DNA of 58,546 nucleotides from a virus, in the IMG/VR virus record IMGVR_UViG_3300032214_001472, positions 1-58,546 of that record; one strand, 5' to 3'. Below, in pieces: positions 1-58,546 of this stretch. The notes under the pieces are model-generated. The model was given only the letters and a program-made list of their open reading frames with translations. It did not search any database and was not told where the DNA came from. The number at the start of each line of letters is the position of its first letter. The stretch's first letter is position 1. The position numbers and the translations under genes are program-made.

Positions 1-2
1 CC

Positions 3-494
3 CAGAAGAGAAGATTCACCGAAGTTGGATCTGGATCATTTAGTGGATTCGGTGGAGCAGCTGAAGTTGAAGGATCTAATCCTCCAGATCAGACTCTTAT
101 CATTACACTTTCTGGCAATGCAAAAGAAAGATTCATACCTGCAACTGCAGTTGGATCTGGAACAATATTTGAATCTGGTAATGGAATTGAGAAGAATACT
201 GAATCAGATGTTGGAATTGGAACGGTTGCAATTACTGGAGGAATCACTCCAAATGTTCAGATTTATGTTCCTTCCTTTACAGGATCTGGATCTTTCAGTG
301 GGTTCGGTGGAGCTGCTGAAGTATCTGGATCTAATCCACCAGATAGATTTGTACTCTTCACATTCTCAGGTACTGCTGGAGAAGCATTTGTTCCACAGAC
401 AGCAGTTGGATCTGGAACAATTAATATCTCTGGTGTTGGTGTTGGAATCTCTAATCCATATAGAGCACCATTTGTTTATGTCACAATTATATAA
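3..494 (+). CDS. Virion/fibre-like repeat protein, 3' part (5' end outside window)
   Basis: This reading frame is open from the first full codon to TAA at 492-494 (163 residues) and has no start in the window, so it is the end of a longer gene. Two tandem units can be read, each with GSGSFSGFGGAAEV, then SNPPD, then a beta-rich stretch and VGSGTI. The composition (Gly, Ser, Thr, Val) and the repeats fit an extended beta-structured virion or fibre protein. A methionine-initiated ORF in another frame over the same bases gives a Leu/Gln-rich low-complexity product and is a shadow. The next genes are fibre proteins, which supports a structural role. The exact function is unknown. Confidence 0.75.
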   Translation, partial: QKRRFTEVGSGSFSGFGGAAEVEGSNPPDQTLIITLSGNAKERFIPATAVGSGTIFESGNGIEKNTESDVGIGTVAITGGITPNVQIYVPSFTGSGSFSGFGGAAEVSGSNPPDRFVLFTFSGTAGEAFVPQTAVGSGTINISGVGVGISNPYRAPFVYVTII

Positions 495-498
495 TTCA

Positions 499-506
499 AA
501 TAAATA
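499..506 (+). promoter_or_regulatory. Late promoter box AATAAATA
   Basis: AATAAATA lies 24 nt before the next ATG. It matches the T4-type late promoter core (consensus TATAAATA, first base relaxed in cyanomyoviruses). Confidence 0.5.
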
Positions 507-529
507 ACAAAAAGATATCCATATTATAA

Positions 530-1555
530 ATGGTACAGGGTGTACAGTTTAGAAGAGGAACTACAGCACAACATGCTGTCTTTACAGGACAACCTGGAGA
601 GATCACAGTAAATAGTGATAAAAAAATTGTTGTTGTTCATGATGGATCTGCACTAGGAGGATATGAAACCGTTGGTGCAGGATCCACTCAAAGGATTACG
701 AATAAAGATATAAACACAACGGCTCTAAATGCTTCTGGAATTTCTACATTATCTGCAGCTAGAGCAACTCATATTAATGTATCTGGCATTAGTACTTTAG
801 GATATACTACTACAACATCTTTGAACTCTCTTAATATTAATGTATCTGGCATTAGTACTTTAGGATATACTACTACAACATCTTTGAACTCTCTTAATAT
901 TAATGTATCTGGCATTAGTACTTTAGGATACACAACTACAAAATCTTTAAATTCTCAAAGTATTAATGTATCTGGTATTACTACTTTAGGATTTGTATCG
1001 GCAACAACCGCAAATATATCTGGAGTATCTACCTTAGGTAATACTATAGTTGGTGGATCAACCACTGCATTAATAGTTCAAGGAAATGTAAGAATTATTG
1101 GTGTTACAACAATCACTGGTAACTTAAATGCTGCTGGAAATTCTTATATAAAACTTGCAAGACTTACAAACCAAACTATACCCAGTAATATTGATACTTT
1201 AATTGGTTTTACTGCAACAAGTGATACTAATAGTTGGTATAGTGGTATTACAACTCGCACAACTCCAACTGTTGCAGGAACTTATCGTGTTGATGCAATG
1301 ATGAACTGGCAAGCAGGAACTATCACAAATAATCAAACAAATATTCAAATAAGAAAAAATGGTACTACATTTGCATTGCATCAAGTTGGAATAGCAACTT
1401 TTTCCTATAGTCAAATTGCTTGTGGAATTGTTACGATGAATGGAACATCAGATTATATTGATTTTACTGTTTATAGTGGAAATCCAACCAGTCAAGTTGT
1501 TACTGGAACTGCTGATGGTGCTTGGACGAAGATGGAGATATTTAAAATTAATTAG
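530..1555 (+). CDS. Tail fibre-like protein with MTD-like N-terminus and C1q-like C-terminus
   Basis: 341 residues. Residues 1-45 (VQFRRGTTAQHAVFTGQPGE then KIVVVHDG) look like the N-terminal attachment domain of phage fibres related to the major tropism determinant. Residues about 65-170 are a shaft of 21-residue repeats of the INVSGISTLG type, encoded by near-identical 63-bp DNA repeats. The last ~125 residues (AGTYRVDAMMNW onward, ending WTKMEIFKIN) resemble a C1q/TNF-like jelly roll. This gives an anchor, shaft and binding-head order. The same shaft motif recurs in the fibre genes at 43.6-55.6 kb. Likely a trimeric virion fibre; the binding target is unknown. Confidence 0.8.
   Translation: MVQGVQFRRGTTAQHAVFTGQPGEITVNSDKKIVVVHDGSALGGYETVGAGSTQRITNKDINTTALNASGISTLSAARATHINVSGISTLGYTTTTSLNSLNINVSGISTLGYTTTTSLNSLNINVSGISTLGYTTTKSLNSQSINVSGITTLGFVSATTANISGVSTLGNTIVGGSTTALIVQGNVRIIGVTTITGNLNAAGNSYIKLARLTNQTIPSNIDTLIGFTATSDTNSWYSGITTRTTPTVAGTYRVDAMMNWQAGTITNNQTNIQIRKNGTTFALHQVGIATFSYSQIACGIVTMNGTSDYIDFTVYSGNPTSQVVTGTADGAWTKMEIFKIN
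773..961 (+). repeat. 63-bp in-frame tandem repeat, three copies
   Basis: Copies start at 773, 836 and 899 with an exact 63-bp period. The first two are identical to the eye; the third has several substitutions, and a diverged fourth follows from 962. Each encodes a 21-residue shaft unit (INVSGISTLG...). Copy number could change by recombination or slippage and so alter fibre length. Confidence 0.9.
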
Positions 1556-1569
1556 ATAGAACATTTTTT

Positions 1570-1577
1570 TATAAATA
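1570..1577 (+). promoter_or_regulatory. Late promoter box TATAAATA
   Basis: A perfect T4-type late core lies 28 nt upstream of the ATG at 1605. Confidence 0.7.
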
Positions 1578-1604
1578 AGATTATAATCCATCCACATACC
1601 TAAA

Positions 1605-1793
1605 ATGACAAAACAGGTACAGTTTCGTAGAGGCACTACGGCACAACACACAACTTTCACTGGTGCCTTAGCAGAGGTAACTGTGGATACTGATAAAAAG
1701 ACATTAATTGTTCATGACGGAACGACTGCAGGTGGTAGTGTAATCGCTAAAGATGCAAGTGCAATTGCATATTCAATTGCACTTGGCATGTAA
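1605..1793 (+). CDS. Stand-alone fibre N-terminal (MTD-like) domain mini-protein
   Basis: 62 residues. It matches the first ~45 residues of the protein at 530-1555 almost motif for motif (VQFRRGTTAQH, then DKKTLIVHDGT), but ends in AIAYSIALGM with no shaft or head. It has its own perfect late box upstream, so it is likely expressed late as an independent small virion protein and is not just a broken fibre. It could be an attachment adaptor or a remnant of a fibre that lost its distal part; the sequence does not decide. Confidence 0.75.
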   Translation: MTKQVQFRRGTTAQHTTFTGALAEVTVDTDKKTLIVHDGTTAGGSVIAKDASAIAYSIALGM

Positions 1794-1801
1794 TCATTTT
1801 T

Positions 1802-1809
1802 TATAAATA
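1802..1809 (+). promoter_or_regulatory. Late promoter box TATAAATA
   Basis: A perfect late core 33 nt before the ATG at 1842. A purine-rich ribosome-binding site (TAGGGAGC) follows it just ahead of the start. Confidence 0.7.
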
Positions 1810-1841
1810 ATCATTAATTATAAAAGCAAGTAGGGAGCAAA

Positions 1842-4800
1842 ATGGCGAAAAGACTTAGAAACTCTATTAGTTTCACACCATCAACTAATACTGTTGTGAT
1901 TGATGGATATGTTGATAGAAAAACATTACTATTAATCACAAATACTTCATACCAAAATACAATAATTTATAATTTTGCAGATTCTGCAAAAAGAGCAAAT
2001 ACATTAACATATAATTCATCAACTGATAGAACAACGGTTGTTCTTAATTATGATTGCAGTGCGATGAGTTCATCAGACTCTTTGATGATTTTTGTCGAAG
2101 AGTCTGCACTTGCTTTTAAACCTGATGAGTCTTATATTGATCCCGTAGAAAAATTTAGAGTTTCTCAACCACAGGCACTTATCGATACTGACTTTGAATA
2201 TGGAATTCAAGCTTCAAAATGGCAAAGTATTGGTTTGTTAAATAATAGACCATTTTTCTCCCAAAACCCTATTAATTTAGTTGCATTTGGTGCTACGACA
2301 GGAACTGTTGCCGGCGGTGTCGTTGTTTCTGGTATTACTACCATAACAATGCCTGCTGGATCAAGGAGAGTAACAATTGCTTCAACTCAGGCACTGCCCC
2401 CAAATGGAACACCCCTCTCCATTTTGGACGCAAATATACCACATGTAAATGGAAATTGGATTATTGAAGATGGTGGTGGAACTGGAATTGCTACATTTGC
2501 GGTTTCTTTAAGAAACGACACTGGTATTGTTACTTGCATGTCAATTAACAGAACTGGTATCTATAGTGGATCAGTATATACTGGCGCCAGAATTGGATTT
2601 GGAACTGCACTTTCGATGCCTTCGGGTGGATTTTCTACAAGCACCTGGGCAGCAGTAATTAACCCAGGTTTAGCTGTCACAGTTACGACGGCAGTTCCTC
2701 ATGGACTTGTTGTAGGAAACGAAATCGGAGTTACTAGTATTTTCACAGGTCAAAATACCGCATTGGCATTCGGGGCTCAAGGTGGTATTATTGGACAAGC
2801 ATCGCCAAATGGTGTGTATCAAGTTGCCACTGTTGGATCTAGCACACAATTTACATATTATGTAAATACAGCTCCTGTTGGATTAGCGACTACCGCATTT
2901 AGGGATGCAACTGTTTATCCAAGACCATCCGCACAATTCTATCATAGATCATTTGACGGTGGAGTAATTTTTGGAACCTACGGTGAATCAAATTACGAAC
3001 AAGCTGTTCGTCAAACTAGAAGATATTTCCGTTATCAATCTGGTAAAGGAATTCAAATGAGTTCTGGAACTACTTTAAAACCAAACGTTCCTGTTGATAC
3101 AATTTCTGCTTCAGGAACAACGATAACTGTCAGAACTAAAGAAATTCATGGGATTACCAGAGTTATTCCTGGAACACAAATTACTGTTGCTGGATGTAAT
3201 GATTCTGCATATAATGGAACTTTTAATGTAGACTCGGTAACAGGAGAAACTCAATTTACTTATACTGCTCTTAGTGCTCCATCGGAAACAACAGCTACTG
3301 GAAATTATGCGATCAATGTCACAAACTGGTATGGAGCTACTTCTAGACTTGGATTATTTGATTTTCAAAATGGAATGTTCTTTGAATATGACGGTCAAAC
3401 TTTATATGTTGTCCGCAGACAATCAATTTTCCAAATTTCAGGAAGAGTTAGTGTAGCTCAGGAATCGACTCAAGTTACTCAATCTAATCCAAACTTCCCA
3501 ACACTTTTCTCCAAACAACTTGAAGTTGGTGGAAATATTGTAATTCGCGGACAAACCTATAAGGTTATGGATATTCTCAGTGACACTGAGATCAGAATTA
3601 ATCCTGCATATAGAGGTCCAAGTGATCAATATCTAACTGTAACAAAAACAGTTGATTTAAGAATTCCTCAGTCTCAGTGGAACATTGATAGGATGGATGG
3701 AACTGGTTCATCTGGATATAACATCGATCTTTCTAAGATGCAGATGTTCTATATGGATTATTCTTGGTATGGTGCAGGATACATTCGTTGGGGATTTAGA
3801 GCAAGAAATGGAAATGTGATGTATGCCCATAAATTGGTTAACAATAATGTTAACCAAGAAGCATATATGAGATCTGGTAACTTACCAGCTCGTTATGAAA
3901 CTCTAACACATCCAACTACAACTACAATTACTACCAGTTTAGTATCAACAGATAGTTATATCGGTGTTGCATCAACAGCAGGATTCCCAGTTCCAAATGG
4001 TACTGTGTTAGTACGTCAACCTGGAAATGCTCCAGGTGCCGGAGATAGATATGAATATATTAATTACACCGGCGTTGGAACTACAGCTCTTACTGGATGT
4101 ACTAGAGGTAGGGCAGGATATCCATTCGGTCTATCATTAAATATTGGCGCCGGATCTAATATTGGTATTGGATCTACGGCAAATCTCCAGATCGGTCAAA
4201 GAGTAATTTCTGGTGTTGGATCAACATCATTCAAAACAAATACCTTTATTACCAATATCGGAATTGGATCTATTACATTTAGTACTCCATCTTTGGATAA
4301 TAATCCAAATATTATTGTTCCTCCGATGGCAACCACTGCGGGTGTTGCTGGAGCGCAGACTTTTACTTACTCTGCAACAAGACCAACAGCAGTTGAACTG
4401 GCATATCCTACTTTTGCACCAACAATTTCGCATTGGGGTACAAGTGTTATAATGGATGGTAGATATGATGATGATAAATCACTTGTCTTTACATATGGAC
4501 AGTTTAACCCAACTCCTATTCCCGGATTCCAAGAGAGAGGTTTATTCTCAATTAGAGTAGCTCCTTCTGTTGATAGTGGTATTGGTGGAGGATTTGGACA
4601 AAGAGAACTCGTCAATAGAATGCAATTGGTTATGAGAGGACTTGGAATGTCCGTCACAGGTGTTACAACTGCTATTCTTGTTCGTGGATATCTAAATGCT
4701 ACCCCACAATTCCCAACTGTTTGGACTAATGCTGTTGGTAATAGAAGGGTTGGAGATAACTCCAGTCTTGCTCAAATTGCAGACCATACATCTCAAGCAG

Positions 4801-5045
4801 GTTATGGTGTTACTATGGTTGGTGGGGAGGTTGTTTGCGGTTTCTACGTTGGAACTGGTGCTGGTACTCTAGATCTTACACAAGTTAGAGATCTTGGTAA
4901 CTCAATTGTTGGTGGTGGTGGAACTTTCGCTAGCACTGCGATCTACCCAGATGGACCTGATACTTTCACTATTACTGCAACAAACCTTTCAGGTATTCCA
5001 ATTTCAGTTGCGGCACGTCTATCCTGGACTGAAGCACAAGCATAA
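1842..5045 (+). CDS. Large virion structural protein
   Basis: 1067 residues, starting MAKRLRNSISFTPST behind a good ribosome-binding site and a perfect late promoter box. It is Thr/Ser/Gly/Val-rich with many short beta-type segments and no signal peptide or membrane span. Sub-segments such as VPHGLVVGNEIGV and ITVAGCNDSAYNGTFNV recur within it and in the large protein at 34565-40441 (TTAHGLRIDSKVRLSGV and DQSLYNGDF), pointing to a shared beta-domain used in several virion proteins. No catalytic motif was seen. It lies between fibre genes and a terminator, so a tail or baseplate-periphery structural role is inferred. I cannot equate it with a named T4 protein. Confidence 0.75.
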   Translation: MAKRLRNSISFTPSTNTVVIDGYVDRKTLLLITNTSYQNTIIYNFADSAKRANTLTYNSSTDRTTVVLNYDCSAMSSSDSLMIFVEESALAFKPDESYIDPVEKFRVSQPQALIDTDFEYGIQASKWQSIGLLNNRPFFSQNPINLVAFGATTGTVAGGVVVSGITTITMPAGSRRVTIASTQALPPNGTPLSILDANIPHVNGNWIIEDGGGTGIATFAVSLRNDTGIVTCMSINRTGIYSGSVYTGARIGFGTALSMPSGGFSTSTWAAVINPGLAVTVTTAVPHGLVVGNEIGVTSIFTGQNTALAFGAQGGIIGQASPNGVYQVATVGSSTQFTYYVNTAPVGLATTAFRDATVYPRPSAQFYHRSFDGGVIFGTYGESNYEQAVRQTRRYFRYQSGKGIQMSSGTTLKPNVPVDTISASGTTITVRTKEIHGITRVIPGTQITVAGCNDSAYNGTFNVDSVTGETQFTYTALSAPSETTATGNYAINVTNWYGATSRLGLFDFQNGMFFEYDGQTLYVVRRQSIFQISGRVSVAQESTQVTQSNPNFPTLFSKQLEVGGNIVIRGQTYKVMDILSDTEIRINPAYRGPSDQYLTVTKTVDLRIPQSQWNIDRMDGTGSSGYNIDLSKMQMFYMDYSWYGAGYIRWGFRARNGNVMYAHKLVNNNVNQEAYMRSGNLPARYETLTHPTTTTITTSLVSTDSYIGVASTAGFPVPNGTVLVRQPGNAPGAGDRYEYINYTGVGTTALTGCTRGRAGYPFGLSLNIGAGSNIGIGSTANLQIGQRVISGVGSTSFKTNTFITNIGIGSITFSTPSLDNNPNIIVPPMATTAGVAGAQTFTYSATRPTAVELAYPTFAPTISHWGTSVIMDGRYDDDKSLVFTYGQFNPTPIPGFQERGLFSIRVAPSVDSGIGGGFGQRELVNRMQLVMRGLGMSVTGVTTAILVRGYLNATPQFPTVWTNAVGNRRVGDNSSLAQIADHTSQAGYGVTMVGGEVVCGFYVGTGAGTLDLTQVRDLGNSIVGGGGTFASTAIYPDGPDTFTITATNLSGIPISVAARLSWTEAQA

Positions 5046-5070
5046 TCTGCTTGACACATATGCTAAACTA

Positions 5071-5094
5071 AGGAGGAGAAATCCTCCTTTTTTT
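5071..5094 (+). terminator. Rho-independent terminator
   Basis: A 7-bp perfect stem (AGGAGGA with TCCTCCT) around the tetraloop GAAA is followed by a run of seven T. It closes the leftmost virion gene block 26 nt after the stop codon. Confidence 0.92.
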
Positions 5095-5129
5095 GTATCT
5101 TAATATATACTTGTAGTTTAATTAATTTT

Positions 5130-5369
5130 ATGAAATTTACAGTTTATTCGAAAGATGGTTGCCCCTATTGCAGTAAAATCGAACAGGTGCTACAATTAGC
5201 AAACCTTGAGCATGTAATCTACAAACTCAACAATCATTTTAATCGAGAAGCATTCTATGCTGAATTTGGGCAAGGTTCTACTTTTCCTCAAGTCATCTTA
5301 AATGACGAAACACATCTTGGTGGTTGTACAGATACAGTTCAATATCTTAAGGAGCAAAATCTAGTCTAA
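5130..5369 (+). CDS. nrdC: Glutaredoxin
   Basis: 79 residues with a thioredoxin fold. The redox motif CPYC is at residues 11-14, the cis-Pro segment TFPQV is near residue 53, and GGCTDT follows near residue 63. These are the hallmarks of a dithiol glutaredoxin of the T4 NrdC type. It should pass electrons from glutathione to ribonucleotide reductase and so support dNTP supply during phage replication. Its stop overlaps the next start (TAATG), so the two genes are translationally coupled. First gene of the block after the terminator. Confidence 0.9.
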   Translation: MKFTVYSKDGCPYCSKIEQVLQLANLEHVIYKLNNHFNREAFYAEFGQGSTFPQVILNDETHLGGCTDTVQYLKEQNLV

Positions 5370-5728
5370 TGGAATCTACTTTTCACGAAGTTTATTTTGA
5401 TGTTGAAAAAGCAATTGATCTTGCTTTCAATGGACAATTTGTTTTGAAGTTTTATGATTATCTAAAAATTCGTGGAACTCTTAGACGCGAAGTAGAGGAG
5501 TTTATTGAAAGTAGCACTGCAAGTGAAATTAGCAATCTTGTAATGGATCTAGACGAATATCTACAGGGTGGTGCTGACGAAATTCATAAACAACTTCGTG
5601 AAGGTTATGGACATATTCCAAAACCTCAAGCAAGAAAGATTAGAAATTATCTTTATGCAATTCTTGAAGACGCTTGGAAGTATAACCATGATAAAAGACC
5701 AGGAAGACGGAAAAAACAAACTAAATAA
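5369..5728 (+). CDS. Conserved cyanophage protein of unknown function
   Basis: 119 residues, mostly helical in appearance, with a strongly basic C-terminus (RPGRRKKQTK). Start ATG overlaps the glutaredoxin stop by one base. No catalytic motif recognised. The basic tail suggests nucleic-acid contact, but this is only inference. The next gene probably starts inside its last 41 bases. Confidence 0.7.
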   Translation: MESTFHEVYFDVEKAIDLAFNGQFVLKFYDYLKIRGTLRREVEEFIESSTASEISNLVMDLDEYLQGGADEIHKQLREGYGHIPKPQARKIRNYLYAILEDAWKYNHDKRPGRRKKQTK

Positions 5729-5897
5729 ATCAGAACCCCAGATTAATCGGGGTGTTGAACTGTTACTTAGGAATAGGAGGAAGAGAGAGTCATCAAAGCC
5801 AAAAACTTTTCAAGTGAAGTTTGGTAAAATGATTTCTCTCTTCCGTAGAGAGTTTCATTTCTTTATAGAATTTCACTTTGATATTAGAAAAAAATAA
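5688..5897 (+). CDS. Small conserved basic protein, start uncertain
   Basis: The open frame ends RREFHFFIEFHFDIRKK. The convincing part is from GVELLLRNRRKRES onward (base 5751). ATG 5688 gives 69 residues and overlaps the previous gene by 41 nt; an internal ATT at 5742 is a less likely alternative. The C-terminal half alternates aromatic, basic and acidic residues and looks like a real coding segment. It is followed by a good ribosome-binding site for the next gene. Function unknown. Confidence 0.5.
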   Translation: MIKDQEDGKNKLNKSEPQINRGVELLLRNRRKRESSKPKTFQVKFGKMISLFRREFHFFIEFHFDIRKK

Positions 5898-5914
5898 CTC
5901 TCTGGAGAAAAAAA

Positions 5915-6145
5915 ATGTTAGCAGTAACTCTAACCATTGGCACATTAGTTTCGATAATGTTCTTTTTTGTTGGTGGTATGTTAGGATGGATGGCAAAGCA
6001 ACATTTCTATGAAAAGAATTATATTGCTTCGTTAAATACACATCCAGAGATGTTTGATGAAAATGGGAATGTAATTCCTGACGAAATAATTGCAGTACGA
6101 TTTGAGAATGACTATGACTACGACGAAGACGAAGACGACGACTGA
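5915..6145 (+). CDS. Small single-span membrane protein with acidic tail
   Basis: 76 residues. Residues 1-27 (MLAVTLTIGTLVSIMFFFVG onward) form one hydrophobic span. The cytoplasm-type remainder ends in a run of Asp/Glu/Tyr (DYDYDEDEDDD). A purine-rich CTCTGGAG site precedes the ATG. The 3' end overlaps the next gene by 38 nt in another frame. No enzymatic motif. Probably acts at the host inner membrane; the role is unknown. Confidence 0.7.
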   Translation: MLAVTLTIGTLVSIMFFFVGGMLGWMAKQHFYEKNYIASLNTHPEMFDENGNVIPDEIIAVRFENDYDYDEDEDDD

Positions 6146-6680
6146 AAAACCAATCGATACTCTTCCCAGCAACCCATTTGTTTTTGAAATTTTAGAACTT
6201 GTATCAAAGCAAAGATCCAATGCCAAAAAGGTAGAAGTTCTTAAGGCATATGAACACGATTCTATTAAAACTATTCTTATTTGGAATTTTGATGAATCCA
6301 TAATTTCACTTCTTCCTGAAGGAGAAGTGCCATATTCTGATATTAATGATCAGACTGTTTATTCTGGAACTCTATCCGAAAATCTTTCCCGAGAAGCAGA
6401 TAATGGAGAATCGGCTACTAAGCAGGATCTCTTAGGTAGAGGACGTACATCTCTTCGTAGAGAGTATCAAAATCTATATCATTATGTTCAAGGTGGTAAC
6501 AATGGACTTTCTACTATTCGTAGGGAGATGATGTTTATTAATCTTCTTCAAGGACTTCATCCTAAAGAAGCTGAACTTATATGTCTTGTGAAAGATAAAA
6601 AAATTGAAACAAAATATAAAGTTAGTTTTGAAAATGTTAAAGAGTCCTATCCCGATATTCAATGGGGAGGACGTTCATGA
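6108..6680 (+). CDS. Conserved cyanophage protein (DUF6433-like)
   Basis: 190 residues. An upstream TTG at 6090 is possible, but ATG 6108 (MTMTTTKTKTTTEKP) is preferred. The body has the pattern FEILELVSKQRSNAKKVEVL, then LIWNFDESIISLLPEGEVPY, then NNGLSTIRREMMFINLLQGL and LICLVKDKK, ending DIQWGGRS. I recognise this as a family widespread in T4-like cyanophages (DUF6433 from memory, unverified). No catalytic residues are evident. It overlaps the acidic-tail gene upstream and the next gene downstream (ATGA), so it belongs to a tightly coupled operon. Confidence 0.75.
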   Translation: MTMTTTKTKTTTEKPIDTLPSNPFVFEILELVSKQRSNAKKVEVLKAYEHDSIKTILIWNFDESIISLLPEGEVPYSDINDQTVYSGTLSENLSREADNGESATKQDLLGRGRTSLRREYQNLYHYVQGGNNGLSTIRREMMFINLLQGLHPKEAELICLVKDKKIETKYKVSFENVKESYPDIQWGGRS

Positions 6681-7012
6681 CACTAGTTGCGGAGAAAAAA
6701 ATGGCAGAGAAGAAGCACGAAGATAAAATGATTCTTCCTTCCATGTATGGTTGTGAGATTCTTTTAGAAAAAACCGCAATCGAAACTACAAAAGATCCTT
6801 CTTTCCCTAGCGATGCATATCTTATTTGGTATATTGTTGATGGTGAAGAGCATATTGATCTTTGTCGTACAGCAAAGAAAGTAAGTCTTTTTGATATGTA
6901 CTACGACAAATATGGTCCTGGTTCTGTTCAAAAAATTGACTTTGGTTATGGAAGAGTTAATCCAAAACTGTGGGGTTACAAAGCACCTGAGGCAAAAAAG
7001 AAAAGAAAATGA
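6677..7012 (+). CDS. Conserved phage protein of unknown function
   Basis: 111 residues from ATG 6677, which overlaps the previous stop as ATGA. An upstream start at 6662 is in frame but would overlap more. The sequence begins MTLVAEKKMAEKKHEDKMIL and ends with a lysine-rich tail (PEAKKKRK). The centre (YLIWYIVDGEEHIDLCRTAK) reads like a compact mixed alpha/beta domain. No motif supports a function. Its stop overlaps the next start. Confidence 0.7.
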   Translation: MTLVAEKKMAEKKHEDKMILPSMYGCEILLEKTAIETTKDPSFPSDAYLIWYIVDGEEHIDLCRTAKKVSLFDMYYDKYGPGSVQKIDFGYGRVNPKLWGYKAPEAKKKRK

Positions 7013-7194
7013 GTGAAGGTTTTAGTGAAGAAAAGATTGAAGTTGCAATCTATAAAGACGAAGTTAAAAATTTACTGAAGAAGTATAAAAAAGTTAAAAA
7101 GTATATGAAGTCTCCTCTGTTTGCAGTCAAGACTATGGATGGCACGGAGAAATATGTGAGCAAACTAATTCAAGAAGCAGAGGAGAATCCATAG
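7009..7194 (+). CDS. Small lysine-rich hypothetical protein
   Basis: 61 residues, very Lys/Glu-rich (YKDEVKNLLKKYKKVKKYMK), probably helical. ATGA overlap with the gene before and a 4-nt gap to speD, so it is co-transcribed with both. No function can be assigned. Confidence 0.6.
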   Translation: MSEGFSEEKIEVAIYKDEVKNLLKKYKKVKKYMKSPLFAVKTMDGTEKYVSKLIQEAEENP

Positions 7195-7198
7195 TCTA

Positions 7199-7525
7199 AT
7201 GGGGAAGCATTACTTACTTAACCTGTACGGATGCTCGTTTGTCCTTTTGGACGACGAGCGTTGTCTTATAGACTTACTAGAAAACGCAGCAGTTGCAAGT
7301 GGTGCCACTGTGATTCAGACTATCTCAAAGAAGTTTGAACCACAGGGTGTCACTGTTATTTGTTTGCTTTCAGAAAGTCATATCTCAATTCATACCTGGC
7401 CTGAGGAAGGTAAAGCTGCAGTAGATGTCTATACCTGTGGCGATTGCAACCCTAAGATTGGTTGTGACATCATCATTCAACAACTTTATGCTCAGTCTCA
7501 TACTCTGAGTTATATTGAACGATAA
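7199..7525 (+). CDS. speD: S-adenosylmethionine decarboxylase proenzyme
   Basis: 108 residues, the length of bacterial-type class 1B SpeD. The diagnostic segment LLSESHISIHTWPE holds the self-cleavage site before Ser60, which becomes the pyruvoyl cofactor, followed by His61. The CGDCNP motif downstream carries the conserved cysteine. The enzyme makes decarboxylated SAM for spermidine synthesis. It is a known auxiliary metabolic gene of cyanomyoviruses. It lies 4 nt after the previous gene. Confidence 0.95.
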   Translation: MGKHYLLNLYGCSFVLLDDERCLIDLLENAAVASGATVIQTISKKFEPQGVTVICLLSESHISIHTWPEEGKAAVDVYTCGDCNPKIGCDIIIQQLYAQSHTLSYIER

Positions 7526-7533
7526 AATAAATA
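7526..7533 (+). promoter_or_regulatory. Late promoter box AATAAATA
   Basis: Directly after the speD stop, 22 nt before the ATG at 7555. Suggests that the following gene can be transcribed late, independently of speD. Confidence 0.5.
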
Positions 7534-7554
7534 ACACTATATCTGGTAAAGTTT

Positions 7555-7875
7555 ATGCTCTCTACACAATATCGTCTTCGGCTTGAAGCAATATGTGAAC
7601 GAATTGTAAAAGGTGAATCGGTAGAATTGAGTGAAATGATCTGGGCAGAGAAACTTGCCCAGGCAAATAGAAGTGCTGGTACACTGCTTCGTCAAGCAAG
7701 ACGGAAAGCAGAAAATCCTGATATGCAAGAAGGTGGATTGGATGATTTCCTAAACCAACTTGATATTGGGGGAATTGGACATGAATCTAAAGGAGTATCT
7801 GGATTTGATACCATAGATGATATTATAGATTTCTTTACTGAAGATAAACCAGATGACTGGAGACAAAGAGATTAA
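7555..7875 (+). CDS. Conserved cyanophage protein of unknown function
   Basis: 106 residues. The helical N-terminal half (STQYRLRLEAICERIVKG, then IWAEKLAQANRSAGTLLRQA) is followed by an acidic C-terminus (GFDTIDDIIDFFTEDKPDDW). The frame is bounded by a late box upstream and a terminator hairpin downstream, so it may form its own late unit. No catalytic motif. Confidence 0.7.
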   Translation: MLSTQYRLRLEAICERIVKGESVELSEMIWAEKLAQANRSAGTLLRQARRKAENPDMQEGGLDDFLNQLDIGGIGHESKGVSGFDTIDDIIDFFTEDKPDDWRQRD

Positions 7876-7882
7876 AATTTAG

Positions 7883-7914
7883 AAAGAGGGGTACTTGACT
7901 ACCCCTCTTTTTTT
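7883..7914 (+). terminator. Rho-independent terminator carrying a promoter -35 in its loop
   Basis: A 9-bp perfect stem (AGAGGGGTA with TACCCCTCT, extendable by A-T pairs) surrounds the loop CTTGAC and runs into seven T. The loop and first stem base supply the -35 TTGACT of the promoter described in the next entry. Confidence 0.9.
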
Positions 7915-7923
7915 GTGTATAAT
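7895..7923 (+). promoter_or_regulatory. Sigma-70 early promoter, TTGACT-17-TATAAT
   Basis: -35 TTGACT at 7895-7900, a 17-nt spacer, and -10 TATAAT at 7918-7923. Transcription would start near 7930 and read the small gene at 7946 and then thyX. The 14-nt string TATAATACCTTTGT recurs at the promoter near 56807, which supports it as a real early-promoter element. Confidence 0.85.
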
Positions 7924-7945
7924 ACCTTTGTCCGGGTTGATATGA

Positions 7946-8128
7946 ATGGATAAAGAAAAACTTAGATTGATTGTACAAAATCTTGAATCTCTAGTAGAAT
8001 GTCTCAAGTCAGAGATTTGTTCTGATGTAGAATCTACTGATATACAAGAGTTTAAACCTCTACCATACGAACAAATCTCTCAGTACATTTCAGATTACGA
8101 CGAAGTATTTTATGACGATGAAGTTTGA
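7946..8128 (+). CDS. Small acidic early protein, unknown function
   Basis: 60 residues, helical N-terminus (MDKEKLRLIVQNLESLVECL) and an acidic, Tyr-rich C-terminus. First gene after a strong sigma-70-type promoter. It overlaps the thyX start by 17 nt. Confidence 0.65.
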   Translation: MDKEKLRLIVQNLESLVECLKSEICSDVESTDIQEFKPLPYEQISQYISDYDEVFYDDEV

Positions 8129-8831
8129 AGACTACGAACTTATGAAACCAGAAGTAAAACTAATTAGTGTTACTCCTGATGCAGAGAAGCACATGGCATA
8201 CTGTGCTCGTGTAAGTAATCCAAACAATCAAGAGAATGATAATTTCTCAGGACTACTTAAGTATTGTATTAAGCATCAACACTGGAGTATTTTTGAACAG
8301 GCAACAATGACTGTTGAGATTAATACTACAAGGGGTATCGCAGCTCAAATACTCCGACATAGAAGTTTCACATTTCAGGAATTTTCACAACGGTATGCAG
8401 ATACAAATCTGCTTGGTGGTACGATTCCTCTACCAGAACTCCGTCGTCAAGATACAAAGAATCGTCAGAACTCAATTAATGATATGGGCGATTATTTGAA
8501 ACTGACTTTGCTTGAAGACATTCGGATTCATTTTGCGGCTGCTCAGAGGCTCTACGATCGCCTTCTAGAGGCAGGAGTGGCAAAGGAGTGTGCAAGGTTT
8601 GTATTGCCCTTAGCAACGCCCACAAGGCTCTATATGACGGGATCTGTAAGGTCATGGGTGCATTATATCGATCTACGTTCTGCACATGGAACTCAGAAAG
8701 AACATATGGAGATTGCAGAAGCAATTCGTTGCATCTTTACCTGTCAGTTTCCTGCTGTAGCCTCTGCACTTGAATGGACTCGTGAAGGTTGTGCAGAATG
8801 TCTGGATGCACCTTCTATTACTATCGAATAA
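8112..8831 (+). CDS. thyX: Flavin-dependent thymidylate synthase
   Basis: 239 residues. The ThyX signature RHRxxSxxxxSxR appears as RHRSFTFQEFSQR (residues about 82-94; the first Ser of the consensus is Thr here), with YADTNLL following. The C-terminal ALWE-like region reads LATPTRLYMTGSVRSWVHYI. The enzyme methylates dUMP to dTMP with FAD and methylene-THF, feeding phage DNA synthesis. Two ATGs are available (8112 and 8118); both sit inside the end of the upstream gene. A late box overlaps its 3' end. Confidence 0.95.
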   Translation: MTMKFEDYELMKPEVKLISVTPDAEKHMAYCARVSNPNNQENDNFSGLLKYCIKHQHWSIFEQATMTVEINTTRGIAAQILRHRSFTFQEFSQRYADTNLLGGTIPLPELRRQDTKNRQNSINDMGDYLKLTLLEDIRIHFAAAQRLYDRLLEAGVAKECARFVLPLATPTRLYMTGSVRSWVHYIDLRSAHGTQKEHMEIAEAIRCIFTCQFPAVASALEWTREGCAECLDAPSITIE

Positions 8832-8834
8832 ATA
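8827..8834 (+). promoter_or_regulatory. Late promoter box AATAAATA
   Basis: Overlaps the thyX stop codon and lies 27 nt upstream of the next start, with a GGAGGA ribosome-binding site between. Confidence 0.5.
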
Positions 8835-8860
8835 TCCTTACACACTATGGAGGACTGATA

Positions 8861-9109
8861 TTGGCAACATATCCAGTTTATAATAAAGTCACTGGAGAAC
8901 AAAAGGAAGTAGTTCTCAGTGTTCATGATTGGGATCAATGGAAAAAAGACAATCCAGAGTGGGATCGAGATTGGTCTGATCCATCTACTTGTCCAAGTTC
9001 TGGGGAATTGGGAGAAGTTTATGACAGGCTGAAGAAATCTCATCCTGGATGGAATGATGTTCTTCATAAGGCATCAAAAGCACCTGGATCAACTGTAAAA
9101 TCAATCTAA
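8861..9109 (+). CDS. Conserved T4-like phage protein, TTG start
   Basis: 82 residues starting ATYPVYNKVTGEQKEVVLSV after a TTG initiator. TTG 8861 is chosen because GGAGGA at 8849-8854 is correctly spaced and because the family, as I recall it, begins M-A-T-Y-P. A longer frame from 8789 runs antiparallel to no signal and overlaps thyX, so it is rejected. The body (VHDWDQWKKDNPEWDRDWSD, then SHPGWNDVLHKASK) is typical of a small protein common in T4-like phages, sometimes linked to zinc-ribbon FmdB-like proteins. Cysteines are too few here for a zinc ribbon. Function unknown. Confidence 0.75.
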   Translation: MATYPVYNKVTGEQKEVVLSVHDWDQWKKDNPEWDRDWSDPSTCPSSGELGEVYDRLKKSHPGWNDVLHKASKAPGSTVKSI

Positions 9110-9115
9110 ATTTAT

Positions 9116-9868
9116 ATGGCAAGAAAAAATACTCCAAAGAATCCCGTTCCTTTTGGTATGAGTAATAAGCAAATGAAAAGGAAGAAGCCTATTAGTCTTG
9201 ATATTATGAGGACTATTGAACCTCTAACAGATAATCAAGAATCTCTATTTAAGTCTTATAAGTTAGATCAAAATATTGTTGCTTATGGATGTGCTGGTAC
9301 AGGTAAAACATTCATAACTCTGTACAATGCACTGAGAGATGTTCTTGATGAGAGAAGTCCTTATGAAAAAATTTATATTGTACGCTCTCTTGTAGCTACT
9401 AGAGAGATTGGATTCCTTCCTGGAGATCATGAGGACAAGTCATCACTTTATCAAATTCCTTATAAGAATATGGTGAAGTATATGTTTGAGATGCCTGACG
9501 ACTCTGCATTTGAAATGCTCTATGGAAACCTCAAAACTCAAGGAACGATTAGTTTTTGGAGTACTTCTTTTATTCGGGGAACTACTCTGGACAATGCAAT
9601 CATTATTGTAGATGAATTCCAGAACCTGAATTTCCATGAACTCGATTCAATCATTACTCGTGTTGGTGAAAATACAAAAATTATGTTCTGTGGTGATGCC
9701 ACTCAGTCTGATTTGATTAAAACAAATGAGAAGAATGGTATTATTGATTTCATGAGAATTCTTAGGCTCATGTCTTCTATGGAAATTATTGAATTTGGTG
9801 TAGAAGATATTGTTCGTTCTGGATTAGTTAAAGAATATATTCTTGCAAAAACGGAAATCAATCTATGA
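9116..9868 (+). CDS. phoH: PhoH-like P-loop ATPase
   Basis: 250 residues. Walker A GCAGTGKT is at residues 58-65, and Walker B with the sequence IIVDEFQN has its Asp at about 166. The segment VRSLVATREIGFLPGD between them is typical of PhoH. GDATQSDL near residue 198 is the sensor-like motif. PhoH ATPases are common in cyanophages and related to the RNA/DNA-helicase-like PhoH family; the link to phosphate stress is a host observation and not proven here. Its 3' end overlaps the exonuclease gene by 4 nt. Confidence 0.93.
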   Translation: MARKNTPKNPVPFGMSNKQMKRKKPISLDIMRTIEPLTDNQESLFKSYKLDQNIVAYGCAGTGKTFITLYNALRDVLDERSPYEKIYIVRSLVATREIGFLPGDHEDKSSLYQIPYKNMVKYMFEMPDDSAFEMLYGNLKTQGTISFWSTSFIRGTTLDNAIIIVDEFQNLNFHELDSIITRVGENTKIMFCGDATQSDLIKTNEKNGIIDFMRILRLMSSMEIIEFGVEDIVRSGLVKEYILAKTEINL

Positions 9869-10545
9869 GTTTTATTCATCATAATTATCTGGGTGACATT
9901 GAACTAGAATGTAAAACAACAGACAGCATCCGTCTCTATAACCTACCCAATGGGGACTGGGTGCCGTCTATTACTTCTGTTACAAGTTTCTATAATCGTG
10001 AAGTCTTCGTTAAGTGGAGAAAGAGAGTTGGACTTGAAGAAGCAAATCGTATTACTAAACGAGCAACTGCAAGAGGAACTGATTTTCACCAAGTCTGCCA
10101 AGACTACTTAGAAAATAAAGAATTGGATTGGAACAATTACCAACCAATGACAAAGATTATGTTCATTCATGCTAAACCTTATCTTGATAAGATAAATAAT
10201 ATTCATGCAATTGAAAGGACTCTTTATTCAGAATACCTTGGACTTGCTGGTAGAGTAGATTGTATTGCCGAATACGAAGGCGAATTGGCAGTCATTGACT
10301 TTAAGACATCGGATAAAATCAAACCAGAGGAGTGGATTGAAAACTACTTCGTACAAGAAACATTTTATGCCGCAGCGTATTACGAATTAACAAAGATTCC
10401 ACCTGTCAAATTAATCACGCTAATGGTGACTCCAGGTGGAGAAGTCAAAGTATTTGACAAAAGAAATAAAGGGGATTATATTAGACTATTAGTTCGCTAC
10501 ATTAAAGAATTTGTACATCACAATACTAGGCAAGATGGAGAATGA
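9865..10545 (+). CDS. PD-(D/E)XK exonuclease, MGME1/Cas4-like
   Basis: 226 residues. A RecB-type nuclease core is visible: GRVDCIAEY with Asp132, then AVIDFKTSD with Asp145 and Lys147, and downstream QETFYAAAYYE giving the conserved Q and Y of motif IV. The upstream His in ARGTDFHQVCQDYL completes the pattern of RecB/Cas4/MGME1-type exonucleases. Expected to degrade single-stranded or flapped DNA ends in recombination or repair. It sits between phoH and gp33 with overlaps on both sides. Confidence 0.85.
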   Translation: MSFIHHNYLGDIELECKTTDSIRLYNLPNGDWVPSITSVTSFYNREVFVKWRKRVGLEEANRITKRATARGTDFHQVCQDYLENKELDWNNYQPMTKIMFIHAKPYLDKINNIHAIERTLYSEYLGLAGRVDCIAEYEGELAVIDFKTSDKIKPEEWIENYFVQETFYAAAYYELTKIPPVKLITLMVTPGGEVKVFDKRNKGDYIRLLVRYIKEFVHHNTRQDGE

Positions 10546-10792
10546 ATTAGAAAAGGTACTGGAAAGTAAATTCTTTTGTCCGTCAAGGTTTGCTCAAGAG
10601 ATTGAGAATCTTGTTCTAATCAATGGAGATATGAGCTACATCGATGCAATCATTCACTTCTGTGAGATGAATAGCATCGATGTAGAGTCAGTTCCCAAAC
10701 TTATTTCTAAACCTCTTAAGGAAAAGATTAAGTATGAGGCAATGGAACTTAACTTTCTAAAAAGAAGCTCCAGAGCAAAATTGCCCCTTTAA
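10535..10792 (+). CDS. gp33: Late transcription co-activator gp33
   Basis: 85 residues from ATG 10535; a start at 10511 would lengthen it by eight poor residues. The core SYIDAIIHFCEMNSIDVESV, then KLISKPLKEKIKYEAMEL and NFLKRSS, is the conserved pattern of cyanophage gp33, with a short hydrophobic C-terminus (KLPL) where T4 gp33 binds the sliding clamp. With gp55 and gp45 it would link host RNA polymerase to replication and activate the late boxes found across this window. It overlaps the exonuclease gene by 11 nt. Confidence 0.82.
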   Translation: MENELEKVLESKFFCPSRFAQEIENLVLINGDMSYIDAIIHFCEMNSIDVESVPKLISKPLKEKIKYEAMELNFLKRSSRAKLPL

Positions 10793-10806
10793 TCCATTTT
10801 AGGGGC
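10783..10806 (+). other. Inverted repeat at gp33 stop codon
   Basis: GCCCCT and AGGGGC form a 6-bp stem around a 12-nt AT-rich loop that holds the gp33 stop. No T-run follows, so it is not a clear terminator. It may protect or stall the transcript ahead of gp59. Confidence 0.4.
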
Positions 10807-10846
10807 GAAAATTTTCCCGGCAAAAAATCCCTATATTACTTTTTTA

Positions 10847-11443
10847 ATGATGCCATTTGATGCCTATCGAGAATATCTTGCGTTAAAGAATCACTTTACG
10901 AAAGATTCTTATGACTATCATAAGTACTGCGGTAAAAGCAGAGCAACTCTTCAATCATTCTATAAACGTAAAGATCGTTTTTGGTTTGAAAAGGTTACTC
11001 GCCAAAAAACAGATAAGGAAATTGTAGAATTTTTTGTTGCAAATTTTGTATCTTGCAACGATCCAGAATCTCTTTGGATTGGTGAGATTATGAAAGAAGG
11101 TGAAACTAGATATAAGGAATGGCAGAAGAAAGTACAATCTTTATCTTATGTCTTTAAAGAAGAAACTCAAAAGATATTTGAAGAAAATAAGTTTGAGGAG
11201 GTATTTGATTGTTCAAAAGGACATCCACCATTGCTTAAAAAGTTTCTGAGCGGGAAGATTAGCCTAGAAACTATGGTGATTTGTGACAGAATCTTTCAGT
11301 ACGGTAATAACTTTGATAAGAAACTCAAAGATCCAGTGTGGGAAACCGTCAGTCGTAGAATTAAAAAATATAACCCGTTTCTAAATATTGATGTATTTCG
11401 TTATCGTAAAATTTTGAAAGAAGTAATCTTAGGAGATTCATGA
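10847..11443 (+). CDS. gp59: DNA helicase loader gp59
   Basis: 198 residues, close to T4 gp59 (217). The N-terminal pattern YREYLALKNHFTKDSYDYHK, then CGKSRATLQSFYKRKDRFWF, matches the gp59 family, followed by VANFVSC and a basic helical C-terminal half. Gp59 loads the gp41 helicase onto gp32-coated fork DNA. Its setting with gp33, a DUF1825 gene and gp32 fits the replication group. Two ATG codons in tandem (10847 and 10850) are both possible starts. The stop overlaps the next ATG. Confidence 0.88.
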   Translation: MMPFDAYREYLALKNHFTKDSYDYHKYCGKSRATLQSFYKRKDRFWFEKVTRQKTDKEIVEFFVANFVSCNDPESLWIGEIMKEGETRYKEWQKKVQSLSYVFKEETQKIFEENKFEEVFDCSKGHPPLLKKFLSGKISLETMVICDRIFQYGNNFDKKLKDPVWETVSRRIKKYNPFLNIDVFRYRKILKEVILGDS

Positions 11444-11784
11444 GTTTTTTTAATTCTGAAATTGTTCGTGCAGAGATGGCAGAAATATCTGAACTGCAAG
11501 AAGAAATTTATGGAAGTGTCTTTAAATTTCCTACAATGACAAGAGATGATAAAATTTATCATGTTAATCTTTTAGATAAACTTTTAAATAAACAGCAAGT
11601 TCTTTATACTCGTCTAAGTCTTTCTGATGATCCAGAAGCAATTGAAATGAAAGAACGCATTACGCAATCTGCAATTATGATGGGTATGCCACCTGGCACC
11701 AACATGAACATTATCCTGAACAACATGTCCAAGATGCTGGATATGATGCGCCAGCAGATTGACAAAACTGACTCTGGCAAGTAG
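11440..11784 (+). CDS. DUF1825 family protein
   Basis: 114 residues beginning SFFNSEIVRAEMAEISELQE, with a helical centre (DDKIYHVNLLDKLLNKQQVL) and a Met-rich C-terminus (MGMPPGTNMNIILNNMSKML). I recognise this as the DUF1825 family, known mainly from cyanobacteria and their phages, which supports the host assignment. Function unknown. It overlaps gp59 by 4 nt and precedes gp32 by 47 nt. Confidence 0.75.
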   Translation: MSFFNSEIVRAEMAEISELQEEIYGSVFKFPTMTRDDKIYHVNLLDKLLNKQQVLYTRLSLSDDPEAIEMKERITQSAIMMGMPPGTNMNIILNNMSKMLDMMRQQIDKTDSGK

Positions 11785-11831
11785 AATAACGAAGTACCAA
11801 AAGCCAAATCCAATCAATCCGAGGTATACAA

Positions 11832-12779
11832 ATGTCTTTTGAAAATCTTAAAAAGCAATCCAAACTGGGTTCTCTCACTTCCAAACTGGTAAAAGAAGTT
11901 GAGAAGATGAGCACTACTTCTGGAGGTGCCGATGAGCGTCTCTGGAAACCCGAAATGGATAAAACTGGTAATGGATTCGCAGTTATCCGTTTCCTTCCTG
12001 CCCCTGAAGGCGAAGAACTTCCCTGGGCAAAAATGTATTCTCATGCCTTCCAAGGTCCTGGTGGCTGGTATATTGAGAATTCTCTCACCACCATTGGCGG
12101 CAAAGATCCCCTTGGTGAATACAACCGTGAACTGTGGAACACTGGTACTGAATCAAATAAAGAAACTGTTCGTAAGCAGAAGCGTAAACTGTCTTACTAC
12201 TCCAACATCTATGTGGTGAAGGATCCTGTAAATCCTGCAAACGAAGGTAAAGTCTTCCTGTTTAAGTATGGTAAGAAGATCTTCGACAAGATTATGGAAG
12301 CAATGCAACCCGAGTTTGAAGATGAAACTCCCATCAACCCCTTTGACTTCTGGCAAGGTGCAAACTTCAAACTGAAGATTGTGAAGAAGGACGGTTACTG
12401 GAACTACGATAAGTCTGAATTCGGTGCTGTAGAGCCCCTACTTGATGACGATGATGCTCTCGAAGCACTTTGGAAGAAAGAGTATTCTCTTGCTGCAGTA
12501 ACTGCTCCTGATCAATTCAAGTCTTATGAAGATCTTGAGCGTCGTATGAAGATGGTTCTGGGACAAAAGGTTGCTCCTACACAGTCTCGTGCAGTTGTTG
12601 AGCAGGAAGACGATTATGAGTCTTATTCTCAGCCTTCGACTACAGAAAGTCGTGTTTCTGAAGAACTGCAAGAGTCTTATGCTCGCAGCAAATCTCCTTC
12701 ACTTCCTAAGATTGCTCAAGAATCTGATGAAGATGAAGATGATGCACTCTCCTACTTCCAGCGTCTTGCTGAAGAGTGA
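11832..12779 (+). CDS. gp32: Single-stranded DNA-binding protein gp32
   Basis: 315 residues with the gp32 layout. A basic N-terminus (residues 1-26, FENLKKQSKLGSLTSKLVKE) would mediate cooperativity, an OB-type core follows (FAVIRFLPAPEGEELPWAKM onward), and the C-terminus is long and acidic (ESDEDEDDALSYFQRLAEE), used in T4 to contact replication partners. The basic run RKQKRKLSYYSN contains a LAST-like stretch. The zinc-binding cysteines/histidine of T4 gp32 are not evident. The gene is more GC-rich and uses C-ending codons more often than its neighbours, as expected for a highly expressed protein. GAGGT lies upstream of the ATG. Confidence 0.93.
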   Translation: MSFENLKKQSKLGSLTSKLVKEVEKMSTTSGGADERLWKPEMDKTGNGFAVIRFLPAPEGEELPWAKMYSHAFQGPGGWYIENSLTTIGGKDPLGEYNRELWNTGTESNKETVRKQKRKLSYYSNIYVVKDPVNPANEGKVFLFKYGKKIFDKIMEAMQPEFEDETPINPFDFWQGANFKLKIVKKDGYWNYDKSEFGAVEPLLDDDDALEALWKKEYSLAAVTAPDQFKSYEDLERRMKMVLGQKVAPTQSRAVVEQEDDYESYSQPSTTESRVSEELQESYARSKSPSLPKIAQESDEDEDDALSYFQRLAEE

Positions 12780-13451
12780 TCATTCGTAAAGTCTAATATT
12801 ATCTCCTCTCTTCAAGGTTTCAGTCACATATTGGCTGGAACCTTTTTTATATGGCATAAGTTTATCGATGTCATCAAATACAATTCTTAGATAATCTGCC
12901 TTTAGAACGTATATTTTTCTTTTTTTATCTTGTAGTTTAAATTCATAATCATAATTTGTAATTTCAGTTAAGAAGTTTGATGCAATTTCTTGAGATTCTG
13001 TAAAATAATTGAAGTATGAAACTGAAAAATTTTCATCAACAATAAGTCCCTCTGGAACAATAATTGTTCCTTCTGAATTGACAATCTCTGTGGTTTCATA
13101 ATGATGAATGGCATATAGATTTTCATATGATCCATATTTTTCTAATAGATATGAATCAAAATCATTTTGCTTCATAGGCCACTCAGTTTGAATATTTAAA
13201 ATATTGTTGGATAGTAAAACCACCCAATCTAAAGTAGGATCGTTATATAATTTGTAAGCAATACTATCAGGTCTTTCATCTCCTTTAATGATATACTGCT
13301 CAAAATATCCAGTATTCTGATAGATATCAGGACGAAGTTTTACTCTCTTAAAAAGATTTTTTACTTGCACATAATTAGAGATCTGCTTAGAATCAGTGAT
13401 TCTACTTACATAATCAAAATTTGGAACTTGTCTAAAGTAAGGTCTTGCCAT
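12780..13451 (-). CDS. gp53: Baseplate wedge subunit gp53
   Basis: 223 residues. The N-terminal region VKLRPDIYQNTGYFEQYIIK is followed by the hallmark DERPDSIAYKLYNDPTLDWV and VLLSNNI, the LysM-like segment of T4 gp53. Gp53 links baseplate wedges during assembly. Its stop codon abuts the gp32 stop, so gp32 and gp53 are exactly convergent. It is separated from gp48 by 2 nt and is the last gene of a leftward operon. Confidence 0.9.
   Translation of the reverse strand: MARPYFRQVPNFDYVSRITDSKQISNYVQVKNLFKRVKLRPDIYQNTGYFEQYIIKGDERPDSIAYKLYNDPTLDWVVLLSNNILNIQTEWPMKQNDFDSYLLEKYGSYENLYAIHHYETTEIVNSEGTIIVPEGLIVDENFSVSYFNYFTESQEIASNFLTEITNYDYEFKLQDKKRKIYVLKADYLRIVFDDIDKLMPYKKGSSQYVTETLKRGDNIRLYE
12814..12848 (+). 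terminator. Terminator for rightward gp32 transcript, inside gp53
   Basis: AAGGTTTCAG (12814-12823) pairs with CTGGAACCTT (12835-12844) with one G-T pair, then six T follow on the + strand. It lies within the 3' end of the convergent gp53 gene. On the - strand no T-run follows, so it acts only on gp32-side transcription. Confidence 0.85.
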
Positions 13452-13453
13452 TT

Positions 13454-14806
13454 TTAGTAACCTATACTATTTGTATTTGCAAACTGTGCATATTCATCAT
13501 TATATACAGGCTCAAGTTCTTGGAATTGCATCGTTATATCATATGTAACTAGATAACCATCAGCGTGTGCTGCATAATAACCATCTGGAGTATAGTTTAC
13601 AGTCATATTTTGAAGAGCACATTCTTTGATCTCATTAATGCCTTGATGCTTTTTGCCATTATGAAAATAATTTATATTAAATGTATTAGGACTTTTTAAG
13701 AAGTAATCAGTTTTCGTTCTCTGTACTGCCATTCCCTGCTTAAAGAATCTAATAATATTAGCAATTTCTTGCGCTTCTTTATCAAATCTTGCTGATAATT
13801 TGAAAGTATAATTAAAAGTTCTAAGAGTTGGACCTTGGAAGAGAAGCTCTACGTTTTCGTTAACAATTGCTCCTTCCGCCCTTGCTAGTACATTTTTACC
13901 TGTCATAGCTTGAGTGATAAGATTTGCAATAGAACCTTTTGTACTAGAAAAATCTTTTGGTATTTGATCCGTCGCATCAGCTGCAGTTTTTGCAGCTTCA
14001 GTAAATCCTCCAGTGATAGCACTTTTCATTACATTAATTTTGAGAAGATCTAAAGCATTCATATGATCCTCTCCCCACGTAACTGCATTTCCATCTATAA
14101 TTCCACTTTGTATTGGTAATGTAACTGTTCCTAAAAATTTCCTATCAGTTGATCTTTGTCCAAGTGTAAGTGGATTGTCACCTTCGGTTTCTTTTCCAGA
14201 TAATGCTCTAGGAGAATACTCCAACATTGTAAATCTTATACAATCCTGCTGCGTATTCATGTTTTTTGGGTATTTTAAATTCTGTCCAGCAGATAACCCT
14301 TCATTTGTTCCTGCCTGAATATCCCTAAGATTTTCTGAGATATCAATAGATGGTTTACTTTGATTTGCATCTCCAGGAGCTGGAGTAGTGGCATCATTTC
14401 CTTTTTTTATTTGTTCTACTTGCTTTGGAGATGCCTGTGCTTTTTGCGCTACTTTTGTTGCAGCATCAACAGCTGCTTTATTTAAAGCACCTCCTGGTTG
14501 TAATGCTTTTAATTCATCCTTAGAAAGTCCACTACTTGTAGTAACTGGTTTTGGTGGTTTGCCTCCATCAGTCCAAGTCTTTCCGCCATCATAACTTACT
14601 GCATATGCTTTATATTCTTTCCCGCTTTTTGAAGTTACTTCTTTTTGTAGAGTAATTCCAGATGCCTTAATATTTCCGTCTTGTACGTTGCTTTCAAGTT
14701 TTACATTATAATTTTGAGTTTTTCCTGGTATTCTAAATGGAGCACTATCTGGTGGAGAAACTGCTCCATCCTGCTTTCCATCATTATAATTGGTAACATT
14801 TGCCAT
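13454..14806 (-). CDS. gp48: Baseplate tail-tube cap gp48
   Basis: 450 residues. The sequence opens with a flexible, Pro/Gln/Ala-rich region (about residues 1-180). The conserved part then begins at about 185 with QDCIRFTMLEYSPRALSGKE, IQSGIIDGNAVTWGEDHMNA, and near the end RTFNYTFKLSARFDKEAQEI and NMTVNYTPDGYYA. This is the cyanophage gp48 pattern; the C-terminal half has a tail-tube-like fold in the family. Gp48 caps the baseplate hub and starts the tube together with gp54. GGGGAGAGAG precedes the ATG on the - strand, and a late-type box TATAAATG lies 60 nt upstream. Confidence 0.85.
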   Translation of the reverse strand: MANVTNYNDGKQDGAVSPPDSAPFRIPGKTQNYNVKLESNVQDGNIKASGITLQKEVTSKSGKEYKAYAVSYDGGKTWTDGGKPPKPVTTSSGLSKDELKALQPGGALNKAAVDAATKVAQKAQASPKQVEQIKKGNDATTPAPGDANQSKPSIDISENLRDIQAGTNEGLSAGQNLKYPKNMNTQQDCIRFTMLEYSPRALSGKETEGDNPLTLGQRSTDRKFLGTVTLPIQSGIIDGNAVTWGEDHMNALDLLKINVMKSAITGGFTEAAKTAADATDQIPKDFSSTKGSIANLITQAMTGKNVLARAEGAIVNENVELLFQGPTLRTFNYTFKLSARFDKEAQEIANIIRFFKQGMAVQRTKTDYFLKSPNTFNINYFHNGKKHQGINEIKECALQNMTVNYTPDGYYAAHADGYLVTYDITMQFQELEPVYNDEYAQFANTNSIGY

Positions 14807-14865
14807 TAAACTCTCTCCCCATTTACAAGAGGATTGATAATCTCAATTTTTTGTAGAGTATGAGA

Positions 14866-14873
14866 CATTTATA
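14866..14873 (-). promoter_or_regulatory. Late promoter-like box TATAAATG, leftward
   Basis: On the - strand TATAAATG matches 7 of 8 bases of the late consensus and lies about 60 nt upstream of the gp48 start. Confidence 0.45.
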
Positions 14874-14882
14874 GAGAGTTTT

Positions 14883-15272
14883 TTATTTATTTAGACGAAA
14901 TTTTGCATAAGGTATTGACATCATTTCATCAAGTTCCTCATATTTCACGACATAAAGTTTTCCTGCAACCTCATTCCAAGTATAATTTCTTGATTTTCTC
15001 CAATGAAAATTGATTCCTTTAAATCCCCATTTTTGAAGTTCCGTACAAGCAATTAGTGGGTGTTGATCATACTCAATATTTGGAGTTTTGGCATTATATA
15101 CAAACGTATAAAATTTTCCAGGTTGTGGATATAGTGCCTCTTCCTTTAAAACCCCCATTATAATTAACATTAATTCTTCTGGATCGGTTGTATTTGCAGC
15201 GGCAATTCTTTTTTTCAATTCCACCATTCTTATTGGTGTTTTGTTGATGTATTGCCCGAAACCCTTTTCCAT
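14883..15272 (-). CDS. Conserved T4-like phage protein of unknown function
   Basis: 129 residues. The N-terminal half is helical (TPIRMVELKKRIAAANTTDP). The most distinctive part is GKFYTFVYNAKTPNIEYDQH, then LQKWGFKGINFHWRKSRNYT and LYVVKYEELDEM. Aromatic and His residues in the NFHW-R pattern could be functional, but I cannot assign a family. It overlaps the gp4 stop (TAATG) and is therefore coupled to it, suggesting a role in head or tail assembly. Confidence 0.65.
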   Translation of the reverse strand: MEKGFGQYINKTPIRMVELKKRIAAANTTDPEELMLIIMGVLKEEALYPQPGKFYTFVYNAKTPNIEYDQHPLIACTELQKWGFKGINFHWRKSRNYTWNEVAGKLYVVKYEELDEMMSIPYAKFRLNK

Positions 15273-15718
15273 TACTTGATACCGAATAACTCTTCTTCTG
15301 TAATAACTTTGAATTCCAGCACTCTATCTTTACACCACTCACTTGCTGCTTTCCACTTTGCTTGATTTACAGCGTAAGTTTTTGCTTCATAAAGATATGA
15401 TTTAGTTACTCTTGATCTTTGTTTTGGTGGAATAGTTTGTTTTTTTGGTTTAACCTCTATTACATAAGTTTTTGTTGATCCAGATTGTTCTTGTATTTTT
15501 ATTATAAAATCTGGAAAATACTTATGAACTCTATTATCTACTGGAGAAAGGTAAGGTATCCAAAATTCTTCACTTCCCCACTCCAATATACTTTCATTTA
15601 AATCACACCAGCGGCAGAATTTTCTTTCCCAACTGCTTCTACAAATAATATTGTTTGGATCGCCTTTATACTTCTTTGGATAGGAAGGTTTGTACTTACT
15701 TTTTAGACTTTCTGCCAT
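15272..15718 (-). CDS. gp4: Head completion protein gp4
   Basis: 148 residues, the size of T4 gp4 (150). The sequence SSWERKFCRWCDLNESILEW, then VHKYFPDFIIKI and TYVIEVKPKK, places a PD-(D/E)XK nuclease-like triad (E in WERKF, D in FPDF, ExK in IEVKP), as in TnsA-like folds. Gp4 acts in head completion after DNA packaging and before tail joining. It is first in the leftward operon, behind a perfect TATAAATA box on the - strand. Confidence 0.87.
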   Translation of the reverse strand: MAESLKSKYKPSYPKKYKGDPNNIICRSSWERKFCRWCDLNESILEWGSEEFWIPYLSPVDNRVHKYFPDFIIKIQEQSGSTKTYVIEVKPKKQTIPPKQRSRVTKSYLYEAKTYAVNQAKWKAASEWCKDRVLEFKVITEEELFGIK

Positions 15719-15743
15719 TATCCGACATACATAATATACAAGG

Positions 15744-15757
15744 TTTAAATATTTATA
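15744..15757. promoter_or_regulatory. Overlapping divergent late promoters
   Basis: TATAAATA on the - strand (15750-15757) faces gp4, and TTTAAATA on the + strand (15744-15751, 7 of 8 matches) faces gp54. The two overlap by two bases in a 41-nt divergent gap. A start site about 6 nt after the rightward box would leave the gp54 mRNA nearly leaderless. Confidence 0.6.
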
Positions 15758-15758
15758 G

Positions 15759-16610
15759 ATGGCTGCTCCAAAGCTAAGAACAGTAGATCAAATAAAGAAA
15801 GCGATACTTAGACCTGCATTAACTTCTCACTATGAGGTTTTTATTTCACCACCTTCTGGTGACTTTTTAACTTATATTGCAAACAATAATGTTAAATGGG
15901 GAATAGAGGATCAAAGTAATATTTTCATGGCATGTTCCGATGCACTTCTTCCAGGCTCCAATTTTGCAACTTCTGAAATAAATGGAGATTATACTGGGGT
16001 TACAGAAAGACATGCGCATAGAAGAGTTTATGATGACAGAATAGATCTTTCATTCTATGTGCAAAATGATGGGAGAAATCCTTATAATGCTATCAAATTC
16101 TTTGAAGCATGGACAAAGTTCATGACAAATGAAAGTATTGCTGGCGGCGATAATAATAATAGCGTTGCAAGCGGACATTTTTATTATCAAATCAAATATC
16201 CAAACGAATATTATGGTGGATTGGAAATTACAAAATTTGAAAGAGATAATTATTCTGAGTTACTGACATATAAATTTGTTAACGTATTTCCTATAAGTAT
16301 TAGTTCCATGCCAATTTCTTACGAATCGGCAAATCTTTTAAAAGTTACAGTATCTTTTTCTTATATTAGATATTATATTACTTCAATGAAAGGACTTGAG
16401 AGAGGAACTGGGGCTGCTAATATAACTACTCTTAGTCCAGAACAAGCAGCTGCGATTAACAATCAGACATTTAATCCAAACTTTAATACTGGACTTAATT
16501 ATGGAAATTATAGTACCACCGGAGGAGTGACAATTCCACAATCGTCATCTTCCGGCAATGCATTCAATATCAACCCCGATTTCGGACGTTCATTCACTCT
16601 GAATAAATAA
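15759..16610 (+). CDS. gp54: Baseplate tail-tube initiator gp54
   Basis: 283 residues. KAILRPALTSHYEVFISPP near the N-terminus and GVTERHAHRRVYDDRIDLSF at about residues 87-106 match cyanophage gp54 and the tube-protein fold shared with gp19. The C-terminal ~60 residues are Asn/Thr/Ser-rich and probably flexible. Gp54 sits on gp48 and seeds polymerisation of the tail tube. It begins a rightward operon that continues into gp26 and the tape-measure-like genes. Confidence 0.85.
   Translation: MAAPKLRTVDQIKKAILRPALTSHYEVFISPPSGDFLTYIANNNVKWGIEDQSNIFMACSDALLPGSNFATSEINGDYTGVTERHAHRRVYDDRIDLSFYVQNDGRNPYNAIKFFEAWTKFMTNESIAGGDNNNSVASGHFYYQIKYPNEYYGGLEITKFERDNYSELLTYKFVNVFPISISSMPISYESANLLKVTVSFSYIRYYITSMKGLERGTGAANITTLSPEQAAAINNQTFNPNFNTGLNYGNYSTTGGVTIPQSSSSGNAFNINPDFGRSFTLNK
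16602..16609 (+). promoter_or_regulatory. Late promoter box AATAAATA
   Basis: Overlaps the end of gp54 and lies 26 nt upstream of gp26; GGGAGA provides a ribosome-binding site between. Confidence 0.5.
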
Positions 16611-16634
16611 ACATATTGATTTGTATGGGAGATT

Positions 16635-17354
16635 ATGCCTTTACCAAAGATTGCTACACCGTCTTATGAACTTGAATTGCCATCTACAGGAGAAACAGTT
16701 CAATTCAGACCTTTCTTAGTTAAAGAAGAAAAGCTTCTTGTGATTGCTTTAGAAAGTGAAGACACTAAGCAGATCACAACAGCAATTAAGACTGTCATTA
16801 AAAATTGTATTCTAACAAAAAATATTAAGGTAGAGAATTTGCCTACCTTTGATATTGAATATTTGTTCCTTAATATTCGTGGTAAGTCTGTTGGAGAACA
16901 GATTGAAGTTAATATTATTTGTCCAGATGATAATGTAACTCAAGTTCCTGTTAAAATTGATATTGACTCAATTAAAGTACAAAAGAACGAAGAACATACT
17001 AATCAAATTCGTGTTGATAAAAGCATTATGATGGAGATGAAGTATCCATCATTGGATCAGTTCATCAAATCCAATTTTGATTTTACAAACGAAAATGCAA
17101 TGGATCAATCCTTTGATTTGATTGCCTCTTGTGTTGGTAAAATTTATACTGAAGAAGAAGTATGGACATCCTCTGATGTGTCCAAAAAAGAATTGAGTGA
17201 ATTCCTTGATCAAATGAATTCAACTCAATTTAAAGAGATTGAAAAATTCTTTGAGACTATGCCAAAATTATCCCACAAAATTATGGTAACAAATCCAAAG
17301 ACTAATGTTGAAAGTGAGGTAATTATGGAGGGACTAGCAAGTTTTTTCGCATAG
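16635..17354 (+). CDS. gp26: Baseplate hub/tail-assembly protein gp26
   Basis: 239 residues (T4 gp26 has 208). The conserved N-terminal pattern YELELPSTGETVQFRPFLVK, EEKLLVIALESED and FLNIRGKSVGEQIEV is that of the T4 gp26 baseplate family (PF12322 from memory). In T4 gp26 is needed for hub assembly. The last codons read AGT TTT TTC GCA TAG, a consensus -1 slippery site, and the -1 frame is open into the next small ORF. Position just before tape-measure-like genes and this slippery site both suggest a tail-assembly chaperone of the lambda gpG/gpGT kind. Confidence 0.87.
   Translation: MPLPKIATPSYELELPSTGETVQFRPFLVKEEKLLVIALESEDTKQITTAIKTVIKNCILTKNIKVENLPTFDIEYLFLNIRGKSVGEQIEVNIICPDDNVTQVPVKIDIDSIKVQKNEEHTNQIRVDKSIMMEMKYPSLDQFIKSNFDFTNENAMDQSFDLIASCVGKIYTEEEVWTSSDVSKKELSEFLDQMNSTQFKEIEKFFETMPKLSHKIMVTNPKTNVESEVIMEGLASFFA
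17342..17348 (+). promoter_or_regulatory. Programmed -1 frameshift slippery site T TTT TTC
   Basis: In the gp26 frame the bases are read as xxT TTT TTC, a textbook X XXY YYZ heptamer, two codons before the stop. After a -1 shift translation reads CGC ATA GCC CTA GTC CAT ATG and continues through the next ORF with no stop. A stimulatory pseudoknot or stem was not identified by eye. Confidence 0.75.
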
Positions 17355-17365
17355 CCCTAGTCCAT

Positions 17366-17542
17366 ATGGATCTTGAGAACTATTTTCGTCTTAATTTTTC
17401 CTTGATGCAGTATCATAAATACTCATTGACAGAGATAGAAAATATGATTCCTTGGGAAAGGGACATATATGTTGAGTTGCTAAAGCAACATATTGAGGAA
17501 GAACAGACTAAACAGCAAGCATCCAATGCCCAATTCTTCTAA
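17366..17542 (+). CDS. Small gp51-like ORF, probable frameshift extension of gp26
   Basis: 58 residues from ATG 17366 (MDLENYFRLNFSLMQYHKYS, then LTEIENMIPWERDIYVELLK, ending NAQFF). It lies in the -1 frame relative to gp26, and the frame is open from the slippery site at 17342. The YSLTEIENMIPWE segment resembles the second part of frameshifted tail chaperones, in which a Trp-containing helix follows. Cyanophage maps often place a gp51-like hub-assembly gene here; I cannot confirm homology to T4 gp51. The product may be made alone, as a gp26 fusion, or both. The next gene starts inside its 3' end. Confidence 0.75.
   Translation: MDLENYFRLNFSLMQYHKYSLTEIENMIPWERDIYVELLKQHIEEEQTKQQASNAQFF
17414..17421 (+). 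promoter_or_regulatory. Late promoter box CATAAATA inside the small ORF
   Basis: Matches the relaxed late consensus and would transcribe the tape-measure-like gene that starts 104 nt downstream. Confidence 0.4.
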
Positions 17543-19883
17543 TGTAACAGAAAATATAGATGAAAGAGTTCTAAGGTTATTAGGACTTCAGGATGTTTTC
17601 GACCTAGATTATGATACTTATCTTTTATTATTAAAAGAAGAAATGGTTAAGGGCAGAATGCCCAAGAGTAGAATTCCTACAGAGGAAGTTGAAGTATTAA
17701 CCTCAGAATATAAGAGAGTTAAGAGTAAAAGGGGACTAGGACGTTTTAAAGTAAAGAAAAGAAAAATAAGCACTCAATCTTTTGGAGTTGCAGCAGTAAA
17801 TGTTGTAACCAAAAAAATCAAAAGTGAAAAGCTTCTTCCATCAAAGCAGCAGCAATTATATTTACCTCCAGGGAAATCAGTAACTGGCGAAATATCAAAA
17901 ACAGGATCTTATCTTAATGACATTTCCAAGTCTATTGGAAATATTGTAAAGATTTTAACCACAAATCTTCAAGTTGATAAGAAGAATTCTGAGAAAAGAA
18001 GAATAGAAAAAGAAAAATCTAAAAGAGAAGGAGAAGAATCCAAGTTAGAAAAGGGACTTGGGTTAGTAAAAAAAGCAGTTTCAAAAGTAATTGCTCCAGT
18101 TAAGAATATCTTATCTTCAATTATTGATTTCTTGATGAAGATGTTCTGGGCAAGAGTGACATATAAGCTTTTGGAATGGTTAGCAGATCCTAAGAATCAA
18201 GATAAATTAAAATCTGTTTTTAGATTCTTAGGTGATCACTGGCCCAAACTTCTAAGTCTTTATATAATGTTTGGAACTTCTTTTGGCAAGTTTGCCAGAG
18301 GATTGATTTCTATCGTTGTAAGAGGTGGTGCATTACTTGCTAGAGCTGCTGTAGCTTTATTAGCAAAAGCAGGTATTGGAAAAGCTGGGAAACTTGCGGG
18401 ATTCCTTGGTGGAAAATATGGAAAACTTGCAGTTGCTGGAGTTGAAACAGCAGCTACTGTTGGTGCTACCATGGCTCTCAGTGGTGGCATTGAAAAATTT
18501 ACTGGAATTGGTGGAGATAAAGGAGAAACTGCCAAGTTTGCTGGAGGAGGATTTGCAAATTTTGGATCTTTGTTTAAGGGCGGATCCGAAAATATGTTTG
18601 GATCTCTCAGTGATATGTTTGGATTTAATAAATTTAGACAGCAAACACAAGGATTAATTAGTGGCGAAAAGGGAGTTGATAAAATCCCTGCAATGCTAAG
18701 TGATGGCGAATTTGTCATGTCTCGCGGTGCGGTTCGAAAGTATGGAGTTGATACTCTTGAATCCATGAACGCTGCTGGAGGAGGTACAAATAAACCAAAG
18801 ATCGTTAAAGGTATTCCATATGCAGCTGGTGGTGGTTTAATTGCAAGCAAACCGACTAGAGTTGAAGCAGAAAGAGAATCGAAGTCTGGATTAGTTAAAC
18901 AAAACAGATCTATTGGAGAAACTTCAAGCACTCGGGGTGACTTTAGAAAAACTTATTTTGAAGAGAGATTAAAGAGAATTGAATCTCAACTTCAAGTGCA
19001 AAAGGCACTTGCATCCGGTAGAGGTATTAATATTAAAGGTTCATCATTTGGTATTCAAAGTGGAAGGGGGTTTGGTGCGACTTATGGTGGAAGAAAGTCC
19101 ATTGTTGTTCCAAATGCAGCAATGTCTGGATGGGAACCTGAGATAAACATAGGTGGCATCAGATACTTTGGACAAGCAAGAGGAAAGGATGTAGTTTATT
19201 CCTCAAATTATGCTAAAGGATCATCGGGACAAATTGATAAGTATGGAGCTGCCAATAAAACATATCGTGGCAGAGGTGGTGGACTTGTTGGTGGATTGGG
19301 ACTGAATAGTAAAAAAGATCTCCCCAAAACAAGAATCATGTCAGATGATAATGGGAAAATTTTTGTTGGGCATTTAAGATATCGTAATGGACAACCAGAA
19401 TATGCCAGAGCCCAACAAAGGGAAGGTGGAATTCTTGAAAAAATGGCTAATTTGTTGGATCCAAAAGGTGCAAGGGGAAGAGAAGAAACTCTGAATGCAA
19501 GATCAATGAGAATGACTTCCATTAGTGATCTGCAAGATTACAGAAAAAGAGGTATGGAAGAACAAAATATTAAGAAAATGATGGGAGCAAGATATAATAC
19601 TGCATCAAATGATCTAAAAGCGAGAGAACTTAGAATTAAAAATGAAAGTCAATTATCAAGAACAGCAAGTTATTCTTCAGCAAATATTATTGCAGCACAG
19701 AAAGTATCAAGAGGAGTTAAACCTCTTAATAGAAAATCATCTGTAGTTAGAACTTCAAGTTCAAAAACAAAGAATCCGTTTATGAGTAGTGGATTGCCCA
19801 ATACTCCAAATACGCCTAAGATTTCAGCTTCTCATCCAGCAGGATTTAGAAGCAAAGAAGCTACTCTTGGATTAATGAGGTAA
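17526..19883 (+). CDS. Tape-measure-like tail protein 1
   Basis: 785 residues. ATG 17526 (MPNSSNVTENIDERVLRLLG) is chosen over the upstream 17493 start because the latter lies deep in the previous ORF. A charged helical region with basic runs (residues about 45-180) leads to a long hydrophobic and Ala/Gly-rich stretch (about 180-328: IIDFLMKMFWARV, ARAAVALLAKAG, ATVGATMALSGG). At about 379 comes GVDKIPAMLSDGEFVMSRGA, the C-terminal signature of many phage tape-measure proteins. The gene follows directly after the gp26/frameshift locus, where the tape measure is expected. The final ~400 residues are Gly/Lys/Arg-rich and of unknown fold. Confidence 0.72.
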   Translation: MPNSSNVTENIDERVLRLLGLQDVFDLDYDTYLLLLKEEMVKGRMPKSRIPTEEVEVLTSEYKRVKSKRGLGRFKVKKRKISTQSFGVAAVNVVTKKIKSEKLLPSKQQQLYLPPGKSVTGEISKTGSYLNDISKSIGNIVKILTTNLQVDKKNSEKRRIEKEKSKREGEESKLEKGLGLVKKAVSKVIAPVKNILSSIIDFLMKMFWARVTYKLLEWLADPKNQDKLKSVFRFLGDHWPKLLSLYIMFGTSFGKFARGLISIVVRGGALLARAAVALLAKAGIGKAGKLAGFLGGKYGKLAVAGVETAATVGATMALSGGIEKFTGIGGDKGETAKFAGGGFANFGSLFKGGSENMFGSLSDMFGFNKFRQQTQGLISGEKGVDKIPAMLSDGEFVMSRGAVRKYGVDTLESMNAAGGGTNKPKIVKGIPYAAGGGLIASKPTRVEAERESKSGLVKQNRSIGETSSTRGDFRKTYFEERLKRIESQLQVQKALASGRGINIKGSSFGIQSGRGFGATYGGRKSIVVPNAAMSGWEPEINIGGIRYFGQARGKDVVYSSNYAKGSSGQIDKYGAANKTYRGRGGGLVGGLGLNSKKDLPKTRIMSDDNGKIFVGHLRYRNGQPEYARAQQREGGILEKMANLLDPKGARGREETLNARSMRMTSISDLQDYRKRGMEEQNIKKMMGARYNTASNDLKARELRIKNESQLSRTASYSSANIIAAQKVSRGVKPLNRKSSVVRTSSSKTKNPFMSSGLPNTPNTPKISASHPAGFRSKEATLGLMR

Positions 19884-19888
19884 TATAA

Positions 19889-22800
19889 ATGGCAATTAAT
19901 GTAGGAAAATTATTACCACCATCTAAGTCTGGCAATATTGTTTCTAGAGATATTGCCAAAAGAATGGCATCTCCAGTAGATGATTTTTCTATGGATAAAC
20001 CATCTCTAAATCCAGCAAAAAATCGTCCCAATCAAATATTAGTAATTAGAACTCAAGTTATTAAAATTGAAAATCTTGTTAAAAGAAAATATGTTGAAGA
20101 TACAAAAAAACAAAAGGAAGAAAATAAATCAAAAGAAGAATATAAAAGAAGGAAAAGAGAAGAAAAATTAGAAGAAAAACCAAGAGAAAACGAAAAATTA
20201 CCAAACAATCTTCGACTACCAAAGATTGGATTTTTGGATGGTATTAAAAATTTCATAGTGAATATGATTCTTGGGTTCGTTGCCTTTAGACTCATAGAAT
20301 ATCTCCCAGCAATAGCTAAATTCGCAAAAGTTTTAGCACCTGCTGTTGATTTCTTTATTGATTTTAGTGGCAAGTTGTTGAATGGATTAGTTAGTTTTGT
20401 AGATTGGGGGTATAAAGCTTACGATTCAACTCGTAAACAATTATCTACTTTTGGTGGAGAAAACTTTACTAAAATATTTGATACCTTTAATGGTGCTGTT
20501 GGAAAAGTAATTGAAGCAGCCATTACAACTGCAATTGTATTAGGTAATCAAGGTGATGGTGGAGTCTTTGATATTGGTAGAGATATTGTTAAAGATAGAC
20601 TTCTACAAAAAGGAGCCCAGCAAGCAGCAACTACTGCTGCTGGACAAGCTGCAGGACAGGCATCTGGTATTGGTGCAGGTGCTGCTGGTGCGATTGTTGC
20701 TGGTGCTGGATTGTTGGCATCTGCAATTGGAGAAGGTGCCTTTCAACTTAAAAAACTTGGCAGATCTCAAGAAGAAAAGCAAAGAAAAGCATTTGAAAAA
20801 GAAAAGAATCCTCTGCTGAAGGGAATCCTATGGTTGGGATACCAGCAAGGTAGATTTGGAAACTTCATGCTTGGAAATATTGGAGTTCTTCTTGATATTG
20901 TTGGTGCGCCTTTCCGATATGCCATTGAGTTAATTCGATATCCATTCCTATCAGCAAAGGATAAAGAAAATCAGAAAACAAATCTTGGTAAACTTGATGC
21001 CAGAATTCGTGATCAATTTAGAGAGAATCTGAACAATGTAACCTCAATGTTTGGGGTTCAACTCAAAGAAGGATCCTTTGGTAGTTTGTATGGCAATAAA
21101 GCAACAAACGATATGTATGGCAATAAAATGGCTGGTGGTGGGCAACCAATTACTAGAGGTGGTAGAGTTGTTGGTGGTAGAACTTCAAGGAAATATAAAA
21201 AGCCTACAAGTATAACAAGGCAAATACAAACTCAACCAACAAAATTAAAATCTGGAAAGGATGTTGGGGGAGAAAAGAAGATTGAAAAAGTATTTCCAAA
21301 ATCTCCAAATAAAGATTTTATAAGTCCTCTTGGTTATCTTGAGGAATCTTATGCTACAACTAGCAAAATTCCATTTTTCGGACCCTTATTTGGAATTGCT
21401 ACTAAGGTTATTCTTGGAGAAAAACCAAATTCAGTAGATTATAAGAACGTTGGAGTCGGATTAAATTCTTGGATCAATACTACTTTTAGTGGTGAAGTAT
21501 TAAGAACTGGTGGTGCTTTTGCTGGCGGTGGCGAAGTAAATGCAGAGATGTTTATGAAAGGTGAGGATTTAACAAATGTAATTGCAAAATCAGTTCAAGA
21601 GAGTGTATCATCAAAAATTGATGATACCATTAATGAATTAATGAAGCAATTGATGCTAAAAGAAATTGAAAAAAAATCTGGAGTAGAAGGAAAAGATCAG
21701 CCTACAGGAGAAGGAGATATTTTACAGGGAACAACATCAGGAGAATATGGACCCATTTTAGATTTAATTGCTAGCGTTGAGGCAGTTGGTGGATATGATG
21801 TAGTTAATGGTGGCAAGATAGACGGACTCAGTAAAATGACAATTTCTCAAGCTAGACAAGCTGCATTGAGAAGTGGTGGATCTGGTGCTATGGGAAGATA
21901 TCAACAGATGCCTCAATTTGTTTTGAGTAGAGCAAGATCTGTTGGATTAAATCCAGATACAGATCTCTTTAATGAAGAAAATCAGAATAAATTGGCAATA
22001 CTTTTAATTGATGGTGCTGGTTATAAGAGATGGAAATCTGGTGAAATGAGCACCGAACAGTTTGCTCATAACTTATCAGCAACTTGGAGAGGATTACCAG
22101 AAGGTCCTAGTAATTTGACATATCAGGATCAATACGCTTCTGGAAATAAAGCCCATACCAGCTGGGCAAATGTTATGGCAACTTTAAGTGCGGTAAAGAG
22201 TGGAAAAATATCTGGAGGACAATTGGGTGGAGGTATATTAGGAACTGGAAGACTTAGTGCTGTTGATCAGTTTACTTCAATCGCAAGTAAATTTGGATTA
22301 CAAATGACTAGCGATTACAGATCTGGTGATCGTGGATATCATGGAAAAAACAGGGCAAGAGATTATTCCAATGATACTGTTGGTAATGGAACACCTCAGC
22401 AATTGGCATTCGCAAAACATTTGATATCGACTTATGGTTCTTCTCTAACCCAATTAATTTACACTCCTCTTGGATTTGGTATTGCCAATGGTAAAAAAGT
22501 TCCCCTATCTTATTGGGGCGAAAAAACAAATGCTGGGCATTATAACCATGTTCACGTTGCTCTTGCAAAAGGTGGACTTGTTGGTGGTGTTACTTATGCA
22601 ATGCTTGGTGAAAGAGGTAGAGAATTTGTATTAGATTCTAATACAACAGAGGCATTAAGAGGTTCTCTTCCTGGATTCCTTGAAGCATTGAACTCTGCAA
22701 AAAATGTCTCAGGAGCTTTAGCGGTAATTCAATCATATATGTCATATGATGATGGATCTCCTCAAAACATTATTATTGAAGATGATTCATCTCAAGATAT

Positions 22801-22909
22801 GGACTATCCCTTTATGGGTGGACAAAAACTTGTTCCAATTGCCATGGGTGGTATGGGTGGATCAAGTGGACATGATCATTTTGAAATTCTTGATCGCTTA
22901 CCTGGGTAA
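19889..22909 (+). CDS. Tape-measure-like tail protein 2 with muramidase and M15-like peptidase domains
   Basis: 1006 residues. A highly charged coiled-coil region (about 65-105) is followed by hydrophobic segments at about 113-170 and 250-285. From about 620 to 737 lies a muramidase-type domain (DLIASVEAVGGYDVV, SKMTISQARQA, GSGAMGRYQQMPQFVLSRA) whose first Glu fits the catalytic acid. From about 789 to 893 follows an M15-like zinc peptidase or related domain: GYHGKNRARDYS and GHYNHVHVALAKGG give His-x6-Asp and the HxH pair. A tape-measure C-terminal motif (MLGERGREFVLDSNTT) ends the functional part. Probably a tail protein that cuts peptidoglycan at DNA entry. It lies 5 nt after the first tape-measure-like gene. 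Confidence 0.78.
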   Translation: MAINVGKLLPPSKSGNIVSRDIAKRMASPVDDFSMDKPSLNPAKNRPNQILVIRTQVIKIENLVKRKYVEDTKKQKEENKSKEEYKRRKREEKLEEKPRENEKLPNNLRLPKIGFLDGIKNFIVNMILGFVAFRLIEYLPAIAKFAKVLAPAVDFFIDFSGKLLNGLVSFVDWGYKAYDSTRKQLSTFGGENFTKIFDTFNGAVGKVIEAAITTAIVLGNQGDGGVFDIGRDIVKDRLLQKGAQQAATTAAGQAAGQASGIGAGAAGAIVAGAGLLASAIGEGAFQLKKLGRSQEEKQRKAFEKEKNPLLKGILWLGYQQGRFGNFMLGNIGVLLDIVGAPFRYAIELIRYPFLSAKDKENQKTNLGKLDARIRDQFRENLNNVTSMFGVQLKEGSFGSLYGNKATNDMYGNKMAGGGQPITRGGRVVGGRTSRKYKKPTSITRQIQTQPTKLKSGKDVGGEKKIEKVFPKSPNKDFISPLGYLEESYATTSKIPFFGPLFGIATKVILGEKPNSVDYKNVGVGLNSWINTTFSGEVLRTGGAFAGGGEVNAEMFMKGEDLTNVIAKSVQESVSSKIDDTINELMKQLMLKEIEKKSGVEGKDQPTGEGDILQGTTSGEYGPILDLIASVEAVGGYDVVNGGKIDGLSKMTISQARQAALRSGGSGAMGRYQQMPQFVLSRARSVGLNPDTDLFNEENQNKLAILLIDGAGYKRWKSGEMSTEQFAHNLSATWRGLPEGPSNLTYQDQYASGNKAHTSWANVMATLSAVKSGKISGGQLGGGILGTGRLSAVDQFTSIASKFGLQMTSDYRSGDRGYHGKNRARDYSNDTVGNGTPQQLAFAKHLISTYGSSLTQLIYTPLGFGIANGKKVPLSYWGEKTNAGHYNHVHVALAKGGLVGGVTYAMLGERGREFVLDSNTTEALRGSLPGFLEALNSAKNVSGALAVIQSYMSYDDGSPQNIIIEDDSSQDMDYPFMGGQKLVPIAMGGMGGSSGHDHFEILDRLPG

Positions 22910-22926
22910 ATACAAATAAAAATAAA

Positions 22927-24237
22927 ATGTCGAATCCATTAATTTCAAAATCAGCTTCATCTTCAAATATAGTTACCTGTAAAGTATATGGTAATGAAGG
23001 TGGGGAGGTGAATTTAATACCAGGAATATTTGAGTTAAAATATTATGAAAGTATTCTTCAGGATAGTGTTAAAGTTACTATAATCTACGTTGATTCTAAG
23101 GGAAGTATTAACGATACAACTGTTCTCGAAGGACTACCACTCGTAGGACAGGAAAGAGTAGAGATAGAAATTGTTGATAATGTAGAAGGAAAAAAGAAAG
23201 TAACTTTATATGTAAATTCTGTACATCCACAATATAATGATTATAATAAGCAAATGGTTGCCCTTGACTTAGTTTCAAGGGAATACATTTTAAATGAACA
23301 AGTTAGAGTTAGAAAGAGATACGATGGAAAATTATCGGATCATGTAAGAAGAATACTTACAGATGCTCCACCATTTGGATTGCAGACACAAAAAAATATT
23401 GATATCGAACAAACTGTAAATCTTTATAACTTTTTGGGGAACAATAAAAAACCACTGTATGTCTGTACTTGGCTGTCAAAGAAATCTATTCCATCGACAG
23501 GTGGAGGTAAAGGAGAAACTGCTGGATACTTCTTCTTTGAAACTGATTCTGGATTTAAGTATAAGTCTATAGATTCTTTGATGAAGCAAGAACCAAAAAC
23601 AAAATTAATATACAACACTAGTACAGATGGTGGGGGTACAAAAATTCCACCAGGATATGATGGAAAAATTGTAGATTACAATGTTGATTCTGCAGTTAGT
23701 AATATCTCCAAAAAAATGAAGATGGGACTTTTCAATACAAAGATTGTAAAGTTTGATCCCTTTACTTGCTATTATGAGATTATTAATAAGCAATCTTCAG
23801 ATTCATATGAAACTGGAGGAAAAAAGCTTCCAAAATTAAATGATAAGGAGTTTCCAAACAAAGAAAATAATGCAGCAACAAAAACTTCATACGTTTTGAT
23901 TGATACTGGAAGTTTGCCCACTGGAAATACTCAACAACAAATTAAAAAATCCCAAGATAAAAATCTTGAAGAAAGTGATATACTTAATCAATCTACAATG
24001 AGATATAATAATTTGTTTTCTTCTAAAGCAAGTATAACAATTCCTGGATTATTTAAATTGAGTGCTGGCGATACTATTTTTATTGATAGTCCTAAGATTG
24101 AAAATTCAGAAAATCCTGATGTCAATCAACAGTATGGGGGAAAATATCTAATTTCTGATATTTGTCATTATATTACACAAAGAGAAACATATACGAGTGC
24201 AAATCTTGTAAGAGAATCTTTTGGTAGACAGGTATAA
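22927..24237 (+). CDS. gp27: Baseplate hub protein gp27-like
   Basis: 436 residues. The N-terminal half has alternating beta segments (GIFELKYYESILQDSVKVTI and HPQYNDYNKQMVALDLVSRE); KKPLYVCTWLSKKSIPSTGG is the conserved gp27 signature, followed by a Gly-rich turn and GYFFFETDSGFKYKSIDSLM. Gp27 is the trimeric hub that holds gp5 and continues the tube. It is placed between the tape-measure-like genes and gp5, as in T4-like cyanophages. The second half (GLFKLSAGDTIFIDSPKIE) is consistent with the VgrG/gp27 fold. Confidence 0.85.
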   Translation: MSNPLISKSASSSNIVTCKVYGNEGGEVNLIPGIFELKYYESILQDSVKVTIIYVDSKGSINDTTVLEGLPLVGQERVEIEIVDNVEGKKKVTLYVNSVHPQYNDYNKQMVALDLVSREYILNEQVRVRKRYDGKLSDHVRRILTDAPPFGLQTQKNIDIEQTVNLYNFLGNNKKPLYVCTWLSKKSIPSTGGGKGETAGYFFFETDSGFKYKSIDSLMKQEPKTKLIYNTSTDGGGTKIPPGYDGKIVDYNVDSAVSNISKKMKMGLFNTKIVKFDPFTCYYEIINKQSSDSYETGGKKLPKLNDKEFPNKENNAATKTSYVLIDTGSLPTGNTQQQIKKSQDKNLEESDILNQSTMRYNNLFSSKASITIPGLFKLSAGDTIFIDSPKIENSENPDVNQQYGGKYLISDICHYITQRETYTSANLVRESFGRQV

Positions 24238-24243
24238 TAAATA
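24236..24243 (+). promoter_or_regulatory. Late promoter box AATAAATA
   Basis: Overlaps the gp27 stop; 24 nt before the ATG at 24268. Confidence 0.5.
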
Positions 24244-24267
24244 ATATTGACATTTTTGCGTGTTCCC

Positions 24268-24483
24268 ATGGATCGAACACTTCAGCAACATATTAATGAC
24301 GATAAAAATGAATTGGATAATCCAAATACCAGTTCTCAACGTCGTCGTCATTTAGAGGATGAACTTGGTTCTCTGCAAAATTATCAGACAAATCATCCCA
24401 ATGATGATCACGATCCTACAGCATTGGAACTTTATTGTGATGAGAATCCAGAAGCACTAGAATGTAGAATTTATGAGGATTAA
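24268..24483 (+). CDS. Small acidic/polar hypothetical protein
   Basis: 71 residues from ATG 24268 (MDRTLQQHINDDKNELDNPN); the TTG 24247 start is not needed. Helical, with many Asp, Asn and His and three Cys-containing short stretches near the end (LYCDENPEALECRIYED). Its stop overlaps gp5 by one base, so it is coupled to gp5 and may help assemble the spike. No family recognised. Confidence 0.6.
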   Translation: MDRTLQQHINDDKNELDNPNTSSQRRRHLEDELGSLQNYQTNHPNDDHDPTALELYCDENPEALECRIYED

Positions 24484-25997
24484 TGGAAGAAAGTTCTTTA
24501 TATAATCCAGGGTTCCTGGGATCAGGTGGTTTTCATTGGTGGGTTGGGCAAATTGCTAGTGATGATACCTGGAGAGACAACATGCTCCCAGGAAAATATG
24601 CTAGGAAAGATCAAACTCCTGGATGGGGACGTAGGTATAAAGTAAGAATTATAGGACTTCACGATCAAGAGGAAACTACAATTCCTTCTGATCAACTTCC
24701 CTGGGCTCAAGTGATGTATCCCATCACTAGTGGTGGTGGACAGTCTAATGCTGGAGCTACATCACAATTAAGACAGGGTAATTTTGTTTTTGGATTTTTC
24801 TTAGATGGACAGGAGCAACAGGTTCCTGTTATCATGGGAGTTCTTGGCAGTAATGTACAAACTGCACTAGGAACTAAGATAGGGACTACAAAGACAAACT
24901 ATTCCTCAACTAGTGGATTTGCTACTCCTGCAAGTGGGAATAAAGATCCTTATATCAAAGTTCCTGATGAAGGATTAACCGTTGATAGATCGGAAGGAGT
25001 AACTAAGGAAAATGTTGATGCTGTTCATCAACAAAGTAACGCAGATACTAAAAGGAATGATCTCTATTTAAAGAAGACTGTATTAGTAAACATATGTGAT
25101 TTTCCTGGATCTGCCATGAAGGCGATTCAAACTATTATAGATGAACTTACTAAAGATGTTGATAAAATTTTGCAGGCAGCACAAAACTATATTGATGCAG
25201 TATCGACAGTTGTATCTGATATACAAAGACTGATATCAAATGCCGCCTGTGAAATTGCAAAGTACATGAAGATATTGTTTGATAAGTTAATGGAGTTTAT
25301 CTTAAAGACAACAAATAAATCATTAGCGCCAACAGTTGATTTACTTCAACCAAATCAAAGAAATCAATATTTTGATATTAAAAATACTTTCACAGAAATA
25401 ATCACCTGCATCTTTAACAATATTCTCAATAGTCTTTGCGGACAAATCCAACAGCAACTTGAAGAATCTATTAACATTAAAGATACTTATCCTTCAAATG
25501 GATCTCAAGCTGAAGAGTTTTCCAATAAAAAACCAAACGGATCTGGATATGCGACAAATACTCCCATATGCTCTGTAGAAAACTTAGTTGCAAAAGTAGT
25601 ATCTCAGAATAGCCAGGTAATTACCGAATCTGTAGATTCTTTCTTGACAAATATTAATGAATTTCTATCAGATATTCAGCAAGCTTTAGGAGAAGCTGGA
25701 CAATTTCTTTCTTCTATCAATCAAATTATTAGTAGCATTAGTTCATCAATTAGTGCTGCCTTAAATTTCATAAACACTAAACCAACTTTCTTTGGTTGTG
25801 ATTTGATGCCAGACTGTGCGGTATCTGATTACTATCAAATTCAATCTGGAGGAACTGCTGCAACTGAGTGTAATATCCCATTACTATCAAATATTGACGC
25901 TTCATTGCCTAAGTTTAGTGGTATTTCTGCTCCATCTTTTGGTGATGCTGATTTTGCAACACCATTTAGCAATCAAATTGATCTTAAGCTTTGCTAA
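24483..25997 (+). CDS. gp5: Baseplate hub/spike protein gp5 (OB-fold type, no lysozyme domain seen)
   Basis: 504 residues. The N-terminal 125 residues match the gp5 OB-fold: GGFHWWVGQIASDDTWRDNM, then GWGRRYKVRIIGLHDQEETT, LPWAQVMYPITSGGG, NFVFGFFLDGQEQQVPVIMG and VLGSN. The middle and C-terminal parts are helical and Asn/Ser/Ile-rich (ITTIDELTKDV-type helices, IISSISSSISAALNF). I see no T4-type lysozyme catalytic pattern. The peptidoglycan-cutting role may instead lie in the tape-measure-like protein at 19889-22909. Start overlaps the previous stop (TAATG). Confidence 0.83.
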   Translation: MEESSLYNPGFLGSGGFHWWVGQIASDDTWRDNMLPGKYARKDQTPGWGRRYKVRIIGLHDQEETTIPSDQLPWAQVMYPITSGGGQSNAGATSQLRQGNFVFGFFLDGQEQQVPVIMGVLGSNVQTALGTKIGTTKTNYSSTSGFATPASGNKDPYIKVPDEGLTVDRSEGVTKENVDAVHQQSNADTKRNDLYLKKTVLVNICDFPGSAMKAIQTIIDELTKDVDKILQAAQNYIDAVSTVVSDIQRLISNAACEIAKYMKILFDKLMEFILKTTNKSLAPTVDLLQPNQRNQYFDIKNTFTEIITCIFNNILNSLCGQIQQQLEESINIKDTYPSNGSQAEEFSNKKPNGSGYATNTPICSVENLVAKVVSQNSQVITESVDSFLTNINEFLSDIQQALGEAGQFLSSINQIISSISSSISAALNFINTKPTFFGCDLMPDCAVSDYYQIQSGGTAATECNIPLLSNIDASLPKFSGISAPSFGDADFATPFSNQIDLKLC

Positions 25998-26003
25998 TAA
26001 ATA
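25996..26003 (+). promoter_or_regulatory. Late promoter box AATAAATA
   Basis: Directly after the gp5 stop; 36 nt before the next ATG. Confidence 0.5.
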
Positions 26004-26038
26004 ATTTTAATAACAGAAGAGAATTGATATAATACACA

Positions 26039-29000
26039 ATGCCAAGCAATTTTAATGCTCCACTAAATAGAGATCAAATTAAAATTGGATATATAGATCC
26101 TAAATTAGGATTTGTTGATGGAGTTTCTATTTGTGAAGCAAATAATTATGCGCAAAAAAATCCAGGCACTACCTTTATTGTTAGAAAAAATAGAGGAAAA
26201 ATTGAGTTTCTAACCATTAATGAAGTTAATAGATTAAATACTGATATTTTAGTAACAGATACCAATAGTTGTCCTGGAATACAAACCTTCAAAGAATGTG
26301 GACCTCCAACAATTAATTTCTTTGGTGGAGGAGGAATTGCTGCAGCAGGAAATCCAATTATAGGTTCAGATGGAGCTATTCTTGGAGTAGACTTAATTTC
26401 TGGGGGATATGGATATCAATATGCTCCACTTATTGGTGTGCAGGATGATTGTTATTATGGTAGTGGAAGCAAACTCGTAGCTGTTCTAGGAACAACTGTT
26501 GATGAATATGAAGTCTTTACTGATGAAGAAGACTTTGAGGAGTATGAAATATGTGATGATACTGAAGAAGGATATGGGACACGATGGGGTCCTAATGGGG
26601 AAGACTTAGGATCTTGGGATCCTACAAAATACACCAACACGTATGAGGATCCTATTAGAAAGGAGATTGAGAAATATCAAAAATATTTACTGTCAGAAAA
26701 TAATCCATTCTTTACAACAAGAAAAAATAAACCTTATTCTATTACGTCATCAAAGGGACAGACATTTTCAAATAAAATTGATGTAATTTGTCCAGCTAAT
26801 ATAAAAAAACCTGATGGTTCCTCTGCATGGAGTTCTTTCATGAACACCTATGCAATTTCTCCTGTTCCCCCATCAGATACTCCAGGAAGTGATTATGCGA
26901 ATGTAACCTTTAATATTGAGTATAATTTAGAGTTTCCATATGATGGAGATTATATTTTTAGAGGATCTTGTGATAATGAAGGAAAACTTTATATTGATGA
27001 TAATTTAGTTGGTGATTTACAAGGATTTGCAAATAGTCCAACAACGATTCAAAAAAAATATAATCGTGGAAAGCATAGCGTTAAGTTAGAATTAACCAAT
27101 AAACCTCTTCCATCATCACCAAAATCCACTGAGATTGTTGATTTTACAGTCTATGGACAGGGTGGAAGCACAAATACATTGGCATTCTCTTTTGTTTCTG
27201 AAGATGGTAAAGATTCTTTCACAATTAATGGGGCAAGAAAATCGAAGGAAACTAGAGTAGAAAAAATCAAGATACGTCCTGGAGTCCGTTATAAAGTAAC
27301 CTCAAAGGAAAATAATACAAAGTATAGAGTCACTGAGCAGGGATTAATTCAGCAAGGAACAAAAAATACTGAAGGTGGACTTGGAAGTTCAAATAAAATC
27401 TTTGCGGATTATACTGGATCCGCTAATGATAATGATGATATACAAGTTACTTCAAATCTTGGAAGATTTTTTTCAAGCAATAAAAGAAAAGCAAAAGGGG
27501 AAAACAAAAGAAGCACTTACGATCTTGTTTATGTTTATGATCCATCCACAGATACTCCATTACAAACTCCATTATTGGGAGTAATTGAAAACTCTTGGAA
27601 TCAAAATCCAATGGGAGTTTCTTTAACTATTGAATCTCCAAAAGCACCTATTCCTAAAGAACCTTTACCAACTCAAGAAGGTCCTTGTCCACCAAATCCT
27701 TTCTGGACGACTAGATTTCCTGGTGCGGCACAACAATGGTATCCTGTAGTTTATACTGCAGGAAATGCATGGAGTAAATTTACGAATCGCTATGCATTAT
27801 CTCCAGTTCCACCTTTAGACACTCCTGGTAGTGATAGAGCAGGTTTAACTTTTAAGAATTCTTGGACAATTGATGTTCCTTATGATGGTTACTATGGATT
27901 CAAAGGAACTGCAGATAATAAAGGAAAACTCTTTGTTGATGGTGAAAAGATAATAGATCTGCAGGGATTCAGAAACAATAACCCAACGATAACGAAGAAG
28001 TTTATAAGAAAAGGAAAGCATACTATAGAAATTGAGGTTTATAATCAACCAATAATTACGACAACAAATGTAAATCAAAAAATCTTTAGTACTAAAGATT
28101 GGCAATCTGCTTTACCTAAAGATACTGAGATTGATTTTACTGTCTATGGACAGGGTGGAAAAACTGACAACCTAGCCTTTACTTTTGTATCGGAAGATGG
28201 AAGACACACCTTTACTATCAATGGAGCACAAAAATCAAAACAAACTAGAGTTGAAAAGATTACCATATTGCCAAATGTAAATTATAAGGTAACTGCAAAA
28301 TCTGATTTAAAAGTCTTTAAATATTCTGAACAAGGATTAATTCAACAGGGAACAAAAAATAAAGAGGGTAGCATAGGAACTTCAAATAAAATCTTTGCAG
28401 ATCATATTGGATCCGCAAATGACAATAATGATATTCAGATTACTACAAATAGGGGATTATTTACTTCAAGTAATAAAAGAAAAGCGCCTAGTGGAAGAAG
28501 CACATATGATTTGATTTTCCGTTACGATTCTTCCTCTACAGTTTCTGCAAATCAAACAAGCACTTCTCAAATTACTTATCAAGGTCCAACTCTGTTCCAC
28601 CATATTCAGACTACTGGTGGTTCAAACGGAAAAGGTTGGGGAAGTTTTATGAATGATTATTCCGTTTCTCCAAAAGTTTTCAGAAGTATTTCTGACTCTG
28701 ACAGAAGAATTAACGGATTGCACACTTTGACTTGGAAAAATGTTACTTTCCCTGAGAGTGGTGATTATGATATCAAATTCCAAGCAGATAATATTGCTAT
28801 TTTAAAAATTGGTAATAAAGAAGTTCAAAGAACAACAAGTTTCTTTGGTGATCCTAATTTAATCAAAACTTATGTCTCAAAAGGATCTTATGATATTACA
28901 ATTGAACTTACAAATATTCCCGACAGAACAAATATATTTAAAAATAATCCAACAGGTGCAGCTCTCTTAATAGAAAGAATTGTAAATGTATCTGAAGCAT

Positions 29001-29719
29001 CTACTCAACAATCTTGGGCTGGAGGAAATCCTATGGCAGCTTCTGCTGTTATGATTCCACCCCCATGCAGAAGAAAGAGAAGTGGAAGAGGTGTAGTTGT
29101 CGATGTAATTGTTGAAGATCCTGGAAATGGATATCTGACTCCAACACCAGATCCAAACAACTATGATGTAATTTTAAAATTAAAAAATATTGTTGTAAAA
29201 AATCCAGGAATCAATTATAATTGTGGTGTAGATCAAATAGTAATTACTCCAAATAATGGAGTAAAACTTGATTATACTTGCGATTCATTCGGAAGAATTC
29301 AATCAGTTACTGTTTTGGATAAAGGTACTGGTGGATTTACTTCTTATCCTTCAATTACTATGCCTTCTGATACTGGAGTAAATGTAGAATTTGCTCCTGT
29401 TTTTGAAATTGTTCGAGATCCTATTGAAGCTCCTGCAAATCAAATTATCCAAGTTACTGATTTGGTTGGACTTAAGCAGACTGGATATATTGATGGAAGA
29501 TCTTACTACGGTGCTGTCTTCTATAAGGATGGACTTAAGTATGCAGGATACTATGAAACTCCAGGAAAACTTGTACAAGTTTACGATACTCTACAAGAAA
29601 GCATCACTGGAAGAGTTACAACTGCTCCAAGTGCTATTCCCAGATCTGGTACTGATGTTTCTAGCAATAATCCCCAACTTAATATTCCAGGAACTCCAAA
29701 TACAATATCAGAAACCTAA
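26039..29719 (+). CDS. Large virion protein with PA14-like repeats
   Basis: 1226 residues. N-terminal ~100 residues start PSNFNAPLNRDQIKIGYIDP. Then two long homologous units follow (about residues 255-510 and 570-840), each with a PA14-like segment (FPYDGDYIFRGSCDNEGKLY; VPYDGYYGFKGTADNKGKLF), a DFTVYGQGG linker, AFSFVSEDG or AFTFVSEDG, and EQGLIQQGTKN. A partial third unit follows (FPESGDYDIKFQADN). The C-terminal ~250 residues contain DVIVEDPGNGYLTP and GYIDGRSYYGAVFYKDGLKY. PA14 modules often bind carbohydrate, so host-surface binding near the baseplate is plausible but unproven. Located between gp5 and the spike-like gene. Confidence 0.72.
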   Translation: MPSNFNAPLNRDQIKIGYIDPKLGFVDGVSICEANNYAQKNPGTTFIVRKNRGKIEFLTINEVNRLNTDILVTDTNSCPGIQTFKECGPPTINFFGGGGIAAAGNPIIGSDGAILGVDLISGGYGYQYAPLIGVQDDCYYGSGSKLVAVLGTTVDEYEVFTDEEDFEEYEICDDTEEGYGTRWGPNGEDLGSWDPTKYTNTYEDPIRKEIEKYQKYLLSENNPFFTTRKNKPYSITSSKGQTFSNKIDVICPANIKKPDGSSAWSSFMNTYAISPVPPSDTPGSDYANVTFNIEYNLEFPYDGDYIFRGSCDNEGKLYIDDNLVGDLQGFANSPTTIQKKYNRGKHSVKLELTNKPLPSSPKSTEIVDFTVYGQGGSTNTLAFSFVSEDGKDSFTINGARKSKETRVEKIKIRPGVRYKVTSKENNTKYRVTEQGLIQQGTKNTEGGLGSSNKIFADYTGSANDNDDIQVTSNLGRFFSSNKRKAKGENKRSTYDLVYVYDPSTDTPLQTPLLGVIENSWNQNPMGVSLTIESPKAPIPKEPLPTQEGPCPPNPFWTTRFPGAAQQWYPVVYTAGNAWSKFTNRYALSPVPPLDTPGSDRAGLTFKNSWTIDVPYDGYYGFKGTADNKGKLFVDGEKIIDLQGFRNNNPTITKKFIRKGKHTIEIEVYNQPIITTTNVNQKIFSTKDWQSALPKDTEIDFTVYGQGGKTDNLAFTFVSEDGRHTFTINGAQKSKQTRVEKITILPNVNYKVTAKSDLKVFKYSEQGLIQQGTKNKEGSIGTSNKIFADHIGSANDNNDIQITTNRGLFTSSNKRKAPSGRSTYDLIFRYDSSSTVSANQTSTSQITYQGPTLFHHIQTTGGSNGKGWGSFMNDYSVSPKVFRSISDSDRRINGLHTLTWKNVTFPESGDYDIKFQADNIAILKIGNKEVQRTTSFFGDPNLIKTYVSKGSYDITIELTNIPDRTNIFKNNPTGAALLIERIVNVSEASTQQSWAGGNPMAASAVMIPPPCRRKRSGRGVVVDVIVEDPGNGYLTPTPDPNNYDVILKLKNIVVKNPGINYNCGVDQIVITPNNGVKLDYTCDSFGRIQSVTVLDKGTGGFTSYPSITMPSDTGVNVEFAPVFEIVRDPIEAPANQIIQVTDLVGLKQTGYIDGRSYYGAVFYKDGLKYAGYYETPGKLVQVYDTLQESITGRVTTAPSAIPRSGTDVSSNNPQLNIPGTPNTISET

Positions 29720-29747
29720 GTAAATAGTAGAAACAACGTGATTTATA

Positions 29748-30374
29748 ATGGCAACCCCACAAAATAGAAAAAATACAAGAATAGGTACTGATACTACTTC
29801 AACTTCGCAAAGAAATTATACTGCAACTCGATATGGTAATGATCACGGATCAATAAGCTTCGGACATCTTCATAAAAATGGAGATGTCACCTCAGATGTT
29901 TTACTTCAAGCGTCTGATGGTAGACATCATATCACTTTAGAAAAAGATGGGGATAAAAGAAAAGGATCTACGATTGTTGCAGCTCCTGGAAACTTTGCTC
30001 TTCGTTGTGGAGATGATAAAAGTGAAGCAGAAGATACCTGTTGGATTAATGCCGTAAATGGAAATATTCAACTTGTTGCCACTAAAGGAAAAATCATTCT
30101 TCAGGCAGAAGATGTAATTATTAAGGCGGTTGGTGAAGGTGGATCGAAAGGAAACATTTCACTAACTGCTACTGAATTGATTAAGATGGATGCTAAAAAA
30201 GTTTCCATTGATGCCAAGTCTCTATATAGATTGGCAACTCCTGGATCGGCAGAAATTGTTGCAAATACTTGTATGCAAATCTATAGTTCTATGATTCGTG
30301 GAGTAACTGATGCGGTTGCAGTTAGAGATTCTAAAGTTGGTGGGAAGAGATTCCAAAGTAAACAGCAAGGTTAA
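29748..30374 (+). CDS. Spike-like beta-helix protein (gp5 C-terminal type)
   Basis: 208 residues. The regular pattern TCWINAVNGNIQLVATKGKI, ILQAEDVIIKAVGEG and NISLTATELIKMDAKKVSID has short alternating beta strands, as in the triple-stranded needle of gp5 and VgrG. The N-terminal part is charged and His/Lys-rich (GSISFGHLHKNGD, DGRHHITLEKDGDKRK). It probably forms a trimeric needle under the gp5 hub, replacing the missing C-terminal needle of this gp5. Its C-terminus (GGKRFQSKQQG) is basic. Ribosome-binding site of the next gene (AAGGAGAAG) follows at once. Confidence 0.68.
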   Translation: MATPQNRKNTRIGTDTTSTSQRNYTATRYGNDHGSISFGHLHKNGDVTSDVLLQASDGRHHITLEKDGDKRKGSTIVAAPGNFALRCGDDKSEAEDTCWINAVNGNIQLVATKGKIILQAEDVIIKAVGEGGSKGNISLTATELIKMDAKKVSIDAKSLYRLATPGSAEIVANTCMQIYSSMIRGVTDAVAVRDSKVGGKRFQSKQQG

Positions 30375-30386
30375 GGAGAAGAAACA

Positions 30387-31172
30387 ATGGCATTTTTGAT
30401 GGATGATATTGCATCTGGTGGACAGGTGATGGTTGGAGCAGGTTCTCCAATTGCTTTAGGTGTAGGTCCTACAAAAATTAGAGGATCTGCATTTGTTGAA
30501 GGACCTCAGATTGTTGGTACAGCAGGGGAGTTTCCTGCGGTTTATGCTACTTTGATGGTTGGTCCTTTATCGAATAGTGATGCCACACAAGTTCCCATTC
30601 CTGGTGCAGTTTGTGGAATGAATAATTCTCCATATTCTCTTGTAGTTTCTGGAGATGCTGCAATTTTTGATAACTTGGATGCAAGTCAAAACATCTATGC
30701 AGGAAGAAATGTTGTTGCTCAGGGAGAAGTTATGTCTCGCTGTGGTACTCACATTCTTTCAGCAAAAAAGAATTTTGATATTCCTCACCCAAATAAACCT
30801 GGATGGAGACTTCGCCATACTTGTTTAGAGGGTCCTTCAAATGATGTATATGTAAGAGGAAGAGTTTTAAATAGAACTGAGATTGAGCTTCCTGAGTATT
30901 GGAAAGATTTAGTCGATCAAGATACTGTAAGCGTATCACTTACTCCTATTGGAGCACATCAGGATGTAATTGTGAAAAGAATTGATTCTGAAAAGGTTTA
31001 TCTTCAATCCAAGGGCGGAATGCCAATCAATTGCTTCTACCATATTTTTGGAGAAAGGAAGGACGGAGAAAGTTTAATAGCAGAATATGAAGGAGAAACT
31101 CCAGCAGATTACCCAGGAAATAATGAAGAATATTCTGTTGTTGGGTGGAATTATGATGTTCGTAAAAACTGA
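30387..31172 (+). CDS. Virion protein with repeat domain shared by next gene
   Basis: 261 residues. Residues 1-125 are Gly/Ala/Val-rich and beta-like (FLMDDIASGGQVMVGAGSPI). Residues about 127-250 hold a distinct domain: KNFDIPHPNKPGWRLRHTCL, EGPSNDVYVRGRV, ELPEYWKDLVD, SLTPIGAHQDVIV and NCFYHIFGERKDG. The same domain forms most of the following protein. Related domains (with HP, EGPE/ESPE, LPdYf and LTxIG motifs) occur in tail proteins of other phages. Likely a small structural piece near the spike; no enzyme motif. Confidence 0.65.
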   Translation: MAFLMDDIASGGQVMVGAGSPIALGVGPTKIRGSAFVEGPQIVGTAGEFPAVYATLMVGPLSNSDATQVPIPGAVCGMNNSPYSLVVSGDAAIFDNLDASQNIYAGRNVVAQGEVMSRCGTHILSAKKNFDIPHPNKPGWRLRHTCLEGPSNDVYVRGRVLNRTEIELPEYWKDLVDQDTVSVSLTPIGAHQDVIVKRIDSEKVYLQSKGGMPINCFYHIFGERKDGESLIAEYEGETPADYPGNNEEYSVVGWNYDVRKN

Positions 31173-31180
31173 GAAGAACT

Positions 31181-31801
31181 ATGACAGATTTTAATTTTAT
31201 ACCCCGTCAAGATGGAAGAAAAGCTTGTGATGGGGAATGGGAAGGTATTCCTACTTCAAATTGGAGATATCCCGTTTATCCCTGGACGGGAGATAGACAA
31301 TATCCAGACGATGCTTGTCCCATTAGAAGACATGATTATGTGCAGTGTACAGATCTAAAATGGGCTGGTGGCATCTTATCTGTAAAAGCTCCATATTGGG
31401 ATTCCAAGAAATCTTTTGATATTCCACACCCAACTAAAGATGGATATCGTCTTAGATATATTTGCCTTGAAGGACCTGAGGCAGAGGTATATTTAAGAGG
31501 TAAATTGGAGAATAATACTGTTATTCAACTTCCAGATTATTGGAGGGAGCTTGTTAATCCAGAAACAATAGGAGTAACCTTAACTTCTATTGGATCATAT
31601 CAAGAGTTGTTTGTGGAAAAGATTGAATGGGGAACTCGCATCATTGTTAAAAATAATGCAGGAGGAGCCATCAATTGCACATATGTTGTTTATGGTGAAA
31701 GAAAGGATGTTACTAAAAATATTGCAGAATATGAAGGAACAAGTCCTAACGATTATCCAGGAGACAACCGAGAGTACGTGATCAATGGGGGAAGGGCTTG
31801 A
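31181..31801 (+). CDS. Virion protein, paralogue of preceding gene's C-terminal domain
   Basis: 206 residues. After ~70 divergent residues (FNFIPRQDGRKACDGEWEGI) it carries the same domain: KKSFDIPHPTKDGYRLRYIC, LEGPEAEVYLRGKL, LPDYWRELVNPE, LTSIGSYQELFVEK and NCTYVVYGERKD. An 8-nt gap after the previous gene indicates a tandem duplication within one operon. A sigma-70-type -35 (TTGACA) overlaps its stop codon. Confidence 0.68.
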   Translation: MTDFNFIPRQDGRKACDGEWEGIPTSNWRYPVYPWTGDRQYPDDACPIRRHDYVQCTDLKWAGGILSVKAPYWDSKKSFDIPHPTKDGYRLRYICLEGPEAEVYLRGKLENNTVIQLPDYWRELVNPETIGVTLTSIGSYQELFVEKIEWGTRIIVKNNAGGAINCTYVVYGERKDVTKNIAEYEGTSPNDYPGDNREYVINGGRA

Positions 31802-31826
31802 CACGGGCAGCCCGCCCTGCTATGAT
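31798..31826 (+). promoter_or_regulatory. Sigma-70 early promoter, TTGACA-17-TATGAT, with internal palindrome
   Basis: -35 TTGACA at 31798-31803, a 17-nt spacer, and -10 TATGAT at 31821-31826. The spacer holds the GC-rich palindrome CGGGCAGCCCG (31804-31814), which stands out in this AT-rich genome and could be an operator. Transcription would begin near 31833 and read the two small genes that follow. Confidence 0.85.
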
Positions 31827-31852
31827 ACTTGGGTAATCACGAAACGAACCGA

Positions 31853-32035
31853 ATGCAAGGCGAGTACCTGTCCCGTTGTGTGGTAGATCCTCTCAAGCGC
31901 ACCGTCTACCTTTATTCCAGCGAAGGATCGGAAAAGCAAGTGTCCTGTGATACTGTTGATGAGTTTATGAGTGTACTAGACTTTGTTCGTAGTACACTTG
32001 ACGAAAGCACTCTTTCTTACGCAAATCCACTATGA
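31853..32035 (+). CDS. Small conserved cyanophage early protein
   Basis: 60 residues from ATG 31853 (MQGEYLSRCVVDPLKRTVYL, then SSEGSEKQVSCDTVDEFMSV). A TTG at 31829 would extend it, but lies inside the predicted start region of the promoter and is not needed. The sequence looks very like a small protein common in T4-like cyanophages. No function known. Coupled to the next gene by ATGA overlap. Confidence 0.72.
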   Translation: MQGEYLSRCVVDPLKRTVYLYSSEGSEKQVSCDTVDEFMSVLDFVRSTLDESTLSYANPL

Positions 32036-32211
32036 GGAAAGAAACAAGAGAATCAATGGAAATGCTCTTCACTGCAAAGTGGAACGTTCCAAAAGCGGCA
32101 GAGAACTGTAATCTCACTAATAAAGAAATGAAGATTACGTTCAACGAATACTGCCGTTTACATCCTCCAACTTATATGGTAGAATGTAACAGTCAACTCA
32201 GTTTACTCTGA
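32032..32211 (+). CDS. Small conserved cyanophage early protein
   Basis: 59 residues, starting RKETRESMEMLFTAKWNVPK and continuing AAENCNLTNKEMKITFNEYC. The pattern with helices around ENCNLTNKEMKITFNEY resembles a helix-turn-helix-like fold of a small DNA-binding protein, though this is only a guess. Its last codons are inside the terminator that follows. Confidence 0.65.
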   Translation: MRKETRESMEMLFTAKWNVPKAAENCNLTNKEMKITFNEYCRLHPPTYMVECNSQLSLL

Positions 32212-32218
32212 GTTTTTT
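32195..32218 (+). terminator. Rho-independent terminator
   Basis: AACTCAG (32195-32201) pairs with CTGAGTT (32208-32214) around a 6-nt loop, then T-run to 32218. It overlaps the stop codon of the small gene and precedes the tRNA-Leu gene by 2 nt. Confidence 0.85.
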
Positions 32219-32220
32219 AT

Positions 32221-32295
32221 GGGAGTGTAGCCCAATTGGCAGCAGGCAAATGACTTAAAATCATTACAGTGTGGGTTCGAGTCCCACCACTCCTA
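32221..32295 (+). tRNA. tRNA-Leu(UAA), short variable arm
   Basis: A complete cloverleaf: acceptor GGGAGTG with CACTCCT, D stem GCC/GGC, anticodon stem AATGA/TCATT with loop CTTAAAA (anticodon TAA), variable region ACAGT, T stem GTGGG/CCCAC with TTCGAGT loop. No CCA is encoded. The 5-nt variable region is unlike the long arm usual in leucine tRNAs. It reads the codon UUA, common in AT-rich phage genes. Confidence 0.85.
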
Positions 32296-32340
32296 TTAAA
32301 AGGTAAAGTTATATAAATAATATTAACTTTACCTTTTAAT
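32295..32340 (+). promoter_or_regulatory. 17-bp inverted repeat with late promoter in loop, upstream of HNH gene
   Basis: ATTAAAAGGTAAAGTTA (32295-32311) is the exact reverse complement of 32324-32340. The 12-nt loop contains a perfect late box TATAAATA (32312-32319). Read-through transcripts would fold this stem over the HNH start region, while late transcripts starting near 32325 would lack the left arm. It directly follows tRNA-Leu and ends 2 nt before the HNH ATG. Confidence 0.85.
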
Positions 32341-32342
32341 GT

Positions 32343-32798
32343 ATGTCTTCTAAATATACTGAAGAGCAATTTATAGAAGCAGTAAAAACTTCTACAAGTG
32401 TTCGTCAAGTCCTATCCAAAATAGGAGTTAAAGAAGCAGGAGGAAACTACAAAGTAGCAAGAGACAAAATTAAAAGATTAAATCTTGATACTTCACATTT
32501 CACTGGTATGGGTTGGTTGAAAGGACAAACTCATAAACATACAACTAAACCAATTGAATATTATTTAACAGAAGATTCTTATCATCAATCATACAAACTT
32601 AAATTAAGACTTATCGCAGAAGGTACAAAACAACACAGATGCGAAGAATGTGATATAATAGAGTGGAGAGGAAAACCTACTCCAATTGAATTGGACCATA
32701 TTAACGGGAACAATCGTGATAATCGTTTAGAAAATCTTCGTTTGCTATGTCCTAATTGCCACGCACAAACTCCTACCTATCGTGGTAGGAATAAATAA
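32343..32798 (+). CDS. HNH homing endonuclease 1
   Basis: 151 residues. N-terminal helices (TEEQFIEAVKTSTSVRQVLS) resemble a DNA-binding helix-turn-helix. The C-terminal HNH core has CEECDIIEW, then ELDHINGNNRDNRLENLRLL (catalytic Asp118-His119) and CPNCHAQTPT; four Cys form a zinc knuckle. It is a free-standing homing-type endonuclease inserted after tRNA-Leu. ATG 32339 is rejected because it hits a stop after four codons. Expression is probably late-only, as described for the hairpin. It is a distant paralogue of the HNH gene at 34057-34509. Confidence 0.9.
   Translation: MSSKYTEEQFIEAVKTSTSVRQVLSKIGVKEAGGNYKVARDKIKRLNLDTSHFTGMGWLKGQTHKHTTKPIEYYLTEDSYHQSYKLKLRLIAEGTKQHRCEECDIIEWRGKPTPIELDHINGNNRDNRLENLRLLCPNCHAQTPTYRGRNK
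32771..32790 (+). other. 7-bp inverted repeat at end of HNH gene
   Basis: TCCTACC pairs with GGTAGGA around TATCGT, within the last codons of the HNH gene. No T-run follows. It directly precedes a late box. Confidence 0.4.
32790..32797 (+). promoter_or_regulatory. Late promoter box AATAAATA
   Basis: Overlaps the HNH stop; 22 nt upstream of the next ATG. Confidence 0.5.
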
Positions 32799-32818
32799 AC
32801 AAAAGTAGGAAACATCCT

Positions 32819-33088
32819 ATGAAGTACAAAATTGATACCAGTTATTGTTGGTATGATAAAGGAACTCAAATTGTCCTTATGTACTTTATAAATCAAGTTC
32901 CGTTTACTTTTGACGAACTTCCAGATAATTCAATCTATGATCTGGAACTAGTAAAAATTGCAGATAACGAAAGAAGGTTTGAACCAGAGGATTTATATAA
33001 AACATCATTCTATTTGATTGATGAAGAATGTCATCCTATGTTGTTTGATCTTGAACTGGAAAATCCAGAAATGTTACCTGTAGACTAA
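32819..33088 (+). CDS. Small acidic hypothetical protein
   Basis: 89 residues (KYKIDTSYCWYDKGTQIVLM onward), rich in Asp, Glu, Leu and aromatic residues, with a late box and a TAGGAAAC site upstream. It lies between HNH gene 1 and tRNA-Thr. No family recognised. Confidence 0.6.
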   Translation: MKYKIDTSYCWYDKGTQIVLMYFINQVPFTFDELPDNSIYDLELVKIADNERRFEPEDLYKTSFYLIDEECHPMLFDLELENPEMLPVD

Positions 33089-33091
33089 TTT

Positions 33092-33163
33092 GCCCTTGTA
33101 GCTCAGTGGTAGAGCAACGGTTTTGTAAACCGTTGGTCGTCTGTTCGAATCAGATCGGGGGCT
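33092..33163 (+). tRNA. tRNA-Thr(UGU)
   Basis: A canonical cloverleaf: acceptor GCCCTTG with CGGGGGC (two G-U pairs), D arm GCTC/GAGC, anticodon stem ACGGT/ACCGT with loop TTTGTAA (anticodon TGT), and T arm with TTCGAAT. No CCA is encoded. It reads ACA, a frequent codon in the Thr-rich fibre genes. Confidence 0.9.
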
Positions 33164-33185
33164 CTGAGTTCTTTAAAACTCCAAA

Positions 33186-33359
33186 ATGAACATTAAACTT
33201 TGGTATTGTGAGTCTATGAAGCAATGGCGTTGGACTCTTACTGACAGTTCGCGTCCTATTCGCAGGCAAGAATCGGGACAACAACCATTTCTTCGTGATG
33301 CTATGAATGATGTAGCAAGCACAGTAGAATATATGTTAGAATGCAAACAAAATGAGTAA
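33186..33359 (+). CDS. Small conserved cyanophage protein
   Basis: 57 residues (MNIKLWYCESMKQWRWTLTD, then RDAMNDVASTVEYMLECK). Below the length of most callers but starts well, has no internal ambiguity, and resembles a small family seen across cyanomyoviruses. Function unknown. It precedes the Mom-like gene by 10 nt. Confidence 0.6.
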   Translation: MNIKLWYCESMKQWRWTLTDSSRPIRRQESGQQPFLRDAMNDVASTVEYMLECKQNE

Positions 33360-33369
33360 TAATACTTAA

Positions 33370-33981
33370 ATGAAATCGGATTTTTATATAGATAGGGTTA
33401 GTAAGGATGAAGTAAAAAATTTACTTTATACTTACCATTATCTAAAAGACGAATCTAAAGATTTTAAGTCAGGATATAACTATGGACTTTTCAAATCCGA
33501 TAGTTCTGATGTTCTCCATGTGGGTGGCTCCTTTGCTGCTTGTATCTTTACTAAAATACCCGTCCCAGAAATAGCAGTAAGTGCTTTTGGATTGGAAAGA
33601 CATCAACAAGATGGACTTTATGAACTTTCCCGTCTCTGCATTCATCCAGAAATACAGAAAAAAGAATATAATATTACATCCTGGTTTGTAAGTCGCTGTA
33701 TCAAGAGGTTTAAAAAAGATGCCACAGTTCGTGCTATTCTTAGTTATGCTGACTCTAATCACCACACTGGAATTATATACCGAGCTTGTAATTTTAAGTA
33801 CTACGGTTTAACAGCACCAAAGAAAGATTTCTACTATGCTGATGGTACAAAACATTCAAGAGGTAGTGTTCGCGGCGCTGATGGTGAGTGGCATGATCGC
33901 AGTCGTAAACATCGCTATCTTATGGTATTCGATAAAACGCTGAACCTCTTGTGGAAAGAAGAAAAGTATGGTAATATATAA
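33370..33981 (+). CDS. Mom-like GNAT-fold protein, possible DNA modification
   Basis: 203 residues. The core YELSRLCIHPEIQKKEYNIT, then SWFVSRCIKRFKKD, ILSYADSNHHTGIIYRACNF and KYYGLT follow the order of motifs in the phage Mu Mom family (LSRL, then SYAD...G.IY.A..F.Y.G). Mom proteins are GNAT-like acyltransferases that hypermodify adenine in phage DNA and block restriction. Here the role is inferred from motif order alone. The gene sits in an accessory island flanked by tRNA and HNH genes, typical for transferable functions. Confidence 0.7.
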   Translation: MKSDFYIDRVSKDEVKNLLYTYHYLKDESKDFKSGYNYGLFKSDSSDVLHVGGSFAACIFTKIPVPEIAVSAFGLERHQQDGLYELSRLCIHPEIQKKEYNITSWFVSRCIKRFKKDATVRAILSYADSNHHTGIIYRACNFKYYGLTAPKKDFYYADGTKHSRGSVRGADGEWHDRSRKHRYLMVFDKTLNLLWKEEKYGNI

Positions 33982-34015
33982 AGGTGTGAAGGAAGTCGCA
34001 CTTTATGTGCTATAT

Positions 34016-34051
34016 AAAAGCATACTTTCCTAAATAGGTTAGTATGCTTTT
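34016..34051 (+). promoter_or_regulatory. Hairpin with late-promoter-like loop, upstream of HNH gene 2
   Basis: AAAAGCATACT (34016-34026) pairs with AGTATGCTTTT (34041-34051), and an inner CCTA/TAGG pair continues the stem. The loop region contains CCTAAATA (34029-34036), 6 of 8 late-consensus bases. A T-run follows, so it may also terminate upstream transcripts. It ends 5 nt before the HNH ATG, as at the first HNH gene. Confidence 0.7.
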
Positions 34052-34056
34052 TTCTT

Positions 34057-34509
34057 ATGTTATTAAACAATTTTACTGATAATCAAATAAAAGAATTTTT
34101 ATCTGATAGTTATTCTATTTGGGAATTTTGTAAAAAAGTTGGATACAAAAATAAAAGTAGTAGAGTTTACTCTGTAGTAAAAAATAATCTAAGTAAAAGA
34201 AATATAAATTTTGAAAATTATCCACATTTATTCAGAAAAGTCGGATTTACTATTAAAAAAACAAATGAAGAAATTTTTAGTGAAAAATCTACTTATGAAA
34301 GGAAAGATTTGAAAAGAAAAATAATAAAGGAAAATTTGTTAGAATATAAATGCTCAAAGTGTAGTATTTTTGAGTGGTTTGGAAATCCATTATCGTTACA
34401 ATTGGATCATATTAATGGAATTAATAATGACAATAGATTGGAGAACTTGAGATTTTTATGTCCAAACTGTCATACACAAACTCCAACTTGGGGAAATAAA
34501 AAGAGATAA
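34057..34509 (+). CDS. HNH homing endonuclease 2
   Basis: 150 residues. The N-terminal part (NQIKEFLSDSYSIWEFCKKV, a helix-turn-helix-like region) is followed by CSKCSIFEWFGNPLSLQLDH, INGINNDNRLENLRFL and CPNCHTQTPT, the same zinc-bound HNH core as in the gene at 32343. The two share domain order but differ widely in sequence and in base composition (this one is more AT-rich), so they are old paralogues or separate arrivals. Inserted between the Mom-like gene and a giant virion gene. Confidence 0.88.
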   Translation: MLLNNFTDNQIKEFLSDSYSIWEFCKKVGYKNKSSRVYSVVKNNLSKRNINFENYPHLFRKVGFTIKKTNEEIFSEKSTYERKDLKRKIIKENLLEYKCSKCSIFEWFGNPLSLQLDHINGINNDNRLENLRFLCPNCHTQTPTWGNKKR

Positions 34510-34525
34510 GAAGGTTTTGTTGTAT

Positions 34526-34533
34526 GATAAATA
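34526..34533 (+). promoter_or_regulatory. Late promoter box GATAAATA
   Basis: Lies 31 nt upstream of the giant virion gene start; 7 of 8 matches to the late core. Confidence 0.45.
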
Positions 34534-34564
34534 ATCCATAACGGAAACTATAAGAACTAATAAA

Positions 34565-37500
34565 ATGGGTCTCTCCAGATTAGATAATTTTTTAAAGAAT
34601 GTTCGCGGAAATATTCTTTATGTTAACCCTAATGATCTAGACTCTACAGACAGTATTGAAAATCAGGGTAACTCTTTAGCCCGTCCATTTAAAACAATTC
34701 AAAGAGCACTAGCTGAGGCATCAAGATTTTCATATCAGAGAGGATTAAAGAACGATAGATTCGGACAAACAACTATTCTTCTTTATCCTGGTGATCATAT
34801 TGTAGATAACCGTCCTGGATGGATTCCTGATGGTGTAAATAATTTTAGGTTGAGAAACGGAGCTACAACAACAGATTTCTCTTCTTGGGATTTAACTACA
34901 AACTTTGATTTAAATGCTGCGGATAATGCTTTATATAAACTGAATAGTGTTTATGGTGGTGTTATTATACCCAGAGGCACTTCTATTGTTGGTTTAGATC
35001 TACGTAAGACTAAAATTCGTCCTAAGTATGTTCCAAATCCAACTAATGATGAAATTGAAAGATCTGCTATCTTTAGAGTAACTGGAAGTTGTTACTTCTG
35101 GCAGTTTTCTATTTTTGATGCAGATCCAAATGGAACTTGTTATGTTGATTATACTAGCAATCCTTTTGTTCCCAATTTCTCTCACCACAAACTAACATCA
35201 TTTGAATATGCTGATGGCGTAAACAACGTCGTAATTAATGATACCTTTATCAACAATTATCGTGCAGATCGTACAGATCTTGACATTTATTACGAAAAGG
35301 TTGGATTAGCATATGGACAATCCAGTGGACGTGCAATTGAACCAGATTATCCAGATCCAAATATAGATATTCAACCTAAGATTGATGAATATCGTATTGT
35401 TGGTTCTACAGGAGCTAGTGTTGGTATTACTAGCATTAAATCGGGTGACGGCACAACAAGTACAACCACGATTACTGTTACCACAACATCAGTACTTTCT
35501 GGACTTGATGTAGATACTCCATTCAGAATTAATGGAATTACTGCAGAAGGATATGATGGACAATTTGTTGTTAGTGAAAGATTAAGTGATACTGTATTAC
35601 AATATAAGGTACAGAATGCTCCTTCTGTTGCATTGCCATCTGTTACTGGATCAATCTTAACTCTTAATTCTGATACAGTAACTTCTGCATCTCCATACAT
35701 CTTTAACGTATCTCTGAGATCCGTTTATGGTATGTGCGGACTTCATGCTGATGGTAGCAGAGCAACAGGATTTAAGTCCATGGTTGTTGCTCAGTTCACT
35801 GGCATTGGACTTCAGAAAGATGATAATGCATTCGTAATCTACGATCAAATTACAGGCACATATCAAGATAGTTCAGTCCCAGGAAATGATAGCCTAGGAA
35901 CAAATTCAAGATCAGTATTCAAACCAGCATACGCAAACTATCATATTAAAGCCTCAAATGATGCGTTCATTCAGAACGTATCTGTTTTTGCTATTGGTTT
36001 TGCTGAGCATTTTCTTGTTGAGTCTGGTGGTGATATGTCTATCACCAACTCAAACTCTAACTTTGGTGCCAAAGCACTTGTTGCAACAGGATATCGCCAA
36101 AATGCATACTCCCAGGATGATGTTGGATACATAACCCACATTATTCCACCAAAAGAAATTACAACTCCAATTACATCAATTGAGTTTAATGCAATTGATG
36201 TTTCATCTACTGTTGGTGTTGGAACAACTACCGAGAGATTGTACTTATACAATCAAACTAACTCTGATGTTCCACCAGAAAATGTAATTGAAGGATATAG
36301 AATTGGTGCAAAAGAAAATGATAATCTAAATGTTCTTATTTCTATTGGTGGATCTGTAACACAATACAGTTCCCGTATTGTAATGCAAAATTCTCAGGAT
36401 ACTTCTGAGAAAGTTTTCTATGTGAATAGATCTCCAGGTGGAATTAATAGTATTACTTCAAATGTTGCAACATTAACTCAGGCGCATACATTTGCTAATG
36501 GAGAATCAATTAGAATTCTAAGTGACAGTGGACAATTGCCAGATGGATTGAATCCAAATTCAGTTTATTATGCAATTACCAGTGATTCTGGAATTACCAC
36601 AAACACTCAGATCAAGATTGCAAAGACAAGAAATGAAGCTATAAGTGGTAATGAAATTTCAATCAATGAGAAGGGTGGAACTCTTAAGATTGTAAGTAGA
36701 GTATCTGATAAAATTTCTGGTGATATTGGACACCCAATTCAGTATGATTCATCCCTTGGACAGTGGTATGTAAAGGTAGCCACTGCATCAACTGAAAATT
36801 CAATTTATGGTACTTTAATTGGATTGGGAGTAACTGCTCTTGGAAATGCTACACCAAGAACTTTCATTAATAGACAACAAGATAATCGTAATTCAACAGA
36901 TACAATCTATCGTTTAAGATATGTAATTCCAGCTTCCTCTGGAGTACCAGTATCAAGACCAGTAACTGATGGATATATTATCCAAGAATCGAATACTTCA
37001 ATTGGATCGACTGCTGGAGAGATTCAAACCTACTTTGGAACAGGATCTCTTACAAATATTAACCAGCAAAGAAACTTTAGATTTATTGCGAATGCAAATT
37101 GGAATGCTTCTACCGCAAATATTCTGACAGAATTACCTCACAATCTTTCTGTTGGATCCCAGGTTGAACTTATCAATATTAAGAGTTCTTCCAATCCACT
37201 TGGAGTTGGAAATAGTGGATATAATGGAATCTTTAACGTAACTGGAATCGCAAGTGCAAGAGAATTTGTAGTTGGAATTACAACAAGTCCTGGAGATTTT
37301 ACAAGCAATGTAAACATCAGAGATACAAATCTCCCATATTATAAGAGAAAGAGATATCAAAATACTTATTACGTTTATAGAACTCAGGAAGCTCAAAAAT
37401 ATGTTCCTGGAACTCAAGATGGTATTTACTATCTGACAGTTGTTAACTCTTCAAACTCTCCTACGGTTTCTCCTTTTATTGAGAAGAAGTTCTCTCAACC

Positions 37501-40441
37501 AGTAAAAGAACTCTACCCACAAACTGATAGAGACAACCCATCTTCGGATCCAACCGAATCAAGATGTTTTGCAAACTCTGCTCTTATCGGAGAAGTTAAT
37601 GTAAACGATGTTCGCAAGAGCATTACAAAGGAAACCGTTACAAAACTATTAAAGGATGCTGATATTGGAGTTGGTGTTACTAACTTAATCTCAGTAGATT
37701 CTGGTGCAGGTGCTGCCACCACTCATACGATTTACACTTCTATAGATCACGGATTTAATAGAATTGTTAGAGTCAGTATTGCAAATAGTGGAGCTGGATA
37801 TGGAACAGGTATTGCAGGCGATCTGTATAATGCCAAATTGGTTGGCATTGGAACCTCAACCACTGGACAGAATGCAACTGCTAAGATCAGTGTAGACTCC
37901 TTCGGTGGAATCATAGACATCCGTATTATGGATGGTGGTTCTGCATATGGAATTGGAAACACTCTTGCTGTTGTTGGTATTGCAACAACTACAGGTTATT
38001 CTGGAGCAGTTGTAAGAGTTGAAAACATTTATAATAACATTGGTGATACTGTTCGTATTTCTGGTATTTCTTCAGATTCTAATCAGAAATTTAATACGAT
38101 TTATAGAATTACCAATATTGATGTTGGATCAATTAAGGAATTTACAGTTTCATCTGCCTCAACAATTCGAAATGTAAGTACCCTTGGACTTGGTGCAACA
38201 ATTACATCAAATTCTGTAGTCTATGGAATTGGTCCTACATTAAATGTTTCTTCGTTAGATTACAACAATACTACTGGTATTGCAACTGTAACAACAACCA
38301 CTGCACACGGATTAAGAATTGATAGCAAAGTCAGATTGAGTGGTGTAGATCAATCGCTGTACAATGGAGATTTTATTGTACAGGAAAATGTCAATCTAAC
38401 TTCATTTACAGTATATGTTGGAACTGCTAGTTCTGTTCCACCTTATTCTGGAACTGGATATGTTTACCGTGAAGGTATAACCTCTAATGATGGAACTATC
38501 AGTGCAGAAAATGAGAGCATAAATGGTAGAATGGTTCCAAATTATGCTGGAATCACAACTACATTATCTGCAAATATTTCAACTCCTACTACTGATCAGA
38601 TCAATATTACAAACATCAACAATCTTGACATTCAAACTGGAGATTATATTCAGGTTGATGATGAGATTATGAGAATTAAAAACATCAGTCTATCTGGATC
38701 TCCTAGTGCATTAGTCAACCCAATTTATGTTTTCCGTGGAGTACTTGGAACAAAATCTACTGAGCACTTTATTGGATCTATCGTAAGAAGAATTCAGATT
38801 CAACCAACTGAACTTAGAAGACACTCAATTAACAGAGCTTCTGGACATACGTTTGAATATCTTGGATTTGGTCCTGGAAACTATTCAACTGCCTTCCCAG
38901 ATAAGCAGGATCGTTCACTCTCTGCACAAGAAGAACTTCTTTCACAATCAACCAGATCAGATGGAGGTATTAACTTCTATACTGGAATGAATGATAGAGG
39001 TATTTCATATTCTGGTAATAAGAGACTCAGTACTGTTACTGGACAAGAAGAAATTTTTGATACCCCAATTCGTACTGTAACTGGTGAAGATATTGGAAAT
39101 TCTCCATCAATTAACGTCATTTTCCCAGTAGAGGGATCCTTCAGTCGCTCAATAATTGTTGATGGTGGAGAGGATAATAAGTCACTATCTCAGTTTAACG
39201 GTCCAGTTGTCTTTAGCAACAAATTAACATCAACCTCAGACAAGGGTATTGAAGCAAATCTCATATACCTACAAGGAGATTCTGTTGTTTCAAGAAAGTA
39301 TACTGTAGGAATTGCAACTCCAACAGTTTCTGGAAACCCAGGAGATGTTGTTTACTTTGAAAATCCAAACAGAGGTGGATATCTTGGATGGGTTTACACT
39401 GCTGAAAATGATTGGTATCGTTTTGGACCCATCAGCGTTGATAAGAATTCTACGATTGGCATCTTTGACAAAGTTGGCATAGCAACAACTTCACCTGGAA
39501 ATTGCACATTAAGAGTTGGATCTGCATCTTCACTTTTCTGTGTAGACGGAACTGGTGTTGGAATTGGAACAACCGCAAATCTCTTCAAATTAAATGTGGA
39601 GGGAAATACAAACATTGCGGGAACTTGTTATGCTAGAAACTTCATTGGTGATGGTAGTGGATTAGTAAATCTATCAGTTGAAGCAAGCGGATGGAGTAAT
39701 GTTGCTTCTGGACTTGGAACTGGAATCTGGAATACCTATCTTTCAAATGTTGGTATTGGAACAACCGTTCCTAAGTTTAATCTTGAGTTGGGATCTCCAG
39801 GATCTGCAACAACTGCACTTTATGTGAATAGTAGAGCAGTATTTGCTGGATTTACTGTAACTTCTGATCTTACTGTTGGTGGGATGCTAACAGCAACTTC
39901 ATATAGACTTGATAGCTCTTCAAGTAATATTCGTTCTGGAATTATTACTGCTTCAACTCTAATTGTTGGTGCTGGTGGAACAGTAATTACAACAAATTCT
40001 TCACAACAAATTGGTATTGGAACTTTATCTGCAAGAGCTAAGCTAGATATTGAAGGATCGGTTAAGTTTAAGACTTACTCTGAACAAGTAAGTGCATTAT
40101 CGATCTCTGCAAATAATGTCAATGTTGATCTTTCGCAGGCACAAACCTTTACTTTGACAGTTAATAGTGCTATCAATCAGTTTACAATTTTAAATTGTCC
40201 ATCTGGATCTACATCATTCAATATTCTTGTTACTCAAGGATCAACTCCATATGCAGTTGCAGGAATTAGTACTTACTTTAAGAATAATGTTGGTGGAAAT
40301 GTGAACGTATACTGGAGTGGTGGAGGAGTAAAACCAATTGTCACCACGATAGCAAATAAAACTGATATATATTCATTCAAGACATTCGACGGCGGAACTT
40401 CTTGGTACGGTGTTGTTGGAGGACAGAATTTCGCGCTATGA
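34565..40441 (+). CDS. Giant virion/tail-fibre protein with beta-helix-like N-terminus
   Basis: 1958 residues. The N-terminus (NILYVNPNDLDSTDSIENQG, then ARPFKTIQRALAEASRF and TTILLYPGDHIVDN) has the look of a pectate-lyase-like beta-helix that starts many phage spikes. The middle is a long chain of beta-rich units with recurring phrases such as TAHGL, YNG.F, SGTGYV and SGAGYGTG. The C-terminal ~350 residues contain fibre modules (KVGIATTSPGNCTLRVG, GVGIGTTANLFKLNVEG, NFIGDGSGLVNLS), the same style as in the fibre genes downstream. Probably a long baseplate-linked fibre or wedge-attached structural protein. It is coupled to the next gene by ATGA overlap. I cannot match it to one T4 protein. 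Confidence 0.75.
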   Translation: MGLSRLDNFLKNVRGNILYVNPNDLDSTDSIENQGNSLARPFKTIQRALAEASRFSYQRGLKNDRFGQTTILLYPGDHIVDNRPGWIPDGVNNFRLRNGATTTDFSSWDLTTNFDLNAADNALYKLNSVYGGVIIPRGTSIVGLDLRKTKIRPKYVPNPTNDEIERSAIFRVTGSCYFWQFSIFDADPNGTCYVDYTSNPFVPNFSHHKLTSFEYADGVNNVVINDTFINNYRADRTDLDIYYEKVGLAYGQSSGRAIEPDYPDPNIDIQPKIDEYRIVGSTGASVGITSIKSGDGTTSTTTITVTTTSVLSGLDVDTPFRINGITAEGYDGQFVVSERLSDTVLQYKVQNAPSVALPSVTGSILTLNSDTVTSASPYIFNVSLRSVYGMCGLHADGSRATGFKSMVVAQFTGIGLQKDDNAFVIYDQITGTYQDSSVPGNDSLGTNSRSVFKPAYANYHIKASNDAFIQNVSVFAIGFAEHFLVESGGDMSITNSNSNFGAKALVATGYRQNAYSQDDVGYITHIIPPKEITTPITSIEFNAIDVSSTVGVGTTTERLYLYNQTNSDVPPENVIEGYRIGAKENDNLNVLISIGGSVTQYSSRIVMQNSQDTSEKVFYVNRSPGGINSITSNVATLTQAHTFANGESIRILSDSGQLPDGLNPNSVYYAITSDSGITTNTQIKIAKTRNEAISGNEISINEKGGTLKIVSRVSDKISGDIGHPIQYDSSLGQWYVKVATASTENSIYGTLIGLGVTALGNATPRTFINRQQDNRNSTDTIYRLRYVIPASSGVPVSRPVTDGYIIQESNTSIGSTAGEIQTYFGTGSLTNINQQRNFRFIANANWNASTANILTELPHNLSVGSQVELINIKSSSNPLGVGNSGYNGIFNVTGIASAREFVVGITTSPGDFTSNVNIRDTNLPYYKRKRYQNTYYVYRTQEAQKYVPGTQDGIYYLTVVNSSNSPTVSPFIEKKFSQPVKELYPQTDRDNPSSDPTESRCFANSALIGEVNVNDVRKSITKETVTKLLKDADIGVGVTNLISVDSGAGAATTHTIYTSIDHGFNRIVRVSIANSGAGYGTGIAGDLYNAKLVGIGTSTTGQNATAKISVDSFGGIIDIRIMDGGSAYGIGNTLAVVGIATTTGYSGAVVRVENIYNNIGDTVRISGISSDSNQKFNTIYRITNIDVGSIKEFTVSSASTIRNVSTLGLGATITSNSVVYGIGPTLNVSSLDYNNTTGIATVTTTTAHGLRIDSKVRLSGVDQSLYNGDFIVQENVNLTSFTVYVGTASSVPPYSGTGYVYREGITSNDGTISAENESINGRMVPNYAGITTTLSANISTPTTDQINITNINNLDIQTGDYIQVDDEIMRIKNISLSGSPSALVNPIYVFRGVLGTKSTEHFIGSIVRRIQIQPTELRRHSINRASGHTFEYLGFGPGNYSTAFPDKQDRSLSAQEELLSQSTRSDGGINFYTGMNDRGISYSGNKRLSTVTGQEEIFDTPIRTVTGEDIGNSPSINVIFPVEGSFSRSIIVDGGEDNKSLSQFNGPVVFSNKLTSTSDKGIEANLIYLQGDSVVSRKYTVGIATPTVSGNPGDVVYFENPNRGGYLGWVYTAENDWYRFGPISVDKNSTIGIFDKVGIATTSPGNCTLRVGSASSLFCVDGTGVGIGTTANLFKLNVEGNTNIAGTCYARNFIGDGSGLVNLSVEASGWSNVASGLGTGIWNTYLSNVGIGTTVPKFNLELGSPGSATTALYVNSRAVFAGFTVTSDLTVGGMLTATSYRLDSSSSNIRSGIITASTLIVGAGGTVITTNSSQQIGIGTLSARAKLDIEGSVKFKTYSEQVSALSISANNVNVDLSQAQTFTLTVNSAINQFTILNCPSGSTSFNILVTQGSTPYAVAGISTYFKNNVGGNVNVYWSGGGVKPIVTTIANKTDIYSFKTFDGGTSWYGVVGGQNFAL

Positions 40442-43400
40442 TAGGATTTTTTAACAGTATCCCGACTACAATCGAATTAAACGGTCCTGTTCTTTCATTT
40501 ACAGGATCCAATACTTTACAGCCACTATCAACTTCTTTCTGTGATGGAGGAACTGCTGGGTTTGTTGGTATTGCAACGGCAACATTCCCAGCACAATCTC
40601 CAATAAACCCAGCAGAAAATACTGGATATATTGAGTATCATTGGCATGAAGTTGGAATAGGACAACTTTCAGATTCCTCATCAATTGTTGGATCAGCTAC
40701 TACATTCCTAATTTTATCCGGACTTAAATCTCCACAAGACAACGGAAGAAAATTCTTCCTAAGAGCTGATTATGTTAACTCAGCATATGGTGTTGGAAGA
40801 TCTACAGGTAATGCTATCAACGAATCTTTAGATTCTAATATTGTAACGTTGGGAATGCGTCCAAATATTGGAATCACAACTCAACCAATAGACACACCAA
40901 TTGCTCAGGGAGCATCTGCAAAATTTAGTATAGGTGCTAATGCGACTGATGCTACAAATAGTAGTTTAACTTACCAGTGGTATGCCAATGGAAACCTATT
41001 GAGAGATGGTAGGAATTCTATTGCAATATATCCATCTCCAAATCCAACACAAACAATAACTGTTTCTGGTTGGAATGGAACTGGAATTTATTTGGATTTA
41101 GTCCAATATGTAGGAAATGTTAATCTAACAATTACAACATCCGAAGAATCTGGTATATTCCACTATATCAATATACCTGGAGTTGCAAATATTCCAGAAA
41201 ATTTGGGAACAAGAACTTATACCCTTCAAGGTGGTAGAATTTATGGACCTTGCAGTGCTCCAAATGGCAATCTTTATATTGGTAATGAAACTCCAGTTGG
41301 GGGAACAAATAGACTTGTAGTGGAAGAAGGTGGAGATGATTGGAATGACATGATTCTTACCACTAATGCGGGATTCTTTAAGAGATATAGTTCTGCTCCA
41401 CAATCAGCAGTAATTTCTGGAGTAAGTACTTCCAGAATGACAATTACAAATTCCTCAGGAATTTCTACAACAATTGATCTGGCAAGTGTAACATCATATT
41501 CTGCATTTGATCCAAAAGAAATTTACACTATTACAACAAATACTGATGTAAAAGTTCAAGCATACTTAAAAGGTGGAAAGGGCGGAACTTCTACTTATTT
41601 GAGAAGTGTTGCTGGAGGTGAGGGTGGAACCTCCAGTGGTATTGTTACATTTTTTGCAGGAAGATCGTACCAAGTTATTAGAGGATCTGCAGCAAATAAT
41701 TCTACAGCAGGATCTCCTGGTGGAGGTGCTGGAAATGGTGGAGGCGGTGGTGGCGGATATACTGGATTGTTTGCCGCAACACAGTCACAGTCATATCAAT
41801 CAAACGTAACTCATGTTTTTGATAATAATTCAAATACACATATTCTTACTCAAAGTAGTCCAGACTTGACTGTAGGTTATATGAACCCATCTGCTGGAGA
41901 TGGCTTGCCATGTGGAACTATTTCTTATGGAAAGTATTATAAAGTAACCTTTAAAGTTCCATTTACCGATGCCAATTATGGCATTGCAATCAATTCATTA
42001 TGCCAACAAACAGCTGGTGGTGGCGGTGGATCGATGTCTGTTGCTGGTATTGCAAATAAAACTAAGTTTGGGTTTGATATTTGGTTCTGCAAAAATAGTT
42101 ATAATAGTTACATTAGATGTTTTTCCTTTACAACCACTGGTGTTAAAGAATCAATTTCTTTAGCAAATGCAATGCTAATTGCAGGTGGTGGAGGTGGTGG
42201 ATCTAATGATGCTGAGATTGGTGGTGCTGGTGGCGGTACTGCTGGTGGAAATGGACAGGCAGGAAATAAAGGAGGAACTCAAAGTTCTGGAGGATCTGGG
42301 GATAATCATGCTGGAGATCGTCCAGGATCCGCAGGAGCTGCTTTACAGGGTGGTTCTGGCGCTGCTGGCGGTGGTGGAGGTTATTATGGTGGTGGAGGCG
42401 GTGGGGGATACCCTGGATGTTGTGATGACTGGGCTGGAGGCGGTGGATCTGGATATATTCACCCAACATTAGTTACTAATGGGACATTCACTCCAAACGG
42501 AAAAAATGATGTAGCATCTATTGATGGGATTCTTGTTCTTGATATTTTATTCAATCCAACATCAATAGCAATTTGCAATGTTTCTGGTGCAACAACTCCC
42601 AATCTAGCAATATCTTGTGATACTTTAGGAACTTTAGCAATTAGTTGTTTGGTTTCTCATCCATCAGCTTGCAATTCTCCTCTTTTAAGTAATACCGTTT
42701 CAATGCAAATTGTAAACGCTAGCCAAATACTAAAGGTTGAGAGAATAGAGCAAAGTGGCACTTCATCTGCAGCCTTAACTTCATGGAATCTATATACTCA
42801 AGGAGAATATACGCTGAGTGGAAGTGGAGGTGTTAATCCTGCATTGTTCTCCTTCTATGCAGCAGAAAGAGATCTTGATGTCTTTATTGATCTTTATGGT
42901 GGGGCAGGATCTGCTTACGGAGCAAACATTGGAGGACAAGGTGGAGTTTCTACCATTAGGCTTACTTTAAAGAAAGATGTGGAATATGTACTAGCAGGAT
43001 TATCTGCTGGTGGCGCAGTTTTTCTTTATAGGCAGGCAACATTGATTGCTGTTGTTGGAGCAGGAGGAAATGGTGGACTTGTAGGGGCTGGCGGTGCTGG
43101 TGGTGGAGTAAATGTGTCAGGTAGTGTTGGTTTTGGTAGAGGTGGTGGCAATGGTGGCTTAGTAGTTGCTATTGGTGGATTAACAACTAACGGCTCTTTT
43201 GGATCTGCATATCCACAAGCATCGTCGGCTTTAAGAAGTGGTGATTCTAATACAAGTGCTCCAAATGGAGGAAGAGCAGTATCTTGTCCTAAAGGCGATT
43301 ATTGGTCTGGAATTTCTCCTTGTACTAACGTTGGGAATGTCCAATTTTATCTTGCAAATGGAACTCGTATAACAAACAGTGCCACAATAGCTAGAGGATT

Positions 43401-43611
43401 TAAAGCTGGATATGGTATTCGCAATACTGCTGGACTTGGGTTGAATGTTGGTGGCAATGGTGGTAATGGTGCAACAGGTGGAGCAGGTGGATCTCAAGGA
43501 GGTGGTGGAGGAGGATCTGGATATAGTGATGGATCTTTTACAATCACTTCAACCAGACAAGGAGGAAATGCAGGAGCTTCGAAGGTGGTTATTAGATCGG
43601 CATTAGTATAA
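40438..43611 (+). CDS. Glycine-rich fibre/adhesin with Ig-like segments
   Basis: 1057 residues from ATG 40438, which overlaps the previous stop; the longer start at 40402 is rejected. An Ig-like domain is suggested at about residues 145-190 (GITTQPIDTPIAQGASAKF, LTYQWYANGN). Glycine-rich blocks occur at about residues 415-445, 580-680 and 860-1050, with GGGGGGYTG, GGGGGGSND and GGGGGSGYSD. Such blocks are typical of adhesin tips made of packed polyglycine helices, and also of glycine-rich tail proteins. A role in binding host surface or mediating fibre contact is inferred. C-terminus ends KVVIRSALV. Confidence 0.75.
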   Translation: MIGFFNSIPTTIELNGPVLSFTGSNTLQPLSTSFCDGGTAGFVGIATATFPAQSPINPAENTGYIEYHWHEVGIGQLSDSSSIVGSATTFLILSGLKSPQDNGRKFFLRADYVNSAYGVGRSTGNAINESLDSNIVTLGMRPNIGITTQPIDTPIAQGASAKFSIGANATDATNSSLTYQWYANGNLLRDGRNSIAIYPSPNPTQTITVSGWNGTGIYLDLVQYVGNVNLTITTSEESGIFHYINIPGVANIPENLGTRTYTLQGGRIYGPCSAPNGNLYIGNETPVGGTNRLVVEEGGDDWNDMILTTNAGFFKRYSSAPQSAVISGVSTSRMTITNSSGISTTIDLASVTSYSAFDPKEIYTITTNTDVKVQAYLKGGKGGTSTYLRSVAGGEGGTSSGIVTFFAGRSYQVIRGSAANNSTAGSPGGGAGNGGGGGGGYTGLFAATQSQSYQSNVTHVFDNNSNTHILTQSSPDLTVGYMNPSAGDGLPCGTISYGKYYKVTFKVPFTDANYGIAINSLCQQTAGGGGGSMSVAGIANKTKFGFDIWFCKNSYNSYIRCFSFTTTGVKESISLANAMLIAGGGGGGSNDAEIGGAGGGTAGGNGQAGNKGGTQSSGGSGDNHAGDRPGSAGAALQGGSGAAGGGGGYYGGGGGGGYPGCCDDWAGGGGSGYIHPTLVTNGTFTPNGKNDVASIDGILVLDILFNPTSIAICNVSGATTPNLAISCDTLGTLAISCLVSHPSACNSPLLSNTVSMQIVNASQILKVERIEQSGTSSAALTSWNLYTQGEYTLSGSGGVNPALFSFYAAERDLDVFIDLYGGAGSAYGANIGGQGGVSTIRLTLKKDVEYVLAGLSAGGAVFLYRQATLIAVVGAGGNGGLVGAGGAGGGVNVSGSVGFGRGGGNGGLVVAIGGLTTNGSFGSAYPQASSALRSGDSNTSAPNGGRAVSCPKGDYWSGISPCTNVGNVQFYLANGTRITNSATIARGFKAGYGIRNTAGLGLNVGGNGGNGATGGAGGSQGGGGGGSGYSDGSFTITSTRQGGNAGASKVVIRSALV

Positions 43612-43614
43612 ATA
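43607..43614 (+). promoter_or_regulatory. Late promoter box TATAAATA
   Basis: A perfect late core 30 nt upstream of the fibre gene, with GGGGGAG as ribosome-binding site. Confidence 0.75.
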
Positions 43615-43644
43615 ATAAAAAATACTGGGGGAGAGTGAACCCAA

Positions 43645-46185
43645 ATGTCAGTCAATAAGAATTTTGTTGTTAAAAATGGCATTGAGGTAGGCACCAACCT
43701 AATAGTTGCTAACGCTGCTACCAATAAAGTTGGTATTGGTAGCACCTTACCTAGAATAGAGTTAGACGTTAGAGGTAGTTTTGCTTCTACCAACTCATAT
43801 ACAAGTGGAGTTTCTACAGTCTTTACTGAATTTAATGTAGGAACTAACGGAGAAGTCTTTACTGTTCTTGGAGTTGGTGGTTCTATTGGTATAGGAACCC
43901 AAACTCCTGGTTACTTACTTGATGTTCGTGCCCCAGTGAGCACTGGACAGACTGCACTATTTGTTAGAGGAGATACGAGAGTCAGTGGAAATTTAAATAT
44001 TGAAGGTGATGTATTCCTAGATGACATTACTCTTGATCAGGCAGATATTGCTACATTAATTGTCACTAGTTCAGCAAATATTGTCACATTAAACGTACCA
44101 ACAACAGCTACAGTCAATACTGGTATTATTACCAATATTAGTGGTTCAACTGCAACATATACGAATATTACAGGAACAGCAGTAACATCAAACGCATACA
44201 ATATTGGTGCAGTTTCTGTAATTACAAACTCAAGAGAGTTGCAAAATATTACTGCTGTAGACTCAACAACAGCAGCAACTATTGAATCAGTTATTCAAAA
44301 TGCACCTAACATCTTTACTGATCTAAGTGTTCCTGGTATTTCAACTCTTGGTGTTACATCAACAACTCAGTTGACTGCAAGAAATCTAAATGTAAGTGGA
44401 ATCTCAAGTCTTGGAACCTTACAAAATCTATTTGTAACTTCTTCTGGAATTTCAACACTTGGAACAGTCGTAGTTTCATCTGGAGTAATTACGTCCACAA
44501 ATGCATCTGATGTTGTTTATTATGGTGATGGACAATTCTTAAAGAATGCTATTCGTGGTATTGGTATTGGAACTTTTGGAACTATTATCGGATACGGCGC
44601 AACTATCTTTGACTTCCGTGGATCTGGTATTGGTACTGTTAGGGTTGGTTCTGGCATCGGTACTGTTTTTGTAGAGAACACCGGAGCACAGGTTTCTATC
44701 GGAACTGCTCCACCTTCAGGAGCAAAAGTCGGTGACTTATGGTATAGCATGAATCTTGGTAGAACATTTATCTACTATGATGAAGTTGCTGTTGGTGCTG
44801 GTTCATCTGCTTTCTGGGTTGATGCTGCACCATTCAACATGAGTGTTCTGAGCACTCTTGATAGCATTCTTCTTGCACCAAAGACTGCAACAAATCCAAG
44901 TGTAGGATTCAATACAGATACATCAACAGGATTCTTCTCACCAGGTCCAGGACAATTTACAGTTGTCTCAACTGGATCATCAATCTTAAACGTTAATCCA
45001 AGTGGAGTTAATGTAAGTGGAGCACTCACTGCAACATCTCTTGATGCAAGTGCAGGAGTTGTAACTGCTTCAACATTAAGAGCACAGAACTTAACAGTCT
45101 ATAATGTTGCCGATGCTCAAGGTCCACTATGGGCAAGAACAGAAGCAATTATTGGTACAAGAAATATAACTACAAACTCTGCAGAAGTTAACATTCGTCA
45201 GGGTAATGTTGATATTGCAGGTATTTTAACTGCTAATAGTTTGAGATCTACTAATATTAGTGTATCTGGAATTTCCACGCTCAATAATGTAATAGTTGGT
45301 GGATCGACAACTGCACTTTTTGTAAATGGAGATGCAAGAGTTACTGGAGTTCTTACAATTGGACAGGGAACAATTACAATTGATGGAGATAGTAAGACAA
45401 TTTCTGTAGGTTCAAGTGGTTTATTTACTGGTAATGTAAATGGCAATGTCAATTCTACTGGTGTTTCTACAGTTGCTAACTTAAGATCTACCAATATTAA
45501 CGCAACTGGTATAGTTACTGCCACAACATTTTCAGGTTCTCTAAGTGGAACTGCTACCAATGCCACTAATGCTACTTTAGCAGCAGGAACAGCGACTGTT
45601 AACTATGTAACCTTTGCACAGGCAGCAACAGGAAATCAACCTCTTAAGACTGATACTGGATTAACATATAATGCTTCCACTAATGTCCTTGGTGCTACAG
45701 TTAGTGGATCTGCAGCATCTTGGACTACAGGAAGAACAATTGCATTAACTGGTGAAGTAACTGGCACATCTGCCGCCTTTAATGGAACTGCAAACCTCAG
45801 TTTTGCAACAACTATTGCAAGTGGTGTTGTTGCTGCTGCAAATCTTGATGGAGCACAAACTGGATCCGCTCCAATATATGGTGCTAGAGCTTGGGTAAAC
45901 TTTAATGGTACTGGTGGAGTTGGAGCCCAAACTGTTAGAGCATCTGCTAACATTACAAGTGTATCTAAAACTGCTACCGGTACTTATACTGTAAATATAG
46001 CTACAGATATGTCAGATGCAAATTATTCTGTTTCTGGAGCGGTATCTCAACAAGCGGCATTTAGTAATAATTTCTTTACTATGACAAGTCTTGCGGCAGG
46101 ATCATTTGTAGTGTATTCATATACTGTGAATACAGCACCAGCTGCTGAAGATGCTATAATTGTAACAGCTGCCGTTCATCGGTAA
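43645..46185 (+). CDS. Tail fibre protein
   Basis: 846 residues. Opens VNKNFVVKNGIEVGTNLIVA and continues with fibre units (KVGIGSTLPRIELDVRG, IGIGTQTPGYLLDVRA). Mid-region shaft units repeat NVSGISSLG, NVSGISTLN and STNINATGIVTATTFSG; AKVGDLWYS and STGFFSPGPG appear near 360-440. The last ~100 residues (GARAWVNFNGTGGVGAQTVR, then MSDANYSVSGAVSQQ) form a typical phage fibre C-terminal domain. The same shaft vocabulary appears in five other genes here. Likely trimeric receptor-binding fibre. Confidence 0.83.
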   Translation: MSVNKNFVVKNGIEVGTNLIVANAATNKVGIGSTLPRIELDVRGSFASTNSYTSGVSTVFTEFNVGTNGEVFTVLGVGGSIGIGTQTPGYLLDVRAPVSTGQTALFVRGDTRVSGNLNIEGDVFLDDITLDQADIATLIVTSSANIVTLNVPTTATVNTGIITNISGSTATYTNITGTAVTSNAYNIGAVSVITNSRELQNITAVDSTTAATIESVIQNAPNIFTDLSVPGISTLGVTSTTQLTARNLNVSGISSLGTLQNLFVTSSGISTLGTVVVSSGVITSTNASDVVYYGDGQFLKNAIRGIGIGTFGTIIGYGATIFDFRGSGIGTVRVGSGIGTVFVENTGAQVSIGTAPPSGAKVGDLWYSMNLGRTFIYYDEVAVGAGSSAFWVDAAPFNMSVLSTLDSILLAPKTATNPSVGFNTDTSTGFFSPGPGQFTVVSTGSSILNVNPSGVNVSGALTATSLDASAGVVTASTLRAQNLTVYNVADAQGPLWARTEAIIGTRNITTNSAEVNIRQGNVDIAGILTANSLRSTNISVSGISTLNNVIVGGSTTALFVNGDARVTGVLTIGQGTITIDGDSKTISVGSSGLFTGNVNGNVNSTGVSTVANLRSTNINATGIVTATTFSGSLSGTATNATNATLAAGTATVNYVTFAQAATGNQPLKTDTGLTYNASTNVLGATVSGSAASWTTGRTIALTGEVTGTSAAFNGTANLSFATTIASGVVAAANLDGAQTGSAPIYGARAWVNFNGTGGVGAQTVRASANITSVSKTATGTYTVNIATDMSDANYSVSGAVSQQAAFSNNFFTMTSLAAGSFVVYSYTVNTAPAAEDAIIVTAAVHR

Positions 46186-46220
46186 ATTATTACTAAATAA
46201 AAATAAAATAAAAAAATATT

Positions 46221-46484
46221 ATGTCTCAACTAATTTTAATGGAAAATGACATTGGTGGGGCAGCAATATGCTATCCAACGCCTGAAGCATTAGAAACTTA
46301 TACAATCACAGAAATAGCATTTAAAGACACTCCAACCGGACAACCATTTTGGATTGTTGATGAAGAAAATATTTCGAATGATCATACGTTCTTCAATGCG
46401 TGGGAACTTGATACAGAAGCACTTGGAGAACCTACTGGATATGGTATGGACTATGAAGATTGGAAAAAGGAGTACAAAAAATGA
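46221..46484 (+). CDS. Tail-fibre-associated small protein
   Basis: 87 residues. TPTGQPFWIVDEENISNDHT then FFNAWELDTE matches a small family that lies next to fibre genes in many phages (PTGTPY.IVD...P.DRTFRNAWE). Likely a fibre assembly or attachment factor. It is coupled by ATGA overlap to the next small gene. Confidence 0.65.
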   Translation: MSQLILMENDIGGAAICYPTPEALETYTITEIAFKDTPTGQPFWIVDEENISNDHTFFNAWELDTEALGEPTGYGMDYEDWKKEYKK

Positions 46485-46777
46485 TTAAAGTTAATATTGA
46501 TAAAGCAAAAGAAATTCAAAAAGATAAGATGAGAGTGGTAAGAAAACCACTTCTTGAAAAACTTGATGTGGACTTTGTACGTGCATTAGAAGTTGGTGGC
46601 GATACCGATTCTATCTCAGCACAAAAACAAGCACTTAGAGATGTAACCGATATTGTTACGGAAACAGAAATTTCTGGAACAACCGTTGATGAAATCACAA
46701 CAGAACTCAAAGCAATCTGGGATGAAGAATTACTGGGGGGAAATCCTTCTGCTCTTAATTTAAATGGCACGAACTAA
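46481..46777 (+). CDS. Tail-fibre-associated helical protein
   Basis: 98 residues from ATG 46481 (the 46460 start is not needed). IKVNIDKAKEIQKDKMRVVR and KPLLEKLDVDFVRALEVGGD, then KQALRDVTDI, is the pattern of a small family commonly paired with the previous gene near fibre loci. Helical, charged, and probably a chaperone or connector. Its end overlaps the following fibre gene by 14 nt. Confidence 0.65.
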   Translation: MIKVNIDKAKEIQKDKMRVVRKPLLEKLDVDFVRALEVGGDTDSISAQKQALRDVTDIVTETEISGTTVDEITTELKAIWDEELLGGNPSALNLNGTN

Positions 46778-47717
46778 AGGACAATTAATATCTCCAATTG
46801 GTATCTTAACTGCCAGTGAAGTTAAAGTAACAGGAAATGTCAATGTAACTGGTATTATTACTGCAGGAAGTTTTAGTGGAATAAGAACTGATGTATATAC
46901 TTTGGGAGTGGGAACTGTAGCACATTTACGTTCTACAAATATTAATGCAACAGGAATCATAACTGCTAATAATGTAGTTGCTGGAGCAGCTCAAACCACA
47001 TTGATTGTTCAAGGGGATGCAAGAATTACCGGTATATTAACTATTGGTACTGGTAGCATTACTCTAAATGGATCCACAAACAACATAACTGGTATTGCAT
47101 CAATTACAGATAGTTCAAATCGTAAATTGGTTGCATTGAACACTGGTGGCACAAATATAACTATGTGGCATCAAGCAACATCTCCAGTTGGATGGACAAA
47201 GGTTACCACTCATAATAATAAGTCGTTGAGAGTTGTATCTGGAACTGGTGGTGGTTCTGGTGGTACTAGTGCATTTACATCGGTATTTGCATCTAGAACT
47301 CCTGCAGGATCTGTTTCTGTTTCTGGATCTAACTCTGGTGGTAGTGTCTCAAATACAACTGCTGGAGGTTCTGTTTCTGGTAGCAATAGTGGTGGCTCCG
47401 TAAGTGATACAACTTTAGCTACTAGTCAGATACCATCGCACCAACACTCATATTCGCAGTGGAATACTGCAAACGGTACTGCTGCAGGTTCAGGACGTGC
47501 TGGAGCATTAACTGGATCGGATAATACTAATGGAACTGGTGGTGGTGGAGCACACGGACACGGATTTACTAATCCATCCTGGAGTGGTTCATTTACTGGA
47601 ACTTCTCACGGACACACTTTTAATAATCCATCCTGGAGTGGTTCTGGATCTTTCAGTGGTAGTGCAATGGACTTTGATGTACAGTATATTGATATGATTC
47701 TATGCTCTTTCGATTAA
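46764..47717 (+). CDS. Tail fibre with histidine-rich HxH tip
   Basis: 317 residues. The N-terminus (ARTKGQLISPIGILTASEVK) leads to a short shaft (RSTNINATGIITANN, TTLIVQGDARITGILTIG) and then a Gly/Ser/His-rich tip: SQIPSHQHSYSQW, GAHGHGFTNPSW, TSHGHTFNNPSW. Repeated H-x-H pairs are the metal-binding feature of the T4 gp37 needle tip, where iron is coordinated. The closing segment MDFDVQYIDMILCSFD is shared in style with the fibre at 54259-55584. Probably a receptor-contacting distal fibre. Confidence 0.78.
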   Translation: MARTKGQLISPIGILTASEVKVTGNVNVTGIITAGSFSGIRTDVYTLGVGTVAHLRSTNINATGIITANNVVAGAAQTTLIVQGDARITGILTIGTGSITLNGSTNNITGIASITDSSNRKLVALNTGGTNITMWHQATSPVGWTKVTTHNNKSLRVVSGTGGGSGGTSAFTSVFASRTPAGSVSVSGSNSGGSVSNTTAGGSVSGSNSGGSVSDTTLATSQIPSHQHSYSQWNTANGTAAGSGRAGALTGSDNTNGTGGGGAHGHGFTNPSWSGSFTGTSHGHTFNNPSWSGSGSFSGSAMDFDVQYIDMILCSFD

Positions 47718-47723
47718 TAAATA
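47716..47723 (+). promoter_or_regulatory. Late promoter box AATAAATA with conserved leader
   Basis: This box and the 24 nt after it up to the TTG start match the corresponding leader at 54227-54258 almost base for base (AGAACTCAATATAATCCC is shared). Confidence 0.6.
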
Positions 47724-47747
47724 CTAAAAAGAACTCAATATAATCCC

Positions 47748-49193
47748 TTGGCACTTAACTTTCCGGATAACCCATCACCAGGACAAATATTTTCAGATGC
47801 AACGGCTGGATTTTATTTTCGCTGGGATGGAACTGTATGGCAAAGTTTTAGTCCAGGAAGTTCTGCAAATATTCAAAACCTAGATGATTTCAGTGGTTCT
47901 TTCAACGGAATCACAACGTCATTTTCTTTGACTTCTGGTGGAATTGAAATTATACCAATTAAGACATCACAACTTGTGATTAATCTTGGTGGTATTATTC
48001 AAGATTCAAAGGATGATTATTTCATTAATGGATCAAGTATTATATTTTCAGAACCACCTGAAATAGGACTTTCCTTTTCTGGTATCTCATTAGGACCAGC
48101 AATTCCTATTTCTAACATACTTGATGGTTCTGTATTACCTCAAGACTTATCAACGGGTGCTCCTTGGTGGTTATCTGATTATAAGGTTGGTATTGGAACA
48201 TCAGTACCAACATCATTATTGGACGTTGAAGGTAATGCTATTATCACTGGTATTGTAACCGCCAATACTTTCAGTGGACAATTAAGTGCTGGTATTTCTA
48301 CGATTTCCAATCTTAGAGTCACTGGTATTACTACACTTGGAGTTACTACTACAACCAGTCTGAGTGCCGAAATGATTAGTATTGCTGGTGCCAGCAGTAC
48401 AATTGCAAATCTTACTGGAACGGTTCTCAACTATCAGAATATAACTGCAACTAATGTAAGTGTTACTGGTATATCCACACTTACTCAAGTCATAGCAACA
48501 GGTATTGTAGGAACAAGTGTTACTGCAACCAATCTCATAGCAACGAATTTAAGAGTATCAGGAATCACAACTCTTGGTTCTTCGAATGGTATTGGAACTG
48601 TTACGATTGGAACTGGAATTACTGCATTGCTTGTCGATGGTAATGCAAGAATTACTGGTATTCTTTCAATTGGACAAGGAACAATTACAATTGATGGAAA
48701 TACTAATACTATTTCTGGAGTTTCATCTGTTAGCGATGCAACAGGAAGTTATCTAAGCATTCCTCCAGGAACTGTAATTAGTGTTGCATCATCAATTGCT
48801 CCTGCAGGGTACTTAAAGGCAAATGGTGCTGCTATTTCAAGAAGTACTTACTCTACTTTATTTGCTGGCATTGGAACTGTTCATGGAGCAGGTAATGGTA
48901 CTTCAACCTTTAATATTCCGGATTTGAGAGGTGAGTTTATTCGTGGTTGGGCGGATGGCAGAGCAGTTGATACTGGAAGAAGTTTTGGTAGTTCTCAGGC
49001 AGATGACTTTAAGAGTCATACTCATTCAGTAAGTTTTAATTTCACTTCAGTTGTTACTCAACCTGGAGGAAATGAAACTCCTGGAGGTGGAGGAAGAGGA
49101 CAATATGCAAACATTTCTGCTACTGCTACCGCGAATGGTGGAACAGAAACCCGTCCAAGAAACATCGCACTTCTTTACTGTATTAAATACTAA
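47748..49193 (+). CDS. Tail fibre/collar-type protein, TTG start
   Basis: 481 residues, starting at TTG (ALNFPDNPSPGQIFSDATAG). No ATG exists between the upstream in-frame stop and this TTG, nor in the first 70 codons. An N-terminal virion-attachment domain (to about residue 150, with WWLSDYKVGIGTSVPT) is followed by shaft units (NLRVTGITTLGVTTTTSLSA, SVTGISTLTQV, ARITGILSIGQGTI) and a tail-collar type C-terminus (PAGYLKANGAAISRSTYSTL, FNIPDLRGEFIRGW, HTHSVSFNF, RPRNIALLYCIKY). Similar first 150 residues appear in the gene at 54259. Followed 8 nt later by its probable chaperone. Confidence 0.82.
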   Translation: MALNFPDNPSPGQIFSDATAGFYFRWDGTVWQSFSPGSSANIQNLDDFSGSFNGITTSFSLTSGGIEIIPIKTSQLVINLGGIIQDSKDDYFINGSSIIFSEPPEIGLSFSGISLGPAIPISNILDGSVLPQDLSTGAPWWLSDYKVGIGTSVPTSLLDVEGNAIITGIVTANTFSGQLSAGISTISNLRVTGITTLGVTTTTSLSAEMISIAGASSTIANLTGTVLNYQNITATNVSVTGISTLTQVIATGIVGTSVTATNLIATNLRVSGITTLGSSNGIGTVTIGTGITALLVDGNARITGILSIGQGTITIDGNTNTISGVSSVSDATGSYLSIPPGTVISVASSIAPAGYLKANGAAISRSTYSTLFAGIGTVHGAGNGTSTFNIPDLRGEFIRGWADGRAVDTGRSFGSSQADDFKSHTHSVSFNFTSVVTQPGGNETPGGGGRGQYANISATATANGGTETRPRNIALLYCIKY

Positions 49194-49201
49194 TAAAAGA
49201 C

Positions 49202-49630
49202 ATGGAAATCTATAATTATCACCCAGAATACAAACATCTCACTGCAATATCAACTGCTGATGAATCTCCATTAGAACCAGGAGTTTATCTTATTCCTGCA
49301 TATGCAACTGATATTGAGGTTCCAAATTATGATTCAGGAACTATTCCAATCTTTAAGGACGATCATTGGGACGTTGTTGAAGATCGAAGTGGAACTTGGT
49401 ATAGAATTCCAAATGGAGAATCTTATGAAGTTTATAACCCACTTGAAGATCAATCAAATGCAACCAGAATTGCTCCTCCAGACTTAACTCCATATTTACA
49501 ACCTCATCAACATGTTTGGGAAAATAATGAGTGGGTAGTTAAACCAATTCTAGAGTCAACACCACTTGAAAAATTAGAGAAAGCTGGACTTACTGTAGAA
49601 GAACTCAAACAACTTCTAGGACTTTCATAA
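49202..49630 (+). CDS. Tail fibre assembly chaperone (Tfa/gp38 type)
   Basis: 142 residues. MEIYNYHPEYKHLTAISTAD, then ESPLEPGVYLIPAYATDIEV and HWDVVEDRSGTWY, is the standard pattern of the lambda Tfa / T4 gp38-like chaperone family, with a helical C-terminus (LEKLEKAGLTVEELKQLLG). These proteins help fold and trimerise the fibre encoded just before them. The upstream gene ends in a tail-collar type domain, which fits a dedicated partner. Confidence 0.85.
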   Translation: MEIYNYHPEYKHLTAISTADESPLEPGVYLIPAYATDIEVPNYDSGTIPIFKDDHWDVVEDRSGTWYRIPNGESYEVYNPLEDQSNATRIAPPDLTPYLQPHQHVWENNEWVVKPILESTPLEKLEKAGLTVEELKQLLGLS

Positions 49631-49633
49631 ATA
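49626..49633 (+). promoter_or_regulatory. Late promoter box CATAAATA
   Basis: Overlaps the chaperone stop; 27 nt before the ATG at 49661. Confidence 0.45.
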
Positions 49634-49660
49634 TCTCAATAGAGAAGTATTTGGCATATA

Positions 49661-51439
49661 ATGTCACAAACAAAATCCCAGTTAATTAATCCCATCGATG
49701 GTAATATTAACGTAACTGGTATTGTTACTGCATCCAGTTTTAGTGGAAATAACGTAAATGTAATTGGTATTGTTACTGCATCCGGTTTTAGTGGAGTTGC
49801 TTCTGCTGCTAGAAGTATCGTTGGATTTGGTACTTATAGGCAGGTAGGAATTCTTACTGGTTCTCTTGCTACTAATGCCGATCTTTTTGGTTATAAAGTA
49901 GCAACAAGTGCTGATGGTAAGACTATTATTGTTGGTGCCGAAAATGATGAAATTGGAGCAACAACAGGTACTGGTGTTGTTTATGTCTTTGATCGTGTAG
50001 GTAGTTCATTTAATCAAGTAGGAATTTTAACTGGTTCTCTTGCTGTTGATAGTGGAGATAACTTTGGACAATCAGTAGCAACAAGTGCCGATGGTAAAAC
50101 CATTATTGTTGGCGACTATTTTGATGAAATTGGAGCAGCAACAAATACTGGTGTTGTTTATGTATTTGATCGTGTAGGAAACTCATTTAATCAAGTAGGA
50201 ATTCTAACTGGTTCTCTTGCTGGTGATACTAATGATTACTTTGGACAATCACTAGCAACAAGTGCCGATGGTAAAACTATTGTTGTTGGTGCTTATTTTG
50301 ATGAAATTGGAGCAACAGGAGCTACTGGAGTTGTTTATGTCTTTGATCGTGTAGAAAACTCATTTAATCAAGTAGGAATTTTAACTGGTTCTCTTGCTGT
50401 TGATTTATTTGATTTATTTGGACAATCAGTAGCAACAAGTGCCGATGGTAAAACTATTGTTGTTGGTGCTTATAATGATGAAATAGGAGCAACAACAGGT
50501 ACTGGTGTTGTTTATGTTTATGATCGTGTAGGTAGTTCCTTTAATCAAGTAGGAATTCTTACTGGTTCTTATGCTGTTGATGATAATGATCAATTTGGAC
50601 ACTCAGTAGCAACAAGTGCTGATGGAAAAACCATTATTGTTGGTAGTTATAATGATGAAATAGGAGCAACAGGAGGTACTGGTGTTGTTTATGTATTTGA
50701 TCGTGTAGGAAACTCATTTAATCAAGTAGGAATTCTTACTGGTTCTTATGCTGTTAATGCTAATGATGGATTTGGATATTCAGTAGCAACAAGTGCTGAT
50801 GGTAAGACTATTATTGTTGGTGCTTATAATGATGAAATAGGAGCAGCAACAAATACTGGTGTTGTTTATGTTTTTAATCGTCAAGAAAACTCATTTAATC
50901 GAGTGGGAATTCTTACTGGTTCTTATGCTGTTGATGCTAGTGACACCTTTGGGAGGTCAGTAGCAACAAGTGCTGATGGCAAGACTATTATTGTTGGTGC
51001 TGATCTGGATGAAATTGGAGCAACAACAAGTACTGGTGTTGTATATGTTTTTGATGAAGTTAATGATACATATCTAAGTACAGATCCATCCGGAATTATC
51101 GTAACTGGAAAATTAAGTGATAGTAAAGGTGATGTTCGTGCTATTCCACAAAATTCTCAGTCTTCTTCATATACACTACAAATTTCTGATATAGGAAAAC
51201 ATGTCAGTATTAGTGGTGTTGGTGTTACAGTTCCTGCTTCAGTATTCGGTGCTGGAGATGCCATAACTATATACAATAATTCTGCATCTAGTCAAACAAT
51301 AACTCAAGGATCATCAGTAACAATGTATCAGGCAGGAACATCCAATACTGGCAATAGAATTTTATCCCAAAGAGGAGTTTGTTCTCTATTATGTGTTGGA
51401 ATTAATACTTTTGTAATATCTGGAGCAGGATTGACATAA
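49661..51439 (+). CDS. Seven-repeat FG-GAP-type beta-propeller virion protein
   Basis: 592 residues. Residues 1-55 are a short shaft (INVTGIVTASSFSGN). Residues about 58-470 hold seven units of ~59 residues, each with QVGILTGSxA, FGxSVATSADGKTIIVGA, DEIGA, TGVVYVFDRV. Seven FG-GAP/integrin-alpha-like blades would close a full propeller. The C-terminal ~120 residues (SKGDVRAIPQNSQSSSYTLQ, then VPASVFGAGDAITIYNNS) resemble a fibre end domain. Probably an adhesin-like virion protein that binds a surface component. The repeated DNA is a likely site for copy-number change. It lies 1 nt before the next gene. Confidence 0.85.
   Translation: MSQTKSQLINPIDGNINVTGIVTASSFSGNNVNVIGIVTASGFSGVASAARSIVGFGTYRQVGILTGSLATNADLFGYKVATSADGKTIIVGAENDEIGATTGTGVVYVFDRVGSSFNQVGILTGSLAVDSGDNFGQSVATSADGKTIIVGDYFDEIGAATNTGVVYVFDRVGNSFNQVGILTGSLAGDTNDYFGQSLATSADGKTIVVGAYFDEIGATGATGVVYVFDRVENSFNQVGILTGSLAVDLFDLFGQSVATSADGKTIVVGAYNDEIGATTGTGVVYVYDRVGSSFNQVGILTGSYAVDDNDQFGHSVATSADGKTIIVGSYNDEIGATGGTGVVYVFDRVGNSFNQVGILTGSYAVNANDGFGYSVATSADGKTIIVGAYNDEIGAATNTGVVYVFNRQENSFNRVGILTGSYAVDASDTFGRSVATSADGKTIIVGADLDEIGATTSTGVVYVFDEVNDTYLSTDPSGIIVTGKLSDSKGDVRAIPQNSQSSSYTLQISDIGKHVSISGVGVTVPASVFGAGDAITIYNNSASSQTITQGSSVTMYQAGTSNTGNRILSQRGVCSLLCVGINTFVISGAGLT
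49835..51069 (+). repeat. Seven tandem ~177-bp coding repeats
   Basis: Starts of units (CAAGTAGGAATT or CAGGTAGGAATT) fall at 49841, 50015, 50192, 50369 and 50546, i.e. a period of 174 then 177 bp, and two more units follow. Units share long identical stretches. This is not a CRISPR: units are in frame and have no spacers. Confidence 0.92.
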
Positions 51440-51440
51440 A

Positions 51441-52334
51441 ATGTCTATTATTCAAGCATTTTTTATGAGTGGTAGTAGTGGTAGTAGTGGTAGTAGTCCA
51501 CCATTACCTGTAGAAGTTCTTATGATGGCAGGTGGTGGTGGAACTAGAAATGGGTATGGTTTCCTACCAACTTTCATAGATGATGATTTTACTTTTTCCA
51601 TACCATACCTTTATGGTGGAGGTGGTGCAGGTGCCGGTGGATTATATATTTATTCTGCAACTTTAAATCCTGGAAGTAATAGCACTGTCACAATTGGTGG
51701 AGGTGGAATTGGAGCTGCTAATGGATCTCCAACTTCATTTACTGGTGCTAGTAATGCCATCGGTGGTGGATATGGAACTTCCATTGATCAAACTGCAACC
51801 ACAGGTCAATCTGGCGGATCCGGCGCTGGTGGCGCTAGCGGCGGCGGTGGTGGTAGTGGAACATCGGGGCAGGGAAATTCTGGTGGTGGATCTGGGGCAA
51901 ACAATACCATCCGTCCCCCTGGTTTTGGTGCAGGAGGTGGAGGAGGAAAAGGTGGTGCAGGTGTAACTGCTGGAACTAATAATGGTGGTGCTGGGGGGGC
52001 AGGATATGATTTAGCAACTTTCGGAGGTGGTGCTTCGTTAACTGTTGCTTTTGGTGGCGGTGGTTGTGGATCTAATTCTGTTGGGAATAATGGTGATGGT
52101 ACTACAACACTTTCACCTGCTGCCAATACTGGCGGCGGCGGCAGAATCTTTGGAAGTAATAATGCAGCTGATTATCAGACTACTACATCTGGTGGATCTG
52201 GGAGAGTAGTAGTACGATATCCAGGATCAATAGCAAAGGCGACTGGGGGAACTATCACTACGGCAACTGTTGGTGGAACTTCTTATGTAATTCATGATTT
52301 TACTGCTGGCGGAACTTTTACTGTAAATCCTTAA
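51441..52334 (+). CDS. Glycine-rich adhesin-like tail protein
   Basis: 297 residues. A Ser/Gly lead (SGSSGSSGSSPP) is followed by VEVLMMAGGGGT and many blocks of GGGGAGAGG, GGASGGGGGSG and GGGGGKGGAG through residue ~230; TVTIGGGGIG and GSGRVVVRYPG frame the glycine-rich region; C-terminus ends TAGGTFTVNP. This matches glycine-rich tail proteins found at fibre loci, comparable in composition to the polyglycine-helix adhesins of T4-like phages. A host-binding role is inferred. Gly codons vary (GGT, GGA, GGC), so the region is under protein-level selection. Confidence 0.75.
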   Translation: MSIIQAFFMSGSSGSSGSSPPLPVEVLMMAGGGGTRNGYGFLPTFIDDDFTFSIPYLYGGGGAGAGGLYIYSATLNPGSNSTVTIGGGGIGAANGSPTSFTGASNAIGGGYGTSIDQTATTGQSGGSGAGGASGGGGGSGTSGQGNSGGGSGANNTIRPPGFGAGGGGGKGGAGVTAGTNNGGAGGAGYDLATFGGGASLTVAFGGGGCGSNSVGNNGDGTTTLSPAANTGGGGRIFGSNNAADYQTTTSGGSGRVVVRYPGSIAKATGGTITTATVGGTSYVIHDFTAGGTFTVNP

Positions 52335-52344
52335 TTGAAAGAAC

Positions 52345-52833
52345 ATGGCACATTTTTCTCAATTAGATGAAAACAATATTGTACTTCAAGTAACAGTCGT
52401 TAATAATGATAATATATTAGATGAGAATGGAAATGAATCCGAAGAAGTTGGAATTCAATTCTTAAAAAATTTATTGGGACAAGATACTAGATGGGTACAA
52501 ACATCATATAACGCAAATTTCAGACATAAGTATGCTGGAATAGGAGACTTCTACGATGAAGTACATCAAGTTTTTATTCCACCAGAATATCATTATGATG
52601 AGGAATATAATAGAGTTGTTTTAAATGGATCTTCGTACAATGAAGAATTTGATCAATTCATTTTACCTCAACCACATCCTTTATGGTGGTACGATCCAGA
52701 AAGAAAAAAATGGAGACCACCATTTCCCAAACCAAGAACTACTCACCAATATGAATGGGATGAGTCTATTTCAGATTGGAAATTAGTTGAAGGATCTGAA
52801 GGAACTAGATCTTGGATTAATATGATTGACTAA
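52345..52833 (+). CDS. Conserved tail-locus protein of unknown function
   Basis: 162 residues. AHFSQLDENNIVLQVTVVNN, then DTRWVQTSYNANFRHKYAGI, GDFYDEVHQVFIPPEYHYDE and HPLWWYDPERKKWRPPFPKP is a family widely found in marine phages. It is acidic and aromatic-rich with no catalytic pattern. It lies between the glycine-rich protein and the oxygenase gene, so it could be a virion or assembly component. Function unknown. Confidence 0.7.
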   Translation: MAHFSQLDENNIVLQVTVVNNDNILDENGNESEEVGIQFLKNLLGQDTRWVQTSYNANFRHKYAGIGDFYDEVHQVFIPPEYHYDEEYNRVVLNGSSYNEEFDQFILPQPHPLWWYDPERKKWRPPFPKPRTTHQYEWDESISDWKLVEGSEGTRSWINMID

Positions 52834-52875
52834 ACAATAATCATTTGATATAATCCTTTGAAAAGGATCTAAATT

Positions 52876-53508
52876 ATGGAAAGAAAGATTAATATTTTTA
52901 GTAATCCATTTCCACATTTGATTATAGAAAATTTTTATACTGACGAAGAATTAGAATTGATTTGGGAAGAACTTAATTTTTTAACTAAACCAGGGAAACT
53001 TTATGATCCTGGATATGTTCACGGAGCAGTTGATCCAGAAACAGGAGAGTTTTTAACTAAGTCAAGATCCATCGTTTTGAATGAATCTTACAATGATAAA
53101 AACCTTTCAAATATCATAACCGTCACTCAAAAGTTATTCAATCATGGATTTTTGAATATATTCTATGATAGGTTTCCACAATATAAAAAGATCTTACACA
53201 GTAACTATTGTAGAACAAAGGTAAGATATTATCATGATGGCGATTATTATGCACCACACACCGATATTAGACACGATTTTCTAGCATTTAGTTATTTTAA
53301 CAGAGAACCAAGAAAGTTTACGGGTGGAGAATTATTCTTTCCCGAGTATGGTGACTATGAGTTTAAGTGTTTGAATAATAGTATAATTTTATTACCATCA
53401 TATGTTACTCACGGTGTTAAATTGGTGAATATAGAAGATCTAGATTATTATTCTGGACACGGAAGATACTGCATATCACATTTTATTGGAATTCAAATAG
53501 AACAATAA
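52876..53508 (+). CDS. 2-oxoglutarate/Fe(II)-dependent oxygenase (prolyl-hydroxylase type)
   Basis: 210 residues. The iron triad is visible: His128 and Asp130 in YAPHTDIRH, distal His179 in YVTHGVKLV, and Arg197 in GRYCISHF as the 2-oxoglutarate anchor. KVRYYHDGDYY before the HxD and FTGGELFFPEYGD after it match the P4H-like double-stranded beta helix. The enzyme could hydroxylate a protein side chain (Pro, Lys or Asn) or a nucleic acid base. It is coupled (TAATG) to a sulfotransferase-like gene and embedded in the fibre locus, which suggests a virion protein as substrate. Confidence 0.88.
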   Translation: MERKINIFSNPFPHLIIENFYTDEELELIWEELNFLTKPGKLYDPGYVHGAVDPETGEFLTKSRSIVLNESYNDKNLSNIITVTQKLFNHGFLNIFYDRFPQYKKILHSNYCRTKVRYYHDGDYYAPHTDIRHDFLAFSYFNREPRKFTGGELFFPEYGDYEFKCLNNSIILLPSYVTHGVKLVNIEDLDYYSGHGRYCISHFIGIQIEQ

Positions 53509-54227
53509 TGTCTGTAAACCAAATATACCACACTTCTCATTGTGGTTCCACCTTAATGGCAACATTATTAGCGAATTCCACAATCGTTTACTGTGAACCA
53601 CCTTGGACTGAAAATATTTTATTGAATAAAAATTCAGAAATTCCAAAAGATTTTGATAATATCACAATTAAATTTGGAAGTAGTTGGTGTCCATTTTCAA
53701 ACAATTTACAAGGAAAAAAAGTTTTCTTGCACAGAAAATTAACCCATCATTTGTTTAAGATAAAATCGTCGCGTTACATTGATAAAATCATATCTACAAA
53801 ATATGAGTATCATTCAAACCATTGTCACCAATCATTAAAAGAGTTTCAGTTTCAAACTGATCTTGAAAAAATTGCTTTTATGTGGCTGAATAATGTTCAG
53901 TGGATGAGAGAAGTTGATGATGTTTTGTGGATAGAATCAAATAGTTTTTTTGAGAATAAAAAAGAAACTATTGATATTGTATGTGATCATTTTAAAATTG
54001 CTAAAGTAAAAAATTTTGAATTATCAAATGTTTATGTGAAAGCTTTTGGTTTGATAGGAAATGAAAAAGCAATTAATGAGGCAGAAATTCCAAATTTGGG
54101 TAATGTAAAAACTTTATATCCATCTTATGGGATTGTTGAAAATGATTTATTATCCCATGATAATGATATAATAAGTACGACATGTTTGGTTGAAGGCAAT
54201 CTTCCAGAATTAAGAGAGTTATTGTAA
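53508..54227 (+). CDS. Sulfotransferase-like P-loop protein
   Basis: 239 residues. HTSHCGSTLMATLLANS at about residues 8-24 is the 5'-PAPS-binding loop pattern of sulfotransferases, placed at the N-terminus as expected. GKKVFLHRKLTHHLFKIKSS with its HR could be the 3'-phosphate site, and ALW-like LWIESNSFFENKKETIDIVC DH later corresponds to the family's C-terminal region. Substrate unknown; phage sulfotransferases are rare. Overlap with the 2OG oxygenase start/stop (TAATG) suggests both act on the same target. The gene is more AT-rich than its neighbours. Confidence 0.65.
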   Translation: MSVNQIYHTSHCGSTLMATLLANSTIVYCEPPWTENILLNKNSEIPKDFDNITIKFGSSWCPFSNNLQGKKVFLHRKLTHHLFKIKSSRYIDKIISTKYEYHSNHCHQSLKEFQFQTDLEKIAFMWLNNVQWMREVDDVLWIESNSFFENKKETIDIVCDHFKIAKVKNFELSNVYVKAFGLIGNEKAINEAEIPNLGNVKTLYPSYGIVENDLLSHDNDIISTTCLVEGNLPELRELL

Positions 54228-54234
54228 ATAAATA
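54227..54234 (+). promoter_or_regulatory. Late promoter box AATAAATA with conserved leader
   Basis: Begins inside the previous stop. The box and following leader up to the TTG nearly duplicate those at 47716-47747. Confidence 0.6.
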
Positions 54235-54258
54235 CTGAAAAGAACTCAATATAATCCC

Positions 54259-55584
54259 TTGGCACTTAATTTTCCAGATAACCCATCAGTAGGGCAAATA
54301 TTTTCAGATGCAACGGCTGGATATTTCTATGAATGGAATGGATACGTTTGGCAAAGTTATAATGCAAGTAGTTCGGCAAATATTAGAATTCTAAATGATT
54401 TTAGTGGATCTTTTAATGGAATTACCACTTCTTTTACATTAACTTCAGGTGGAATTTCTATTATTCCTCTCAGTTCACAACAATTAGTCATTAATCTTGG
54501 TGGAGTTGTACAAGATCCTTCTAACGACTATTCAGTTTCTGGATCTAATATTGTTTTTTCTACTGCTCCAAACAATGGATTGACATTTTCTGGAATTTTA
54601 TTAGGTTCAGCTGTTCCAATTTCAGATATTGTTGATGGTTCTGTATTTCCTCAAGATCTATCAACAGGTGGTATATGGTGGAAATCAGACTATAAGGTTG
54701 GTATTGGTACAACAGTTCCAACATCATTGTTAGATGTCGAAGGTGATGTTATTATTGCAGGCATTCTAACAGCATCTTCTACTAACACAACAAATATTAC
54801 ATCGACAAATCTCACATCAACAAATATTAATGCCACTGGAATTGTAACTGCAAATAACGTATCAATAGGTGCAGGAAATACAACACTGATCGTTCAAGGT
54901 GACGTAAGAATCACTGGAATACTGACAGTAGGAACAGCAAGTATTACTTTTGATGGTGCTAATAATAGAATTAACGTTGGATCTGGAATTACATTCAACG
55001 GATCTACGGGTATTATTAGTGCAACAGAATTTCGTGGAAATGGTGCAAACCTAACTGGTGTTCAACCATTTCCCAATGGAACTTTGATGCTTTTCCAACA
55101 AACATCAGCACCAACTGGTTGGACTAAACAAACAGATCACAACAACAAAGCACTTAGATGTGTGAGTGGTGCTGCAGGATCTGGAGGAAGTGTTACATTT
55201 ACAAATGCATTTACCTCAAGATCTGGATTAGGTACTGTTGCTGGAACAACTCTTAGTACAACACAAATTCCAAGTCATACTCATGTAGTAACTGATCCTG
55301 GACATGGACACACTGGTACTGCAAATGCTGTTGGGGATCACGCTCATACTTATGGCGCCAATGCAGAAGATTTAGGTCCTGGTGCAGGTGGTGTGGGGAA
55401 CCCTACAGGATCCACATCAACGGGGGGTGCTGGTGCTCACAGTCACAGTTTAAGTATTAATGGAAACACGACAGGAATCTCTATTCAAAACAGTGGAAGT
55501 GGTGGATCCCACAATCACGGATTTGCTCTTACAATGGATTTTGCAGTTCAATATGTTGATTTGATTATTGCTGCAAAAGACTAA
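54259..55584 (+). CDS. Tail fibre with HxH tip, TTG start; paralogue of 47748 gene
   Basis: 441 residues, TTG start (ALNFPDNPSVGQIFSDATAG) as in the gene at 47748, with which it shares ~150 N-terminal residues (GGIWWKSDYKVGIGTTVPTS). The shaft contains STNINATGIVTANN, TTLIVQGDVRITGILTVG and ATEFRGNGANLTGVQPF. The tip is His-rich: IPSHTHVVTDPGHGHTGTAN, GDHAHTY, GAHSHSLS, GSHNHGFAL, with five H-x-H pairs. Ends MDFAVQYVDLIIAAKD. The N-terminus fits one virion dock while the distal half differs from its paralogue, which is a standard way to change host range. Confidence 0.82.
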   Translation: MALNFPDNPSVGQIFSDATAGYFYEWNGYVWQSYNASSSANIRILNDFSGSFNGITTSFTLTSGGISIIPLSSQQLVINLGGVVQDPSNDYSVSGSNIVFSTAPNNGLTFSGILLGSAVPISDIVDGSVFPQDLSTGGIWWKSDYKVGIGTTVPTSLLDVEGDVIIAGILTASSTNTTNITSTNLTSTNINATGIVTANNVSIGAGNTTLIVQGDVRITGILTVGTASITFDGANNRINVGSGITFNGSTGIISATEFRGNGANLTGVQPFPNGTLMLFQQTSAPTGWTKQTDHNNKALRCVSGAAGSGGSVTFTNAFTSRSGLGTVAGTTLSTTQIPSHTHVVTDPGHGHTGTANAVGDHAHTYGANAEDLGPGAGGVGNPTGSTSTGGAGAHSHSLSINGNTTGISIQNSGSGGSHNHGFALTMDFAVQYVDLIIAAKD

Positions 55585-55596
55585 ATACGTTATAAT
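55568..55596 (+). promoter_or_regulatory. Possible promoter, TTGCTG-17-TATAAT
   Basis: A perfect -10 (TATAAT, 55591-55596) lies 17 nt after a weak -35 (TTGCTG). It would serve the genes from 55610. Confidence 0.35.
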
Positions 55597-55609
55597 ATAA
55601 TTTTTAACT

Positions 55610-55954
55610 ATGGCAAAAATGAAGCCGGGCGAGTTTTGTCCGTTGATTAAAAAAGATTGTATTGGATTAAAGTGTTCTTGGTATATGCAAATACGAGGAA
55701 CAAATCCAAACACAGGAGAACCTGTAGATGAATGGGGTTGTGCAGTTACTTGGATGCCTATGCTATTGATTGAAAATTCTCAGCAACAAAGACAAACTGG
55801 AGCTGCTGTAGAATCTTTCCGTAATGAAACTGTAAAGGCAAATCAAGAGAATCAAAGTCTTTATATTCAAGCACTTCAACAAGGCATTCTTCCAACACAA
55901 GTTACGCCACTTAATCAACCAATTAATACTTTACAACCAGGAGAAGATCAATGA
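55610..55954 (+). CDS. Conserved cyanophage Cys-containing protein
   Basis: 114 residues. GEFCPLIKKDCIGLKCSWYM then DEWGCAVTWMP contains four Cys in C-x6-C-x4-C...C spacing that could bind a metal. The C-terminal half is Gln/Asn-rich and helical. A family of this type is widespread in cyanophages; function unknown. It overlaps the next gene by 4 nt (ATGA). Confidence 0.7.
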   Translation: MAKMKPGEFCPLIKKDCIGLKCSWYMQIRGTNPNTGEPVDEWGCAVTWMPMLLIENSQQQRQTGAAVESFRNETVKANQENQSLYIQALQQGILPTQVTPLNQPINTLQPGEDQ

Positions 55955-56187
55955 GATTTACTTATGTAAGAGCGGATAAAGTCGTAGGAATTGACGGAAA
56001 ATTCTTAAATATCGACAACTCATCATTTAATCAAGAAGTTGATGCTATTCAATGGTATGAAACTTGGGGAGAAATTGAATTTGTCAATCGCCAAGAAAGA
56101 AATAATGAAAAATTTGAAGATATTTCATATATTCAACCTTTAATTGAGGCATGGGAATATGAGGATGTGAAGACATCTGCAGCATAG
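55951..56187 (+). CDS. Small conserved phage protein
   Basis: 78 residues. VDGKFLN-type phrase GIDGKFLNIDNSSF, then VDAIQWYETWGEIEF and YIQPLIEAWE is a known short family of many tailed phages. No catalytic motif. Coupled to the previous gene; followed by a terminator. Confidence 0.7.
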   Translation: MRFTYVRADKVVGIDGKFLNIDNSSFNQEVDAIQWYETWGEIEFVNRQERNNEKFEDISYIQPLIEAWEYEDVKTSAA

Positions 56188-56212
56188 AAGGACACTTTTA
56201 AAACTGTCCACT

Positions 56213-56244
56213 AACCTCCCCAGTTCGCTGAGGGAGGTTTTATA
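56213..56244 (+). terminator. Stem-loop terminator with UUCG loop
   Basis: AACCTCCC pairs with GGGAGGTT with an inner CAG/CTG around TTCG, then four T and ATAG. It ends transcription after the gene at 55951-56187. A TATAGTAT string follows at once. Confidence 0.7.
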
Positions 56245-56373
56245 GTATCTGCATGAACACACAAAATTAATGCGGTTTTCAAATCTAGACAGATTGATTT
56301 TTGTCACATCCTTTGTCTGGCTTATGCACTGGGGTGTTAGGTTGACTTCCTCAATTCTCAATGATGTATTCTA

Positions 56374-56811
56374 ATGCTTACATTATACACCAGCGGGTAC
56401 AACTATAGCAAGCGTCGTTGTGGACGTATTGTTGATTGGTTCATTTCCAAACATCTTCCTAGACACAAACTGGAAATTTCTGTAAATCATCGCGGTTTAC
56501 TCTGTGAGAGTGTTTATGGATGGGTATGGGCTACTGATTGTGATTATCGTCCTCGTGCATTTGAGGTTGAATTGCATAATCAGATGACACCAGAGCACTA
56601 CACTAAGACGCTTCTACACGAACTGTGGCACGTTTATCAGCATGTTACGGGTGCTCTTAAGGATAAGTATGGAAAGAGGCTCTGGAGGGGCATAGACTAC
56701 ACGGAGACGGACTATTCAGAACAACCCTGGGAAGTACAGGCACATCAAATGGAAGAAGTACTCTATGAAGAATATCTAGAGTACTTGACAACTTCTCAAA
56801 ACCCACTATAA
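56374..56811 (+). CDS. HExxH zinc metallopeptidase-like protein
   Basis: 145 residues. HELWH at residues 82-86 is a zinc-protease motif (His82, Glu83, His86), within TKTLLHELWHVYQHV. The surrounding sequence (LYTSGYNYSKRRCGRIVDWF, PWEVQAHQMEEVLYEEYLE, giving a possible third ligand) is like SprT- or M78-type small peptidases. Function in infection is unknown; could act on a host or phage protein. The end of the gene contains a strong promoter for the next genes. Confidence 0.75.
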   Translation: MLTLYTSGYNYSKRRCGRIVDWFISKHLPRHKLEISVNHRGLLCESVYGWVWATDCDYRPRAFEVELHNQMTPEHYTKTLLHELWHVYQHVTGALKDKYGKRLWRGIDYTETDYSEQPWEVQAHQMEEVLYEEYLEYLTTSQNPL

Positions 56812-56812
56812 T
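56785..56812 (+). promoter_or_regulatory. Sigma-70 early promoter, TTGACA-16-TATAAT
   Basis: -35 TTGACA (56785-56790), a 16-nt spacer, and -10 TATAAT (56807-56812) overlap the end of the peptidase gene. Shares TATAATACCTTTGT with the promoter at 7918. It drives the run of small genes from 56837. Confidence 0.85.
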
Positions 56813-56836
56813 ACCTTTGTTGAGGTTAAACAAATT

Positions 56837-57049
56837 ATGATCTCTATGAAATCTCTTAAGACTGAATTCATCTGTGTATCTCCAAAGACTTCTGATGCAA
56901 AAGAAGTTTTTGTAACTTATATGCATAAACTTCATTCTTGCAAAGTAAAAGAACGTAAGAATGGACTCGTAAAACTTGAAAGTATTTCTGGAAAGATCTT
57001 TTTCTGGATGAATGAAAGTGATGACATGAACTGGAAGATTGTCAAGTGA
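56837..57049 (+). CDS. Small early protein, unknown function
   Basis: 70 residues (ISMKSLKTEFICVSPKTSDA, then VKERKNGLVKLESISGKIFF), basic. First gene after the promoter at 56785. Its stop overlaps the GTG start of the next gene. Confidence 0.65.
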   Translation: MISMKSLKTEFICVSPKTSDAKEVFVTYMHKLHSCKVKERKNGLVKLESISGKIFFWMNESDDMNWKIVK

Positions 57050-57237
57050 AGAAACTCATTCCTCTTCTACTTCTACTTCCTACTTCTATTTCAGCACAAG
57101 AAGTTTACTCAATTAATGTAAATCGTCTGTGTGCAGAAATTGTAGGAATTCCTTATGCTTCTGATAATTTTTCTGATGAAGACTGGGAAAAATTTAAATC
57201 TTGTGTGAATTATGTAAAAGACTTCCAAGGTAAATAG
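57046..57237 (+). CDS. Small exported protein with signal peptide, GTG start
   Basis: 63 residues, GTG start in a GTGA overlap. KKLIPLLLLLPTSISAQEV is a clear signal peptide with a likely cleavage after SISA. The mature part (~45 residues) has two Cys (RLCAEIV, KSCVNYV) that could form a disulfide in the periplasm. Role unknown; an effector on the host envelope is one possibility. Confidence 0.7.
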   Translation: MKKLIPLLLLLPTSISAQEVYSINVNRLCAEIVGIPYASDNFSDEDWEKFKSCVNYVKDFQGK

Positions 57238-57257
57238 TAATAGAATATGAGAACACT

Positions 57258-57428
57258 ATGGTTGTTTTCCTTGCAACTTCCATAATTTCCTGTAGTCAAG
57301 CTATGAACATTATTCATCGACTTACAAAAGTCGTTGGATTAACTGAATCTCAAAAGAGTGAGATAGTCTCAGAAGTTCGTAAAACCATTCCTTTCTGTCC
57401 TGTAATCATTAAAAAAGATGCAAAGTGA
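57258..57428 (+). CDS. Small protein with hydrophobic N-terminus (lipobox-like)
   Basis: 56 residues. VVFLATSIISCSQAMNIIHR starts with a short hydrophobic stretch followed by IISC, which resembles a lipobox, then LTKVVGLTESQKSEIVSEVR. Probably exported or membrane-associated. Overlaps the next gene by 11 nt. Confidence 0.5.
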   Translation: MVVFLATSIISCSQAMNIIHRLTKVVGLTESQKSEIVSEVRKTIPFCPVIIKKDAK

Positions 57429-57591
57429 AACTTATGAAGACAAATGGAACAGGGGACTCACTCTGTTTGAGGAAAGTGTTCTAAAACCTGATGTTGAGTT
57501 GAGGCAATGTGCTCACAATCAACAGTGCTATAATGAACTTATGCAAATTCGTGAGCAAATTGTTGAACACTTAAAGACTTTAAGAAAATGA
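57418..57591 (+). CDS. Small helical protein, unknown function
   Basis: 57 residues (QSETYEDKWNRGLTLFEESV, then MQIREQIVEHLKTLRK), mostly helical and charged. ATGA overlap with the next gene. No family assigned. Confidence 0.55.
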   Translation: MQSETYEDKWNRGLTLFEESVLKPDVELRQCAHNQQCYNELMQIREQIVEHLKTLRK

Positions 57592-57833
57592 ATCCTTATT
57601 ATATTTGGTTTGTCATTTTCTTTTGTATTGGATACTTAATCGTAACAGATAGTTCCATTGCAAAGTTATTTGTTCTAGTCACCAAGCTTGCAGAAGTAGA
57701 GTATCGCAAAGTTAAATGGTGGGTGATGCACAATCCAAAAAATCCAATTGTTCGTTATTTAATGTGGAGAAAATCTTTACAATTGGCAAAAGAACTTCAA
57801 GAGGAATTTGCCAAGAAACAAGAAAAGATCTAA
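57588..57833 (+). CDS. Small membrane protein
   Basis: 81 residues. Residues 2-22 (NPYYIWFVIFFCIGYLIVT) form one membrane span. The rest is amphipathic and basic, ending in a coiled-coil-like LQLAKELQEEFAKKQEKI. Overlaps the previous gene. Confidence 0.62.
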   Translation: MNPYYIWFVIFFCIGYLIVTDSSIAKLFVLVTKLAEVEYRKVKWWVMHNPKNPIVRYLMWRKSLQLAKELQEEFAKKQEKI

Positions 57834-57861
57834 TATAGTATGTGTAGTTGAGGATTTTACT

Positions 57862-58089
57862 ATGTCCCGTACTTACAGAAAAACTGAAGGAATCCATCGT
57901 TATGCGTTGAGGTATCCACATACCTTCAGTGAGATTAAACAGTTAGATGGACTTCTACATGAAGAAGATTTGGAGGATCTTCCATTTTCAGGACTAAATC
58001 ATATCAAGGCAAGGGAGCGTAATTTGCCTACCAGTTGGGATGATAAAGTTGTAAGTGCATATTATCAAGAAGATTATTGCGCATCATAA
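57862..58089 (+). CDS. Small conserved phage protein
   Basis: 75 residues from ATG 57862, with TTGAGG upstream; the start at 57808 lies inside the preceding gene. SRTYRKTEGIHRYALRYPHT begins a family with an Arg/Tyr-rich N-terminus seen in other T4-like phages. Function unknown. Confidence 0.62.
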   Translation: MSRTYRKTEGIHRYALRYPHTFSEIKQLDGLLHEEDLEDLPFSGLNHIKARERNLPTSWDDKVVSAYYQEDYCAS

Positions 58090-58110
58090 TCCAATTTAAA
58101 AACTGTCCAC

Positions 58111-58145
58111 TGCACCTTGACTTAATGGTTGAGGTGCTTTATAGT
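58111..58145 (+). promoter_or_regulatory. Sigma-70 promoter TTGACT-17-TATAGT within a stem-loop
   Basis: -35 TTGACT (58117-58122) and -10 TATAGT (58140-58145) are 17 nt apart. GCACCT (58112-58117) and AGGTGC (58132-58137) form a stem over the spacer, like the terminator/promoter composite at 7883-7923. Drives the gene at 58169. Confidence 0.7.
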
Positions 58146-58168
58146 ATTTGTGTTGAAACACTTTCACT

Positions 58169-58546
58169 ATGACTTACGAAGCAACTGTTCAATTCAAGTT
58201 TGATGGAACATTCACCCCTTCTTATAATTCATCGTTCCCTGATGATGACTTCATTCCTGAAGAGCATTACCTGATTACTGCACCTGCTGCTGATTTGAAC
58301 TGTAAACAGTATTTCAAACTGTTTGAAAAGTTCCTGCTGTGTGTGGGTATGTGTCCTGCAAGTATCCGCAGTAGTGCGATGTCTTTGGTGTTTAATGATA
58401 TGGTTCTTGAAGAAGAACAGCGTAAGGTTTGTAAGGAATACGAACTGACGATGGATGAAGACATTCACAGTAAGTTTCTTGATTGGAAGAAACACGAAGA
58501 GGAACTCGCAGAAAGGATTGCCAATTCCGTAATAGGTGCGATGGGA
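58169..58546 (+). CDS. Conserved early protein, 3' end outside window
   Basis: At least 126 residues, open to the window edge. Starts TYEATVQFKFDGTFTPSYNS; the middle is helical (CKQYFKLFEKFLLCVGMCPA, then FNDMVLEEEQRKVCKEYELT) with several Cys. No family assigned. Its codons (more G/C at the third position) differ from the fibre genes, as does the whole early block. Confidence 0.65.
   Translation, partial: MTYEATVQFKFDGTFTPSYNSSFPDDDFIPEEHYLITAPAADLNCKQYFKLFEKFLLCVGMCPASIRSSAMSLVFNDMVLEEEQRKVCKEYELTMDEDIHSKFLDWKKHEEELAERIANSVIGAMG

Follow-up and report, generated by a model that had tools for sequence, protein, structure and literature searches.

We found that a T4-like cyanophage locus very probably encodes two forms of a tail assembly chaperone of the lambda gpG/gpGT type from a single gene, a short form of 239 aa and a long form of 302 aa made by predicted -1 frameshifting. 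The locus lies in a 58,546-nt virus fragment (IMG/VR record IMGVR_UViG_3300032214_001472), which is referred to here as the window. In the mechanism that we propose, most ribosomes would stop at the TAG at 17352 and yield the gp26 short form, while a minority would slip one base back on T TTT TTC, aided by an upstream GGAGGG, read past the TAG and extend the protein by a helical domain of 64 residues, yielding a gp26-gp51-like long form. By analogy with lambda gpG and gpGT, the role of the short form would be to coat the tape measure protein, to which the long form would bring tail-tube subunits. The sequence, its conservation and its homology to T4 gp26 and gp51 are direct observations, beside which we infer the occurrence of slippage, its rate and, with more strength, the chaperone role. 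The original prediction, of a lambda-type frameshifted chaperone in a T4-like cyanophage, is thus supported by the conserved heptamer, its phase, the open -1 frame and the gp51-like peptide.

The gp26-like gene occupies 16635-17354 (+ strand), and its 0-frame product is assigned as the short form (TAC-N or gpG-like) from PF12322, phrog_150 and an AF2 model. The 3' end of this frame reads AGT TTT TTC GCA TAG, exactly as predicted, with the slippery heptamer T TTT TTC (17342-17348, + strand) in the correct X_XXY_YYZ phase ahead of the stop. Also as predicted, no stop interrupts the -1 frame, which is open from 17318 to a TAA at 17540-17542 and contains a 58-codon ORF (17366-17542, + strand). Gene callers would list this ORF as a separate gp51; its ATG at 17366, 14 nt past the first base of the gp26 stop, is not conserved among relatives. 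After a slip, the product would begin with gp26 residues 1-238 (...GLASFF) and continue as RIALVHMDLENYF... until the TAA at 17540, such that the extension (17348-17542, + strand) adds a gp51-like T domain of 64 codons plus stop. Since an open -1 frame past the stop is by itself common, occurring in 12 of the 35 ORFs that reach 150 aa in the window, what counts as evidence is the heptamer together with its conservation; among these 35 ORFs, only gp26 has an in-phase XXXYYYZ at most 45 nt from the stop within an open -1 frame, which goes beyond chance.

Both products have identifiable relatives. The 0-frame protein matched PF12322 (T4_baseplate) over profile positions 2-219 of 219 (1e-73; 248 bits, compared to a curated cut-off of 24.5) and phrog_150 (baseplate hub; 1.9e-77). 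The -1 peptide matched phrog_634, "baseplate hub assembly catalyst" (2.8e-29), and this match, together with an alignment to T4 gp51, confirms that the -1 ORF is gp51-like. The same peptide also matched the C-terminal end of phrog_150 (positions 232-280 of 282), and thus phrog_150 must include proteins with both parts in one chain. Among relatives, the conserved core of the -1 domain is F...N-F...P-W/F-E. We modeled gp26 and the T domain separately with AF2, obtaining a pLDDT of 87 for gp26 and an all-helical T domain with a pLDDT of 85. A search of a viral structure library with the gp26 model returned T4-type gp26 proteins, and the HK97 tail assembly chaperone gp13 (PDB 2OB9), about half the length of the window gp26, appeared twice among the top six PDB fold neighbors, although not significantly (E 0.7-1.4, probability 0.18-0.35). 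The fold search with the T domain found no match in the PDB, the PDB sequence search with the gp26 profile gave chance matches only and the NCBIfam search gave no match.

We compared 145 distinct related loci from GenBank phages and IMG/VR, and in raw locus counts, uncorrected for relatedness, found an in-phase TTTTTTN (as TTTTTTC or the TTTTTTT/A form) 7-13 nt upstream of the gp26 stop in 142 of them, from at least seven lineages, with TTTTTTC at an identical distance in 133 of the 142. Elsewhere within gp26 genes, 0.03% of codon positions have an in-phase TTTTTTN. The carriers include the Kyanoviridae, Aeh1 and AS-yj (Straboviridae), KVP40-type Vibrio phages (including the schizotequatrovirus ValKK3), and Stenotrophomonas, Ochrobactrum, Rhizobium (LG08), Pseudoalteromonas and Desulfovibrio phages. 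The heptamer is thus shared with lineages in which protein identity to the window is no higher than ~20-35%. With Vibrio and Desulfovibrio queries, the IMG/VR scans gave no relatives, and with a Stenotrophomonas query they gave two loci. An alignment across T4-like cyanophages had been proposed as a check; in the comparison across T4-like phages, the heptamer proved to be conserved, as did its phase and the open -1 frame.

The three exceptions to the heptamer are the mutually similar Vibrio phages K469 and K357 and a Stenotrophomonas contig, L097. In K469 and K357 (L014:2902-3905; L190:2899-3855), the gp26 ends read ACG CTT TTT GCG TAA and TCA CTT TTC AAG TAA, the -1 T domain is open and a TAATG joins stop and start; perhaps these phages have switched to reinitiation or to another slip site. 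L097 is nearly identical to L096, but has five T instead of six in the slip run (~3247-3262), which places its gp26 in a third frame; a homopolymer sequencing error is the likely explanation.

Codon choice at the slip site is fixed to an extent that its surroundings are not. In all 84 distinct cyanophage loci (again raw counts, uncorrected for relatedness), the Phe-Phe pair is TTT TTC, compared to an overall usage of 73% TTT and 27% TTC in the same genes, and the preceding base is T, whether it belongs to Ser (AGT or TCT), Gly, Asp or Asn. This fixes three successive third positions at which changes would be synonymous, whereas the third positions of the five preceding codons and of the next codon are 32-76% conserved. 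This uniformity argues against termination-reinitiation at ATG 17366, according to which gp26 and a small gp51 would be separate proteins and the T run merely a codon pair. Although we consider it very improbable, reinitiation would fit the short distance between stop and ATG, the stop-start overlaps (TAATG or TGATG) in several relatives (L012, L013, L015) and the two genes annotated in GenBank records. In these records the second gene may start mid-domain (syn9, 7248-7391; RN05-S, only 90 nt), and in those of Aeh1 and AS-yj its annotation is missing. However, the -1 frame is conserved ahead of the ATG: in almost every codon immediately following the heptamer, ahead of any potential start, the first or second base is more conserved than the third, and no stops occur in this frame from the slip site onward across the loci. 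Moreover, Met is found at the position of ATG 17366 in 82 of 125 cyanophage-type loci and is missing in about a third, and in 27 of the 141 loci with a heptamer and a complete -1 frame, no ATG, GTG or TTG appears in this frame over the first 50 nt or more beyond the stop, so that conserved residues would be cut off. Reinitiation also fits poorly with T4 gp51, in which a gp26-like body and the domain form one chain. On the evidence of the sequences, we conclude that the -1 frame is protein-coding as a continuation from the slip site.

If ribosomes do slip at this site, the likely stimulator is a Shine-Dalgarno-like element, GGAGGG (17327-17332, + strand), located 9-10 nt upstream of the heptamer and recognized by its codon bias. 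In raw locus counts uncorrected for shared ancestry, a Glu-Gly pair ~10 nt upstream of the heptamer uses GAG in 76% (32% background) and GGG in 29% (4% background), with Gly encoded by GGG in 22 of 35 loci in which Glu is GAA, compared to 9 of 91 in which it is GAG (Fisher p 4e-9); the anti-Shine-Dalgarno pairing energy peaks at this spot (-6.97 kcal/mol, compared to -5.45 with synonymous resampling; 0/40 replicates). A GAGGG or GAAGGG element ~10 nt upstream looks to be under selection. In E. coli dnaX, -1 frameshifting is stimulated by a Shine-Dalgarno-like element ~10 nt upstream. The mRNA structure downstream of the site had been proposed as a further check, and RNAalifold (pseudoknots being outside its model) found no consensus structure, and hence no conserved downstream hairpin, in any block; the 60 nt downstream of the slip site are only mildly more stable than the gp26 background (-11.6 compared to -8.3 kcal/mol). 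A stem enclosing the slip site (GGGACTAG/CCTAGTCC) was found in the window only and is not conserved.

The selected-looking upstream element also bears on transcriptional slippage, in which a stuttering polymerase would add a U at the T run with a similar protein outcome. We hold this to be very improbable: six consecutive T could in principle make polymerase slip, and L097 has a run of five, though sequencing error would also explain that case, but polymerase slippage needs no Shine-Dalgarno-like element, and this element, the strict T_TTT_TTN phase and, in most loci, a fixed C following the run are ribosomal signatures. A frameshift mutation or sequencing error that broke an original gp26-51 fusion gene, a fused protein being known in T4 (gp51), has a negligible chance and is refuted by conservation, since 142 of 145 distinct loci, drawn from isolates and metagenomes, are interrupted at this one position.

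T4 provides a second arrangement of the same two forms to set beside the predicted ribosomal frameshift. T4 gp26 and gp51 are classed as hub assembly chaperones, and gp51 is essential, absent from the particle and was of unknown function in 2010 (PMC3004832). T4 gp26 (208 aa) matches phrog_150 from 14 to 235 and ends there, while T4 gp51 (249 aa) matches the whole PF12322 profile and phrog_150 from 13 to 280; thus, the two are paralogues, gp26 corresponding to the short form and gp51 to the long one. When aligned, the end of T4 gp26 (...RGLKEFFELL) coincides exactly with the cyanophage slip site (...EGLASFF), and gp51 combines a complete gp26-like protein with the -1 domain. We found two PF12322 genes in T4, 44RR2.8t and Klebsiella phage KM3, and one in the other 11 of 14 complete or near-complete phage records, with no second PF12322 gene elsewhere in these 11; 10 of the 11 have the heptamer, the exception being K469. 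The window record, a fragment of 58.5 kb, likewise has one PF12322 copy. The two forms are encoded by separate, divergently transcribed genes in T4, but by one gene with a -1 slip site in the window. The gp26/gp51 pair is also divergent in 44RR, Morganella Rgz1 and Aeromonas AhMtk13a. In KM3 (L099:3001-4295), 51 precedes 26 in a tandem pair that overlaps by 4 nt and lies downstream of gp54. On a maximum-likelihood tree, one origin each suffices for the T4-type gp26 proteins and the gp51 proteins, and all frameshift-type proteins fall outside both. The tree, which has several long branches and a root that is not fixed, fits a single duplication that replaced the frameshift. The proposed unification of T4 gp26 and gp51 with the frameshifted pair is therefore supported, the T4 genes being its split and duplicated version. 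We also noted that T4, Aeromonas and Vibrio homologues (L002, L011, L013) have Cys pairs (CxCG/CPxCG) near a C-terminal hairpin, resembling a zinc ribbon, while the cyanophage gp26 proteins are without them and have NPKT instead.

The neighboring genes resemble those of lambda in their order, with a tube-like gene, the gp26/-1 pair and large tape-measure-like genes matching V-G-GT-H. The upstream gene (15759-16610, + strand), in the position of lambda V, is tail-tube-like (gp54/tube family), based on matches to PF23849 Phage_TTP_2 (6.5e-19) and phrog_45 tail tube (3e-28). Downstream, a 785-aa candidate tape measure gene (17526-19883, + strand) matches phrog_35029 (9e-55; function unknown) and, weakly, tape-measure PHROGs (3e-5), and its product has one hydrophobic segment by hydropathy. 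As had been noted, its start overlaps the end of the -1 ORF, since it can begin at ATG 17526, giving an overlap of 17 nt. A second large gene of 1006 aa (19889-22909, + strand) is an alternative candidate, with residues 749-899 matching phrog_9228, tail length tape measure (4.6e-13). We suggest that either of these genes could be the tape measure. Of the placement between tube and tape measure genes that such a chaperone should have, the tube family upstream is seen, while the tape-measure assignment downstream comes from weak PHROG matches. In S-SM2 and RN05-S, the counterparts of the large downstream genes are annotated as transglycosylase or M23 peptidase.

The likeness to lambda gpG/gpGT lies in a short protein with a rare -1 extension, predicted in the window, and in the position between a tail-tube gene and the tape-measure gene, which in the window is a candidate. 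The lambda slip site is G GGA AAG and gpG is ~140 aa, compared to T TTT TTC, the upstream Shine-Dalgarno-like element and the 239-aa short form in the window; the likeness is one of architecture. Another parallel in locus description is the tail assembly chaperone (TAC) locus of the myovirus Adele (Vandenendeviridae/Andersonviridae), for which a -1 slip at a T-rich site is reported immediately ahead of the tape-measure gene; its motif is GTTTTT, unlike the T TTT TTC of the window (PMC12846349).

TAC genes have been identified in T4-like phages (Vladimirov, Gautam & Davidson 2022, Virology 566:9-15, as cited in PMC10885494 and PMC12846349). According to the two citing papers, these TACs have short and long forms, in some phages as a short gene plus a longer fusion gene, and the Adele paper (PMC12846349) attributes to the 2022 work poly-T slip sites in the TAC-N genes of some T4-like phages. 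We infer that the pair in question is gp26/gp51. Since the title of the 2022 study and the two citing papers cover the central claim, a frameshifted T4-like chaperone appears from these sources to be known already, and the unification with lambda gpG/gpGT, whose newness the original prediction had implied, was already the subject of that study. In searchable papers, we did not find a description of the Shine-Dalgarno-driven mechanism or its element, nor of the K469 exception and the K469/K357 route, although this is not proof of newness. A tentative reading, which we regard as rather doubtful, is that T4-like phages reach a two-form chaperone by three routes: a widespread frameshift on T TTT TTC with a dnaX-style Shine-Dalgarno element, as in the window; the gp26/gp51 duplication of the T4 group; and heptamer loss in Vibrio K469 and K357, in which the T domain is possibly a free protein made from the TAATG overlap.

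These results place two T4 tail factors, long taken as separate proteins of the baseplate hub, within the general system of phage tail assembly chaperones, and would mean that many GenBank cyanophage records list part of one protein as a separate gene. Their value lies in an independent, quantitative confirmation in marine phages and in a concrete prediction of what may stimulate the slip.
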